Shown one piece after another: positions 1 to 64,000 of a stretch of 64,000 bases of DNA. Origin of the DNA: Agelas oroides (taxonomy: Eukaryota > Porifera > Demospongiae > Agelasida > Agelasidae); assembly GCA_949130485.1 (NCBI GenBank), contig OX422183.1:5076136-5140135 (forward strand), written 5' to 3'. The notes beneath the pieces were generated by a model. It worked only from the letters and a program-made list of their open reading frames with translations, had not been told where the DNA came from and made no database searches. The first letter of the stretch is position 1. Every line of letters starts with the position of its first letter. Both the position numbers and the translations under genes were made by a program.

Positions 1-897
1 GGTCAGTATGGTAGAACTCCTCTTCACTCTGCTGCTGAGTTTGGTCATTTGCACATAGTCAAGTATTTGACTAACAAGCAAGGCTGCAATCCATCAAGTT
101 TAGATGACAACAAGTGCACTCCACTTCACTGTGCTGCCGCAAAGGGACACATGGACATTGTGAAGTTCCTTGTTGCAGAGAAGCACTGTGACCCAATGTG
201 TAGAGATTTGAATCTGAGCACTCCTCTTCACATGGCAGCAAAAAATGGTCATGAAAATATAGTAAAGTTTCTTGCTCTTGAGAAGCACTGTGACCCAACA
301 AGTAGAAATTTGAATCTGAGCACTCCTCTTCACATGGCAGCAAAAAATGGTCATGAAAATATAGTAAAGTTTCTTGATGCACTGTGACCCAACAATTACG
401 AATGCTAACAATCATACTCCTCTACATCTAGCAGTAATTAGTGGGCATTTGGACATAGTTGAATTCTTCATCTCTCATCAGAGCTGTGACCCAAACATTC
501 CAGGTCAGTATGGTAGAACTCCTCTTCACTATGCTGCTGAGCTTGGTCATTTGCACATAGTCAAGTATTTTACTGACAAGCAAGGCTGCAATCCATCAGG
601 TTTAGATGACAAGAAGTACACCCCACTTCATTGTGCTGCCATGAAGGGACACACAGACATTGTGAAGTTCCTTACAGTAGAGAAGCATTGTGATCCGATA
701 ATTCAGAACCTTCATAACAATACTGCTCTTCACAATGCAGTATTGGCTGGTCACTTAGAAATAGTTAAGTTTCTCATTGAGGAGCTGAACTGTCCTCCAG
801 ACATCCCAGGACTGCTTAACATGACCCCACTCCAAATGGCTGTACGTGTAAATCACTCAGAGATTATTCATTATCTACAAAACCGCAGTGATCAATG
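1..897 (+). pseudogene. 3' end of an ankyrin-repeat gene, frameshifted
   Basis: The reading frame is already open at base 1 and encodes ankyrin repeats of the TPLHxAAxxGHxxIVKFL type, so the gene begins left of the window. The frame breaks near 373. Compared with the same repeat type in the intact gene (near 22915-22945), 8 nt are missing between KFL and HCDP, giving an early TGA. The ankyrin sequence resumes at once in the next frame and ends at a TGA at 895-897. One 34-codon ankyrin is duplicated almost exactly (about 211-272 and 313-374), pointing to recent unequal exchange. The C-terminal end matches the ends of the other ankyrin copies here. It is either a pseudogene or carries an assembly error; the single indel cannot separate the two. 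Confidence 0.8.
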
Positions 898-1397
898 AAA
901 ACTGCTTTGATACCTGAAAATCTACCCCCAAAATTAATTGTGTAGTTTGAAGTATATTATCATTTCAATTTGTTCTCTTTTTGCTGTATACGTAGCCGAT
1001 ACATGTTGTTCCTCACAAGTTAGCACATACACTGTACAATTAATGTGGCTGCAATTGGGATAATTTTGTACACATTGACAGCAGATGAGTGCTGTCTTAG
1101 CTTATTAGTGACATATAATCAGTATACAATGTAATCGCAAATTACAACCATCAACTAGTTGCACAAAAATTGGGCACGCATGTTTTATAATGTTTCACGA
1201 TCAAAACCTGAAAGATAGAAAGTCCTGTCACATCTGTGAACCTTTTCTGAGTGTCTGGAAAGAACACTAAGGAATACATAGAATCATAGTGCCACACTGG
1301 ACTACTTCAAGCAAAGCTACTCATATCTAATGTGTGAAATGTTGAAGTGTTGGTTAGATACACCTGTTGACTCACCTCCTACCTAGTTGTCACTGCC
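898..1397. other. Intergenic, no gene seen
   Basis: About 500 bases between the end of the first ankyrin fragment and the start of the recognisable paralogue remnant. It is AT-rich, with no ORF of note and no recognised repeat. It presumably contains 3' flank of the first gene and decayed 5' sequence of the next. No copy of the 2A-bearing exon 1 was seen here. Confidence 0.6.
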
Positions 1398-4195
1398 TTG
1401 AGGTCACAAGAAGATTATCCCGAACTGGTTCAGTTGAAGTATTGTTCACAAATACAACAAGTGAAGGAGGAGCCCAGCAACCCTACCAAGGTGGAGAAGA
1501 GTGAAGGTCAGGCTACCCAACTGAAAGATCAAAGCAGGCAAACTCATGCTAGTTCTGCACCAACACCCATCCCTTCAGCAAGTTCTTTCCCCTACCTTGA
1601 CCTCAGTGGGCTCATCCATGAGCAGCAGCAGGAACTCAGGGGAAGGCTGAGGTTTGAGTCTCGAGAGATAATGATGCGGTTTCAGGAGCTTGTGTCTGCA
1701 ACAATCAAGTCCCTGATCAGAAGAAATGTACTACTAGATGAGTAATTGTCTCATGTTATGACTTTGGGAGCATTTGATCCTGTGTTCAAGGAGCCGCAAG
1801 TGCCACTATTTCAATACTGCTTTAAAGAGTTGAAAACTGCAGACACTATTCTTAAAGTATTTCTGGTCCTCAAAGACTACTTCTCCTTCTTCAACTATGA
1901 CATCATTGAACACATTATCAAGGTGCTTGGCATAGAGGAAGACAAAGCTAATTTGGAGAGTTACAAGAGTACATTCAATCGATATGCAAAATGAAGAATC
2001 AATGAGTGTGGACCACATTTTGGACCCGTAAGTGACACTGACCATATGCTGATGTGTTTGTGAAGGTGGACTCCCGGTATGACAACTATACTGTTGAAGA
2101 GATCAAGGGGTTTTGTAACAAACTTAGTGACACTCTTTGTGTTTCATCAGAAGGTGCTTTGCGTCTATGTCGAATAGAGAAGGGATGTCTTCAGCTCACA
2201 TTCCAGGTGCCCTCATTTGTGCAACAGAAGGCATTTCCAGCAAGAGGGAACTCTGGAAGCTGAGGGTGTGACTACACTTACATGTGGGGAGTACCGGTTC
2301 CCAGATTGTGCTGAGAATGGTCGGCAGGTATTCTTGGATGACCCTCTTGCAGTTGAATTGGAGGGTTTTGATCCAGTCCAGAAAAAACCACAGCTTGATA
2401 CTGACACCAGTGTGTGTTTGACACCTAACGTGCTAGTTAGCTAGTGACCAACTTACCACTCTTACAGTCTGTACCACAAATAGTGCATGTCATGCAGTAC
2501 TTGACGGTATGGTAGTTGATTTCATTGCAGTTGAAGCAGTTGATGTCAATGAGCCAGGAACCACAACTTGATATTGATAGAGACTCAGCCATGGGATTCA
2601 GTGTATTCACAGGTGGAAAGAGCACTACATTATCTGAGGCAAGTCTTTTTAAGTTCATTACTCGTATACCTACATTGTTATAGCAGGTGGTACTGTGTCA
2701 ACTGCTTTTTTGGGGGGGACAGTAGGATTCTCTGGACAGAGGGCCAGAAGAAATGGACTTTGAACTGAAAGTGCAGGGTCTTGTAGAAATGCGCAAGTCT
2801 GGGAGTGATATGGAGCTACACCGTGCAGTAGCAATGGGACAATTGGAGATTGTCAAATTTCTTGTTGAGAAAAGCACTGCAACCCAAAGCAGAAAAATCA
2901 GAATGTACATGACTTTAATGCCCTTCACATGGCAGCAATTACAGGAAATCTCCAGATACTCAAGTATCTTATCATTGAAAGGAACTGCAACCCAGCATTT
3001 CCAGGTCAAATTGACATGCATGACACCACTTCATTTAGCTAGTCAACAAGGTCACCTTGATGTGGTTAAATATCTGGTGGATGAACAACAGATGGAACCA
3101 CTGCGTGAAGATGAGCATGGAAACACTGCACTGCATAAAGCTTGTGCAGGTGGCTGTCAGACAGTTGTTGAGTTTCTTACTTCAGAGCTTATGCAGTATA
3201 CTCCCATTCCAGAACTTTTGAGTGACCTCAAAAACAAATGGAACAGCACACCTCTTCACTCTGCTGTAGCACATGGTCACCTGGGCATTCTCCAATTCTT
3301 TATCTCTGATCAGAAGTGTGACCCAAACATTCTAGGTCAGCATGGTAGAACTCCTGTTCACTATGCTGCTGAATGTGGTCGTCTCCACATAGTCAAGTAT
3401 CTGACTGACAAGCAAGGCTGCAATCCATCGTGTTTGGCAGATAATATGTACACTCCTCTTCACATAGCTGCTGAATTTGGTAATTTGCACATAGTCAAGT
3501 ATTTGACTGATGAGCGAGGCTGCAATCCATCATGTCTGGATGAAAACAATTACACTCCACTTCATCATGCTGCCATAAAGGGGCACATTGACATTGACAT
3601 TGTGAAATTTCTTACTGTGAAGAAGCAATGTGATGCAATGTGTAAAGATTTTAATCCAAGTACTCCTCTTCATGGGGCAGCACTAAATGGCCACATGGAA
3701 GTAGTAAAGTTTCTCACTGTTGAAATGCACTGTGACCCAACAAGTAGAGATGAGAACAATGACACGGCTCTACATCTATATAGCAGTACTGGAAGGGCAT
3801 TTAGATATAGTCCAATTCTTTATCTCCAATCAGATATGTGACCCAAACATTCCAGGTCAGTATGGTGGCACTCTTCTTCACTGTGCTGCAGAGTTTGGTC
3901 ATCTGCACATAGTCAAGTATTTAACTGATGAGCAAGGCTGCAATCCATCATGCTTGGATGAACACAATGAAACTCCACTTCACTTAGCTGCTGTGAAGGG
4001 ACACACAGCCATTGTGAAGTTCCTTACTGTGGAGAAGCACTGTGACCCAGCAATACGAAACATTTATGGCAATACTGCTCTGTACTCCAGACATTGCATT
4101 TATAGGTGGTATACTCAATACATGAACAACATGACCTTACTTGAAATATGACTATACAAGAAAACCACCCTGATATTGCTCACTATTTACAGTGA
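1398..4195 (+). pseudogene. Decayed paralogue of the death-domain/ankyrin gene
   Basis: This region is collinear with exons 3-6 of the intact gene at 19177-25650. From 1560 it encodes the conserved module (FPYLDLSGL, IMMRFQELVSAT, YFSFFNYDIIEHIIKVLG, YDNYTVEEIKG). Disabling changes are visible: TAA at 1743-1745; TGA at 1992-1994 where the intact gene has an Arg CGA; a 2-nt insertion near 2044; a deletion near 2235. The ankyrin exon starts near 2730 and has a pair of compensating frameshifts (about 2870 and 3015), a 4-nt insertion near 3777, and a collapsed last repeat near 4085-4115. A linker exon near 2640 ends in GCAAGT, so its donor is GC or mutated. No 2A exon or death-domain exon was found upstream. 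Confidence 0.85.
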
Positions 4196-4647
4196 AACAA
4201 TTACTGCAGCTTTTGTGTTAATTGTTTTCGAATTTGCTTTGGTAAGTAACTACATACCCCCCAGTAAGAATTATGAGTATTATGTTACAGCAATCTTTGC
4301 TGCTTTATATCACAGTCACACAGCCACAGACCTCAACAAACCTGATTGACACCCTCTCAAGGTCTAGCTAAGTTCAGGAGAATGGTAAGCCAACCAAGCT
4401 CACTCACCTGTTATTGAGAAAGGGAAAATCCCATGCACATAAATGCTGCTGAAGGATGTAAGGTTTCTCGAGATTGATTCCTTTTTGATACTGTAAGGTT
4501 TCTTGAGAAAGGAAAGTCCCACACAAGTACTATAAACCAAGAATCCTGTAGCTACCATGTATATATGTTACATTCTCCAATCTGATTGGTCCTCAATCAT
4601 CCATAGTAGTATACATGCATTAAGGTAGTTGGCCTCATGTATTGGAT

Positions 4648-4908
4648 CAAGAGCGCATAAGAACGGGCGGCTAGAGTAAGAGCGTGTAACTCCAATAGAA
4701 GCCCGTAGTCCGGGCAAAATTATTGAACCGTACTAAAAATAGAACACCCGGTCACGTGCGCGCTTAGCAACAATGCATAAGGGCCTATGTCAACGCAGCG
4801 TGCGCAGGGCGTGTTACTATTTTTAGTACTGGCGGTAAATTCCGCCCGGTTTCGAATTTTACGTAGTTACACGCTCTTACTCTAGCCGCCCGTTCTTATG
4901 CGCTCTTG
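4648..4908. mobile_element. Inverted-repeat element, CAAGAGCGCATAAG family
   Basis: A 261-bp palindromic element starts CAAGAGCGCATAAGAACGGG and ends in its reverse complement. It is flanked by the 6-bp direct repeat TTGGAT (4642-4647 and 4909-4914). It is absent from the matching position of the duplicated spacer, so it inserted after the duplication or was lost from the other copy. Relatives lie at 38171-38423, 49370-49580, 52597-52832 and, as a fragment, 53506-53665. No coding capacity. Confidence 0.85.
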
Positions 4909-5656
4909 TTGGATATATACCACCTATAAATGCAGATACATGTGTAATCATACTCAGTTTACCCAAGGTGCAGCAGGTTATATAATTATCAATACCACAT
5001 TGAGACAGTATAGCTATAAATAGGCTGTGTAATCTATTCTACATGAAGGGCTGAAGTCCATTATAATACTCATCCAATGGAATGCTTATAAAGTGATACA
5101 ATATGGTATACGAAATTAACAGAATCTACATAAACTGTCAGTTTATATGATACCCACCTGTTACTATAGAAACAAGGGTATATGAAGACTATTGCAGGAC
5201 AAAACCTATAAATTGACCAAGTGTTGAACCGTGACTCGAAAGCGTAGGACCTCTTCCATGAGAGTTTGTCCGTTGAAACAACATGTATATACTTAGGTAG
5301 ATATTATATTACTGTGAGCGTGCATAAAAGATGCTAAAGTTAGATGGTACTGTGAAGTGTACATTTGAATGATGACTGATAAATACAAACTGAAACCGTG
5401 ATTGCTTCAAGATGAAGATGTATGTGTATAATAAAAAATAAACAACACATTGTCAATATGCATACACTGACAAAAACAACTGCTCAAAATTAAGCTATTT
5501 AAAGTGACTAGAACAATTTTTAGTGTATCAAAACAGTTCAGAGGAGAGGAGGGGAGATGAGGTGTGTAGGTGCTAGAAGGACGGGTTATGTGTGTGGATG
5601 ATCAGTTGTAGAGGAGACTGTCATAGAGCAGAAGAGGTGTAGTCAAGAGTGGTCCT

Positions 5657-5657
<1 letters not shown>

Positions 5658-5696
<39 letters not shown>
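5658..5696. repeat. (TG)n microsatellite
   Basis: About 19 TG units downstream of the receptor copy 1 stop codon. The matching tract in the duplicate (29359-29497) is over three times longer, showing expansion or contraction since duplication. ORFs reading CVCVCV across it are artefacts. Confidence 0.97.
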
Positions 5697-5704
<8 letters not shown>

Positions 5705-5788
5705 GGTGTGAGAGAGAGGACATATGAGTGCAATGCATCTGACCACAATGGGTGTGTATGTGTTTGTACAAGTGTACATAAACTTACA

Positions 5789-8700
5789 TTATACAGGCCT
5801 ATAGGCAGGTCTGGTTTCTCCCACCTCACTGAAGATCTCTCTCCCTGGTGAGCGGGACCGCTGTCTGCGGTTGCCCACCCCAATATCTGATGCCGTGCCT
5901 CTGTGAGGAAAGTCCCATGGCATGCCTGTGTGGTACAAACCATCAGAGTCACCAAGATCAAACAGGTATACCTATATATAGATAGGCTATATACTGTGAT
6001 TAACCCTTTAAAGTCCGAATGTTGCAGATCTGCAACACTTTGACATTGAACTATTTTGTGGCTTCTCTCTTTGCAATGCTTTTCGCCCAAGCGCCGACAT
6101 TGTTACAGTAAGTTTATCAGTGCTTCCTCTGCCTCAGGGTCTAGTAATAAAGGCGGGCTAAGGTCCTGTGCACTGGAGCAAGCAGCTGTCAAAACAGAGA
6201 CGGTGTGCCAGTGATAACGTCGATCGAACGGTACAAGTAAAACGGCCTTTGTTCCGAGCTTACCTGGAGTAGCGCTCCTGTTGTGAGTTACTATGAACCT
6301 CTTCTCTCCAGCAGTGAAGGGATTAGCAGCAGGAAACGTGAAAACAGACAGTGTTACAAAGCTACGACTAACATGCTTACCGCGTAGCTACCTCGGAGTT
6401 GGTCCCACCCCTTGCATCCCACCTCTTCCTGCCCAGAGCAATAACCATTATAAATAACTATCGGGGCATACCCCCGAGGCTGTAGAACGCTGTAATTATT
6501 GTCGTAGGGTGTATTGAGCAGCGCTACACGCTCTTGAAGCACAGTTGTCAGCAGCTATACCACGTAGCAGGGCCGGCGGAGCCGGTCCGGTTGCTCAGGC
6601 CATGGCCGGACCAATTTTTGAGACTTTCCAAGATTTTTCGAGCGGCCACATGCTCGTGCAGGCTGGGAAATATGCGTGCTTGTCGCCTGCAAGCTAAGTG
6701 CCGGCGATGCCAGACTAATGTAGCATAGTTTGGCCCTATAGCTGTAGCGTTCATCGCTTGCCGCGGCTGCACGAATAGCATAGTTCGGTCCTGGCTGCAG
6801 CTTTCGTCGCCAAAAATGGACTCAGAAGCCATCTCAGAGAATCAAATTTGAAAAAATTTCCCCTGGGGGAGCATGCCCCCAGACCCCCCTAGGTCACATT
6901 CTACGTGCTAACGCACGCACTCGCGAACAACTGCCAGTAAGCCGGACCAATGAAATTTTGCTTCCGCCGGGCCTGCGTAGAGTAAATTTTGCAAGTAATT
7001 TTAGGACACAAAGACATCAGTACGAAAGGGTTGTTCTGTGGCAGTTCCGGGTTGAAATCGAACATTATTTTGTTGCATGTTTTCATTGTGTTACCACATT
7101 TGATGCACTGCAGCGCAGAACTTCGTTAAGAGTGGGACTCATATGCACAATGTACAAGTGTCAGGTATTCATGCATCTACGCAGCGTACATGAACCCCAT
7201 CCTTAACAAAAGTTCTGCACTATAGCACTTCAAGTGTGGTAACATGATCGAAATACAGATAGGCTATATACTGTGATTAACAGGTAGATTAGTACAAAAG
7301 AGAGTACAAAGATGATGGCAAATGTATGTTGTATCATGCCATGCCCCACCCCTTGCCCCTCCCCCTCACCTCCAGGTGAAACATCTCTGATGCTGTCACT
7401 GTTGCTCATCTCAGTTGATGTCTCACTAAACACGGACTCACTCCTCCCGCGCCTCCTTGAGCCGTTCATTTCTTCTGGCATGTGTGCCACATGGTGAGGT
7501 GGTTTGACCTCAAATCCCACTTCCTCCATAGGGTACATCCCATTGTTCATACTGTTCTCCATGCTCGAGTCCAAGGGGGGACGAATGTAGACCATCCTCT
7601 CTTCACTCGCAGCATCCAGCCTGGGGAGACGACTGTCACTGTGCAGTGACTTCCCTCGACTACCCTCTCGTGCTGCAAAATTATCAGCGGCTGTGGTGCT
7701 ATAAGAACGTTGTTGCATACCTCTCCTGTGTCCAACATTGTGACCTGGGTCAGCTGGGTAGCCAACTGCTGCTGACATCTGCGGAAATATCTCATTGCTC
7801 TGGGTGAGCATGGGAGGGGAGTGAGCGGGAGGAGGGGGAATGTTGTGCGCACGGTGGTGCGACATTGCGTGAGCAGTGCTCGGCCTCTTAACCTCACTTC
7901 TGGGAAGTGTGTTACCATTTTCTGGAACCTCATAGGGCGATGGGTAGCTGCCTTTAGCCGCCCGTGGGTGTGAGTTTGAGCGTTGGCTGGGGTGCTGGCT
8001 GGTATGTTGGCCTGGGTGAGCATGTGCCTGTGTGCTTGTGAAAACAGAGCTAGCTCCACTATGGTCTGTGAAAGATCTTGTCATTGGCACAAAACCAACT
8101 TCTGAAGACTCCTTAAGCTGCGGCATGGGCCCGGGGTGGGGCATCTTTCTAGGAGGTCCCATGGCATTTGTAGCAGCACTTCCCAAGAACACGACTTCTT
8201 CTGGGAGAGCTTGCAAGGTGGTGCCAGGCTCAGACATGGGGCTTCGAGGAAGGGGGCGACTTGTCATGAATGCGAGGTTGTTAGTTGGTGTGGTGACATT
8301 TCCAAAGGGCATTGGTTCTTCTTCTGGGAGTGTTTGTAAGGTGCAGCCAGGCTCAGACACGGGGCTTCGAGGGAGGGGACGGGTTGTGAAGACCATGAGG
8401 TTGGGGTTGTTGGGATTGGTGAAGGATGCAGAAGAGGAGGGAGGGGTGCGGGGAGAGAAGGGGTGAAGAGGAATGGAAGGGCTGTACAGTCCCTCACCAC
8501 CTGCACAAACAAGAAGAATGTTATTTCCCCCCTCATGAACTAGAAGAAACTAATGTACAGTAGATCTGGTCTAAGGCCACTTGTGACAGTATCATAGATA
8601 CTTGCTAATACATCCCCCCTTTTCTACACTACGTTGAGTCTAAAGTTGGAAAGGGGGTGTCTATTTGACTACTGAATTAGTCTCAACTACCATATATCAG

Positions 8701-9348
8701 GTATGGGGTAATATTTTGTCAGTTTTCGCGGGTTTTGTTTGGTCTGTGAAATTTAATCCATAGTTGTTGCATGTGAACTTCTAAGCGTGGCATTGTCTAT
8801 GAAGCTGTACATCTCTACTTTGTGGCACAGGTAAGAATCCTGCCAGTATCCTGAGCCCACAATTCCTATACAAGTCCACTGTCAACGCTGCCAATCCTGA
8901 AATAAGGTATTTCCTGCAGACTACTTTGAACAAAGGGCCATGAGCAAAGTTGATGCAAGAATTGCCAGTTTGCTCCACTGGTTAGATCTTTGGTAAGACT
9001 GGCGTCACTTGTGCCTCGATTTGTGTGGTATCCTTGCATCTATAAATGAACAGACTGCTTCTTTGTTGACTGTCAATGCTGCAGGCTAGGGGAGTGGCAA
9101 ACTCACACCGGTGGGCATGGACTAGTTTGGATAAAGGGCCATGGACTAGCTATCAACCTCCTCTGGGCGCTCGCGTAAGGCGCTCCATATTTATGAACAT
9201 CCTACTTTTGTAGTGTTCCATTCCTCTCCACCTGTCTGCTATCTTCTTAAAGATGACAATCGTCAAGGCAACCACGACCACCACAGACACTACTCCGGCA
9301 ATGAGGATGTAGACATAAGGATAGGTGAAGATTTGGGGACCTGTGTCT

Positions 9349-9414
<66 letters not shown>

Positions 9415-12400
9415 GTTTTTACAGGCTACACAAACATGTATACACATTTAGGCCAAGGAGGTACAAACCAGTACAGAATGTGGGGCCAAACAAGAAGTGG
9501 ACCTATGGTGACACAGGATTTTACGGTCACAGAAGCAGAGCTATCATAGCCTCGTTCCTGGGCCCCGCCCAGCTTTCCATTGGTTGCAGTACAGAAAAGC
9601 GGGAGAAGGGCTGGTATCTTTCTCACGTGAGTAACGTTGGGATAGAAAGGACGGTAGAAAGGGTTTAATTGTGCGTGGGTGCATGGGATTCAGAACTGCA
9701 ATAAGAGCGAAGACACCAGGCAACTTACCGCACGTATCTAGTTAGCAGTGGGTGACTGTCATACACACCAAGTGTTGAGTGTGTAGTTGGTTGAACAATA
9801 CGTGAAATGGTGCTTGTTTGTTCTGAAAAATTTGGCCATTTTCTGATTACATCATGCTTACGTGAGAAAAGATACCAGGCTCTCCCCACTTTTCCATACT
9901 GCAAGCAATGGCAGGGCCTGGGGACAAGGCTCGAGCTATCAAGCAGAGCAGCTTAGCATCTTGTCTCAGTCTAAACAAATGCAGAGGCAAATTAGAGAAC
10001 AGTGAAAGCTGGCAGTTGCTGGGAGTTGAGCCTGGTTTGAGGCGCCAGTGCTCTGGCCACAGAGCTATGATCACTGGGCAACCACCTGCACTCACAAACC
10101 TCCAGTACCACTGCAGGTACTCTTTCCCCTATTTATGAAGTGTCAACAAAGAAGTATTGTTTGACTTACCATTAACGGTAAACACTGTCGCATTACCACG
10201 CATACCCTCAAACATATGGTTCACAGGTGCCACCCATACTTCATAGTTGCCACTGCTGAGAAGTAACACAAATTCCGTGTTGGGATAAGGAACACGCCGG
10301 ACATCACTTCTACCGAGGTATAGCTAGAGGAAGAACAGAGAAGAGAAGGAGGGAGGAGAGAAAGGGAGGAGGACGGTAGAAAGAGATTGTCTTGTTAAAT
10401 GCTCTCCTCCCTTCTCTTCTTGATCAGTGGCAGATCAGGGATGAGGCTAGACTCCCCCCTCCCCCCCCTTCCCTCCAACTCTTCTACAACTCTCTCATGT
10501 TTGGTGTTGCCCTACCCCCTAAAGCACTTGGAAATGATAGTCTAAATGTACAAGAAACTCCACTCCATGGGTAGACAGCACAGGCTACTTCATTGATCAT
10601 CAGCTGTAGGTTTGAATGCAGCAAAGTACCACAGTAGTCAATTCCTGCTTGCTACATGCTCAGTGTGAAACACACGAAAATAAAATGCTTCACTGACTTC
10701 ATTCCTTCTGGGCCAACCCCCTCTTCTTGGTTAGATCTGTCTTGATCAACCACTAACGACTCTAGACCCTGAATGCTCCACTCCCCTCACCTTCTTGATC
10801 AACCACTAACGACTCTAGTCCCTGAATGCTCCCTTCCCCTCCCTTCTTGATCAACCATTAACGACTCTAGTCCCTGAATGCTCCCCTCCCCTCACCTTCT
10901 TGATCAATCATTAACGACTCTAGTCCCTGAATGCTCCCCTCCCCTCACCTTCTTGATCAATCATTAATGACTCTAGTCCCTGAATGCTCCCTTCCCCTCC
11001 CTTCCCCTCCCTTCTTGATCAACCATTAACGACTCTAGTTCCTGAATGCTCCCCTCCCCTCCCTTCTTGATCAACCATTAATGACTCTAGTCCCTGAATG
11101 CTCCCCTCCCCTCCCTTCTTGATCAATCATTTGTGACTCTAGTTCCTGAATGCTCCCCTCCCCTCCCTTCTTGATCAATCATTTATGACTCACATGGTAT
11201 CCGAATGGTCTTCCATTCCACTGATCTTCAGGAATGGCCTCCCATGACAGTCGTACAAGGTTCATAACTCCCTGGAAGTTCTGTTCAACACTGACATAGT
11301 TCACAATTGCACTTGGTCCTGCATAGAATGAAGGGATGAGGAGAGGTCAAATTAATCTACCCATACAACAGATAAAGCTTACTTCAGTAAGTGGCCACTG
11401 AAATGATCAGTCTGTTAAGCTAGACTAATTTCTCTCGCTTGCTGGAAGTTGGAGATGGGCTGTATATGTACGGAAAAGCAAGCCCAAACTTCTGCTGAAC
11501 AAGAAAACATTCATACAGATGGCCATGGTGACCTGGGCACCAATAGTGAATGGTCACTGATCAAATCACCCTCACTTGTATCACAAATGAAACTCACTCA
11601 GTGGATACTGTTCAGATCTGTCACTGTCGTGGCTTCTGGAACAGTACTTTGCTATTGTTGTATTGACCACACTTTCATGGTGCGTTTCGGTCTGATGTGG
11701 ACCTTCCTCAGGCATGCAATAACTGGACACTACCTTGGATTTGACCTGACGTCACTCATGTGATAAAAGTTCTCTGACCTTCCCCTTCCCCGCTTTTCTG
11801 TACTCAATAACAAGAAGCTGGTCTGGGGCTTGGGAACAAGGCTATCTAGTGACTAGTAACAGTGCCACTGAAGTACAACTGCACAGCATAACTGCTTGTG
11901 ACTTTTCAGTGGGGGGAAATAAATCATGGGAGGGGGAGGTTGGTTATGATGCGTAACATATACTGGAGGCCAGGTGCATGTAGGTCAACATTCTTGTCTT
12001 GTTTGATGTGGTAACAGCAAAGGACCAACTACAAGCAGCTGTGACATTCTCAGCTGATGGCCTGGCATGCCACATGTAATGAATATTACTTGTGGTGCCG
12101 GAGTAATAAGTTATGCATTGTTGCTTTTCATGTAAGAGGTAATGGTCCTCATCCCTCTGCCAACCCAGTGCAGCTGCTGAGGTCTGGTGTTGTGTAGCGA
12201 GTGACGCTGTATAACAACTAGCCCTCGTTTTCAGGGAGATGTCGCTTAAGGTTATGCGATAGTTACTGTGAGCCGGTCTTATGAAAGCATTGACATCAGA
12301 TATGTTGTGTAGCGAGTGATGCTGTATAACAATATATATACAATGTAGAGTTGGTTTCAGCTTAATACCAGGCGACTTTCCCTTCTTTGTGGTCCGAGAA

Positions 12401-13161
12401 AGAAGCCAGTTGGCACAAATTGGCAATGCGGTCGGAATTTTCAAAAGAAGGGTTCCATAATTAGGGAGAAGGGCGTGTAAGGGATGAAAGCTCTTAGAAT
12501 ATCATTTTTTGAAAGGCTTAGAGTCACCCAGGCGATGACTTTCTAACAAAGGTATATATGTGCCAGTCCTGGATAGAAATCAAATATTATGCATACATGT
12601 ACATCACTGACTTCGATGCACTGTAGCACTGAGTTTCCCACTAAGGGCAGGGGTTATATGTGCCTCATTGACGTATATATCAGATATCATGCATTTACGA
12701 AGCATGTCTGAACCCAGCCCATAGCTGAGCCCCGCCCATAGCTGAAGCTCAGTGCTACAGCACGTCAAACTCAGTGATGCCTTTGAAATAGGCGACGAAA
12801 TAGTATTAGATTTCTATCTGGGGCTGCCACAAGTTCAAGTGGTAGCATTCAGCTTACAAAGAAAGATCCCTCATACAGTTTGCTACCACTGCAGGCAGAC
12901 AATGATCCATCATGAAGGGACATGTATCTGGCATGGCTTACGTTCAGTACTGGTTTCAAACTCTTTCACTGGGCTAGCGGGTCCAGTTCCATTAGAGCAG
13001 TAGAGTCGCACTGCCACAGCATATCTGGTGAAAATACGCAGGCTGTTGAGTGGAAGGGTGACAGCTGTTGAACGCTCCGGAGGTAACTGACTTGAGTAGT
13101 TTGTGGTACCTAATGGCCAGTAGAGTACTTCATAGCCTATGAAATTAGCAGGAAGGGAAGA
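5789..13161 (-). CDS. FN3 receptor copy 1, 5'-truncated (six exons)
   Basis: Minus-strand exons in order of transcription: 13161-12942, 11318-11194, 10323-10170, 9340-9158, 8500-7370, 5925-5789. All junctions are GT-AG and all phases agree; the 9158 donor (GTTGAT) is weak. The product is the second half of FN3 domain 1 (GYEVLYWPL, RYAVAVRLYCSNG), a complete FN3 domain 2 (LVRLSWEAIP, NYEVWVAPVNHMF), one transmembrane helix, and a cytoplasmic tail of about 420 residues ending RPAYRPV. Compared with copy 2, the exon carrying the first half of FN3-1 and the signal-peptide exon are missing, because homology stops near 13270. There is no start codon in the first exon. It is therefore either a broken duplicate or an alternative 3' cassette reached by splicing from copy 2's upstream exons. 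Ligand unknown; I could not assign the family. Confidence 0.75.
5926..7369 (-). other. Last intron of receptor copy 1, with a 1-kb copy-specific block
   Basis: The intron between the long tail exon and the terminal exon. About 6005-7008 is absent at the matching point of copy 2 (near 29808), where flanking sequences join directly. The block has no clear terminal repeats and no ORF I recognise. It includes GC-rich stretches such as GGCCGGCGGAGCCGGTCCGG near 6570. A small inverted-repeat element at 7090-7243 is shared by both copies. Confidence 0.7.
7090..7243. mobile_element. Small inverted-repeat element, GTTACCACA ends
   Basis: A 154-bp unit with imperfect inverted ends (GTTACCACATTTGATGCACT on the left, the complement of GTTACCACACTTGAAGTGCT on the right). 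It is present in both receptor copies (also 29890-30043), so it predates the duplication. Non-coding. Confidence 0.7.
7370..8500 (-). CDS. Receptor copy 1, long cytoplasmic-tail exon
   Basis: A 1,131-nt exon, phase 1 at both ends, encoding a Pro/Ser/His-rich, probably unstructured tail. A motif is duplicated inside it: RPLPRSPVSEPG...TLQTLPEE and RPLPRSPMSEPG...TLQALPEE. The R-x-x-P-x-x-P pattern fits an SH3 ligand. PSPYEVPEN and VYIRPPL are possible phosphotyrosine docking sites, and RRRGRSES is a basic/serine patch. Compared with copy 2 the protein differs by one missing Glu (EEVV versus EEEVV) and few substitutions (SHHRAHN/SHHRVHN, GKSLHS/GKLLHS). That indicates a young duplication or continued constraint. 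Functions of these motifs are inferred. Confidence 0.85.
9158..9340 (-). CDS. Receptor copy 1, transmembrane exon
   Basis: A 183-nt exon encoding FTYPYVYILIAGVVSVVVVV followed by ALTIVIF and the basic stop-transfer segment KKIADRWR. This is a single-pass membrane helix oriented with the FN3 domains outside. The exon enters and leaves in phase 1, so skipping it keeps the frame. Its 3' splice site follows a long CA repeat on the coding strand instead of an ordinary pyrimidine tract. Confidence 0.85.
9342..9412. repeat. (TG)n tract at the transmembrane-exon 3' splice site
   Basis: TG repeat on the plus strand (CA on the receptor's coding strand), running to the acceptor CAG of the transmembrane exon with GACACAG in between. 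The matching tract in copy 2 (32117-32224) is longer. Confidence 0.95.
9547..9932. mobile_element. TAGCCTCGTTCC-type inverted-repeat element, 9-bp TSD
   Basis: A 386-bp element beginning TAGCCTCGTTCCTGGGCC and ending in a degenerate complement (GGCCTGGGGACAAGGCTC). It is flanked by the perfect 9-bp repeat GAGCTATCA at 9538-9546 and 9933-9941. The same insertion with the same target repeat lies in receptor copy 2 (32368-32754), so it predates the duplication. Non-coding; its interior carries TTCTCACGTGAG-like sequence seen in other decayed copies. Confidence 0.88.
10006..10088 (-). repeat. tRNA-derived SINE fragment
   Basis: On the minus strand it reads TCATAGCTCTGTGGCCAGAG (A-box-like) and then CTCAACTCCCAGCAACTGCC (B-box-like). 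The same unit recurs at 32829-32911, 38718-38790 and 55120-55205, always with the ACTGCC end after the B box. It is a dispersed short interspersed element, not a working tRNA gene: the arms do not pair as a cloverleaf. Confidence 0.65.
10170..10323 (-). CDS. Receptor copy 1, FN3-2 second-half exon
   Basis: A 154-nt exon starting in phase 0 and ending in phase 1. It encodes LYLGRSDVRRVPYPNTEFVL and SGNYEVWVAPVNHMFEGM, the C-terminal strands of the second FN3 domain with the characteristic Y-x-V-x-V-x-P-V. Acceptor CTCTAG, donor GTAAGT. Confidence 0.82.
10738..11193. repeat. Intronic minisatellite, about 52 bp x 9
   Basis: Units read CTTGATCAACCATTAACGAC, then TCTAGTCCCTGAATGCTCCC and CTCCCCTCC. 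The last unit abuts the donor of the FN3-2 first-half exon. Copy 2 has only four units (33560-33735). On the receptor's coding strand each unit contains GGGAGGGGAGGGG-type runs, which could act as G-rich splicing enhancers or G-quadruplexes. Confidence 0.92.
11194..11318 (-). CDS. Receptor copy 1, FN3-2 first-half exon
   Basis: A 125-nt exon (2 nt plus 41 codons) encoding PSAIVNYVSVEQNFQGVMNL and VRLSWEAIPEDQWNGRPFGY. The Pro start, the L-x-W core and the GY before the next strand are typical of FN3. Acceptor ATGCAG, donor GTGAGT. Confidence 0.82.
11319..12941 (-). other. Receptor copy 1 intron, with an inverted-repeat element
   Basis: A 1.6-kb intron splitting FN3-1 from FN3-2. The only structure recognised is an inverted-repeat unit at about 12602-12781, with CACTGTAGCACTGAG on the left and CTCAGTGCTACAGCACGTC on the right. 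Its counterpart is at about 35193-35373 in copy 2. No exon seen. Confidence 0.6.
12942..13161 (-). CDS. Receptor copy 1, FN3-1 second-half exon
   Basis: A 220-nt exon (73 codons plus 1 nt). It encodes SSLPANFIGYEVLYWPLGTT, then LNSLRIFTRYAVAVRLYCSN and GTGPASP, the C-D-E-F-G strands of an FN3 domain. Acceptor CTTCCAG after a purine-rich plus-strand (pyrimidine-rich coding-strand) stretch, donor GTAAGC. Copy 2's equivalent (35551-35770) has the same length. In copy 2 it is preceded by an exon supplying the A and B strands; no such exon exists beyond this point here. Confidence 0.82.
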
Positions 13162-14004
13162 CTGGAAGGTGGGAGAAGAGGAGGGAGAGAAAGGGGAGGG
13201 GGGGGGGGAGGGGGAGGAAGGTAGGAAGAGAGGAAGGGAGGGATGTGGTAGAACAGCAACACAGTCATGTACCATGGTAAATCAACAACAGTTGTTGGTG
13301 CAGAAGCTCAAAAGTAATGTAAGCATAATTCAACTCATACTGCAGTGGCATGTGAACAAGGCTAGCAGTTCCATGTACATGTTGGGAAAGCAATGAAAAA
13401 CACTCAAAGATGGAGACTGGTTGTCACTAAGCTACAAACTGGCTTTTCTAAACCCATAAATTGCACACAAGACATTCTAGAAGACGTTTACTGTGGGACG
13501 TTTAAAAAGTGATAACCATCTATGTAAGAACATGGGCATAAAAGGTTTCACAGGCCTCCATCACCCAGCTTCCATTCCAATTTCATTCTGTGAATGTGCA
13601 TAGCTGATCGGCGGAGGCAGGACACGACATTGTAGGAACAAATAGTGTGCTGTGATGACATTACAAATTCATGGATACAAGCTACAAGAATAATGAAATC
13701 AGTCATGGTGGGCACGTGACTGCCAGCTTTGTCAACAACTTTGTCCCTTGAGATATTTTTGTAGCTTGTATCCACAATTCTTATCCTTGGAATGTCAGTT
13801 GATTGTCACTATCATGTAACCGTGTCCTATCTCCTCTGGTAGCAGACACTGTACAAGTATTGCTTTTACTATGCTACCTTGTTTCAAGTCGTTTGTGTGG
13901 TCTTTGGCATTGCTACCACATCAAGTCTCAGGCCATCAAAAGGTCCAGTGAGGAAGGGCCTGAAAGGACATTTGATCATCAGCATGAGCAGCACTGTAAA
14001 CAAA

Positions 14005-14081
14005 TAGTGTCATGAGTTAACAAAGCACAACTAGTGTCATGAGTTAACAAAGCACAACTAGTGTCATGAGTTAACAAAGCA
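14005..14081. repeat. 27-bp tandem repeat x 3
   Basis: TAGTGTCATGAGTTAACAAA-GCACAAC is repeated almost perfectly three times, the last copy truncated. No coding potential. Confidence 0.9.
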
Positions 14082-14501
14082 GCGTAGTAGAGCAGCTTTT
14101 GCAGCTACGTTCAGTCAGTCAGAGGTTAATTTCCATTATCACACTTCTGCAATACAATCATGAATATACAGACAGATTGTTTTCAGAATCACGCAGGGGA
14201 AGGAAGGGTCTGGTGACATTTCCGTGTGCTATGCTGTGGTTGATGAGTAGCCAATCAAGATTGCAGAGATAAATAGATACACTCTGCTACCGTAAATCAT
14301 TCAGTTATACACTGTCTATCAACGCTTTTGCATACTTCCAGAGTCAAAATCACTTGAACTTCCAACTACCCCAAACAGTAGGCAAGTACTTTTTTCAAGA
14401 GCTAGTATTGTGCAACATCATTAAATATTTTCCTTGTGACTGCATTCCACATGCACATGGAAACCTACCAAGCATCACCAGACCCTTCCCTGCGCATGAT
14501 A

Positions 14502-14841
14502 AGGCCCTTCCAACTGGTATTCCTGTTTCTGGTCCGAGGTTTTCCCTGGCATTGACGCGGGCGGGCGGGTACTTAGCAACCTAGAAACCAAGTACTTCCA
14601 CACAAAACACTAAAGTTCACTAACGCCATACACAACAGCCAAGTGAGATACCTACAAAAAGTCACAAAAGGAATGAATAAAACGTACTGAAGCCAACATG
14701 ACAGACACCTTTCCTATTTTACTTAGTTTGCTTAGTTTGCTAGGCTGATGGCAATCGATTTACAACTCACCACAAATCCACCATATTGCGCATGCGCAGA
14801 AGTTGAGTTGCTGAAACAGGAATACCAGTTGGAAGGGCCTA
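14502..14841. mobile_element. Inverted-repeat element, AAGGCCCTTCCAACTGG family
   Basis: Left end AGGCCCTTCCAACTGGTATT followed by CCTGTTTCTG; right end is the near-perfect complement (CAGGAATACCAGTTGG-AAGGGCCT). It sits directly beside CCAGACCCTTCCC, the end of another repeat that seems to start near 14190 (GGAAGGGTCTGGTGAC). Non-coding. No secure target duplication. Confidence 0.75.
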
Positions 14842-15734
14842 ATGAAAGCACATGTACACTTGTGACTAGCGACTAGCTACATATATCAAGAAACTAAATG
14901 TGCTTTACAATGTTGCTCAAGTCACAAAGCCATGGTGGATATTTGCCAAAGTCATAGCCAAAATGAGTCGCCAGTTGGCAGTTAGTCTATCAAGCTAGAA
15001 CATCTCTCATTGGAGGTGGATGAGAGATGGTCAATAGACTACTGAGCAATCACAGTCAAACTTAGGTAGTCACAATTGTGACACCAGTCACAAACATATT
15101 AACGTTGAAACACTGCACATGTGTAGTCTGAACCCCAGACCCTTCTGGCTGAGGCCTGAAGCCAAAGGTCTGGGGTCCAGACAAGCACATGTGGGAGTGA
15201 TCTCTCCTTGACGCAGGTCCATTGGATCAAACACATTCCGCACTGAGCGCTGACCACCCCCCATCATGTGATTTCCTAACAATCAGGTAGCAAACTATGT
15301 TACCTGGTTCTCTTCTCTGCAAGTTCTTGCCTCCAATCTCTGGTACCAAAGGTGGACATAGTGCTCCTGCAGTGGAGTTCCAGAACCTGTTACTGTCTGT
15401 CATAATCCACCATACCCTACATACAGCTACATAGGATTCGCTCTTTTGTGTTTTCCTGCACCATACTGGCATACACGCTCGTGAAATTGTAAGGGGAATT
15501 CCCACATTAGATGACGTACCAATGAGCTCACAAAGAGGGTGGGGCCAGTTTGCCACAAAAACAAAAGTGTTCTGACGCCAGTGCTCACATACACGTCTTA
15601 GTGTGAACGTTTAAAGCCAAGTTTATAAGCTATAGATCGTACTGACTTGTAGCTGTAACGTTGACAACAACTCAGAACTACAGGGCCTACTCACATCATT
15701 AGTAAGTTGTCCACATAACATTGTCATTGTTGAT

Positions 15735-16030
15735 CAAGGGGTAGTCACTTATATGTCGCCTGTAGAAGCGTTTGCGACCGCAATCAAATTTTTTGATCGG
15801 CAAAAAGTGTGCTTGATCGCTTGATCGTCCCCTTCAGAGGCTCTTGATCGCTTGATTTTCAGGGGTCAAAGGTCAGATTGCAGCCGCGCGTTCTTGATTG
15901 TTGATTTTCAGCAGTTCGGAGCTCACCTTGATCCCTTGATCGGCTCCCCAAAAGGGCTTTGATCGCTTGATTCGGTTTTGATCCCGGTCGCAAACGCTTC
16001 TACACGGGACATATAAGTGACTACCCCTTG
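15735..16030. mobile_element. Inverted-repeat element with CAAGGGGTAGTC ends
   Basis: The ends CAAGGGGTAGTCACTTATAT and its complement enclose 296 bp. The inverted repeat extends through GAAGCGTTTGCGACCG. The interior is filled with TTGATCGCTTGAT-like motifs in both directions. TTGAT flanks both ends, a possible 5-bp target duplication. The CAAG...CTTG termini resemble those of the element at 4648-4908, but the rest does not. Confidence 0.8.
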
Positions 16031-16164
16031 TTGATGCAGGCAACAGATGGGAAACTGAACTGCTTTCTTTTGTACTGGCGTGCTATAAGAATTATTAAAT
16101 ATCCGCTAGTAATCCATGCAGTGAGTGAGTTTCATACAAAACAAACAAGGGTGCACAGGGAGTC

Positions 16165-16283
16165 TAGTCGCAAGCCAGACCCAACCAACCTCCGCGCGGA
16201 TCGCTTTCAGTATCACCATGGTATCACGCACGGGGAAGGACAGCGATCCGCACTGGGGCTGGTTGGGTCTTGCTCATGGTCTA
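16165..16283. mobile_element. Short inverted-repeat element, TAGTCGCAAGCCAGACCC
   Basis: TAGTCGCAAGCCAGACCCAA on the left and the complement-like TTGGGTCTTGCTCATGGTCT-A on the right, with a palindromic centre. It resembles a minimal member of the TAGTCTTGCAAGCC family (37098-37402, 47770-48405). No clear target duplication. Confidence 0.6.
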
Positions 16284-16399
16284 GCCCTACCCAAAATTTG
16301 CCTCATCACAAGATGTGTCAGCCAGACATTTGTACAAATTACCTTAAAAGCAGGATGAAGTTATTAGCTACTGCATGTAACAAGCCGTTAACGACAGAA

Positions 16400-16505
16400 T
16401 GTTAGCATCCGTATGCTATACGGTATTTATACCAGCCCTAACCCAACCCTAACCCCACCCTAACCGTATAAATCACTGTATAGCTTACGGATGCTAACGT
16501 TCTGC
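16400..16505. repeat. Inverted repeat enclosing telomere-like CCCTAA units
   Basis: CAGAATGTTAGCATCCGTAT at the left pairs with the complement of ACGGATGCTAACGTTCTG at the right. The loop (16434-16466) reads CCCTAACCCAACCCTAACCC and CACCCTAACC, a short degenerate stretch of the common metazoan telomere repeat. It could be an element with a captured telomeric loop, or chance. Confidence 0.75.
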
Positions 16506-16560
16506 TATTAATGGAAATAGTATATCAGAGAGTCGGTAGACTCTCTATGTAGGGATGGCG

Positions 16561-17131
16561 TAGCCTCGTTCCCAGGCCCTGCGCGTTCGTCGCTTGCAGT
16601 ACGAAATTCGCGCAGAGCCTGAGGGCCTGGGCTCGTTCATCACGTGATGTGTGCCGCAGCTTACGTCACGTCCATTCTACTGGAATCAATGATGTCATAG
16701 ATGAGCTAGCGCCCAGTTTAGCGTTGAAAGAGGCCCACAGAGATCACAGTAATGGTTCATGTGCGAACTTACGTAAGTGCTAAAAGTCTCGGCAGCGAAA
16801 GAGCACAAGCTGCCATGTTTAGCTGGATAGTAGACGTCTATATTCAGATACCTTGCCACATCGTGTTACTAGGTCGACCCTGGATTTCGGCTCCTCGTCT
16901 TCTTCAGCTCGAGTTTACTATTGTAGTCTATCGTACGCGCGTGACCTGTTTCAGGTTCTTCCAACTCCATTTGTGGTTATCTCTACAACCAATGCTGAAA
17001 CACGGCGCGGCCATATCTGGTGTGACGTAAAATTACGGCTGCGGCACACATCACGTGATGAACGAGCCCAGGCCCTCTGCGCGAATTTCGTACTGCAAGC
17101 GACGAACGCGCAGGGCCTGGGAACGAGGCTA
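16561..17131. mobile_element. TAGCCTCGTTCCCAGGCC element, 571 bp, 9-bp TSD
   Basis: Perfect ends TAGCCTCGTTCCCAGGCC and GGCCTGGGAACGAGGCTA. The inverted repeat continues far inward (CTGCGCGTTCGTCGCTTGCA and complement). It is flanked by the perfect 9-bp repeat GGGATGGCG (16552-16560 and 17132-17140). Its sister insertion at 40149-40705 is almost the same sequence in the opposite interior orientation. No transposase, so it must be mobilised in trans. A 9-bp duplication is typical of Mutator-like (MULE) elements. Confidence 0.93.
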
Positions 17132-18056
17132 GGGATGGCGCCGACGCGCAATATATGCAATACTTAATTAAGCAAAAGCCGTATAATTTCACCACACTTG
17201 AACACGCTAAAAGCTTATTTAAGCGCCCAGGCTTCCTCTTTGAGTGCCTTTGTGATCAGCAAGACTCATACAAGTGGCCAAAAGCCACGCGGAAGATAGC
17301 TGAACACAAAAGTGTACGCTAGCAAAAGTGCCATTTTTCTTTCTTCGTTACAACGTTTGTTCAAGCAACAATAACTCAATAACGGTTCACCGTGATTTTA
17401 GCACGAAACTGATGCTTATCACAGCGCGGAGCTCTACGACCACTCGGCGGCTTCATAGCTTCAAGTTCACCCTGGTCAACAAAGCCATTCACAACACTCT
17501 GAGGCTGCTGTGCGTTGCTTAGGACGCCATTTTCTAATTGTGTACGCATGCGCACACGAAGTCTCGTTCCCAGACCAAAGACCACGGTCATTGGTCTGGA
17601 AGCGAGACGCGAAATCGCCAGCACAGTACGCATGGCTGTCACGGTCTTTTCCTCCAGCCAGCATTGGGCAAGGCTTATGAACACTACGTAGGTAAGGCGC
17701 TGCAGTCAGCTGCCTACTTGTAGCTACTCTACTCACAGTTTTATTGAACTGTAAAGCTAGGATGGTCAGTTGCCAGTATGATAGTAGCTTCTGTGCTGCA
17801 GCTGGTCAGTCGTCATGTGATTGACAACTGAAATTGGTTTCACAAAGTTTGGTAGGAAGAGTGGTTGGCCCTTCATCAGGTTCTAGCTGGCTATATTACG
17901 CATAATTATTTAATACATGCCTGGAACCACTACTAAACTGTCAACGCCGTTTCAAGTTCTGATGTGATTACACTTGAAATAGGCTTAGATCTAACTGTAA
18001 CTGAGATTAACATCAAAAAAGTACAGAAACAAGACTTAAAAACATTAAAAATGTAA

Positions 18057-18161
18057 AAAGATGTAGGGATGGCATGCCAAAAAGTGGGCAAACAAGGTAG
18101 GGATAACGCATGAAAGCAAAGGTCAACATATTGGCAAAGCCCCATCCCTACATCTTTTTCA
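18057..18161. mobile_element. 105-bp element with AAAAAGATGTAGGGATGG ends
   Basis: It begins AAAAAGATGTAGGGATGG and ends with the complement. The copy at 18904-19013 is its near-exact reverse complement about 740 bp away. Two diverged relatives, also arranged head-on, lie at 44257-44345 and 44361-44464. Identical short peptides predicted from the 18-kb copies are artefacts of this repeat. Confidence 0.85.
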
Positions 18162-18179
18162 CACTACAGCTGATGCAAT

Positions 18180-18579
18180 TAGCCTCGTTCCCAGGCCGTT
18201 CCCGGCTCCAGTTTCGATCGCTTGCAGTATAAAAACGGAGGGGAAGGCCTGGGAGAGAGAGTCACGTGCGTGACGTCAGGTAGACGTGAGGGGGGCGGTG
18301 CCCGATCGTTGTAATTCACAAACTTTGCGTTGATCAGCCTCGAGTCTACCATACAACGAGCTGTATTGACGCTGTCTTTCGAATGTTACAGTCTCAAGTT
18401 CTTGGACAAGATATTACAAGAAGGACCTCGAGATTCTTCGTCGGGCACCGCCCCCCCTCACGTCTACCCTCACGTCTACCTGACGTCACGCACGTGACTC
18501 TTTCTCCCAGGCCTTCCCCTCCGTTTTTATACTGCAAGCGATCAAAACTGGAGCCGGGAACGGCCTGGGAACGAGGCTA
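18180..18579. mobile_element. TAGCCTCGTTCCCAGGCC element, 400 bp, 9-bp TSD
   Basis: Same termini as the 16561 element, then CGTTCCCGGCTCCAGTTTCG and its complement as an extended inverted repeat. The perfect 9-bp flanking repeat TGATGCAAT lies at 18171-18179 and 18580-18588. The interior includes mirrored CACGTGCGTGACGTCAGGTA-type sequence. Non-coding. Confidence 0.93.
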
Positions 18580-18903
18580 TGATGCAATGCTGCTAGATCA
18601 TATTAGCCTCATTCCTGAGCCAACATGTGGGAGAAGGAATGTGGCCTGGGGACGAGGTTAAAACCATGCCATGTACTTTAACGACGCTATCATAAGTATG
18701 CAGTCTACTTCAACTTACTGCTTAAGTTGTTGAAGAGGTTCCATATAACATAATGCTACCAAGAGGGTCATACTAGCCTCATTACCGGGCCATGTGGGAG
18801 GAGGTGGCCTGAGAACAAGGCTACAGCCATGAACTGCCAGTAATAAAGGTTGTGAACTTGTGGTACGTTTTAGGAAGACCCGCATGCACTAACTGTAGTA
18901 TGA

Positions 18904-19013
18904 AAAAGATGTAGGGATGGGGCTTTGCCAATATGTTGACCTTTGCTTTCATGCGTTATCCCTACCTTGTTTGCCCACTTTTTGGCATGCCATCCCTACA
19001 TCTTTTTACATTT
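18904..19013. mobile_element. Second AAAAAGATGTAGGGATGG element, inverted copy
   Basis: The reverse complement of 18057-18161, including its interior GGGCTTTGCCAATATGTTGA. It ends about 160 bp before the start codon of the intact ankyrin gene, so it may lie in that gene's 5' UTR or promoter. Together with the first copy it could fold transcripts into a long hairpin. Confidence 0.85.
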
Positions 19014-19176
19014 CTTGTTTTTTAAGTCTTGTAGGGATTATGCATCACAACACACTAGGTGCACTGAGTCCAGCTACACTCAACAACTTTATAAGAGAGT
19101 TTATCTACAGTAGTGACTGTGCTGATAGTAATCATTTTTAGGCTGAATTTACTTTCTATACAGTGACAAGCTGATC

Positions 19177-22100
19177 ATGGGGATTGATCTTGCCACATGG
19201 CGGGCTCGAATTGGTCTCAACTACTACCACATGTGTCGCCCCCTCCAGACCAGGTGGAGAAGCAGTGGTGGTCGGCTGTACCAGCCTGGGGTGGCCAGCT
19301 GGGGAGTAGGGGAAGTCATGAATGACACACCCCTGGTGCTCAAGGGCTGTATGACAGTTGTTGCTCTGTCACTGATACTGCAGTATGTAGTCCATTCTTG
19401 GTCCAAGCTGAGGAGGAGAGGTGGGAGTGGCAAGGTGCGCTGCTATTGGCGAGGGTCCACTTCTCGAGTGAAGGGGATTTTGGATGGTGGGGGGACCCTG
19501 CTGCATAGAGCCATCGTGGTTGTGGTACCTCTACTCCTGGTGATAGCAGGGGATGTGGAGCTAAACCCTGGACCTCCCAAGAGGGAAGGTAAAGTAATTG
19601 GATACCTGTTTAGCTTATTGTGATGGTAGTACTCTTGTATCAAACCCTTACTGATAATAACTGATATGACTTACCTGGGCATGGAGATAAGAAGCAACGT
19701 ACATTCTTTGTTTTCCAGCACTGACACTAAAAGCTGCCATCAATGCACTGCATTCAGTGTGCCACAAGTGGTATAATATTGGAGTGCAATTGGAAGTTCC
19801 AACCTTTCAACTAAAAAACATTGAGAAGAAAACAAGTGACTCAATGGACCAGCTGCGCGATACACTGGACTACTGGATGAGCAATGACCTTTGCCCTTCC
19901 TGGAGGCATATTGTTGATGCATTGAAAGCCCCCAGTGTTGGTGAGAAGCGATTAGCTGAGGAAGTAGTGGAGAAGTATTGTGGTCTAGAGGAGCAAACCA
20001 GCTGCAGTGGGTCAGAAGTAGTTCAGTGTCGGCAAGGTATGTATGTATGTATGTATGTATGTATGCATGCTGTTCTCATCTGCACTGAGATGTGTACTCC
20101 TCTCTCTGCAGAAGTTTCATTGATAAGCCAAGGAACTCCAGAAGGAACATCATTTGCTGCTGCACTGCCTGGTGTGCTCACCTTAGAAAGTTCTAGTACT
20201 AGTACAGCAAGACACAGTAGCAATACCAGGCGTCCTCCAAGCGGCGATTTTGAACCAGTGCGAAAGAAACCACGACTTGATAGTGACACCATACCTGAAG
20301 GTAGCAGTAGCAGTCCCCCTCCAAGCGAGAGGTCTCAGAGGCCACCATTTGGGTGTGGGTGTGGCAAGTGCACATTCTTCAGTTTCATAGAGAGTGGCTG
20401 TCCAACACCAGTCCCCTCAACAAGTTCCTTCCCCTACCTGAACCTCAGTGGACTCACCCATGAGCAGCAGCAAGAACTCATGGGAAGGCTGAGGTTTGAG
20501 TCTCGAGAAATAATGATGCGATTCCAGGAGCTTGTTTCTGCAACAATCAAATCCCTCATTACACGAAATGTACCACTAGATGAGCTTGTGTCACATGTTA
20601 TGACTCTGGGAGCATTTAACCCTGTGTTCAAGGAGTCACAAGTGCCATTATTTCAATATTGCTTCCAAAGATTGGAATCTGCCGACACTATTCCCAAAAT
20701 ATTTCTGGTCCTCAAAGACTACTTCTCCTTCTTCAACTATGACATCATTGAACACATCATCAAGGTGCTTGGCACAAGGGAAGATAAAGCCAATTTACAG
20801 AGTTACAAGAATAGGTTTGATCAATATGCAAAACGAAGGATCTATGAGTGTGGGCCACATTTTGGACCAGTAAGTGACACTGACCATGCTGATGTATTTG
20901 TGAAAGTGGACTCACGGTATGACAACTACACTGTTGAAGAGATCAAGGGGTTATGTAACAAACTCAGTGAAACTCTTTGTGTTTCATCAGAAGGTGCTTT
21001 GCGTCTATGTCGAGTAGAGAAGGGATGTTTTCAGCTCACATTCCAGGTGCCCTCCTTTGTGCAGCAGGAGATATTCCCACTGTCTGAAGAACAAGAGAAG
21101 GCTCTATTAGCTGTGGGTGTTATCATGCTCAGATGTGGGAAGTACCAGTTTCGGGTAAGGTTGCCTGTGTTCTGATTGTTACCACATTGTCAACATCTCC
21201 TCATTGTAGGTTGGAATGAGGCATAGAAATGATGGCAAATTAAATATACATGTATTAGAGTCATGTACTTGTTTTCTTACAGAAAGATGAGCCATCACAG
21301 GCAGAAATTGGTATGTAGCATCATTTAAGACTCTGTCATATGCAAAATAGTCTCATACACCACATTGCTCTTTGGTTCATTTCACAGATAACAAACACCA
21401 GCATGATCCTGATGATGATTCTGGCATAGGTCCTAGCGCATTCACTGACACAAAGAGTACCACATTTTCTGAGGTAAGCTACTACCTCCCTCAATATATG
21501 TAGTGTTGTGGCCACACATGCTTATACTTTCCCTCTCATTTACTAGGATCGTCTGGGAAAAGAGATGAATGAATTAGATTATGAGCTGCAAGTGCAAGGT
21601 CTAGTAAAAACAGCATCTGCTGGGAATGGTTTAGAGCTCAAGTTTGTGGTAACAAGGGGACAATTGGAGGATGTCATGTATCTTGCTGAGAAAATGCACT
21701 GCAACCCAATGCAGTGCGATCATGATAGTTTTGCCGTTTTTCACGTGGCTGCAATTGTAGGAAATGTGCAGGCATTGAAGTATTTGATCACTGAGAGGAG
21801 CTGCAACCCAGCATGTCCAGGCCCACTTGGTTTAACAGCCCTTCATTTAGCTAGTGAACAAGGCCATCTTGATGTGGTTAAATATCTGGTTATTGAACAG
21901 CAGATGGAACCGCTGTGTGAAGATGAATACAGAAACACTCCACTTCATAGAGCTTGTGCTGGTGGCTGCCATGCAGTTGTTGAATTTCTTACTTCGGAAC
22001 TTGAAAAGTATGCCCCCTTTGCTGAACTTGTGGGTGACCTGAAGAACGAGTGGAACAGCACACCTCTTTACAGTGCAGTAGCACATGGACACTTAGACAT

Positions 22101-25100
22101 AGTCAAATTTTTCATCTCTGATCTGAACTGTGACCCAAACCTTACAGGTCAGTATGGTGGAACTCTTCTTCACACAGCTGCTGAATTTGGCTATCTACAC
22201 ATAGTCAAGTATTTAATTGATGAGCAAGGCTGCAATCCATCATGTTTGGATGAAAACAAATACACTCCTCTTCACTGTGCTGCCAAGGAGGGGCACATAG
22301 ACATTGTGAAATCCCTTACTGTGGGGAAGCACTGTGACCCAATGTGTGAAGATTCTAAGCAGAATACTCCTCTTCATTTTGCTGCCGTAAAGGGTCACAT
22401 AGACATTGTGAAGTTTCTTACTGTGGGGAAGCACTGTGACCCAATGTGTAGAAATTATGAACAGAGTACTCCTCTTCACAAGGCAGCACTGAATGGTCAT
22501 ATAGCCATAGTAAAGTTCCTCACTCATAAGTTGGACTGTGATTCAACATGTATAAATGCAAAAAATGACACTGCACTACATTTAGCAACAGTAAAAGGAC
22601 ATTTGGACATAATCCAATTCCTCATATCTGATCAGAATTGTGACCCAAACTGTCCAGGTCAGCATGGTGGAACTCCTCTTCACTATGCTGCTGCATTTGG
22701 CCATCTACACATAGTCAAGTATTTGATTGATGAGCAAGGCTGCAATCCATCATGTTTGGATAAACATAAGAACACTCCACTTCATTATGCTGCCATGAAG
22801 GGGCGCAAGAACAATGTGAAGTTTTGTATTATGGAGAAGCAATGTGATCCAATATGCAGAGGTTCTGATGAGGACCCTCCTCCGACGGCAGTACATGGTG
22901 ATATAGAGGTAATCAAGTTTCTCACTCTTGAGATGCACTGTGACCCAATAAGTAGAAATGCAGGCAATGCTACAGCACTACATCTAGCAGTCATGAATGG
23001 GCATTTGGACGTAATTCAGTTCTTCATCTCTGATCAGAACTGTGATCCTAACATTCCAGGTCATTGTGGTGGAACTCCTCTTCACATGGCTGCTGCATTT
23101 GGTCATCTGCACATATTCAAGTATTTGACTGACGAACAAGGCTGCAATCCATCATGTTCGGATGAACACAAGTTTACTCCACTTCATTGCGCTGCCATGG
23201 AGGGACACTTGGATATTGTGAAGTTTCTTACTGTGGCGAAGCACTGTGACCCAATGTGCAGAGATTCTGATCAGGACACTCCTCTTCACAAGGCAGCACG
23301 AAATGGTCATATAGAGGTGGTAAAGTTCCTCACTCTTGAGATGAATTGTGACCCAACAGATAGAAATTCTCACAATGTCACTGCTCTACATCTAGCAGTA
23401 GTGAATGGACATTTGGACATTGTTCAGTTCTTTGTCTCTGATCAAAAATGTGACCCGAGCATTCCAGGAGGTCTCAAGTACAGTAGAACTCCTCTTCACA
23501 TGGCTGCTGAGATTGATCATCTGCACATTGTCAAGTATTTGACTGATGAACAAGGTTGCAATCCATCTTGTTTGGATGAACACAAGTACACTCCTCTTCA
23601 CTGTGCTGCCATGGAGGGGCACATGGACATTGTGAAGTTCCTTACTGTAGAGAAACAATGTGATCCAATGTGTAGAGACTCTAATCAAGAAACCCCTCTT
23701 CACTGGGCAGCAGAACGTGGTCATATAGACACAGTGAAGTTTCTCACTAATGAAATGCACTGTGACCCAAACAGTAGAGATGCTGAAAATGCCACAGCTT
23801 TACATCTAGCAGTAACTAATGGACATTTGGACATAGTCCAATTCTTAATCTCTGATCAGAACTGTGACCCAAACATTCCAGGTCACTGTGGTCGAACTCC
23901 TCTTCACTATGCTGCCGAGTTTGGTCATATACACATAGTCAAGTATTTTACCCACGAGCAAGGCTGTAATCCATCATGTTTGGATGAAGATATGTCCACT
24001 CCACTTCACTCTGCTGCTGCAAAGGGGCATGTAGAAATTGCAAAGTACCTAGAGAAGCACTGTGACTCAATGTGTAGAGACTCCATGCAGAAGACTCCAC
24101 TACACATGGCAGCCATGGAGGGCCACAGAGAGGTAGTTGAATTCCTTACTGTGGAGAAGCACTGTGACCCAATGTGTAAAGACATTAATTTGAACACTCC
24201 TCTTCACATGGCAGCTGGTGAAGGTCATGAAGATATAGTAAAGTTCCTCACTCTTCAGATGCACTGTGATCCAACAAGTAGAAATGCTAACAATGACACT
24301 GCTCTACATCTAACTGTAGCGACTGGACATTTGGACATACTCCAATTCTTTATCATTAGTCAGAATTGTAATCCAAACATTCCAGGAGGTCAGTATGGTG
24401 GAACTCCTCTTCACTATGCTGCTTGGTTTGGTCGTCTCCACATAGTCAAGTATTTAACTGATGAACAGGGCTCCAATCCATCATGTTTGGATGAAAAAAG
24501 ACTCTCTCCTCTTCACTATGCTTCCATGAAGGGACACATTGACATTGTTAAGTTTCTTAGTGTGGAGAAGCATTGTGACCCAATGTGTAGAGATTCTGAA
24601 CAGTTCACTCCTCTCCATTGGGCAGCACAAAATGGTCATATAGAGATAGTTACGTTCTTCACTCTTGAAATGCACTGTGACCTATCATGCAGAATTTACA
24701 CTAATGCCACTGCTCTACATCTAGCAGCAGGGAAGGGGCATTTGGACATAATTCAGTTTTTCATTTCTGATCAAAAATGTGACCCAAACATTCCAGGTCA
24801 ACATGGTAGAACTCCTCTGTACCATGCTACTGAGTGCGGTCATTTGCACATAGTCAAGTATTTGATTGAGGAGCAAGGCTGCAACCCATCATCTTTGGAT
24901 GAAGGCAAGCTCACTCCACTTCACTGTGCAGCTGCAAAGGGGCACATAGACATTGTGAAGTTCCTGACTGTGAAGAACTACTGTGATCCGATGTGTAGAG
25001 ATTTTATTCTGAACACTCCTCTTCATTGGGCAGCAAAATACGGTCATAATGAGATAGTAAGGTTCCTAACTCTTGAAATACACTGTGATCCAACAAGTAG

Positions 25101-25650
25101 AAATGTTAACAATTCCACTGCTCTACATCTAGCAGTGATGAATGGACATTTGAATCTAGTGCAATTCTTTATCTTTGAGCAAAATTGTGACCCAAATATT
25201 CCAGGTCAGCGTGGTGGAACTCCTCTTCACTTAGCTGCTTACTTCGGTCATCTGCACATAGTCAAGTATTTAACTGAAGAGCAAGGCTGTAATCCATCAT
25301 GTTTAGATGAAAACAAGCACACTCCAATTCACTTTGCTGCCATGAAGGGATACATTTACATCGTAAAATTCCTAACTGTGGAGAAGCACAGCAACCCAAT
25401 GGCACAAGACATTTATGACAATAACGCTCTTCACTACGCAGTACAGCATGGTCACTTGGATATAGTTAAGTTTCTCATTGAGGAGCTGAAGTGTCCTCCA
25501 GACATCATAGGACAACAAAACACAACCCCACTCCAAATGGCTAGACACGAAAATCACTTGGTCATTGCTCAATATCTACAAAAGTGCAGCGTAATACCTT
25601 ACATATATACTGCTCTACTTGCTATGAAACGGCTTGGATTCCTGAAATAG
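19177..25650 (+). CDS. 2A-like leader / death domain / ankyrin-repeat protein (intact)
   Basis: My exon model is 19177-19588, 19719-20036, 20112-21154, 21283-21310, 21388-21473 and 21547-25650. All introns are GT-AG, all phases agree, and it gives 1,996 codons plus TAG. Residues 1-137 are a basic/hydrophobic leader ending in the 2A-like GDVELNPGP (125-133). About 140-228 are a death domain. About 357-495 form a conserved helical module and about 503-591 an alpha/beta module. A short acidic linker follows, then about 38 ankyrin repeats from residue 660 to the end. The ATG has A at -3 and G at +4. There is no NACHT or TIR domain. The architecture suggests an intracellular immune or stress adaptor or receptor whose ankyrins bind the ligand and whose death domain signals; that role is inferred. 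It is the only undamaged member among four ankyrin loci here. Confidence 0.88.
19549..19575 (+). other. 2A-like ribosome-skipping motif
   Basis: Encodes GDVELNPGP, preceded by the hydrophobic VVVVPLLLVIA. This fits the D-[VI]-E-x-N-P-G-P consensus; in known 2A sequences the bond between the last Gly and Pro is not formed and translation continues. The final Pro would be residue 133, and exon 1 ends five codons later. Upstream, residues about 53-75 (LVLKGCMTVVALSLILQYVV) look like a membrane or signal-anchor helix. The product released by skipping would be a small hydrophobic protein of 132 residues. Confidence 0.9.
19719..20036 (+). other. Death-domain exon
   Basis: Exon 2 encodes LTLKAAINALHSVCHKWYNI-GVQLEV, then IEKKTSDSMDQLRDTLDYWM and PSWRHIVDALKAPSVGEKRL. 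The spacing of W-Y-x-I-G, the aliphatic I-x-x-I, the charged helix and the S-W-x-x-I-V-x-A-L signature is that of a death-domain six-helix bundle. Acceptor TTTTCCAG, donor GGTATGT. It would become the N-terminal domain of the mature protein after 2A skipping. Confidence 0.85.
20037..20111 (+). other. 75-nt intron without stop codons, starting in a (GTAT)n repeat
   Basis: It starts GTATGTATGTATGTATGTAT and ends TCTCTCTGCAG. Its length is a multiple of three and it has no in-frame stop, so retention would add 25 residues (MYVCMYVCMHAVL...). I treat it as an intron because of its strong splice signals. Several overlapping GTATGT donors, 4 nt apart, are available. Confidence 0.75.
20450..21154 (+). 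other. Conserved helical plus alpha/beta (possibly TRADD-N-like) module
   Basis: Residues about 357-495 include IMMRFQELVSATIKSLITRN, LVSHVMTLGAF and FLVLKDYFSFFNYDIIEHII, which look all-helical. Residues about 503-591 read DVFVKVDSRYDNYTVEEIKG, then GALRLCRVEKGCFQLTFQVP and ALLAVGVIMLRCG. This predicts beta-alpha-beta-beta-alpha-beta with a conserved EKGC/EEGS-like turn. I know similar pairs from invertebrate NLR, TIR and ankyrin proteins. The second part recalls TRADD-N-like domains also reported in bacterial immune effectors; that assignment is inference. The decayed paralogue at 1560-2300 carries the same module. Confidence 0.6.
21547..25650 (+). other. Ankyrin exon, about 38 repeats in four-repeat super-units
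   Basis: A single 4.1-kb exon. Ankyrins fall into recurring types: TALHLAVxNGHLDIVQFFIS, then TPLHYAAxFGHLHIVKYLTD, then TPLHCAAMEGHIDIVKFLTV, then TPLHKAARNGHIEVVKFLTL. The series restarts at about 22571, 22974, 23380, 23791, 24299, 24710 and 25117. Spacing is about 405-411 bp except one of about 508, which holds an extra ankyrin. The array therefore grew by duplication of four-repeat blocks. Nearly every repeat has a conserved HCDP or GCNP cysteine in its loop. One repeat near 22860-22905 is shortened and lacks TPLH. Confidence 0.88.
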
Positions 25651-25775
25651 CTACATTATACTCACCCCACCTTTCTGTAGTCTATATATTTGTTTACATG
25701 CAACGCTTGTACACGTGTCGGTATTCTTTGCTGCATTGATCAATATATATTATTTCATTCTCTCATCTTTTGGCT
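25651..25775. other. 3' flank of the intact gene
   Basis: Only about 125 bases separate the TAG from the next ankyrin-like sequence. No canonical polyadenylation signal was noticed. Confidence 0.5.
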
Positions 25776-27374
25776 CCAAATTCTTGTCCAATTTTTTTTA
25801 TCTCTGATCACAATTGTGACCCAAATATCCCAGGCCAGTATGGTAGAACTCCTCTTCATTATGCTGCTGATTTTGGTCATCTCCACATTGTCCTGACAAG
25901 CAAGACTGCAATCTGTCATGTTTAGATGATAACAAGTGCACTCCACTTCACTCTTACTGTGAAGAAGCACTGTGACCCGATGTGTAAAGATGGTTTATTC
26001 CCACTTTGTCAATTCCCACTTGGTCAATTCCCATTTGGTCAACTTCCCACTTGGTCAATTCCCACTTCGTCAATTCCCACTTTGTCAATTCCCATTTGGT
26101 CAATGTTGACAAAGTGGGAATTGACAAAGTGGGAATTGATAAAGTATATTTAAAAAAAGGTTGAAATGTGATGCTGTCTAGATGTTGGGATGCGGTTGAC
26201 TATGCTGGCCATTATACACAGCATAAAGAACTGATAGAACAACTGTGGGCTGGCCTTGATATATAGATGGTTTCAAGGGAAGGGAACAAGGCGGTTTTGA
26301 TCATTTTGCCCCGTGCCCACTAGAAGAAAGTCCTCCTAACGGGTCCACTCTCCCCTGAAGTCAATCTCTTCTCCTATTTGAGGCAATGTTGGAAACGTCT
26401 GAAGCCTGCTGCAATAGAGTGATGACTTAAGGTTTTGGAATGAAGACAAATTGACAGCTGTTTCATCACACCCAGGGGCACCATACAGTTTTGTCATCTC
26501 CTGACAGTAGATTTGACTGATGCACTAAAAAATTCACTGATCTATAACAGTGGTTAGAAGTATATATAATGGTAAATCTTCCCACTTCGTCAACTTCCCA
26601 CTTCGTCATGTTCAATTCCCACTTTGTCAATTCCCACTTTGTCAACATTGACCAAATGGGAATTGACAAAGTGAGAATTGACGAAGTGGGAAGTTGACCA
26701 AATGGGAATTGACGAAGTGGGAATTGACAAAGTGGGAAGTTGACCAAATGGGAATTGACGATGTGGGAATTGACAAAGTGGGAATAAACCGTAAAGATCT
26801 CCAAGTACTCCTGTTCATGGCGCAGCACGAAATGGCCACATGGAAGTAGTAAAGTTTCTCACTTGAAATGCACTGTGACCCAACAAGTAGAGACGAGAAC
26901 AATGATACAGCTCTACATCTAGCAGTACTGGAAGGGCATTTAGATATAGTCCAATTCTTTATCTCCAATCAGAAGTGTGACCCAAACATTCCAGGTCAGT
27001 ATGGTGGCACTCTTCTTCACTGTGCTGCAGAGTTTGGTCATCTGCACATGGTCAAGTATTTAACTGATGAGCAAGGCTGCAATCCATCATGCTTGGATGA
27101 ACACAATGAAACTCCACTTAACTTAGCTGCTGTGAAGGGACACACGACCATTGTGAAGTTCCTTACTGTGAAGAAGCACTGTGACCCAACAATACGAAAC
27201 ATTTATGGCAATACTGCTCTGCACTATGCAGTAGCTGGTGGTCACCTAGAGATAGTTCAATTTTTTATTGAGGAGGTAAAATGTCCTCCAGACATTGTAG
27301 GACAGCACAACATGACCTTACTCGAAATGGCTATACGAGAAAACCACCCTGATATCGTTCAGTATTTGCAGTGA
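25776..27374 (+). pseudogene. Ankyrin-repeat relic split by a mobile element
   Basis: 25776-25991 contains ankyrin sequence (DHNCDPNIPGQYGRTPLHYA) with internal deletions that lose the frame. An element occupies 25992-26790. Ankyrin sequence resumes at 26799 (STPVHGAARNGHMEVVKFL), breaks at a 2-nt deletion near 26860, then runs open from 26868 to a stop at 27372-27374 (NHPDIVQYLQ). The last 500 bp match the end of the pseudogene at 3660-4195, and both are followed by the same spacer and a receptor copy. This marks the left part of the segmental duplication. No start or upstream domains are present. Confidence 0.88.
25992..26790. mobile_element. 799-bp element with 8-bp TSD inside the ankyrin relic
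   Basis: It begins GGTTTATTCCCACTTTGTCA and ends in the complement (GTGGGAATAAACC). The perfect 8-bp target duplication GTAAAGAT lies at 25984-25991 and 26791-26798. Removing it rejoins ankyrin sequence like that at 3640-3660. Both ends carry stacked variants of TTCCCACTT(T/C)GTCAA, about 14 bp each. The centre (26150-26570) is unique non-coding sequence. An 8-bp duplication suggests hAT-type mobilisation, by inference only. Confidence 0.93.
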
Positions 27375-28122
27375 AACAAATATCTTCAACTTTTGTGTTG
27401 TTTTTGAATTTACATGCTTTAGTAAGTAACTACATGCCCCCCAGTAACAATTATGTTACAGCAATATTTGCTGCTTTGTATCATTACTGTATAATGTAGC
27501 TAGCTGTTTGTTTTGTGCTGCATTTATATATTCTTCAATTAATCTTGGCAATTGTATACGGTATAGTGTTTATATCTTTTGACCTATCTAGTACAATGGC
27601 TAGCAGCTTGTTACCAGGCTCTGCAAGGGGAGAGCCTGGGAACGAGGCTATACATAATTATACACCATGCAAATTACACATACAATGCCATATGACAGTC
27701 ACACAGATCAGACACAAACAAACCTGCATGATTGACACCTCTCAAGGTTTACGGAGGATAGTAAGCAAACTGACTTCAACTATTAATTGTCACTGCAAGA
27801 TCAATAATGTTGTAAGGTTTCTCAAGAGATTGATTCCTTTTTGATACTGTAAGGGAAAGGATACAAATACAAGTCCCACGCAAGCTGAAGGATGTATATG
27901 GACAATAGTCCATTGGTCATTGCTTCTTCAAATTTGCGTGCCCCTCTTCTCAAATGCACTTATTTCATCTGTGTCATGCACATGTTGGAGATAACAGGTT
28001 TCCCAGAGAATCTATTATGCCATTGGCTAAGTTTTATGGATGAAGTTTGTTACCTTGGGAATAGCGCAGAGGAGGGTAGACAAAGGATGAGTGTTGCTAT
28101 CCAAAGTATCTTGGGCTAACAC

Positions 28123-28177
28123 TAGCCTCATTCCCAGGCTCTCCCCACTTAGCAGGGAGAGCCTGGGAAGGAGGCTA
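28123..28177. mobile_element. Minimal 55-bp TAGCCTCATTCCCAGGCT element with TSD
   Basis: Only the two terminal inverted repeats and a few central bases remain: TAGCCTCATTCCCAGGCTCT and the complement ending GGAGGCTA. Flanks are GGCTAACAC (28114-28122) and GGTTAACAC (28178-28186), a 9-bp duplication with one change. It shows that termini alone suffice for movement in this family, unless interior deletion came later. Confidence 0.82.
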
Positions 28178-29358
28178 GGTTAACACCAATTAAGTTGATC
28201 TTTGATAAAATTAATGGGTAGACAAAGAAAGAGCATTGCTACATTTAATGTATTTTGGGTCATCACTAGTTAAATAGTGGGTAATGCATGGTAGCCAGTG
28301 ATTTATGGTCAATAACCACCTGGGGAGTCTGAGGGTGGAGCCCAAGGACAAGGGTGGTGTAAACCAAAACTCCTGTAGCTACCATGTATTACATTCTCCA
28401 ATCTGATTGGTCCTTGATCATCATTAGTAGTACACATGCAAGTAGTCTTGTGCCCAGACTACTTTTCTGGTGGGCGTGAAATGCGGTCTGGGAACGACAC
28501 TAACGTGCACACACTGCAAACAAGGTAGTCTGCCAATTTTACAACTTCCTGTATCTGCATGGTGTATATGTATTGGCAAATGCAGCTAATTAGGTATACT
28601 CCGTTTACCCAATGTGCAGCAGAGGGTATATGTGAACAAGGAGTATGGACCGCACTGAGACAGTAGCTACATATAAACATTAAATGTGTGTAATCTATTA
28701 CTACATGAAGGGCTTAAGTAATGACCCACTATACTCCTGTACTCGAAATGTTCATAAGGTGATGTAATACTACGTGGTAGAAGAAACACCCACCTGTTAC
28801 TATAGAAACAAGGGAATATTGCAGGACAAAAAGGACCACACCTTGAATCCTGACTCGAAACGCAAGACCTCTTCCATGAGAGTTGTCAGTTGAAATTACA
28901 TGACTTTCTATATACATAGGTAGATATTATATTACTGTGAGTATGCATAACAGATACTAAAAGTTAGAAGGTACTGTGAAGTGATACATTTGAATGATGA
29001 CTGATAAATACAAACTGAAACTGTGATTGCTTCAAGATGAAGATGTATGTGTATAATGTAAAAAACAAACAAAAAAAAACAATACATTGTCAATATGCAT
29101 ACACTGACAAAAAAAACTGCTCAAAATTAAGCTATTTAAAGCGACTAGAACAATTTTTAGAGTATCAAAACAGTTCAGAGGAGAGGAGGGGAGATGAGGT
29201 GTGTAGGTGCTAGGACAGGTTATGTGTATGGATGATCAGTTGTAGAGTTAGGAGAGGAGGGGAGATGAGGTGTGTAGGTGCTAGAAGGACAGGTTATGTG
29301 TATGGATGATCAATTGTAGAGGAGACTGTCATATAGGGTGTAGTCAACAGTGGTCCTG

Positions 29359-29500
<142 letters not shown>

Positions 29501-29593
29501 ACATATGAGTACAATGCATACATTATTGTAAAATCAAAGATTTATCTTGAGTATGTGTGTGTATGTGCAAGAACATGAGTACATAAACTTACA

Positions 29594-29730
29594 TTATACG
29601 GGCCTATAGGCAGGTCTGGTTTCTCCCACCTCACTGAAGATCTCTCTCCCTGGTGAGCGGGACCGCTGTCTGCGGTTGCCCACCCCAATATCTGATGCCG
29701 TGCCTCTGTGAGGAAAGTCCCATGGCATGC
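29594..29730 (-). CDS. Receptor copy 2, terminal exon
   Basis: A 137-nt exon: 2 nt, 44 codons and TAA. Encodes MPWDFPHRGTASDIGVGNRR, QRSRSPGREIFSEVGETRPA and YRPV. Acceptor CCACACAG. The Arg/Ser stretch RRQRSRSPGR is a possible basic phosphorylation segment. Its copy 1 counterpart (5789-5925) has the same length and reading frame. Confidence 0.82.
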
Positions 29731-32123
29731 CTGTGTGGGACAAACCATCAGAGTCAGTAAGATCAAACAGGTATACCTATATATAGATAGGCTATATACT
29801 GTGATTAACAGGTACATCAGTACGAAAGGGTTGTTCTGTAGCAGTTCCGGGTTGAAATCGAACATTAGTCTGTTGCATGTTTTCATTGTGTTACCACATT
29901 TGATGCACTGCAGCGCAGAACTTCGTTAAGAGTGGGACTCATATGCACAATGTACAAGTGTCAGGTATTCATGCATCTACGCAGCGTACATGAACCCCAT
30001 CCTTAACAAAAGTTCTGCACTATAGCGCTTCAGGTGTGGTAACATGATAATACAGATAGGCTATATACTGTGATTAACAGGTAGATTAGTACAAAAGAGA
30101 GTACAAAGATGATGGCAAATGTATGTTGTATCATGCCATGCCCCACCCCTTGCCCCTCCCCTCACCTCCAGGTGAAACATCTCTGATGCTGTCACTGTTG
30201 CTCATCTCAGTTGATGTCTCACTAAACACGGACTCACTCCTCCCGCGCCTCCTTGAGCCGTTCATTTCTTCTGGCATGTGTGCCACATGGTGAGGTGGTT
30301 TGACCTCAAATCCCACTTCCTCCATAGGGTACATCCCATTGTTCATACTGTTCTCCATGCTCGAGTCCAAGGGGGGACGAATGTAGACCATCCTCTCTTC
30401 ACTTGCAGCATCCAGCCTGGGGAGACGACTGTCACTGTGCAGCAACTTCCCTCGACTACCCTCTCGTGCTGCAAAATTATCAGCGGCTGTGGTGCTATAA
30501 GAACGTTGTTGCATACCTCTCCTGTGTCCAACATTGTGGCCTGGGTCAGCTGGGTAGCCAACTGCTGCTGACATCTGGGGAAATATCTCATTGCTCTGGG
30601 TGAGCATGGGAGGGGAGTGAGCGGGAGGAGGGGGAATGTTGTGCACACGGTGGTGCGACATTGCGTGAGCAGTGCTCGGCCTCTTAACCTCACTTCTGGG
30701 AAGTGTGTTACCATTTTCTGGAACCTCATAGGGTGATGGGTAGCTGCCTTTAGCCGCCCGTGGGTGTGAATTTGAGCGTTGGCTGGGGTGCTGGCTGGTA
30801 TGTTGGCCTGGGTGAGCATGTGCCTGTGTGCTTGTGAAAACAGAGCTAGCTCCACTATGGTCTGTGAAAGATCTTGTCATTGGCACAAAACCAACTTCTG
30901 AAGACTCCTTAAGCTGCGGCATGGGCCCAGGGTGGGGCATCTTTCTAGGAGGTCCCATGGCATTTGTAGCAGCACTTCCCAAGAACACGACTTCTTCTTC
31001 TGGGAGAGCTTGCAAGGTGGTGCCAGGCTCGGACATGGGGCTTCGAGGAAGGGGGCGACTTGTCATGAATGCGAGGTTGTTAGTTGGTGTGGTGACATTT
31101 CCAAAGGGCATTGGTTCTTCTTCTGGGAGTGTTTGTAAGGTGCAGCCAGGCTCAGACACGGGGCTTCGAGGGAGGGGACGGGTTGTGAAGACCATGAGGT
31201 TGGGGTTGTTGGGATTGGTGAAGGATGCAGAAGAGGAGGGAGGGGTGCGGGGAGAGAAAGGGTGAAGAGGAATGGAAGGGCTGTACAGTCCCTCACCACC
31301 TGCACAAACAAGAAGAATGTTATTTCCTCTCATGAACTAGAAGAAACTAATGTACAGTAGATCACTTGTAATAGTATCATAGATACTTGCTAATACATCC
31401 CCCCTTTTCTACACTACGTTGAGTCTAAAGTTGGAAAGGGGGTGTTTACTTGACTATTGAATTAGTCACAACTACCAGAAATTTCCAAGGGGTAAAATTT
31501 TGTCAGTTTTTGTGGATTTTGTATGGTCTGCAAAATTTAATCCATAGTTGTTGCATGTGAACGTCTAAGCGTGGCATTGTCTATGAAGCTGTACTTTGTG
31601 GCACAGGTAAGAATCCTGCCAGTATCCTGAGCCCACAATTCCTATACAAGTCCACTATCAACGCTGCCAATCCTGAAATAAGGTATTTCCTGCAGACTAC
31701 TTTGAACAAAGGGCCATGAGCAAAGTTGATGCAAGAATTGCCAGTTTGCTCCACTGGTTAGCTCTTTGGTGAGACTGGCGTCACTTGTGCCTCGATATGT
31801 GTGGTTCCTTGCATCTATAAATGAACAGACCGCTTCTTTGTTGACTGTCAATGCTGCAGGCTAGGGGAGTGGCAAACTCACACCGGTGGGCATGGACTAG
31901 TTTGGATAAAGGGCCATGGACTAGCTTTCAACCTCCTCTGGGCGCTCGCGTAAGGCGCTCCATATTTATGAACATCCTACTTTTGTAGTGTTCCATTCCT
32001 CTCCACCTGTCTGCTATCTTCTTAAAGATGACAATCGTCAAGGCAACCACGACCACCACAGACACTACTCCGGCAATGAGGATGTAGACATAAGGATAGG
32101 TGAAGATTTGGGGGGCTGTGTCT

Positions 32124-32219
<96 letters not shown>

Positions 32220-35200
32220 TGTGTAAGTTTTTATAGGCTACACATATTTTGCAAACATGTATACACATTTAGGCCAAGGAGGTACAAACCAGTACAGAAT
32301 GTGGGGCCAAACAAGAAGTGGACCTATGGTGACACAGGATTTTACGGTCACAAAAGCAGAGCTATCATAGCCTCATTCCTGGGCCCCGCCCAGCTTTCCA
32401 TTGGTTGCAGTACAGAAAAGCGGGAGAGGGGCTGGTATCTTTTCTCACGTGAGTGACGTTGGGATAGAAAGGACGGTAGAAAGGGTTTAATTGTGCATGG
32501 GCGCATGAGGTTCAGAACTGCAACAAGAGCGAAGACACCAGGTAACTTACCGCACGTATCTAGTTAGCAGTGGGTGACTGTCATATGCACCAAGTGTTGA
32601 GTGTGTAGTTAGTTGAACAATACGTGAAATGGTGCTTGTTCGTTCTGAAAGATTTGGCCATTTTCTGATTACGTCACGCTTACGTGAGAAAAGATACCAG
32701 GCTCTCCCCACTTTTCCATACTGTAAGCAATGGCAGGGCCTGGGGACAAGGCTCGAGCTATCAAGCAGAGCAGCTTAGCATCTTGTCTCAGTCTAAACAA
32801 ATGCAGAGGCAAAACAGAGAACAGTGAAAGCTGGCAGTTGCTGGGAGTTGAGCCTGGTTTGAGGCGCCAGTGCTCTGGCCACAGAGCTATGATCACTGGG
32901 CAACCACCTGTGCTCACAAACCTCCAGTACCACTGCAGGTACTCTTTTCTCTATTTATGAAGTGTCAACAAAGAACTATTGATTGACTTACCATTAACGG
33001 TAAACACTGTCGCATTACCACGCATACCCTCAAACATATGGTTCACAGGTGCCACCCATACTTCGTAGTTGCCACTGCTGAGAAGTAACACAAATTCCGT
33101 GTTGGGATAAGGAACACGCCGGACATCACTTCTACCGAGGTATAGCTAGAGGAAGAACAGAGAAGAGAAGGAGGGAGGAGAGAAAGGGAGGAGGACGGTA
33201 GAAAGAGATTGTCTTGTTAAATGCTCTCCTCCCTTCTCTTCTTGATCATTGGCAGATCAGGGATGAGGCTAGACTCCCCCCCCCCCCTTCCCTCCAACTC
33301 TTCTACAACTCTCTCATGTTTGGTGTTGCCCTACCCCCTAAAGCACTTGGAAATGATAGTCTAAATGTACAAGAAACTCCACTCCATGGGTAGACAGCAC
33401 AGGCTACTTCATTGATCATCAGCTGTAGGTTTGAATGCAGCGAGGTACCACAGTAGTCAATTCCTGCTTGCTACATGCTCAGTGTGAAACACACGAAAAT
33501 AAAATGCTTCACTGATTTCATTCCTTCTGGGCCAGCCCCCTCTTCTTGGTTAGATCTGTCTTGATCAACCATCAACGACTCTAGTCCCTGAATGCTCCCC
33601 TCCCCTCTCTTCTTGATCAACCATTAACAACTCTAGTTCCTGAATGCTCCCATCCCCTCCCTTCTTGATCAACCATTAACGACTCTAGTTCCTGATGCTC
33701 CCCTCCCCTCCCTTCTTGATCAATCATTTATGACTCACATGGTATCCGAATGGTCTTCCATTCCACTGATCTTCAGGAATGGCCTCCCATGACAGTCGTA
33801 CAAGGTTCATAACTCCCTGGAAGTCCACTTCAACACTGACATGGTTCACAATTGCACTTGGTTCTGCATAGAAGGAAGAGATGAGGAGAGGTCAAATTAA
33901 TCTACCCATACAACAGATAAAGCTTACTTCAGTAAGTGGCCACTGAAATGATCAGTCTGTTAAGCTAGACTAATTTCTCTCGCTTGCTGGAAGTTGGGGA
34001 TGGGCTGTATACCATATAGCGGGCTGTATATACGGAAAAGCAAGCCCAAACTTCTGCTGAACAAGAAAACATTCATACAGATGGCCATGGTGGCCTGGGC
34101 ACCAATAGTGAATGGTCACTGATCAAACCACCCTCACTTGTATCACAAATGAAACTCATTCAGTGGATACTGTTCAGATCTGTCACTGTTGTGGCTTCTG
34201 GAACAGTACTTTGCTATTGTACTGACCACACTTTCATGGTGTGTTTCGGTCTGATGTGGACCTTCCTCAGGCATGCAATAACTGGACACTACCTTGCATT
34301 TGACCTGACGTCACTCATGTGATAAAAGTTCTCTGACCTTCCCCTTCCCCGCTTTTCTCTACTCAATAACAGGAAGCTGGTCTGGAGCCTGGGAACAAGG
34401 CTATCTAGTGACTAGTAACAGTGCCACTGAAGTACAACTGCACAGCATAACTGTGGTTGCCTGCTTGTGACTTTTCAGCAGGAAATAAATCATGGGAGGG
34501 GGAGGTTGGTTATGACAGCGACAAATTACTGATGAGTAACACATACTGGAGGCCAGGTACATGTAGGTCAACATTCTTGTCTTGTTTGATGTGGTAACAG
34601 CAAAGGACCAACTACAAGCAGCTGTGACATTCTCAGCTGATGGCCTGGCATGCCACATGTAATGAATATTACTTGTGGTGCCTGAGTAAGTAAGTTATGC
34701 ATTGTTGCTTTTCATGTAAGAGGTAATGGTCCTCATCCCTCTGCCAACCCAGTGCAGCTGCTGAGGTCTGGTGTTGTGTAGCGAGTGACGCTGTATAACA
34801 ACTAGCCCTCGTTTCCAGGGAAATGTTGAAGGTTACGGGATAGTTACTGTGAGCATGTCTTATGAATGTATCGACATCAGATATCTTGTACAGTGTCCAA
34901 CCCAGCACAACAGAACTTCTTACTGAACCATTGCCTATGTGTCAATAAATTTCCTATTTCCTTTAAGTTGCATCTTGGGGTGTAATGACAGCTTTTATCT
35001 TAATGAGCAACTTTGTAATACGATGGAATCTCTTGAACAAAGACCATAGAAACTCGAAATCATCAAAGGGATGAAAGCTCTTAGAATATCGTATTTGAAA
35101 GCCTTAGAGTTACTCGGCTGGTGATTTTCTAACAGAGGTATATACGTGGCAGTCCCGGATAGAAATTGAATATTATTCTGTCACGTATTTCGAGCACATC

Positions 35201-36687
35201 ATTGACTTTGACACGCCATAGTGCTAAGCTTCTGCTAAGGGCGGGGTTCATACGTGCCTCATTGACGTATATATCAGATATTCATGCGTTAATGAAGCAT
35301 GTCTGAGCCCCACCCATAGCTGAGCCCTGCCCATAGCTGAAGCTCAGTGCTACAGCACGTCAAAGTGAGTGATGCCCTTGAAATATGCAACGAAATAGTA
35401 TTAGATTTTGATCTGGGGCTGCCACATATTCAAGTGATGGCACTAACTCCATTCAGCTTGTTTACAAAGAAAGGTCCCTCATACAATTTGCTACCACTGC
35501 AGGCAGACAAATGATCCATCATGAATAGAGATGGCTCTGGTATGGCTTACGTTCAGCACTGGTTTCAAACTCTATCACTGGGCTAGCGGGTCCAACTCCA
35601 TTAGAGCAGTAGAGTCGCACTGCCACAGCATATCTGGTGAAAATACGCAGGCTGTTGAGTGGAAGGGTGACAGCTGTTGAACGCTCCGGAGTTAACTGAC
35701 TGGAGTAGTTTGTGGTACTTAGTGGCCAGTAGAGTACTTCATAGCCTATGACATTAACAGGAAGGGAAGACTGGAAGGAGGGAGAAGAGGAAGGAGGGGG
35801 GGGGGGGGAGGTAAGAATAGAGGAAGGGAGGGAAGGATGGAGGGAGGAAGGGAGGGTGGGAGGAAGAGAAAGAGGGAGAGAAATAAGAAGAATGGTGATA
35901 TGTATGTATGTACGTGCGTATGTGTGTATGTATGTGTGTATGTACGTACGTATGTATGTACGTATGTGTGTATGTATGTATGTGTGTATGTTTGTACGTA
36001 TGCGTGTATGTATGTTTGTACGTATGTGTATATATGTACGTGTGTATGTATGTTTGTTAGATGTTGCTTAGCAACCAAAACTTTGTACTTGAATAACACG
36101 GAGTAGAATGGGTGGAGGTGATTATGGGTGTGGCAGTGGGTTGCTAGGGGTAACATCTAACAAATAAGTTACATTCCCCAGACAGAACAGCATTCGCCCT
36201 TCGGGCTCATGCTGCTCCATCTGGGGAATGTAACTATTATGTGTATGTACGTATATGTGTATGTATGTACGTGTGTATGTACGTATGTGTGTATGTACGT
36301 GTGTATGTATGTATGTGTGTATGTATGTACGTGTGTATGTACGTATGTGTATGTACGTACTACGTACGCATATATATGTACGTATGTACATATGTATGTG
36401 TATGTATTATGTTTGTACGTATGTGTATGTTTGTATGTATGTGTGTATGTACGTGTGTATGTACGTATGTGTATGTATGTACTACGTACGTATGTACATA
36501 TGTATGTGTATGTATGTACTACGTACGTATGTACATATGTATGTGTATGTATGTATGTTTGTACGTATGTACGTATGTATGTGTAGCAACTATAGTCATT
36601 GACTCACCACAGCTGACCAAGAGATGCTGACATGACTTTTACCAATTGAGACTGTCACATTGGAGGGTATGAAACTTGTGTTTCCTT
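29594..36687 (-). CDS. FN3 receptor copy 2, main body (seven exons)
   Basis: Minus-strand exons: 36687-36608, 35770-35551, 33863-33739, 33145-32992, 32115-31933, 31299-30166, 29730-29594. With the candidate signal-peptide exon at 58341-58251 the model is 707 residues. Approximate layout: signal 1-19; FN3-1 about 36-130; FN3-2 about 132-223; transmembrane helix about 232-255; cytoplasmic tail to 707. Each FN3 domain is split by one intron. The tail has two RPLPRSP SH3-type motifs, YEVP and YIRPP tyrosine sites and a C-terminal RPAYRPV. It is probably a single-pass adhesion or guidance-type receptor; the ligand and exact family are not recognised. All junctions are GT-AG and in phase. This copy has exon A (36608-36687), which copy 1 lacks. 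Confidence 0.8.
29890..30043. mobile_element. GTTACCACA inverted-repeat element, copy 2
   Basis: Counterpart of 7090-7243, in the last intron of receptor copy 2. Shared position and sequence show it was present before the duplication. Confidence 0.7.
30166..31299 (-). CDS. Receptor copy 2, long cytoplasmic-tail exon
   Basis: A 1,134-nt exon, one codon longer than copy 1 (EEEVV). Same motifs as copy 1, with a handful of amino-acid changes. It carries no stop or frameshift, so both tails are still open. Phase 1 at both ends. Confidence 0.87.
31933..32115 (-). CDS. Receptor copy 2, transmembrane exon
   Basis: A 183-nt exon with the hydrophobic stretch YILIAGVVSVVVVVALTIVI followed by FKKIADRWRG. 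The acceptor follows a roughly 100-base CA repeat on the coding strand. The first codons read APQI instead of the GPQI of copy 1. Symmetric phase 1. Confidence 0.85.
32117..32224. repeat. (TG)n tract at the copy 2 transmembrane-exon acceptor
   Basis: About 50 TG units on the plus strand, ending next to the acceptor CAG of the transmembrane exon. About 35 bases longer than at copy 1. Confidence 0.95.
32368..32754. mobile_element. TAGCCTC-type element, copy 2 of the duplicated insertion
   Basis: Same insertion as 9547-9932, with the same 9-bp target repeat GAGCTATCA (32359-32367, 32755-32763). It dates the insertion before the segmental duplication. Confidence 0.87.
32829..32911 (-). repeat. 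tRNA-derived SINE fragment, duplicated copy
   Basis: Counterpart of 10006-10088, in the same intron of receptor copy 2. Confidence 0.62.
32992..33145 (-). CDS. Receptor copy 2, FN3-2 second-half exon
   Basis: 154 nt, encoding the C-terminal strands of FN3-2 (NYEVWVAPVN). Same length, acceptor and donor as copy 1. Confidence 0.82.
33560..33738. repeat. Intronic minisatellite, about 52 bp x 4
   Basis: The same unit as 10738-11193 but four copies instead of nine, ending at the donor of the FN3-2 first-half exon. Confidence 0.9.
33739..33863 (-). CDS. Receptor copy 2, FN3-2 first-half exon
   Basis: 125 nt. The codon at the upstream junction is CAA (Gln) where copy 1 would give CGA (Arg). It encodes the A-C strands of FN3-2 with LVRLSWEAIP. 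Confidence 0.82.
33864..35550 (-). other. Receptor copy 2 intron
   Basis: Counterpart of 11319-12941, with small insertions (for example a repeated GGGCTGTATA near 34005-34025) and the inverted-repeat unit at about 35193-35373. No exon seen. Confidence 0.6.
35551..35770 (-). CDS. Receptor copy 2, FN3-1 second-half exon
   Basis: 220 nt, the same as copy 1, encoding GYEVLYWPLSTTNYSSQL and RYAVAVRLYCSNGVGPASP. Starts in phase 0 after exon A, ends in phase 1. Confidence 0.84.
35898..36056. repeat. (GTAT/GTAC)n microsatellite
   Basis: A tetranucleotide array with GTACGT and GTGTAT variants. It lies between FN3-1 exons of receptor copy 2 and is absent from copy 1, where homology ends nearby. ORFs across it (YVCMYVCMYV) are artefacts. 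Confidence 0.95.
36055..36234. repeat. Two adjacent hairpin elements between microsatellites
   Basis: 36055-36162 has ends TGTTAGATGTTGC and the complement (GTAACATCTAACA). 36168-36234 is a near-perfect hairpin, GTTACATTCCCCAGA...TCTGGGGAATGTAAC, with an inner GCCCTTCGGGC stem. Both sit between two GTAT arrays, as if inserted into one array. Confidence 0.85.
36240..36585. repeat. (GTAT/GTAC)n microsatellite, second block
   Basis: About 345 bases of GTAT, GTAC and GTGT tetramers, with a repeated ACTACGTACGTATGTACATA unit. It ends about 20 bases from the donor of receptor exon A. Confidence 0.95.
36608..36687 (-). CDS. Receptor copy 2, exon A (FN3-1 first half)
   Basis: 80 nt: 2 nt plus 26 codons, encoding GNTSFIPSNVTVSIGKSHVS and ISWSAV. 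These are the A and B strands of an FN3 domain, with the invariant Trp. Acceptor TTTCACAG, donor GTGAGT. The incoming phase is 1, which matches the candidate signal-peptide exon at 58251-58341. Not present at copy 1. Confidence 0.8.
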
Positions 36688-37097
36688 CTGTGAAAGAAAA
36701 GGAAGGAGAGGTGGGAGTGTAGGAGGGAGGGAAGGGTGGTAGAGAGTGGTAAGAACTAATCAGTTTTGGTAGTCTTCTACGCTGTGTACATGTAACTAGC
36801 ACACTTGAACACTGTGATGTAGAAATTGAAGGTTAAGGGATAATTATTATTAATCTTTCATTAAGGGTGGGGTTCATACATTGATGCATTAGATATCATG
36901 CGTGTACAAAGTGGAAGTGCAGCGATATGGCACTTAGAACGTGGTATTCGATGGAATAATCTTGGATTTCTACACAGGAATGTCATACATGTATACCGTA
37001 TAGCACAAAATTTTGCTGGTCTTTTATTTGGCGAATTTGTAACCATTCGTGAAATCATTTCAACGAAAATCCTTGAAATGTGAACCACAGTTTTCAG

Positions 37098-37402
37098 TAG
37101 TCTTGCATAGCTACACCCTATTCCGCAAGAGGGAAGGGTCTGGTAACTTTCGTTTTGGCTGCTTGCTATGCAGGAATTTCATTTACTCACATTGCGTAAG
37201 TGATGATTAATTATTTTGCGAAGCCCGACAAAGCAGCCGCGTGGTTGCTTCACTTCCTATTAAAGTTGTGAGATCAGTACTCATGTGACAATACTCTACT
37301 GTGATTGGTCCCGCACTGCACTGCGGTGCAACAAACTGCTGTAAAAGAAGTTACCAGACCCCTTCCCTCTCTTGCGGAATTGGGTGTGGCCATGTAAGAC
37401 TA
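37098..37402. mobile_element. TAGTCTTGC-type inverted-repeat element, 9-bp TSD
   Basis: 305 bp. Left end TAGTCTTGCATAGCTACACC, right end the near complement GTGGCCATGTAAGACTA. Inner AGGGAAGGGTCTGGTAACTT is mirrored by AGTTACCAGACCCCTTCCCT. Flanks AGTTTTCAG (37089-37097) and AATTTTCAG (37403-37411) are a 9-bp duplication with one change. Non-coding. Confidence 0.87.
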
Positions 37403-38170
37403 AATTTTCAGACTCGGACTGCAAGAGCTTCAATGGACAGCATCCTGGGGCTAAGCTGCCGGATCTGCAAGGAATACTCTCCAAAAAGAGATACCTTCAA
37501 AGTAGGCATTGCTTTGCTCACAGCTGTGAGCTCAAGCTGACGATGGTGTGACAGTGCAGATAGAACTTGGCATGTATGCCACGCCCATAGTACATTATGT
37601 GTGCACCATGCGCATAGTTTAGACAGCGAATTCGTGAAATTATTCATAAAATCTTCAAAAACCGCTATTCCTGTAAATTTAGACCCTTGAAAATTTAGTG
37701 TTATACAGTATACATATATACACACATACTACAGTGTACAGTGACCCGATACATTAAGTGCATACACTACAATATGCAACATGTACAGTACAGTACAGTA
37801 TGTTAGACCGTATACACGTACCACAACATGGCTGACGACCACTAATGTAACACAATCCATGAGTGTACTTATATTTCTAGCCAGGGCTTCATACCACATA
37901 CTTGTGTCAGGAGTAGCACACATACTCCCAAGAGAGCGACAGGTTAGTTCAATTGGCATTGGGTTTCCAATTAAGTGAAACAGATGCTTGGCTACTATGC
38001 CATTAGTCAGGTTCTAGCAGGTTTCTTACTCCATACAGGTGGGGTAGGGCATACTTCACAATTAGACTAGTAGTGTCCAGTTTCCTCCTCAGAAGGTCGA
38101 CGGACGGCAATTAGTCAGCACATGCAAGTGATGTAATAATATCGGCAGCCGTAATGACCCATAAGTGAAA

Positions 38171-38423
38171 CAAGAGTGCATAAAGAACGGGCAGCTAGAG
38201 TAAGAGCATGTAACTTGGTAAAATTTGAGGCCAGGCGGAATTTATTACCAGTATTATGAAAAACAGTAACACGTATGCACAAGGTGCGTAACAGAAGCCA
38301 TTGTTGGTACAGCATGTGACTAGGTGTTCTAGTTTTAGTACAGTTTAATAATTTTGCCTGGACGATGGGCTTCTGTTGGAGTTACATGCTCTTACTCCAG
38401 CCACCCGTTTTTATGTGCTCTTG
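38171..38423. mobile_element. CAAGAGTGCATAA-type inverted-repeat element
   Basis: Relative of 4648-4908, with ends CAAGAGTGCATAAAGAACGG and the complement. The flanks GTGAAA and TTGAAA are compatible with a 6-bp duplication. Confidence 0.82.
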
Positions 38424-38522
38424 TTGAAACCAAGTTACAAATACACTAGAACAGCCTTTGATGTTGTTGCAATTAGTTAACACATGCAGCTGAGGTAAGC
38501 ATTAATTCATGTGATCAGGTTT

Positions 38523-38616
38523 CTGTCTGCCCGTCTGTCTGTCTGTCGGTCTGTCTGTCTGAGTGTCTGTCTGTCTACCTGTCTTATATCTATCTGTCTG
38601 TCTGTCTACCTGTCTA

Positions 38617-38657
<41 letters not shown>

Positions 38658-38660
38658 GTC
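38523..38660. repeat. (GTCT)n microsatellite
   Basis: About 138 bases of TGTC tetramers with CGGT, GAGT and TACC interruptions. ORFs reading TDRQTDRQ are artefacts. Confidence 0.95.
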
Positions 38661-38717
38661 CAGTGAAAATGTCTGACAGCTACTCAGTAAGTGCAATATA
38701 GATTGTGAAGGTTGTTA

Positions 38718-38790
38718 GTGGTCGTAGCTCAGTGGTAGAGCACTCACAGCTCACGCTAGAGTTCGATTACCGGTGACTGCCAGCTTTTCA
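38718..38790 (+). repeat. tRNA-derived SINE fragment
   Basis: GGTCGTAGCTCAGTGGTAGA-GC is a good RNA polymerase III A box, and GAGTTCGATTACCGG a B box. It ends GACTGCCAGCTTTT, as in the other copies. Acceptor and anticodon stems do not pair as a tRNA. Confidence 0.7.
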
Positions 38791-39030
38791 ATTATCTCTA
38801 ATTCATCTCACGACATCAAACACGTCAGCTGAGGCTAGATTAGAAACTCCTGCTATTCGTCTAACCACTGTTGACAGAGCTGACTACATCACACTGAAAG
38901 TTACATCATCATCACCATGGTAACTTGCCACAAGGAAATGGTTATAGTACTATCTACTGTACTCAATTATACTGTATTCATACCTACCTGCACAACTAGA
39001 TAACCTTTGCACCCTCAGACAAAAATGTAA

Positions 39031-39223
39031 TACAGTGCCTCCTTACTTATCTGAACCCCTTTGGGCAGAGGGGTGTTCGGATAACTGAAATGTTCAGACA
39101 AGGAAACAATACTATTTGTATACAAAGCAGATTACTTTCCATTTAACACACAGTGAAATATCATTACTTCGGGTAATCGAGGATTTGGATAATCGAGGTT
39201 CGGATAATCGAGAATGCACTGTA
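39031..39223. mobile_element. pogo/Tigger-like non-autonomous element
   Basis: Ends TACAGTGCCTCCTTACTTAT and the complement ...GAATGCACTGTA, with TA at both borders. The right part reads TTCGGATAATCGAGGTTCGG-ATAATCGAG, whose complement is the CTCGATTATCCGAA repeat known from Tigger-type termini. No transposase. Confidence 0.72.
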
Positions 39224-40148
39224 TCTAAATATAGCTTTCTGAAAGGCTTCAGGCCACATGCCTGCGTAGCACTGAAGTTTAGCCTCACTTCTAATGCACA
39301 CGAACATCAAAACTTGTAAAATTGTGGAGAGCATTGTATCTTTCTCACAAGAGTGACTTCAGGGTAGAAACGTGATAGAAAGGGTTTCACTAGGTGGGAG
39401 GAACTAGTGCTCAGAACAAGAAGAAGAGTGATGGTAACAGCAACATACACAGACATCTACATGTAGCTGTGACTGTCATACATGCAGTGCACTGAACATA
39501 TAGTTGGTTAAACAACTGGCAAAGTGTTGCACTTCCCTCTAAAAATACGTCATGACTTGTTCCCAGACGCTTGAAAAATCACAGGGTTCGATTTTTTGAG
39601 CGCTTGCGTAAACAAAATGCTTTCCCCATACAATGTTCTGATAAAAAGTTGGGCATGGGTTTGGGAGGGTTGGGAACAGGGCTAACTAAAGCGCTTTCAT
39701 GTATAGATAAGGCCAACCATCTGACTGTTTGTTCTGCATGAGGTAGCAGCTCCCATCTCCCGTTCAACTTAACGTAGCTGATGAGGCCTGGTATTGGTCA
39801 AAACACTTCCTGCAGAGTGGGTGACTCATAATAACATTCATCTTACCATGGAGATGCGGTTCATTGATTGCTCATGCAGCTGTCACACAGAGGCTGTCAG
39901 CAATAATGAATGAGGTCTCCAAGTTTCAAAACGGGCAGACACAGTTTGTTTATCAAGACATGTTTCCAGGAGCCAATTTGATTGGACCCTCCACACACTG
40001 TCACTTTGCCCTTGTAACATGGATAGTTTTGTGATGAGAGGGTAATAGCAAAGTTAATGGAGCGACCACACATCCTGTGTATGTGGGTGCCACTCACACA
40101 CACATCATACACCCTACACTAGCTATCTCAATGTACCATACTTTGACC

Positions 40149-40705
40149 TAGCCTCGTTCCCAGGCCCTGCGCGTTCGTCGCTTGCAGTACGAAATTCGCG
40201 CAGAGGGTCTGGGCTCGTTCATCACGTGATGTGTGCCGCAGGCGTCATTTTACGTCACACCAGATATAGCAAAATCGCTGTGTTGCAGAGATAACCACAA
40301 ATGGAGTTGGAAGAACCTGGAACAGGTCATGCGCGTACGGTAGACTACAATAGTCAACTCGAGCTGAAGAAGACGAGGAGCCGAAATCCAGGTTCGACCT
40401 AGTAACACGATGTGGCCAAGGTATCTGAATATATAGGTCTACTATCCAGCTAAGCATGGCAGCTTGTGCTCTTGCGCTGCCGAGACTTTTAACACTTAGG
40501 TAAGTTCGCACGCGAACCATTACTGTGATCTCTGGGGACCTCTTTCAACGGTAAACAAGGCGCTAGCTCATCTATGACATCATTGATTCTAGTAGAAGGG
40601 TCGTGACGTAAGCTGCGGCATGCATCACGTGATGAACGAGCCCAGGCCCTCTGCGCGAATTTCGTGCTGCAAGCGACGAACGCGCAGGGCCTGGGAACGA
40701 GGCTA
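40149..40705. mobile_element. TAGCCTCGTTCCCAGGCC element, 557 bp, 9-bp TSD
   Basis: Sister of 16561-17131 with the same termini. Its interior is inverted relative to that copy: the GCTCGAGCTGAAGAAGACGA region is reversed. The perfect 9-bp target repeat ACTTTGACC lies at 40140-40148 and 40706-40714. Confidence 0.93.
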
Positions 40706-42892
40706 ACTTTGACCTATGGTGTGATCTAGTGGTTCAGTGAGTCAAAGGTACTTTCAGCCCTTCTGTGCAGATCAGTAACTCTAACTAATTAACCAGTCTG
40801 AAAGTTAGCAATTCAAAGCCACCTTTAATGCTGAGCTAGCTAAGACAGATACCTCTGACCATTAGCAACAGATCAAGGTCCAACTATTCCCACCTTGGCT
40901 ACCACAGATAAGATCAAGGCCCTTTGAGTAAACCCACTTATAGTTTAGCTTGCTTTTATGTGTCCTTTCTCACTTTGTCACAGAGCACTTCAACTTGGCA
41001 GAGAAGTCTGAATGGTAACTGTCTGGAAATGTATACACACCATTTCATTAGTTATCTGTTGTGGCTGCCTTCAGTAGGCATCCATTGTTGGGCTTTTTCA
41101 GCAAGTCAGGATTACAGTACTGAAGTGCATTTCAAAGCTCTACAATCTGATTGGTTGGGTTAGGGTTAATTTAGGGTGTTGTTAGGGCAACGCCGCATTG
41201 CACATATAAATGTGCATAACATATAGACCAATAGGGTTAGAGCTTTGTAAAGTACTTCAGTCACCGTCCAGTTTTTGATTGCTTACAGTTTGTAAAAGGA
41301 AGACCTAGGAGCACTTGTCAGATGAATGATACCAATTCAACTTGAGGCGGGGGAGGGGTCCGAGTGGGCTTGAGCCCTTTTCTTGCAGTGGCTATCCAAG
41401 TGCTGGAGTTCAACATTCATGAAGGAAAACTTACTGCTTTTGCTCAGGATCAAGAACATGCACAAATGTGATGAGGGACCCTCCCAACTCTGTCTACTTA
41501 GGTAGACATTGATGTCACTCATGTGATAAATGCTCCCAGGCCTTCCCCCTCCATTTGTATATTGTAAGCGATCAAAAACTTGATGGTGGAAAGGCTCGGA
41601 ACAAGGCTATCATCCCAGAGCCTTCCATAAAAGTGGAAAGAGGGTCTAAGTTACATTTCTTCTCACATGTGGCAGAACTGCACTGCATAAAAATTTGACT
41701 GCTAAAATTCTGGACTCAAGTTTCTGACAGTTTAATAAGACTGCTAGTTTATAAATGCTCAAGAGTGGTTGACGACAACCTGTGCGCGACAAGTCCGTAC
41801 CACCAATTGGCTCAGAACATATGATCGCTTACGTCATTCAACAACTATGTGTTCAGAAAAAACAAACCATGCCAATTAGTCTGGATGGTCGTGTCTCATT
41901 TACACTGTTTCGATAACATAACTTGGTTGTCTTGCTTAAGAATAAAATACACATGTATGTCGAATATTGCAATCATGGAGACAGGGAGAACCTGGTATCT
42001 TTTCTCACGTAAGTGACATCAAGGGTAGACCATTTACCCTTATCACATGTCAGGTGGATGCAAGGCGGACGTGGCGGAGGAAGAGAGAGAGTCCCAACTT
42101 CAAATAATGCACTAAAGCACTTGTATGAGTGCTCCATTGTTGGACAGAATTTCAGACATTAGTGCGATCAAAACTTTACGAGAAAGAAACTTGCACTCGA
42201 GCTTAAGGGTTATTGCAGTTTAGCCTCTTACACAGGCTCTTTCGCGCGGAAAGAGGAAATGAGCCTCACATCCATCTCATGTCATACACATGAATGATCT
42301 CCCGTCACTTCCTCCACTTCAGTGTAGTATTGTCAAATGTAAACCAAAGATTAAAAACTGGGGAGACCTAGGAACAAGGATCGGAATTTGAATTTGTGGG
42401 GTTTAAGATATCAAATTACAAGTGCTGAGCTGGTCAATTGCCAAACAAGTGATGCCAGTTGAGTGCCAGGTACCACAGACAGCTGTTAGGAGGTCTCGCA
42501 GCTATACAACTGAAAAGAAGAGTGTAAACTTAATTTTTTTGGCTGCTAATGTTGATGATATGTCAGCAAAAGTGTTGCTCGATCTCTTCCATGCACACAC
42601 GGTTGAGAATTTGTCAAGCGTCCTCCTGATTAACCAGGTGTCCAGAATTTGTTGGCTAGCTCCTTTAAGAAAAGTCTCTGTGTTTGTAAACTGCTTAAGA
42701 GAATGGTATCCACATGTACCGGTATACAGTTGTCATTCGTTCAAGGGGGTTCTACTGTATAATATATGTACTTGTACAATGTACCACTACATACATACAC
42801 TGTACAATGTACCACTACATACATACAATGTACCACTACATAAGAGCATCTATACACTACATAAGGAGTATCTGTATACACGACCAGGTCAA

Positions 42893-43308
42893 CTGGTGCC
42901 TCAGGGGTTCCACCGCAAACACACTATTACAAGTGGTGCCTCAAGGGTTCCACCGTACACACACTATTACAAGTGGTGCCTCAAGGGTTCCACCGTACAC
43001 ACACTATTACAAGTGGTGCCTCAAGGGTTCCACCGTAAACACACTATTACAAGTGGTGCCTCAAGGGTTCCACCGTAAACACATTATTACAAGTGGTGCA
43101 CCTCAGGGGTTCCACCGTAAACACACTATTACAAGTGGTGGACCTCAGGGGTTCCACCATAAACACACTATTACAAGTGGTGCACCTCAGGGGTTCCACC
43201 GTAAACACACTATTACAAGTGGTGCACCTCAGGGGTTCCACCGTAAACACACTATTACAAGTGGTGCCTCAGGGGTTCCACCGTAAACACACTATTACAA
43301 GTGGAGCC
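42893..43308. repeat. Minisatellite, about 40-43 bp x 10
   Basis: The unit is GTGGTGCCTCAAGGGTTCCA-CCGTAAACACACTATTACAA. The later half carries a 2-3 nt longer variant (GTGCACCTCAGGGG). One further partial unit lies beyond the inserted element, at 43681-43705. The ORFs across it are repeat translation. Confidence 0.95.
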
Positions 43309-43680
43309 TTTCCACCATCAAGTTTTGATCGCGATGTGGACGCGATGTTGACGTAGGGGGGGAGGGACCGATGTTCAAATATATACGTACTAAACTTGAA
43401 AGCGAGTTTCTTACCGGTCAAGACGAGTAGTTTCCATCACGCTAAGGTCTGGAGTCTGTAAAAGCGGTAGAGCGCTCGAACGGATGGTCCAGTGCGTTGT
43501 TTTGGCAGTCGGGTCCCTCCCCCCCCTACGTCAACATCGCGTCCACATCGTGTCCACCTGACGTCATTCATGTGATGAATGCTCCCAGGCCTTCCCCATT
43601 TTTCGCCGGTCTTCCGCTCCCGTGTATTATTGTGAACGCAAACGGAAGGTAAAAACGGGGGAGGCCTGAGAACGAGGCTA
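43309..43680. mobile_element. TAGCCTC-type element inserted in the minisatellite
   Basis: The right end GGCCTGAGAACGAGGCTA is intact; the left end is reduced to AGCCTTTCCACC. The interior has mirrored GCGATGTGGACGCGATGTTG / CATCGCGTCCACATCGTG arms and GACGTCATTCATGTGATGAA. Minisatellite sequence continues on the right, so it landed within the array. Confidence 0.78.
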
Positions 43681-44256
43681 GGTTCCACCGTAAACACACT
43701 ATTATTATAATACATGCACTATGTATACATGTACTATCAGGCATGTAGAATAGTCCTACTGCATATGGAGTGATTTTCAGCCATCACACCATTATATAAC
43801 TCCATTGCATGTCTGCTCGTAACACTCAACCATAATTACTACTAGTGTGACCACATCATCCATAGTATATAATTTCATAACAACACTGGGTCATGTGATG
43901 TAGGCAACAGCTGTGTTGTGTGTGCCCTCACTTCCACCATGCTGACCACATATAGCAGTGCCCACAATGGTCAGGTGGTGGAGTGTTGTGTACACATAGC
44001 TAACTTTGTTATGAGACCTCGCCAAGATTATCACTACAATGTCAGCATCCATTGTGATTCACAAGTAGTACTACTACTATACTGCCTCCAGCATCATGCT
44101 GCAGGCCATGCTTGGTTGGTTACTAGTCATGTCATTAGCCCCAATATGTATGCTCGTAAATAAAAATGCCAAAACAGTACTCAAAGGTACTTGACACACA
44201 AAGCTAACGTGTAAAGCTGTACAAGCCTATATGATAAAGAAATCATTAAAAATGAA

Positions 44257-44464
44257 AAGAGATGTAGGGATGGCGTGCCAAAAAGTACACAAACAAGGGA
44301 GTATATATAAGTGAAGGTAAATATACAAAGTCCCGTCCCTACATCTTCACTGTATTGTGAAAAGATGTAGGATGGATGAGGCTTTGTATGTTTACATTCA
44401 CTTTTATATCCTCCCTTGTTTGTGTACTTTTTGGCACGCCATCCCTACATCTCTTTTCATTTTT
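44257..44464. mobile_element. Head-on pair of GATGTAGGGATGG elements
   Basis: 44257-44345 and 44361-44464 are inverted copies of one unit: AAAGAGATGTAGGGATGGCG at the outer left, the complement at the outer right. Related to 18057-18161 and 18904-19013, sharing TGCCAAAAAGT and the termini. Confidence 0.83.
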
Positions 44465-44660
44465 ATGGGTTCTAGAGCAGCTTCAGATGAGCAAATGTTA
44501 GCAACCTGATCTGAAGCTTCACTAGTGGAAATTGAAGCAGTTCTCAGACTAAATATGGTATGCCCACTGAGACTTTCCTTCCAGAATTAGCAATTAAGTA
44601 ACAGTGAAACCAGACCCTTTGGTTAATTAGGACACTTGGCATAGTTCCTGTATTTTCTAG

Positions 44661-44988
44661 ACTGGCTCGTAGACCCCGCCCAGTTAGGCAGGGGCCTGGG
44701 AATGAGGCTAACTATTCTCCTACCTGGCAGTCCTTGATTCAGACTGGCTCGTAGACCCCACCCAGTTAGGCAGGGGCCTGGGAACGAGGCTAACTATTCT
44801 CCTGCGTGGCAGTCCTTGATTCAGACTGGCTCGTAGACCCCACCCAGTTAGGCAGGGGCCTGGGAACGAGGCTAACTATTCTCCTGCGTGGCAGTCCTTG
44901 ATTCAGACTGGCTCGTAGACCCCACCCAGTTAGGCAGGGGGCTGGGAACGAGGCTAACTATTTTCCTATGTGGCAGTCCTTGATTCTA
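44661..44988. repeat. 82-bp tandem array (x4) of mini TAGCCTC-type palindromes
   Basis: Each unit contains ACTGGCTCGTAGACCCCACC, then AGGCAGGGGCCTGGGAACGA-GGCTA, then TAACTATTCTCCTGCGTGGC. Repeats start at 44661, 44743, 44825 and 44907. A degenerate mobile-element terminus has been caught up in tandem amplification. Confidence 0.92.
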
Positions 44989-46409
44989 CAGTGTGTGTAA
45001 GGAAGGGGCTGACACACGTTTCATAGACGTATAAATATCTGCTACATCTACACTGCACATATCACATATTAGCCCCACACTTAATCATACAGCTTTGAGT
45101 GCAGTATTTGTAGTTATGTGACAGACTAATCTATCTGGGAACTGTCCCAGGTACATACATGTACATACATGTACATACAGCTCTTCCCCTGAAACAAGGA
45201 CACTTTGACAATGAGGACAAGTTTCGTGGTCCCAGTTGTGCCCACATTAGGGGAAGGTTTTACTGTTCTTATGTCAGCACATGTTTCATAGACGTATAAA
45301 TATCTGCTACATCTACAGCTGGCAACTCTTCACATTAATGTTTACACTGCGTAGCTTCGTGACCTCCTGAATATTTTGGTCACTGTCTAAACATGGAAGC
45401 TGGTGGGTTTCAGACGTAACATGTTTTGGGGAAAGTGTGTTTGTATGGGCTGTAAATTATCGACAATTGTGTTGGCTGAGGGAATGGTATTTATGCACAA
45501 GGAAGGGATGGAGTGGGAAGGAGGGAGAGGAACGAGGGTGGGAGGAGGAAGAGTAGCAATGTCTTCAACAGTGATTTTGTTGCTTGCAGTACTGATGGGA
45601 GAGATGCCCGCATACTACTCATCATATTATAATTAGAGCCGAGAACCTTGCCGACTAGTGAGCTACCCAACACCACCAGACCTTTCACTGCAATCAGACA
45701 CACTAAACACTTGATCTCTTGTGTGATCCTAGAACAGCCATCAACACAAACTGCCATAGTAAAATGTAAGAGATGTAAAATAACAGTAAATGGCTGAAAA
45801 GCAACAGTAGTCGGCCGATGGCCCTGGAATTAGACTGTCCCTAAGACTTGTATTACAGTTTTCCCAAGTAGTTGCATTTCACACTGAAACTGAAAACTGC
45901 ACTGCAGTCACAAGCCCAAAAAAGACTAACAGAGAGTAGGCAAAACAGCTACCCAACATCCTGTGAGAGAGAAGTCCCTAGTGTAGTAAGTCTGGCTCTT
46001 GTTGTGAGGTTGTACAAATCAGTACAATAAATGGTTTCATTCTTGCAAGTGTGACGGAGTGTACTACAACTCACTTGTGTATACATGGTAGAGACAAGAC
46101 AAGTTCAGAAGAACACAAAGAGTAGCAGATATGTATGGTTTCATTCCAGGAAGCTGTTCATTGAGAAAAGCATGGCTATGAGACAAGACAGCCTTACACA
46201 AACACAAACCAATCATACGGCCATTTCCCTGTAATCTGGCTTCCAAAGGTTCTGCAACATTGAAATATGATGAAGCATAGGCAAGATTCTCTAAAGCTAG
46301 ATAGGGAGAGTACAAATCGCCTCCCCAATCTGGCAGACATGAGACAAGGTGACTTAAAAGATGATTTTTTGTTGAGAGAGTGAGAAATAACTCCACGGAG
46401 AAAAATCCG

Positions 46410-46487
46410 GGATCCAGCTGGGATTTGAACCCAAAACCTTCTGAATACTAGTCAGACGCTCTTACCATTAATATTCCACTTGGATCC
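46410..46487 (-). repeat. tRNA-like sequence, probably SINE head
   Basis: On the minus strand GGATCCA pairs with TGGATCC (7-bp acceptor). TCTGA-CTAGTAT-TCAGA forms an anticodon arm (anticodon would be AGU). TTGGG-TTCAAAT-CCCAG forms a T arm with a good B box. The D arm (AATATTAATGGTAAGAGC) pairs poorly and there is an extra base before the 3' acceptor strand. It lies between two near-identical direct repeats (GTACAAATCGCCTCCCCAAT near 46310, GTACAAATTGTCTCCCCAAA near 46508). It is most likely a tRNA-derived repeat, not a working gene. Confidence 0.55.
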
Positions 46488-46880
46488 CTGACGGAGGAGT
46501 GGAACAGTACAAATTGTCTCCCCAAACTTGCCGACATGAGACAAAGGCTAGTCAAAAGACTGTAAAGCAATCACACCGTCAATCAATGAACCATATCTGT
46601 CATCTTGTACGTTATTGTCACCAACACGTCAATCTGTCTTCCATACAGCTGGGAGAGTGAGACAAAACCAATGAGGTTGATAAAAGCAACATTCCTATCC
46701 ACTGAACAAAGGTATACACCCTCGGGTTCTTACCACACATCTACAAGAACATAAAACATCTAATTTTCCAGACAATGAGCAGTAAATTGTAAATTGGCCT
46801 CAATTTGTATTAATGTAGAAATCTTGTAGAGAACATGAGAGCTAGTGTACCAGTAGTTGTCAAACTACATACACATCTTG

Positions 46881-47480
46881 ATTGGGGCGAGCCTGAGTGA
46901 GCCCCCCTACACAAGCGGGACTGCATTGCACAAGTGTGTGTGTATACGTACATGCTTGCTTGCGGCTATATACCGTCTATTTTAAATGAGCACATTCAAA
47001 TATTTCATGAAGATTGATTCGTGCATGAAACATGTTATTAGTGCTACTGCCTGAGTGCAGCGTCGGCAACCTGGAGCAAAGACAACTGAAGTTAAAGCAC
47101 GCGTGGCACCTTACTTCTGGTTTGTGCTTCTACCGACCATCAATGGCAGCTATATATAGGCCACTCACAGGCGGTACAAATATGGACAGTGGTTGAGGTC
47201 GCTTCAGGTAAGAGCCAGTCATGCATGGCATGAACAGCACTCATAAACGCCAGAAAGTCAGCTCATGATTTCGTTGTAAAGCTTAGTCCATGCATGTGTA
47301 GCTACATTAGCTACCCTGGCTGGAGAAATGGCTGGCATATTTGATACTTGGCTATCTCGGGTGAGGACTTAGCTACTTACGCATTTCGAAATTTGGCAAT
47401 GTAGCGACAAATCCTGCTACATGTATATGCCTTGACAAATTAGTAAATCAGCAGTGTGTTGCTCATTCAGGCTCGCCCCA
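46881..47480. mobile_element. Inverted-repeat element with GGGGCGAGCCTGAGTGAGC ends
   Basis: TGGGGCGAGCCTGAGTGAGC at the left and GCTCATTCAGGCTCGCCCCA at the right pair with one mismatch. The interior from about 46911 to 47155 (GCGGGACTGCATTGCACAAG ... CCGACCATCAATGGCAG) reappears inverted inside the next element (47940-48182), although the two elements have unrelated termini. Confidence 0.78.
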
Positions 47481-47769
47481 TGTGATGAATCATCCCACTA
47501 GTAACCTTGTGCAACCGACTCACTACCTGGCAAATCCATCAGAGCTTCATTAAAAAGCAGTCAATACATTTACTGAACAGGTCCCTTATATAGCTATGAA
47601 ATTTACACATCAACATGGCTGTATGAGGCCTGGTAACAAGGCTAGTGCTACGCCCCCTCAATATTTGGCAATGCTCGACAATTGTTCTAATGGAAGCCAT
47701 ATGTGTCAATATTTAATGTGACTGACAGACATACGGCTCCATTGGTTATGGTCCCTAGTTGCTCAGGTG

Positions 47770-48405
47770 TAGTCTTGCAAGCCCGACCCACTACCACAAG
47801 AGAAAGGAAGGGTCTGGTGAACTGCGTATACAAGCCGTGTCCCACCGGAATGCAATTATAGCTGTATGACGCAACCAGATTTCAAATAATGCACTCTCGA
47901 ATTACCTGTTGCGGAGTAAGCACGCTCTCTGCCTGTGAGCAGCCTGCCATTGATGGTCGGTAGAAATCAGAAGTAAGTTGCCATGCGTGCTTTAACTTCA
48001 GTTGTCTTCGTTCCGGGTCGTCGACGCTGCACTCAGGCAGTAGCTCTCATAACATGTTTCGTGCACGAGATCGATCTTTGTGAAATATTTGAATGCGCTC
48101 ATTTAAAATATACATGTACGGTATATGGCTGCAAGCAAGCACGTAATACACACATACTTGTGCAATGCAGTCCCGCTTAGTACAGTCAAGTGTTCTAGCT
48201 CCTGCAGTAGCGGAAATGATGTCCTAGCTCTCTTTCGTCCTTTTCAAGACTGCTATTGGTACGCAAACAGTGATGTAATGCGTCATGTGATGAAAGACTG
48301 GAACGTGATTGGACCACACTGTACAGTGCGACGGGACACAGCTTGTATACAGAGTTCACCAGACCCATCCCTTTCTTGCGGAAGTGGGTCTGGCTTGTGA
48401 GACTA
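47770..48405. mobile_element. TAGTCTTGCAAGCC element, 636 bp, 9-bp TSD
   Basis: Ends TAGTCTTGCAAGCCCGACCC and the near complement GGGTCTGGCTTGTGAGACTA. Inner GGAAGGGTCTGGTGAACT is mirrored. Flanks GCTCAGGTG (47761-47769) and GCTCAGGCA (48406-48414) agree at 7 of 9 positions. Same family as 37098-37402. A minimal relative with a GGGTCTGGTGACATTC hairpin lies at about 48605-48776. Confidence 0.82.
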
Positions 48406-49369
48406 GCTCAGGCATTGTTATCTGACCCCACCCGAGAGGAGACGGTCTGGTGACTCATTAATAATTCATAATTTACTGTGTTCTTACATGAAATAGCAGC
48501 CCCATCTCTCAGTGCAGCTGATGAGACCTGGTATCGGCCCAAACATGGACAACTCTGTCTAGCATTTAGGTCTGCCGTTTTTTAGGGAAATGTGGTCACT
48601 GATAGTCTCGTGCCCAGACCCCTACTGCAAGGAGAGGGTCTGGTGACATTCAGCTGACATTCGGCTGCGAGGAGAGCGTCTGGTGACATTCGGCTGACAT
48701 TTGGCTGAATGTGCAATGCATAACTCTGTCTAGCAGGTGAATGTCACCAGACCCTCTCCACTCAAAAGGACTACTAGTTACTAGGACACATGCCGCAGCT
48801 TGGCTATTAGGCAATATTGTGAATTTGTTATATTGTGCTGTGACTATCTGGAAGGTCATAAGTGCACACTGTCCAAATAGTTGGGAGTCAAAATAGCGCA
48901 ATTTCTAAAACTGTTTGAAGAATGAAGTGGGTCCGGTGTCCATTAGTATGTGCAACTACCAATCTCTGATGTTATCCAATCCCAGCACGTGTTACAACTA
49001 CGCACTACAGCATCATGTGTGCACACAAAAATTAAAAAAAACTGTCAGTGTCAGAGGCTATCCATTATAATTAAATGGCTAAAATTAGATTTAATTAGTA
49101 TGAAGCCTCACATCAACACGTGTTGCAATCTGCCATGCACACACATGCACAACACAAGCATTGATAGCCTCTGGCCAGGCCCCCATCCAGCTTTGCATCG
49201 CTTTGAGTATGAAAAGTGGGAGAGGGTCTGGTATCTCTTGTCACGTGACATAACTGAAAAATTTGCAGAACAAATAGACAGCTTTTCATGTACTGTTTAG
49301 TCAACTACACACTCAACACTTTGTGTATATAACAGTCACTAAATATGGACGTAAGTTACCTGGTAACTT

Positions 49370-49580
49370 CAAGCGCATAAGAATGGGTAGCTTGAGTGAG
49401 AGCGTCAAAATTATTGAACCAATAGAACACCCGGTCACGTGCTTAGCAACAATGGTTTATGTCTACGCAGCATGTGCAGTACATGTTACTATTTTTAGTA
49501 TTGGCGGTAAATTCCGACCAGTTTCAAATTTTACGGAGTTACACGCTCTTACTCAAACCGCCCATTCTTAAGCGCTCTTA
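49370..49580. mobile_element. CAAGCGCATAAG-type inverted-repeat element
   Basis: Diverged relative of 4648-4908: CAAGCGCATAAGAATGGGTA on the left, complement on the right. Interior ACCCGGTCACGTGCTTAGCA and ACTATTTTTAGTATTGGCGG are shared. No clear target duplication. Confidence 0.75.
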
Positions 49581-50412
49581 CCGCTTCTACTATCCTTTCT
49601 ATCCTGCTGTTACTCATGTGAGAAACAATACCGTAGATCTCTTCCCACTTACCAAACTGCAAGGGACTGAAAGCTGGGTGGGGGCCTGGGGTCGAGGCTT
49701 TGTATTTGACATGTACACAAGTAGATGTATACATATCTGCATATGTAAACAATGTACCCACTCACACACATCACAGCAGGACACATCTTATCTTGGGAAT
49801 GCAAGCACACACCCAGATGTTCAAAGCCATACTAATCTACAACCAGACGGTGCTTCATACTAGTAACACAGACAATAATAATACCTGCACAAAGTGAATA
49901 TCGAGTTCAAGACCTCCTGGAGAACACGTGGAAGAAACAGCCCTGCCATGGTTGCCAAATTCCAGAGGAGGTTAGGAGTACAAACCATTATAACAATTAC
50001 TACTAACATTTTGTATAATCATGAGGTTATTGTGTATAATTACACAGTTAGCCAAGACCCTCAGGCCACTTGGGGCGGGGAGCGTGTGGTTGAGACCTGC
50101 AATTAGTACAATGCAACTATTAGTAGTTCTGAGGACACTAGATTGTACAATAATAAGCCAGCTCACTGGGTATACCTTGAGTGCATTCGGTTCATTTACA
50201 AAAAAAATTGACAACAGGGGCAAAAGTTGGTTAAAAAGTTTGGGGGGGGGGCATCAGTAGTCTTGTTACCATACCACACAATGTTTACAAGTTCCAAGGG
50301 GGCAGGGAGGTGAGATTCTGGCAAAGGGGGGTAAATGCCCCCCCTTGCGCCCTCCCAAATGAAGCCTTGCTTGAGTGTACATACAGTTTAAGCTATACGT
50401 TAAGTTGTTTTA

Positions 50413-50447
50413 CACATTGGTGTCGGGCGTAGCCCGACACCAATGTG
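50413..50447. repeat. Perfect 16-bp hairpin
   Basis: CACATTGGTGTCGGGC-GTA-GCCCGACACCAATGTG: a 16-bp perfect stem with a 3-nt loop. No flanking element termini recognised. It may be the core of a small palindromic repeat. Confidence 0.9.
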
Positions 50448-50847
50448 CAAGACCACACCCCAGGGAGGGATATAACTATTATATAACCTGTTACCTAGGC
50501 AACATCACTGTACAAGAGAGATATGGGCAACATTCTTAGATGTTGCCTGGGTAATGGGTTATATACTAATATCAGTACCAACTTTATTGTGAACCCTCAT
50601 TAGACCTGGTAGCCACTTGACATTGCACAGTTACAGGTGGTGCTTCTTCACAATTCACAAGTTCAAGATTGCCACACTGTACATACTGCTATATAGTATT
50701 ATGACCGTGGTGTGAGGGTATGTAGAAGTTGCCCAGTGAAAGATCGACAGTGAAAGCTGTGTTTGATAGCAAAGTTTTCATGGCTGTTTTCTTTTCTTCA
50801 AAATCTCACTTATTGTGGGTATAATTGTGACTAGTATGAGGGTGTGC

Positions 50848-51020
50848 TAGTGTACTTGTGTGAGGTTGCTAGTGTGAGGGTGGCTAGGTGAGGGTGTGCT
50901 AGTGTGAGGATGTGCTAATTGTGAGGGTGTGCTAATTGTGAGGGTGTGCTAATTGTGAGGGTGTGCCAATTGTGAGGGTGTGCTAATTGTGAGGGTGTGC
51001 TAATTGTGAGGGTGTGCTAG
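50848..51020. repeat. Minisatellite, about 17-19 bp
   Basis: GTGAGGGTGTGCTAATT repeated about nine times, with one CCAATT variant. Confidence 0.93.
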
Positions 51021-52596
51021 TTTCTGACATGCAGGTGCAAGGATGTAAATGGGTTTCTTTCTCAACTACATGACAGTATATGGAGTTTAGGTACCAGCCA
51101 ATTCTATAGGCGGAGAATGTGAAGAACGAAAGGGTGGGATTGGGTGTACAGTTTCTGAACAAGTTGTGGAGGGGTAGGACACACCGTACTATAAAAACTG
51201 AGCATTCATTTGGTTGCTATAGTTTACTTTGCACATGCCACTCCAAATTATGTGTGTGTGTTGGCTCACAAATGTTATTACTCCAATGTGTGTGTTCGAA
51301 AAGTGTTAAATATACAGTTATGCCAGCGTGTCAGCCAGTCAGTCTGCTTGTTCGTCTGTCAGCTTGTCTGTCCGTCAAAACAAACAGAAATAGCTCAAAT
51401 ATCCAATTTAATGACTCACGAACAGCCATGTGTACATGAAAACCAATAATAATCAGTCAAGTTTAAACCATGCTTCCAGTAACCTGAGCCTATACTTACC
51501 TGTACTAACGGCTTCACCCTCAGGGATCAAGGGAGGGGCGATATGAGTTGACCACATACCCTAGAGTACAGGTTTAAAACAACAAAAGCCATGCCACGTA
51601 TCTACTAGTGTCTGTAGGGAGAGGGAGCTCACGGTTCAAGGGAGGGGCGATATGAGTTGACCACATACAACAAAAGCGCTGCTAGTGGCTGTAGGGAGAG
51701 GGAGCTCACAAACAGTGAGACTGCAAGTGAAAAAAATTCCTCCGCTTTAGTAAGATATTCTTTGTCGTTGCAAACTTGAGGTGAAGGACTGAGTGCCATA
51801 CCATACAGAGGGTAATTTCAACATACCGTAATCAGAAGCCGGGGCTATTACATGTATTTTCTTCGCTGCACGTTTCTGTGTGGCTACTATTCAAGGGCGG
51901 CTAACTATTTCTTTAGAAAGCCCACCAACATCAACACGGGCTGGATAAGGAACATACAAGCAATACAGTGACGACTGTTAGACGGTGTCAGTAGTAAGTG
52001 CAGCCTCTCAGTCCTGCTGTCAGGTGTGGAAACGAGTCATATTACACAAACAGCCCTAGCGCTAGCCAGATGACCGTCATCAGAAATTATTCGCATACGT
52101 ATGCCGCGTATAGTAGCTGTGGCTACTATTTGAGGGCGGCGTTTATTTTGCTCAGAGCTCCTGATTGTGCGGCTACATGTACTATTCGAGGGTGGCAACC
52201 ATTCGAAGGAATGTGGTATTTGCACTAATAACATTCACTGCATATGAAGGCTCTGCAATGCAATACACTGACTGATACATGATCAACTTTAGTGTGCTTA
52301 ATTTATTTCCCTTTACCGACTGCCTTTAACGGTAACAATCTCCTTGCACTTCTGCCAACAGATGTCAGGGCATACCAAAGGACGAAAGGTCAACATACAG
52401 ACTTTATGCAACTAATTGGAGTCGTATTCCCACACCAAGAATGCTGTTATTTATTATTAGCAGCGTTGCCTACAGGTTGATAGATATACTCTTACACACG
52501 ACATGGATACTAAGGTCACCATAACAACAGTAAACGTGATACTATGATTGTTTAGTTTGGGTATTAATTATCATCCATTTAGATGGTATGTACTAC

Positions 52597-52832
52597 CAAG
52601 AGTGCATAAGAACGGGCAGCTCGAGTAAGAGCGTGTAACTCCAATAGAAGCCCATAGTCTGGTCAGAACTGTACTAAAAATAGAACACCTGGTCACGTGC
52701 TTAGCAACAACCGTTTATGTCTACACGCAGCTACGCAGTATGTGTTACTATTTTTAGTACTAGCGGTAAATCCTGACCGGTTTCAATTTTTACAGAGTTA
52801 CACGTCAAGCCACCCGTGCTTATGCACTCTTG
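52597..52832. mobile_element. CAAGAGTGCATAAG element with GTACTAC target repeat
   Basis: 236 bp; ends CAAGAGTGCATAAGAACGGG and the complement (CCCGTGCTTATGCACTCTTG). The perfect 7-bp direct repeat GTACTAC flanks it (52590-52596, 52833-52839). Same family as 4648-4908. Confidence 0.85.
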
Positions 52833-53006
52833 GTACTACAAATATAATATAGGTTAGTAGGTTTCGCTGTACCACATACAGCACCAACAGTCATACATTT
52901 TGCCCCCTTTAATAGCAAGCACAAAACTTCATATGATGACCATGCAAAGACAAGACATCTTTGGCTGTTGTCTGCTTAAATCTTTAATCACATCTCAGTC
53001 TCGCAG

Positions 53007-53382
53007 AATACTGGAGTTACTACGCATATGATGGACTGCTAATACTGGAGTTACTACGCATATGATGGACTGCTAATACTGGAGTTACTACGCATATGAT
53101 GGACTGCTAATACTGGAGTTACTACACATATATATGATGGACTGCTAATACTGGAGTTACTACGCATATGATGGACTGCTAATACTGGAGTTACTACGCA
53201 TATGATGGACTGCTAATACTGGAGTTACTACGCATATGATGGACTGCTAATACTGGAGTTACTACGCATATGATGGACTGCTAATACTGGAGTTACTACG
53301 CATATGATGGACTGCTAATACTGGAGTTACTACGCATATGATGGACTGCTAATACTGGAGTTACTACGCATATGATGGACTG
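53007..53382. repeat. 34-bp minisatellite x 11
   Basis: AATACTGGAGTTACTACGCA-TATGATGGACTGCT in tandem, nearly perfect; one unit has a short ATAT insertion. No spacers, so not a CRISPR array. Confidence 0.96.
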
Positions 53383-53505
53383 CAACTATAAAGGGAACCA
53401 AATTTCCTTGTTCAATTCAGATATTAATTACTGTCCATTTTGTTGGTATGAACCAGTTCTGTAACATCTGCAGTATTAAAAGCATCACCAAAACATATTT
53501 CTGGC

Positions 53506-53665
53506 CAGTACTAAAAATAGAAACATGTACTGCGCATGCTGCATAGACATAAGCCATTGTTGCTAAGCACGTGACCACGAGTTCTATTTTTACTACAGTT
53601 CAATAATTTTGTCTGGACTACAGGCTTCTATTGGAGTTACACGCTCTTACTCAAGCCGCCCAGTC
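53506..53665. mobile_element. Fragment of the CAAGAGCGCATAAG family
   Basis: Right half only: AGTACTAAAAATAGAAACAT through GGAGTTACACGCTCTTACTC and AAGCCGCCC. The left terminus is missing. Confidence 0.7.
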
Positions 53666-54964
53666 CTGCACACATAATGAGTATGAAAGTGGCCATAACT
53701 GTGGTAGTACGATGGACAGGTACTGAAAATAGCCAAAATCCACTGCTAGTGTGTACTACAGATAATTCTGTAAAATTGTAAATGTGCCATGTCAAATACA
53801 CCACCAAGGAGGTCTTTTTGGCCCCACAGAAAGCTCCATCTGTTAGATGACCATAGACTATGGCTGTGGCGCACTTGTAACTTGGACCAATCCCAACCTC
53901 CCACAACGTGAATACTACAGCAAAGCTAGCCGTGATTCTATCATCCACTGTTACTACATAGTGACCCAAATCAAGTTAAACATTACCTAGTGCCCATTTA
54001 GCTGGAATTTACTACAAATACACCTGTAAAATCTGCCGTATCAAAATACTGGTAGTACACTGCCAAGACAAACATCATGTTTGGCTCTTCTCAAGAGAAA
54101 CTCCTTCTATTTGATTACCAAAGAGGTCTTTAACTGTGATTCATTCAGAATATACACAGACTAAATCCATACACACAAATCCAATACTCAAGTAGCCATA
54201 GCACAACTACCAGAATCTCTTGAAAATACGCCCATGGGTGATGAACTTAAGTGGCTCCTCAAAGAGGGTGGTGGGCGCATTTTCGAGAGTGGTGATCTTT
54301 CTCTTGAAAATACGCCCACAGTTAGTCTAGCCCTATTTTATGTAGGGATGCATGATCCTGCAATGCCTCTTTTGTCATGCGCTTGCTTATTATGCAATAA
54401 CAGCAAATGGTGTCTGTCTTCATTTGTTAGTCCCTCCTCTGGCATACTGGCGCTTCTTCAGTGCTTCTTGTTAAACATAACCACATGTACTGTCGCATAA
54501 ATAGGTGGGCGTACTTTTGAGAGAAAAGCACCCTTTGCAACAACTTTATTCAAAAATGGGGGGGTGGGCTTATCTTCGAGGGTGGGCCTACAGTAATTCG
54601 TTCATCCAGGTCTGTACACAATTGTAGGAAAACCCAGCTATACACTTATAAGGCTTGCGAAAGCCTCCCTTCTCCCTTCCACCTATAATTTGTGATTCTG
54701 TACACAATTCTAGGAAAAACCAGCTATACACTTCCCTAGCTTATGAGAGCAGGGCCTTCCACTTGGTGATCCTTATGCAACGTAAGATCTAATTTTACGT
54801 CAATTTCAGAAATTTATGATGAATCCAATCTAACGTAAGTTATTATTTTTTAAGCTTACGTAGTATTCGAATAATTACGGTAACCCAAATCCTTAGTTTG
54901 ATTTAGATACTAATTACCGCCCATTTAGCTGGAATGTGCAAGACAGATGCTCCCTCATCTGTGG

Positions 54965-55041
54965 GATGAGCCGACTACAGTGGGATGAGCCAACTACAGT
55001 GGGATGAGCCGACTACAGTGGGATGAGCCGACTACAGTGGG
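54965..55041. repeat. 19-bp minisatellite
   Basis: GGGATGAGCCGACTACAGT in four to five copies. Confidence 0.92.
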
Positions 55042-55119
55042 GTTTTATGGCTTAAAATATGTGCATCAAGTACACACATGAATCGGCGTAAACATAGGAT
55101 GAGAAACTTTCGTGAGGGT

Positions 55120-55205
55120 TGGTGGTTGTCCAGCTGTCATGGCTCAGGGACAGAGCATTGGCGGCTCAAGTCAGAGGTTCAACTCCCGGCGACTGCCGGA
55201 GACAG
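55120..55205 (+). repeat. tRNA-derived SINE fragment
   Basis: TGTCATGGCTCAGGGACAGA-GC (A box) and AGGTTCAACTCCCGG (B box), then CGACTGCCGGAGACAGGTTT. Same family as 38718-38790. The ORF that begins at 55078 runs through it and is not considered a gene. Confidence 0.68.
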
Positions 55206-58200
55206 GTTTTTCGGTCCCTCTAGTACCTGGACTGTACAAAGTTCACTTGATAATGCAGACGCTCACATGCCTTTCACGCAAGGTTGTCCATCATTGCTGA
55301 TTGATTCACCAACTGGACATTATAATAGCACTGGTATGTATAGTACTAGCCTCGGGTTAGCCTTTCTTGCCAGTGTACAGAAAGGGAGAGCTCTGGAAAG
55401 CGCCTTCGTAGCGCTCAACAGTAAGTATGTATTGCCATGCCTACTGGAAATATATACATGTATATCAGAAGCCTTTGAAATACAAATGCCTCTATACTCC
55501 AGACACGCAGTGGTAGTCCCTGGTGGTCCCATTGTTTTAATGAAAGAAAGTTTTGCTGTACTCTGCATTCTGCAAGTAGCTTGGCTTGTCTATGCCTCAC
55601 ACAACTTGCAGACAGGCCTCTCTAGAATATTCAAGATCAACTAAAACACAGTACAGACTGTTGACAAGCAAGGTCAAAGCACATTTTTTTGTCTGTCTTG
55701 TTCCCCTGTTCTGGAATGCGAACATTGCAATCACGAAGGTAGGGAGGACCTGGTATTAAATTTTCCCACGTGAAGGTAGAAAGGGGGTAGAGAGGGTTTA
55801 CACGTGCGTGGACATACCAGAAGGCTTAGAACAGCAAGAAGAGCGACAGGTAACAGGCAACTTACTACACACATCTACGTAGCTAGCGGCAGGCAAGTAT
55901 CATACACACAAGTGTACAATATTCATGCAATGAGAGCCTCTGAACAAAGCCACACCAGTGTGGTGCTCACTCAGACTCATGGCTAGTTTAGGGAGAAGAT
56001 CCCTTACACAGTTCATGCCCTAGGACTAAGGTTGGCAGGGTTCATTCATGTGACAATTGTTTGTAACGCAGGCATCACCATAGGCACATAATGTGACATT
56101 TGATGCCAGTCCAAATGAAGCAGGTGCTTGTGAAGTCGATTATGAGATCCACAGTGATTCTATTCTAGTAGCTGGGGTGATTCTATTTAAAGAGTAGCCG
56201 TTGTTGGGACAACAATGTAATTACGTACTTATTATCCCTCCCACTGACAAAAAGATTTGATGAACCAAGTTAAGTTTTATCCTGGAATGTGGCAAGGACC
56301 AACCAGATTGTGAGACTGCTAATTTTCTGGAACATTTTATGGGTGTTTTACATTGGTCTTGGATCAGACCAAAGTCCCCAAATAAACACTCCATTTTGTG
56401 TTTCCAGCTACAACAGTGGTTTGTGTTTGCGCTCAATTAAATTTGCCAGAGGCAGGCAGTCCTCAGAGTTAACCTTCCTTATGAACCAAGAATGAACCCT
56501 CAGACACAGGAGTGGTTAAACTATGCCAACAATCACTTTGATATCATGCATCAACAGATGTGCACTGAGCATCTATACCCTGGCTATTCTTTGATGATCT
56601 CAAATACACCATACCAGCTTTGCAACAGTGGTTTATGACACAATGGTGTAATTGATCAAAGCACACCTGCTCAGGATATTACCATAGAGATTTTTGCCAT
56701 AGATGTGATCTTACCTCCTCATGCTGGGAGCATATGGCCATTCCAATCTCTTGGTGGTTGGTATGCAACTGTTTTTGATTAGTCTGTCGAACAATGTGCA
56801 ACCAAGGCAGGTGTGTCAATACACAGACTCCAGATGTTCTAACCCCGGCGTTTGTTGCTTGCATGACTAACGTAGGGGAAGGCCTGGTAAAACTCTCGTG
56901 TAAAGTGACACTGGTAGATGTCTGGAAGTGTGGTACTTCTGTTCTTTAACAGAGAGGTGGGTGTACAACAGCTTGTTCAACAACTACGTAACGGTCAGCG
57001 GTCAATATCTGACCATCTCAAAGACACTCTTTAGGTTCAAAAAGCTGTCTCACACAGTGTACAGAAGTTTCAGCTGCACTGCATGTTTCAACACACACAG
57101 TCAGACTGAAGGAGTATTAACAATATTTAGTCCCTCTTTTGCCACACATACTACTTGTTGTCTTCTTTTAACACTCTCATTGGAGAAACTGCATGTGGTC
57201 TGACCAGGCAACGTTCAACAAATATTTTCAGACAAACCCACTAAAAAATGTCACAATATCCAAGTAGAGATGCTATGTAAAAAATATCCTGCAATCTGAT
57301 TGGTCCTTACAACATTTTAGGAATAGGGCCAAGAATCATACTTGGTGCGCCAGGCTATTTGCTAATAACAAAATCCCAGGACAACAAAATAACACTCATG
57401 GAAATGGTTTTGATACCGTGGTAACAAGATGTTACTGTTCTTAGAGCAGTAAAAAGGCTAAAAAAACTGACATAAATGCCTGGTACAAGACTACAAAGGT
57501 CACTAGGTTTCATTCTCTTGGTAACAAGTCCTTCCAAGAATAGCAAAATTGTCTGGTTGCTATGGGTATTGGTATCATTGTAAACCCTCCCAGTTAACCA
57601 TGGAATCAAAATTAACTGCTGCTTTCAGTCAGACTGGTCAGGTGAATGGAAAATGGGGAATGATGGAATACAGCTGTGAGGGCACAATGGATCACAATCA
57701 CAGTACTTGTAGTGCTATTGCAATGCCAAAAGGCATTACATTAGGTAGCCAGATTGCGGGTTAGAGCTAATTAGGTTAGAGCTAGTTGGTGGATTATATT
57801 TTCAGCTCACTTACAGTGCGAGATCTACCAAACTGTCATTACGTGATTCTTAGACCCTAGTGTGTGCATTCCAACAACACAAAAAATCATCACCATCTAC
57901 TATGTTAATTGCGCCATTAGCAACACAAATGGGTTCATAATTCATTATGCACATACCTGGCACACAAAAATCCTCTGTTCGATTAATCGATGAAACTACG
58001 TGTGAGAGAGAGAGATGTGGGCGGGTGTGAGGTAAAGATATAGGTTACATGCATATGTACATGGCTTTTTCAACATTCACAACCCAGCTGTACCGTACAT
58101 GTAGTGGTCAATGGGTGTGATAAATTTAATTAAAGATAATCTGGTTGAAAATTCCCTCCTAGCTAAAGACATGACTATCATTAGCGCAAAGCTTCTACTC

Positions 58201-58250
58201 CATTCATTACTCGTCTCGTCCCCCCGCCCGTCTTTACATAATCCTCTTAC

Positions 58251-58341
58251 CATCTCCGGTTCTTTGTTCTTGAAAGCTGCCACGTTGAAACAAAGTGGAC
58301 AGACACAGACAGAGGCAGCAAACCTCCAACAACAGATTCAT
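58251..58341 (-). CDS. Candidate first coding exon (signal peptide) of the FN3 receptor
   Basis: On the minus strand an ATG opens MNLLLEVCCLCLCLSTLFQ and then RGSFQEQRTGD, and meets a consensus donor GGTAAGA after 30 codons plus 1 nt. The hydrophobic, Cys-rich start looks like a secretory signal peptide. Its outgoing phase (1) is exactly what receptor exon A at 36608-36687 needs, giving TGD-EGNTSFIPSN. The receptor otherwise lacks a signal peptide, and no other candidate was seen. The distance (21.6 kb) and possible extra exons make this an inference. Confidence 0.6.
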
Positions 58342-58795
58342 AGCGTCAACGGCCGAATAGACTACCACGCAGGACAAAAAGCGAAATTTATCACTGTCAG
58401 TTCAGTTACACACTCAGCGACACAACTACAGCAAAAACCGTCTAACAAATAAGCTTGTATGGACGCACACGCATGCTGACAAGCCACAAGGCGCCCTGTG
58501 AGAATTGCGGTTTAGCAACAACGCTATTCAAGACATGAAGAGACAGGCGGATGTCAGCACCTCATTAGTTCGTTGTCATGGAGACTGCAGTCTAGTGGGC
58601 ACTATTTAGAGTAATCACGCGTCCAAAAAGAAGATGGTGACGATTTTGTGGATGATGTGCAGAGCAGCATGGATCCTCGGATCATAGGAACTCCGCGGGT
58701 TGTTCTCAGGAATTTTGAAAGAACTCTTCAACGGATAGCAGCTTTCTGGGACTCAAATACCCGCAGTTAAGATATTTGTGTTTTGAATTCGCACA
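58342..58795. promoter_or_regulatory. Probable divergent promoter, receptor / SIRT3-like gene
   Basis: About 450 bases separate the start codons of two genes that read outward. It contains the 5' UTRs of both. On the sirtuin side an upstream ORF of 33 codons lies at 58669-58770 (MDPRIIGTPRVVLRNF...), just before the main ATG at 58796; another short ATG ORF starts at 58634. No TATA box is obvious. The promoter role is inferred from the arrangement. Confidence 0.5.
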
Positions 58796-63436
<4,641 letters not shown>

Positions 63437-64000
63437 GTACAGCTGCACATGTATTATGTGTCTGTGTGTGTTATAATGGAATGTTTATGTAACTAGCCTC
63501 ATTCCCAGCCCCCTATCCAGCTTTCCATCACTTTCAGTCCCAAACCCAAAGGCTGGGACTGAGTCCCAGACCCAAAGTCTCACTCACATGAAAAACGAGA
63601 CCCACTACAAGAGATGAAAAGTTGGGCGGGGGCGCATGAACGAAGATAGAGTTACACCTTTTATTCCCTTGCTTGTGTCAACCATTTATGTGTTCACAGT
63701 AGATTAGCAACCTTGTATTTCAAGTGATCTCTCAATAACCTTGTTCCCAGGCCTCCCCCGTTTTCATTCTTCGGTTTGCATTCAGTATAATACACGGAAG
63801 CAGAAGAGCGCGAAAAACAGACTGAACGCAAACCGAAGAACGAAACAGGGGAGGCCTGGGAACGAGGCTAATCACTCAGTTCTAGTCAATTCAATGTCTA
63901 CATTTACCAATGCTGGCCGGCTCCTTGGAGCTATATATAATAAATTTTTAAGCGAAAATTTAGCGCTATACGGTAATCATTAAACGAGACTACTTCTAAA
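63437..64000. other. SIRT3-like intron 3 (partial)
   Basis: Contains a decayed TAGCCTCATTCCCAG fragment at 63495-63650 and a complete small element at 63736-63870. The next sirtuin exon is beyond the window. Confidence 0.7.
63736..63870. mobile_element. TAACCTTGTTCCCAGGCC element, 135 bp, 9-bp TSD
   Basis: Ends TAACCTTGTTCCCAGGCCTC and GGCCTGGGAACGAGGCTA, with a mirrored CATTCTTCGGTTTGC / GCAAACCGAAGAACG stem. Flanks ATCTCTCAA (63727-63735) and ATCACTCAG (63871-63879) agree at 7 of 9. Confidence 0.82.

Follow-up and report, generated by a model that had tools for sequence, protein, structure and literature searches.

A leader exon that ends in a StopGo (2A) sequence opens the coding region of a death-domain/ankyrin gene in the 64-kb stretch of DNA analysed here (C1:5076136-5140135 of a 259-Mb, 141-contig sponge genome; hereafter the window, whose own numbering is used for all positions given without a contig). 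Sequence comparisons indicate that this exon is probably a functional cellular StopGo unit (probability roughly 0.78), by which one mRNA would give rise to a membrane-prone leader and to a separate soluble death-domain/ankyrin protein.

The predicted gene and all of its features listed here lie on the + strand. Its six coding exons, joined throughout at GT-AG borders, encode 1,996 residues before a single terminal stop. Its first coding exon (19177..19588) has an open frame that translates as MGIDLATWRARIG...VVVVPLLLVIAGDVELNPGP followed by PKRE, and it comprises leader residues 1-133, the PKRE codons and one further base. The open frame and the motif codons (19549..19575) bear out the leader ending in GDVELNPGP that an earlier note on this DNA had described. 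A phase-1 intron (19589..19718) is predicted directly after the 2A leader. The in-frame join across its GT-AG borders to the death-domain exon (19719..20036) was worked out for this gene only, and donor candidates are present in the other leader copies. Exon 3 (20112..21154), supported by matches elsewhere in the genome, encodes a linker and an undescribed domain of ~270 residues. It is followed in the gene model by two small exons (exon 4, 21283..21310; exon 5, 21388..21473) and by an ankyrin-repeat exon of 1367 codons that runs to the stop codon (21547..25650; identified by Pfam for its first part and by motif count).

Several repeats and related reading frames surround the gene. Two nested, MITE-like inverted repeats lie directly upstream (18039-19023 and 18180-18579), with arms of 139 nt (94%) and 113 nt (98%), and a short tandem/inverted repeat of CAATTCCCACTTTGT-like units lies downstream (26003-26145). 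Other ankyrin-repeat open frames are found in the window at 368-898, 2726-3841 and 26853-27374, and a further copy of the exon-3 domain, broken by four in-frame stops, lies at 1551-2300 (C1:5077686-5078435). The nearest upstream copy of the leader, at C1:5070864, falls outside the window.

The StopGo/2A core GDVELNPGP, with its skip predicted between G132 and P133 (19572/19573), is the sole 2A match in the window and has zero mismatches. When the window was shuffled and three mismatches were allowed, a mean of 0.43 matches was obtained and 33 of 100 shuffles gave at least one, so the comparison at this scale is not decisive by itself. Across the 259-Mb genome the codon pattern for D(V/I/M)ExNPGP occurred at 285 sites and the reversed pattern at 0; this control and the codon analysis below reject a chance match as the origin of the motif. 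The window's DVELNPGP, preceded by G, agrees with the core octapeptide (D/G/C/N)(V/I)ExNPGP, and LLVIAG immediately upstream fits, in a by-eye comparison with the classes described in PMC12846837, the L-rich StopGo context with G before D. A genome search with the leader returned 146 matches at E <=10, of which 66, on eight contigs, were full length (residues 1 to at least 133 without a stop). The motif was present in at least 63 of these 66. The full-length leader at C3:504199 is absent from a listing of DV sites that covers all of C3 and may deviate from the motif, and two others (on C14 and C10) may lie beyond the motif sites listed, since 240 of the 285 sites were read out.

Selection was measured on the best-scoring 30 of the 146 leader matches, 29 of them distinct. 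G125, D126, E128, N130, P131, G132 and P133 were invariant in all 30 copies while their codons varied; residue 127 was V in 29 and M in one, leaving 29 of the 30 in agreement with the octapeptide consensus, and the free x position carried six different residues (T20 L5 R2 V1 M1 I1). For GDVE-NPGP with x left out, pS was 0.435 and pN 0.0037 (pN/pS 0.008). Because silent changes are many, replacements nearly absent and x free, these sequences identify the motif as one under selection as StopGo/2A, which, with the reversed-pattern control, turns the earlier note's 2A-like motif into a selected one. Purifying selection is not confined to it: when 125 windows of 9 codons were ordered by pN/pS with x counted, the motif had the 15th lowest value, and N-terminal windows ranked below it, the six lowest all falling within leader residues 1-15. 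Pooled dN/dS was 0.26 for residues 1-52, 0.33 for 53-73, 0.64 for 74-107, 0.42 for 108-124 and 0.089 for 125-133. The leader itself, beyond the motif, is under strong constraint.

Two hydrophobic segments, scored by Kyte-Doolittle alone, precede the skip site. The first (residues 54-72; 19336..19392) is a candidate membrane helix with a 19-residue mean of 1.91; the loop after it is basic (+8), a charge that is not decisive for orientation. The second (residues 108-124; 19498..19548) scores 2.22 over residues 107-125 and ends in PLLLVIA, adjoining the motif; L119-L121 within it are invariant across the 30 leader copies. The membrane-prone leader with a second hydrophobic run by the motif, as proposed earlier, thus agrees with these scores. 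A putative acceptor-like AG (19162..19163), 13 nt before the ATG, would mark a junction with a probable 5' untranslated exon: an acceptor-like YAG lies 11-18 nt 5' of the ATG in 21 of the 30 copies, the window copy included, and is absent in nine, and the stretch ahead of it is at least half pyrimidines. The leader exon is real, as first described. It had been called exon 1, but an untranslated exon probably precedes it, which would make it the first of the coding exons only. Its ATG stands in a strong context (A at -3 in 29/30 copies, G at +4 in 30/30); in the L013 copy a stop in the same frame lies two codons ahead of it. At the other end, a GT donor candidate occurs 4 or 13 nt past the last Pro codon in 29 of the 30 leaders, the remaining one (L020) being of GC type. 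Searches of the leader against Pfam, PDB sequences and phages gave no match, and no relative was confirmed among short-pattern matches to 5 viral_contigs and 67 genome_contigs (prokaryotes only).

The protein encoded downstream appears to be, as the earlier note had it, a death-domain/ankyrin protein and not a NACHT protein. All 20 aligned members of the death-exon family matched Pfam Death (PF00531) at E <=1, the best at 3.2e-7, and the family profile matched FADD chains in the PDB (E 2.3e-4) and, more weakly, PIDD chains (E 0.013). The window exon itself matched Pfam Death at E 0.0084 with 16.7 bits, below the curated cut-off of 22.6 bits, and at E 0.16 within a longer stretch; the label is weak for this copy alone and is supported by the family profile and alignments. 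A single-sequence AlphaFold2 model of the exon had five helices, where the death-domain fold has six, at a pLDDT of 52, too poor for a fold search. The ~270-residue exon-3 domain (CGCGKCTFFSFIESGCP...) had no match in Pfam and at least 146 matches in the genome at E <=0.001, many of them on contigs C1 and C3. Over the 637 residues that begin at Pro133, Pfam gave no NACHT match, and none of the 63 motif-bearing leaders had a NACHT exon within 9 kb among the NACHT exons listed.

The architecture recurs across the genome. Downstream exons were taken from lists in which 150 of 741 death candidates and 105 of 314 NACHT candidates had been scored, and the pairings counted here are consequently lower bounds. 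At least 56 of the 63 motif-bearing leaders are followed within 8-9 kb by a death exon, an exon-3 domain or both (both in at least 42); the other seven have neither among the exons listed. The order leader, death domain, exon 3 was kept in 18 of 20 further long loci within the fetched stretch. The pairing that had been singled out as an oddity is, on these counts, common here. The two other loci, L046 and L050, had the leader alone in the fetched stretch, and a listed death exon lies ~10 kb downstream of the L050 leader. By a crude count, all of the 20 except L037, L046 and L048 (17 loci) had a frame with at least six ankyrin-like motifs. Downstream of at least 83 of the 170 motif sites read out on five contigs lies a death or NACHT exon; for random points the share averaged 0.7% and reached at most 2.9% in 200 rounds. 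A NACHT exon follows at least 4 of the 240 sites read. Among the exons listed, 123 of the 240 have no downstream death, exon-3 or NACHT exon, seven of them in this leader family and 116 elsewhere, and some of these 116 may be retrotransposons. An identical 23-nt motif, GATGTCGAAGCTAACCCAGGGCC, occurs at C1:12658760, C2:15755301, C3:14553507, C6:4736377 and C6:6417791 (four contigs) and is perhaps a retrotransposon 2A. Further clusters of 2A sites lie at C8:9.3-10.1 Mb, at C7:2.99-3.32 Mb and, with a second leader family, at C9:0.6-1.6 Mb.

That second family emerged from six other motif sites (L051-L056), four of which (L051, L052, L055 and L056) share a leader distinct from that of the window. 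L053 resembles a distant relative of the window leader (MGIDVDQWRARIG) with three hydrophobic peaks, and L054 precedes a NACHT exon. A search with the second leader gave 66 matches; 61 are nearly complete and extend to the 2A end, and three contain a stop. The exact motif is present in at least 45 of the 61 (44 listed, plus L052, which was read), and a death exon lies within 8 kb downstream of at least 50. BLASTP between the window and L056 leaders gave an alignment (40%, E 1e-4) confined to the ~46 C-terminal residues about the 2A, suggesting that the two families are largely unrelated, with a distant kinship possible. L051 and L056, the two members scored, are each hydrophobic in an early segment and again at the motif; as judged from the sequences, the families share both this layout and the StopGo end. 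In a cluster at C1:3.0-3.2 Mb, the exon-3 domain of the window gene also lies downstream of five second-family leaders with the motif (four also with a listed death exon; one leader with an in-frame stop). One effector module thus occurs with two different leaders.

Leaders and effectors also appear to have evolved separately. Among 20 genes (19 fetched and the window gene), pairwise identities of leader and death domain showed no relation (Spearman -0.05, p 0.45; 190 non-independent pairs), and in the 99 pairs that span the two death-domain types the leaders averaged 87% identity and the death domains 37%. In a leader tree with 11 of 16 inner branches weak, the window leader grouped with L031 (type I) and with L032 and L042 (type II) at support 97/96. 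Exchange or conversion of leader exons would be the simplest account of this decoupling. A broader proposal, which we offer tentatively and at somewhat below even odds, is that this animal makes general use of StopGo to obtain a pair of proteins from a single death-domain gene. Leader exons would be interchangeable parts drawn from two or more largely unrelated families, and each would encode a membrane-prone peptide that has a function of its own and a StopGo site at its end. Shuffling or homogenisation would have placed them on diversified death-domain effectors, and synthesis of a membrane component would then always be accompanied, probably at the membrane, by that of its cytosolic partner.

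If the window unit is active, the nascent ...PLLLVIAGDVELNPG in the exit tunnel would block the Gly-Pro bond, the 132-residue leader would be released, and translation would resume at Pro133 to produce the separate soluble death-domain/ankyrin protein. The ribosome tunnel hides 30-40 residues. Because the first hydrophobic segment lies ~60 residues ahead of the skip site, residues 54-72 could already have been met by the membrane-targeting machinery before the skip, and the free leader would then probably end as a small membrane protein in its own right, made alongside the death/ankyrin product. Chains that do not skip would be tethered to the membrane. The leader might enter the membrane with or without skipping, and we give two products no lower odds than a single product in two places. 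What we infer is a skipping ribosome, membrane insertion, a function for the free leader and a role in innate immunity.

One product in two places would correspond to dual targeting as in sea-urchin NLRs: the leader would act chiefly as a signal or anchor, the skip ratio would set the shares of cytosolic and of membrane-bound or exported death/ankyrin protein, and the free leader would have no role of its own. The earlier note had envisaged such targeting by failed skipping, which is possible. The window leader is indeed hydrophobic, the sea-urchin N-terminal 2A sequence behaves in this way in HeLa and plant cells (PMC4981915), and transmembrane segments are reported in sponge NLR architectures (PMC12909245). 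A leader of ~133 residues and not 26, in which a separate hydrophobic segment stands well apart from the motif, fits such a role less well, and a mere signal would have no need of the N-terminal 15 residues that are the most constrained in the leader. We regard dual targeting as the less likely account; since it too needs an active StopGo, its odds overlap with those of the preferred reading, in which the freed leader is a product in itself.

A relic, that is a leader and motif derived from a mobile element or virus and carried without present function, seems very unlikely. 2A sequences are known in non-LTR retrotransposons and viruses, and the identical 23-nt DNA at some listed motif sites on several contigs is element-like. 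A relic would nevertheless not be expected to keep the motif's pN close to zero in 30 copies whose pS there is high, nor to form a first coding exon with a strong start context and a donor candidate just past the motif, nor to sit so regularly on death/exon-3 genes; on these grounds a mobile-element relic is disfavoured, and a leader relative was not confirmed in the phages, viral_contigs or genome_contigs (prokaryotes only). Slighter still is the chance that the motif is a fortuitous match in a conserved hydrophobic leader, its residues kept for folding and without skipping, for although much of the leader is conserved and StopGo activity here is predicted from sequence, the changes tolerated in the motif, at x and, apart from it, a single V to M, fit StopGo, the second leader family has the same ending with similarity confined to the last ~46 residues, and 285 sites stand against 0 reversed.

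StopGo in the host gene is therefore our preferred reading, and its abundance on death-domain genes comes as a surprise, since cellular genes are considered to use such signals only rarely; PMC12846837 describes cellular use as rare and gives the sea-urchin proteins as an example. A single animal genome here holds 66 full-length and 61 near-full leaders of two families, mostly upstream of death exons. If active, they would constitute a natural multigene system in which to ask why ribosome skipping should couple a membrane peptide to a signalling protein and whether the skip ratio is under control. They may also offer a reason for the transmembrane segments that a study of Dysidea avara reports in sponge NLR genes (PMC12909245). 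Among the entries listed in the literature searches, none reports a 2A leader on a death/ankyrin gene of a sponge; the survey of viral and cellular proteomes by Rao et al. 2025 (Cell Rep.), so described in PMC12846837, may already list such cases.

Components of this arrangement have counterparts elsewhere. The death domain is of the FADD type (PF00531), family members matching Pfam Death and the profile matching FADD chains; here it is encoded together with the undescribed ~270-residue domain and a long ankyrin array. Odon et al. in 2013 reportedly described 2A sequences in non-LTR retrotransposons. Those elements place the same octapeptide in animal genomes, whereas the window motif lies in a spliced host gene. 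With the viral L-rich StopGo/2A class (Li et al. 2026; PMC12846837) the window leader shares, by eye, the core octapeptide, the G before D and the leucine-rich upstream stretch; that class is described as ending in (A/S/C)G before D, and a representative of its L-rich motif 6 was active in lysate. The window leader differs in belonging to a cellular multigene family, in being spliced, and in that its activity is predicted. The closest parallel is the NLR 2A of the sea urchin Strongylocentrotus purpuratus (Roulston et al. 2016; PMC4981915), where likewise an N-terminal hydrophobic leader ending in D(V/I)ExNPGP precedes a death-domain immune-type protein with many paralogs. There the leader has 26 residues, the signal is the 2A itself and the proteins are NACHT proteins; in the window gene it has ~133 residues, a separate hydrophobic segment (54-72) and its own exon with a phase-1 donor, and it precedes a death/exon-3/ankyrin protein in which no NACHT was found. 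The kind of arrangement is thus known from sea-urchin NLRs, and the long leader, the non-NACHT partner and the scale set the present one apart.
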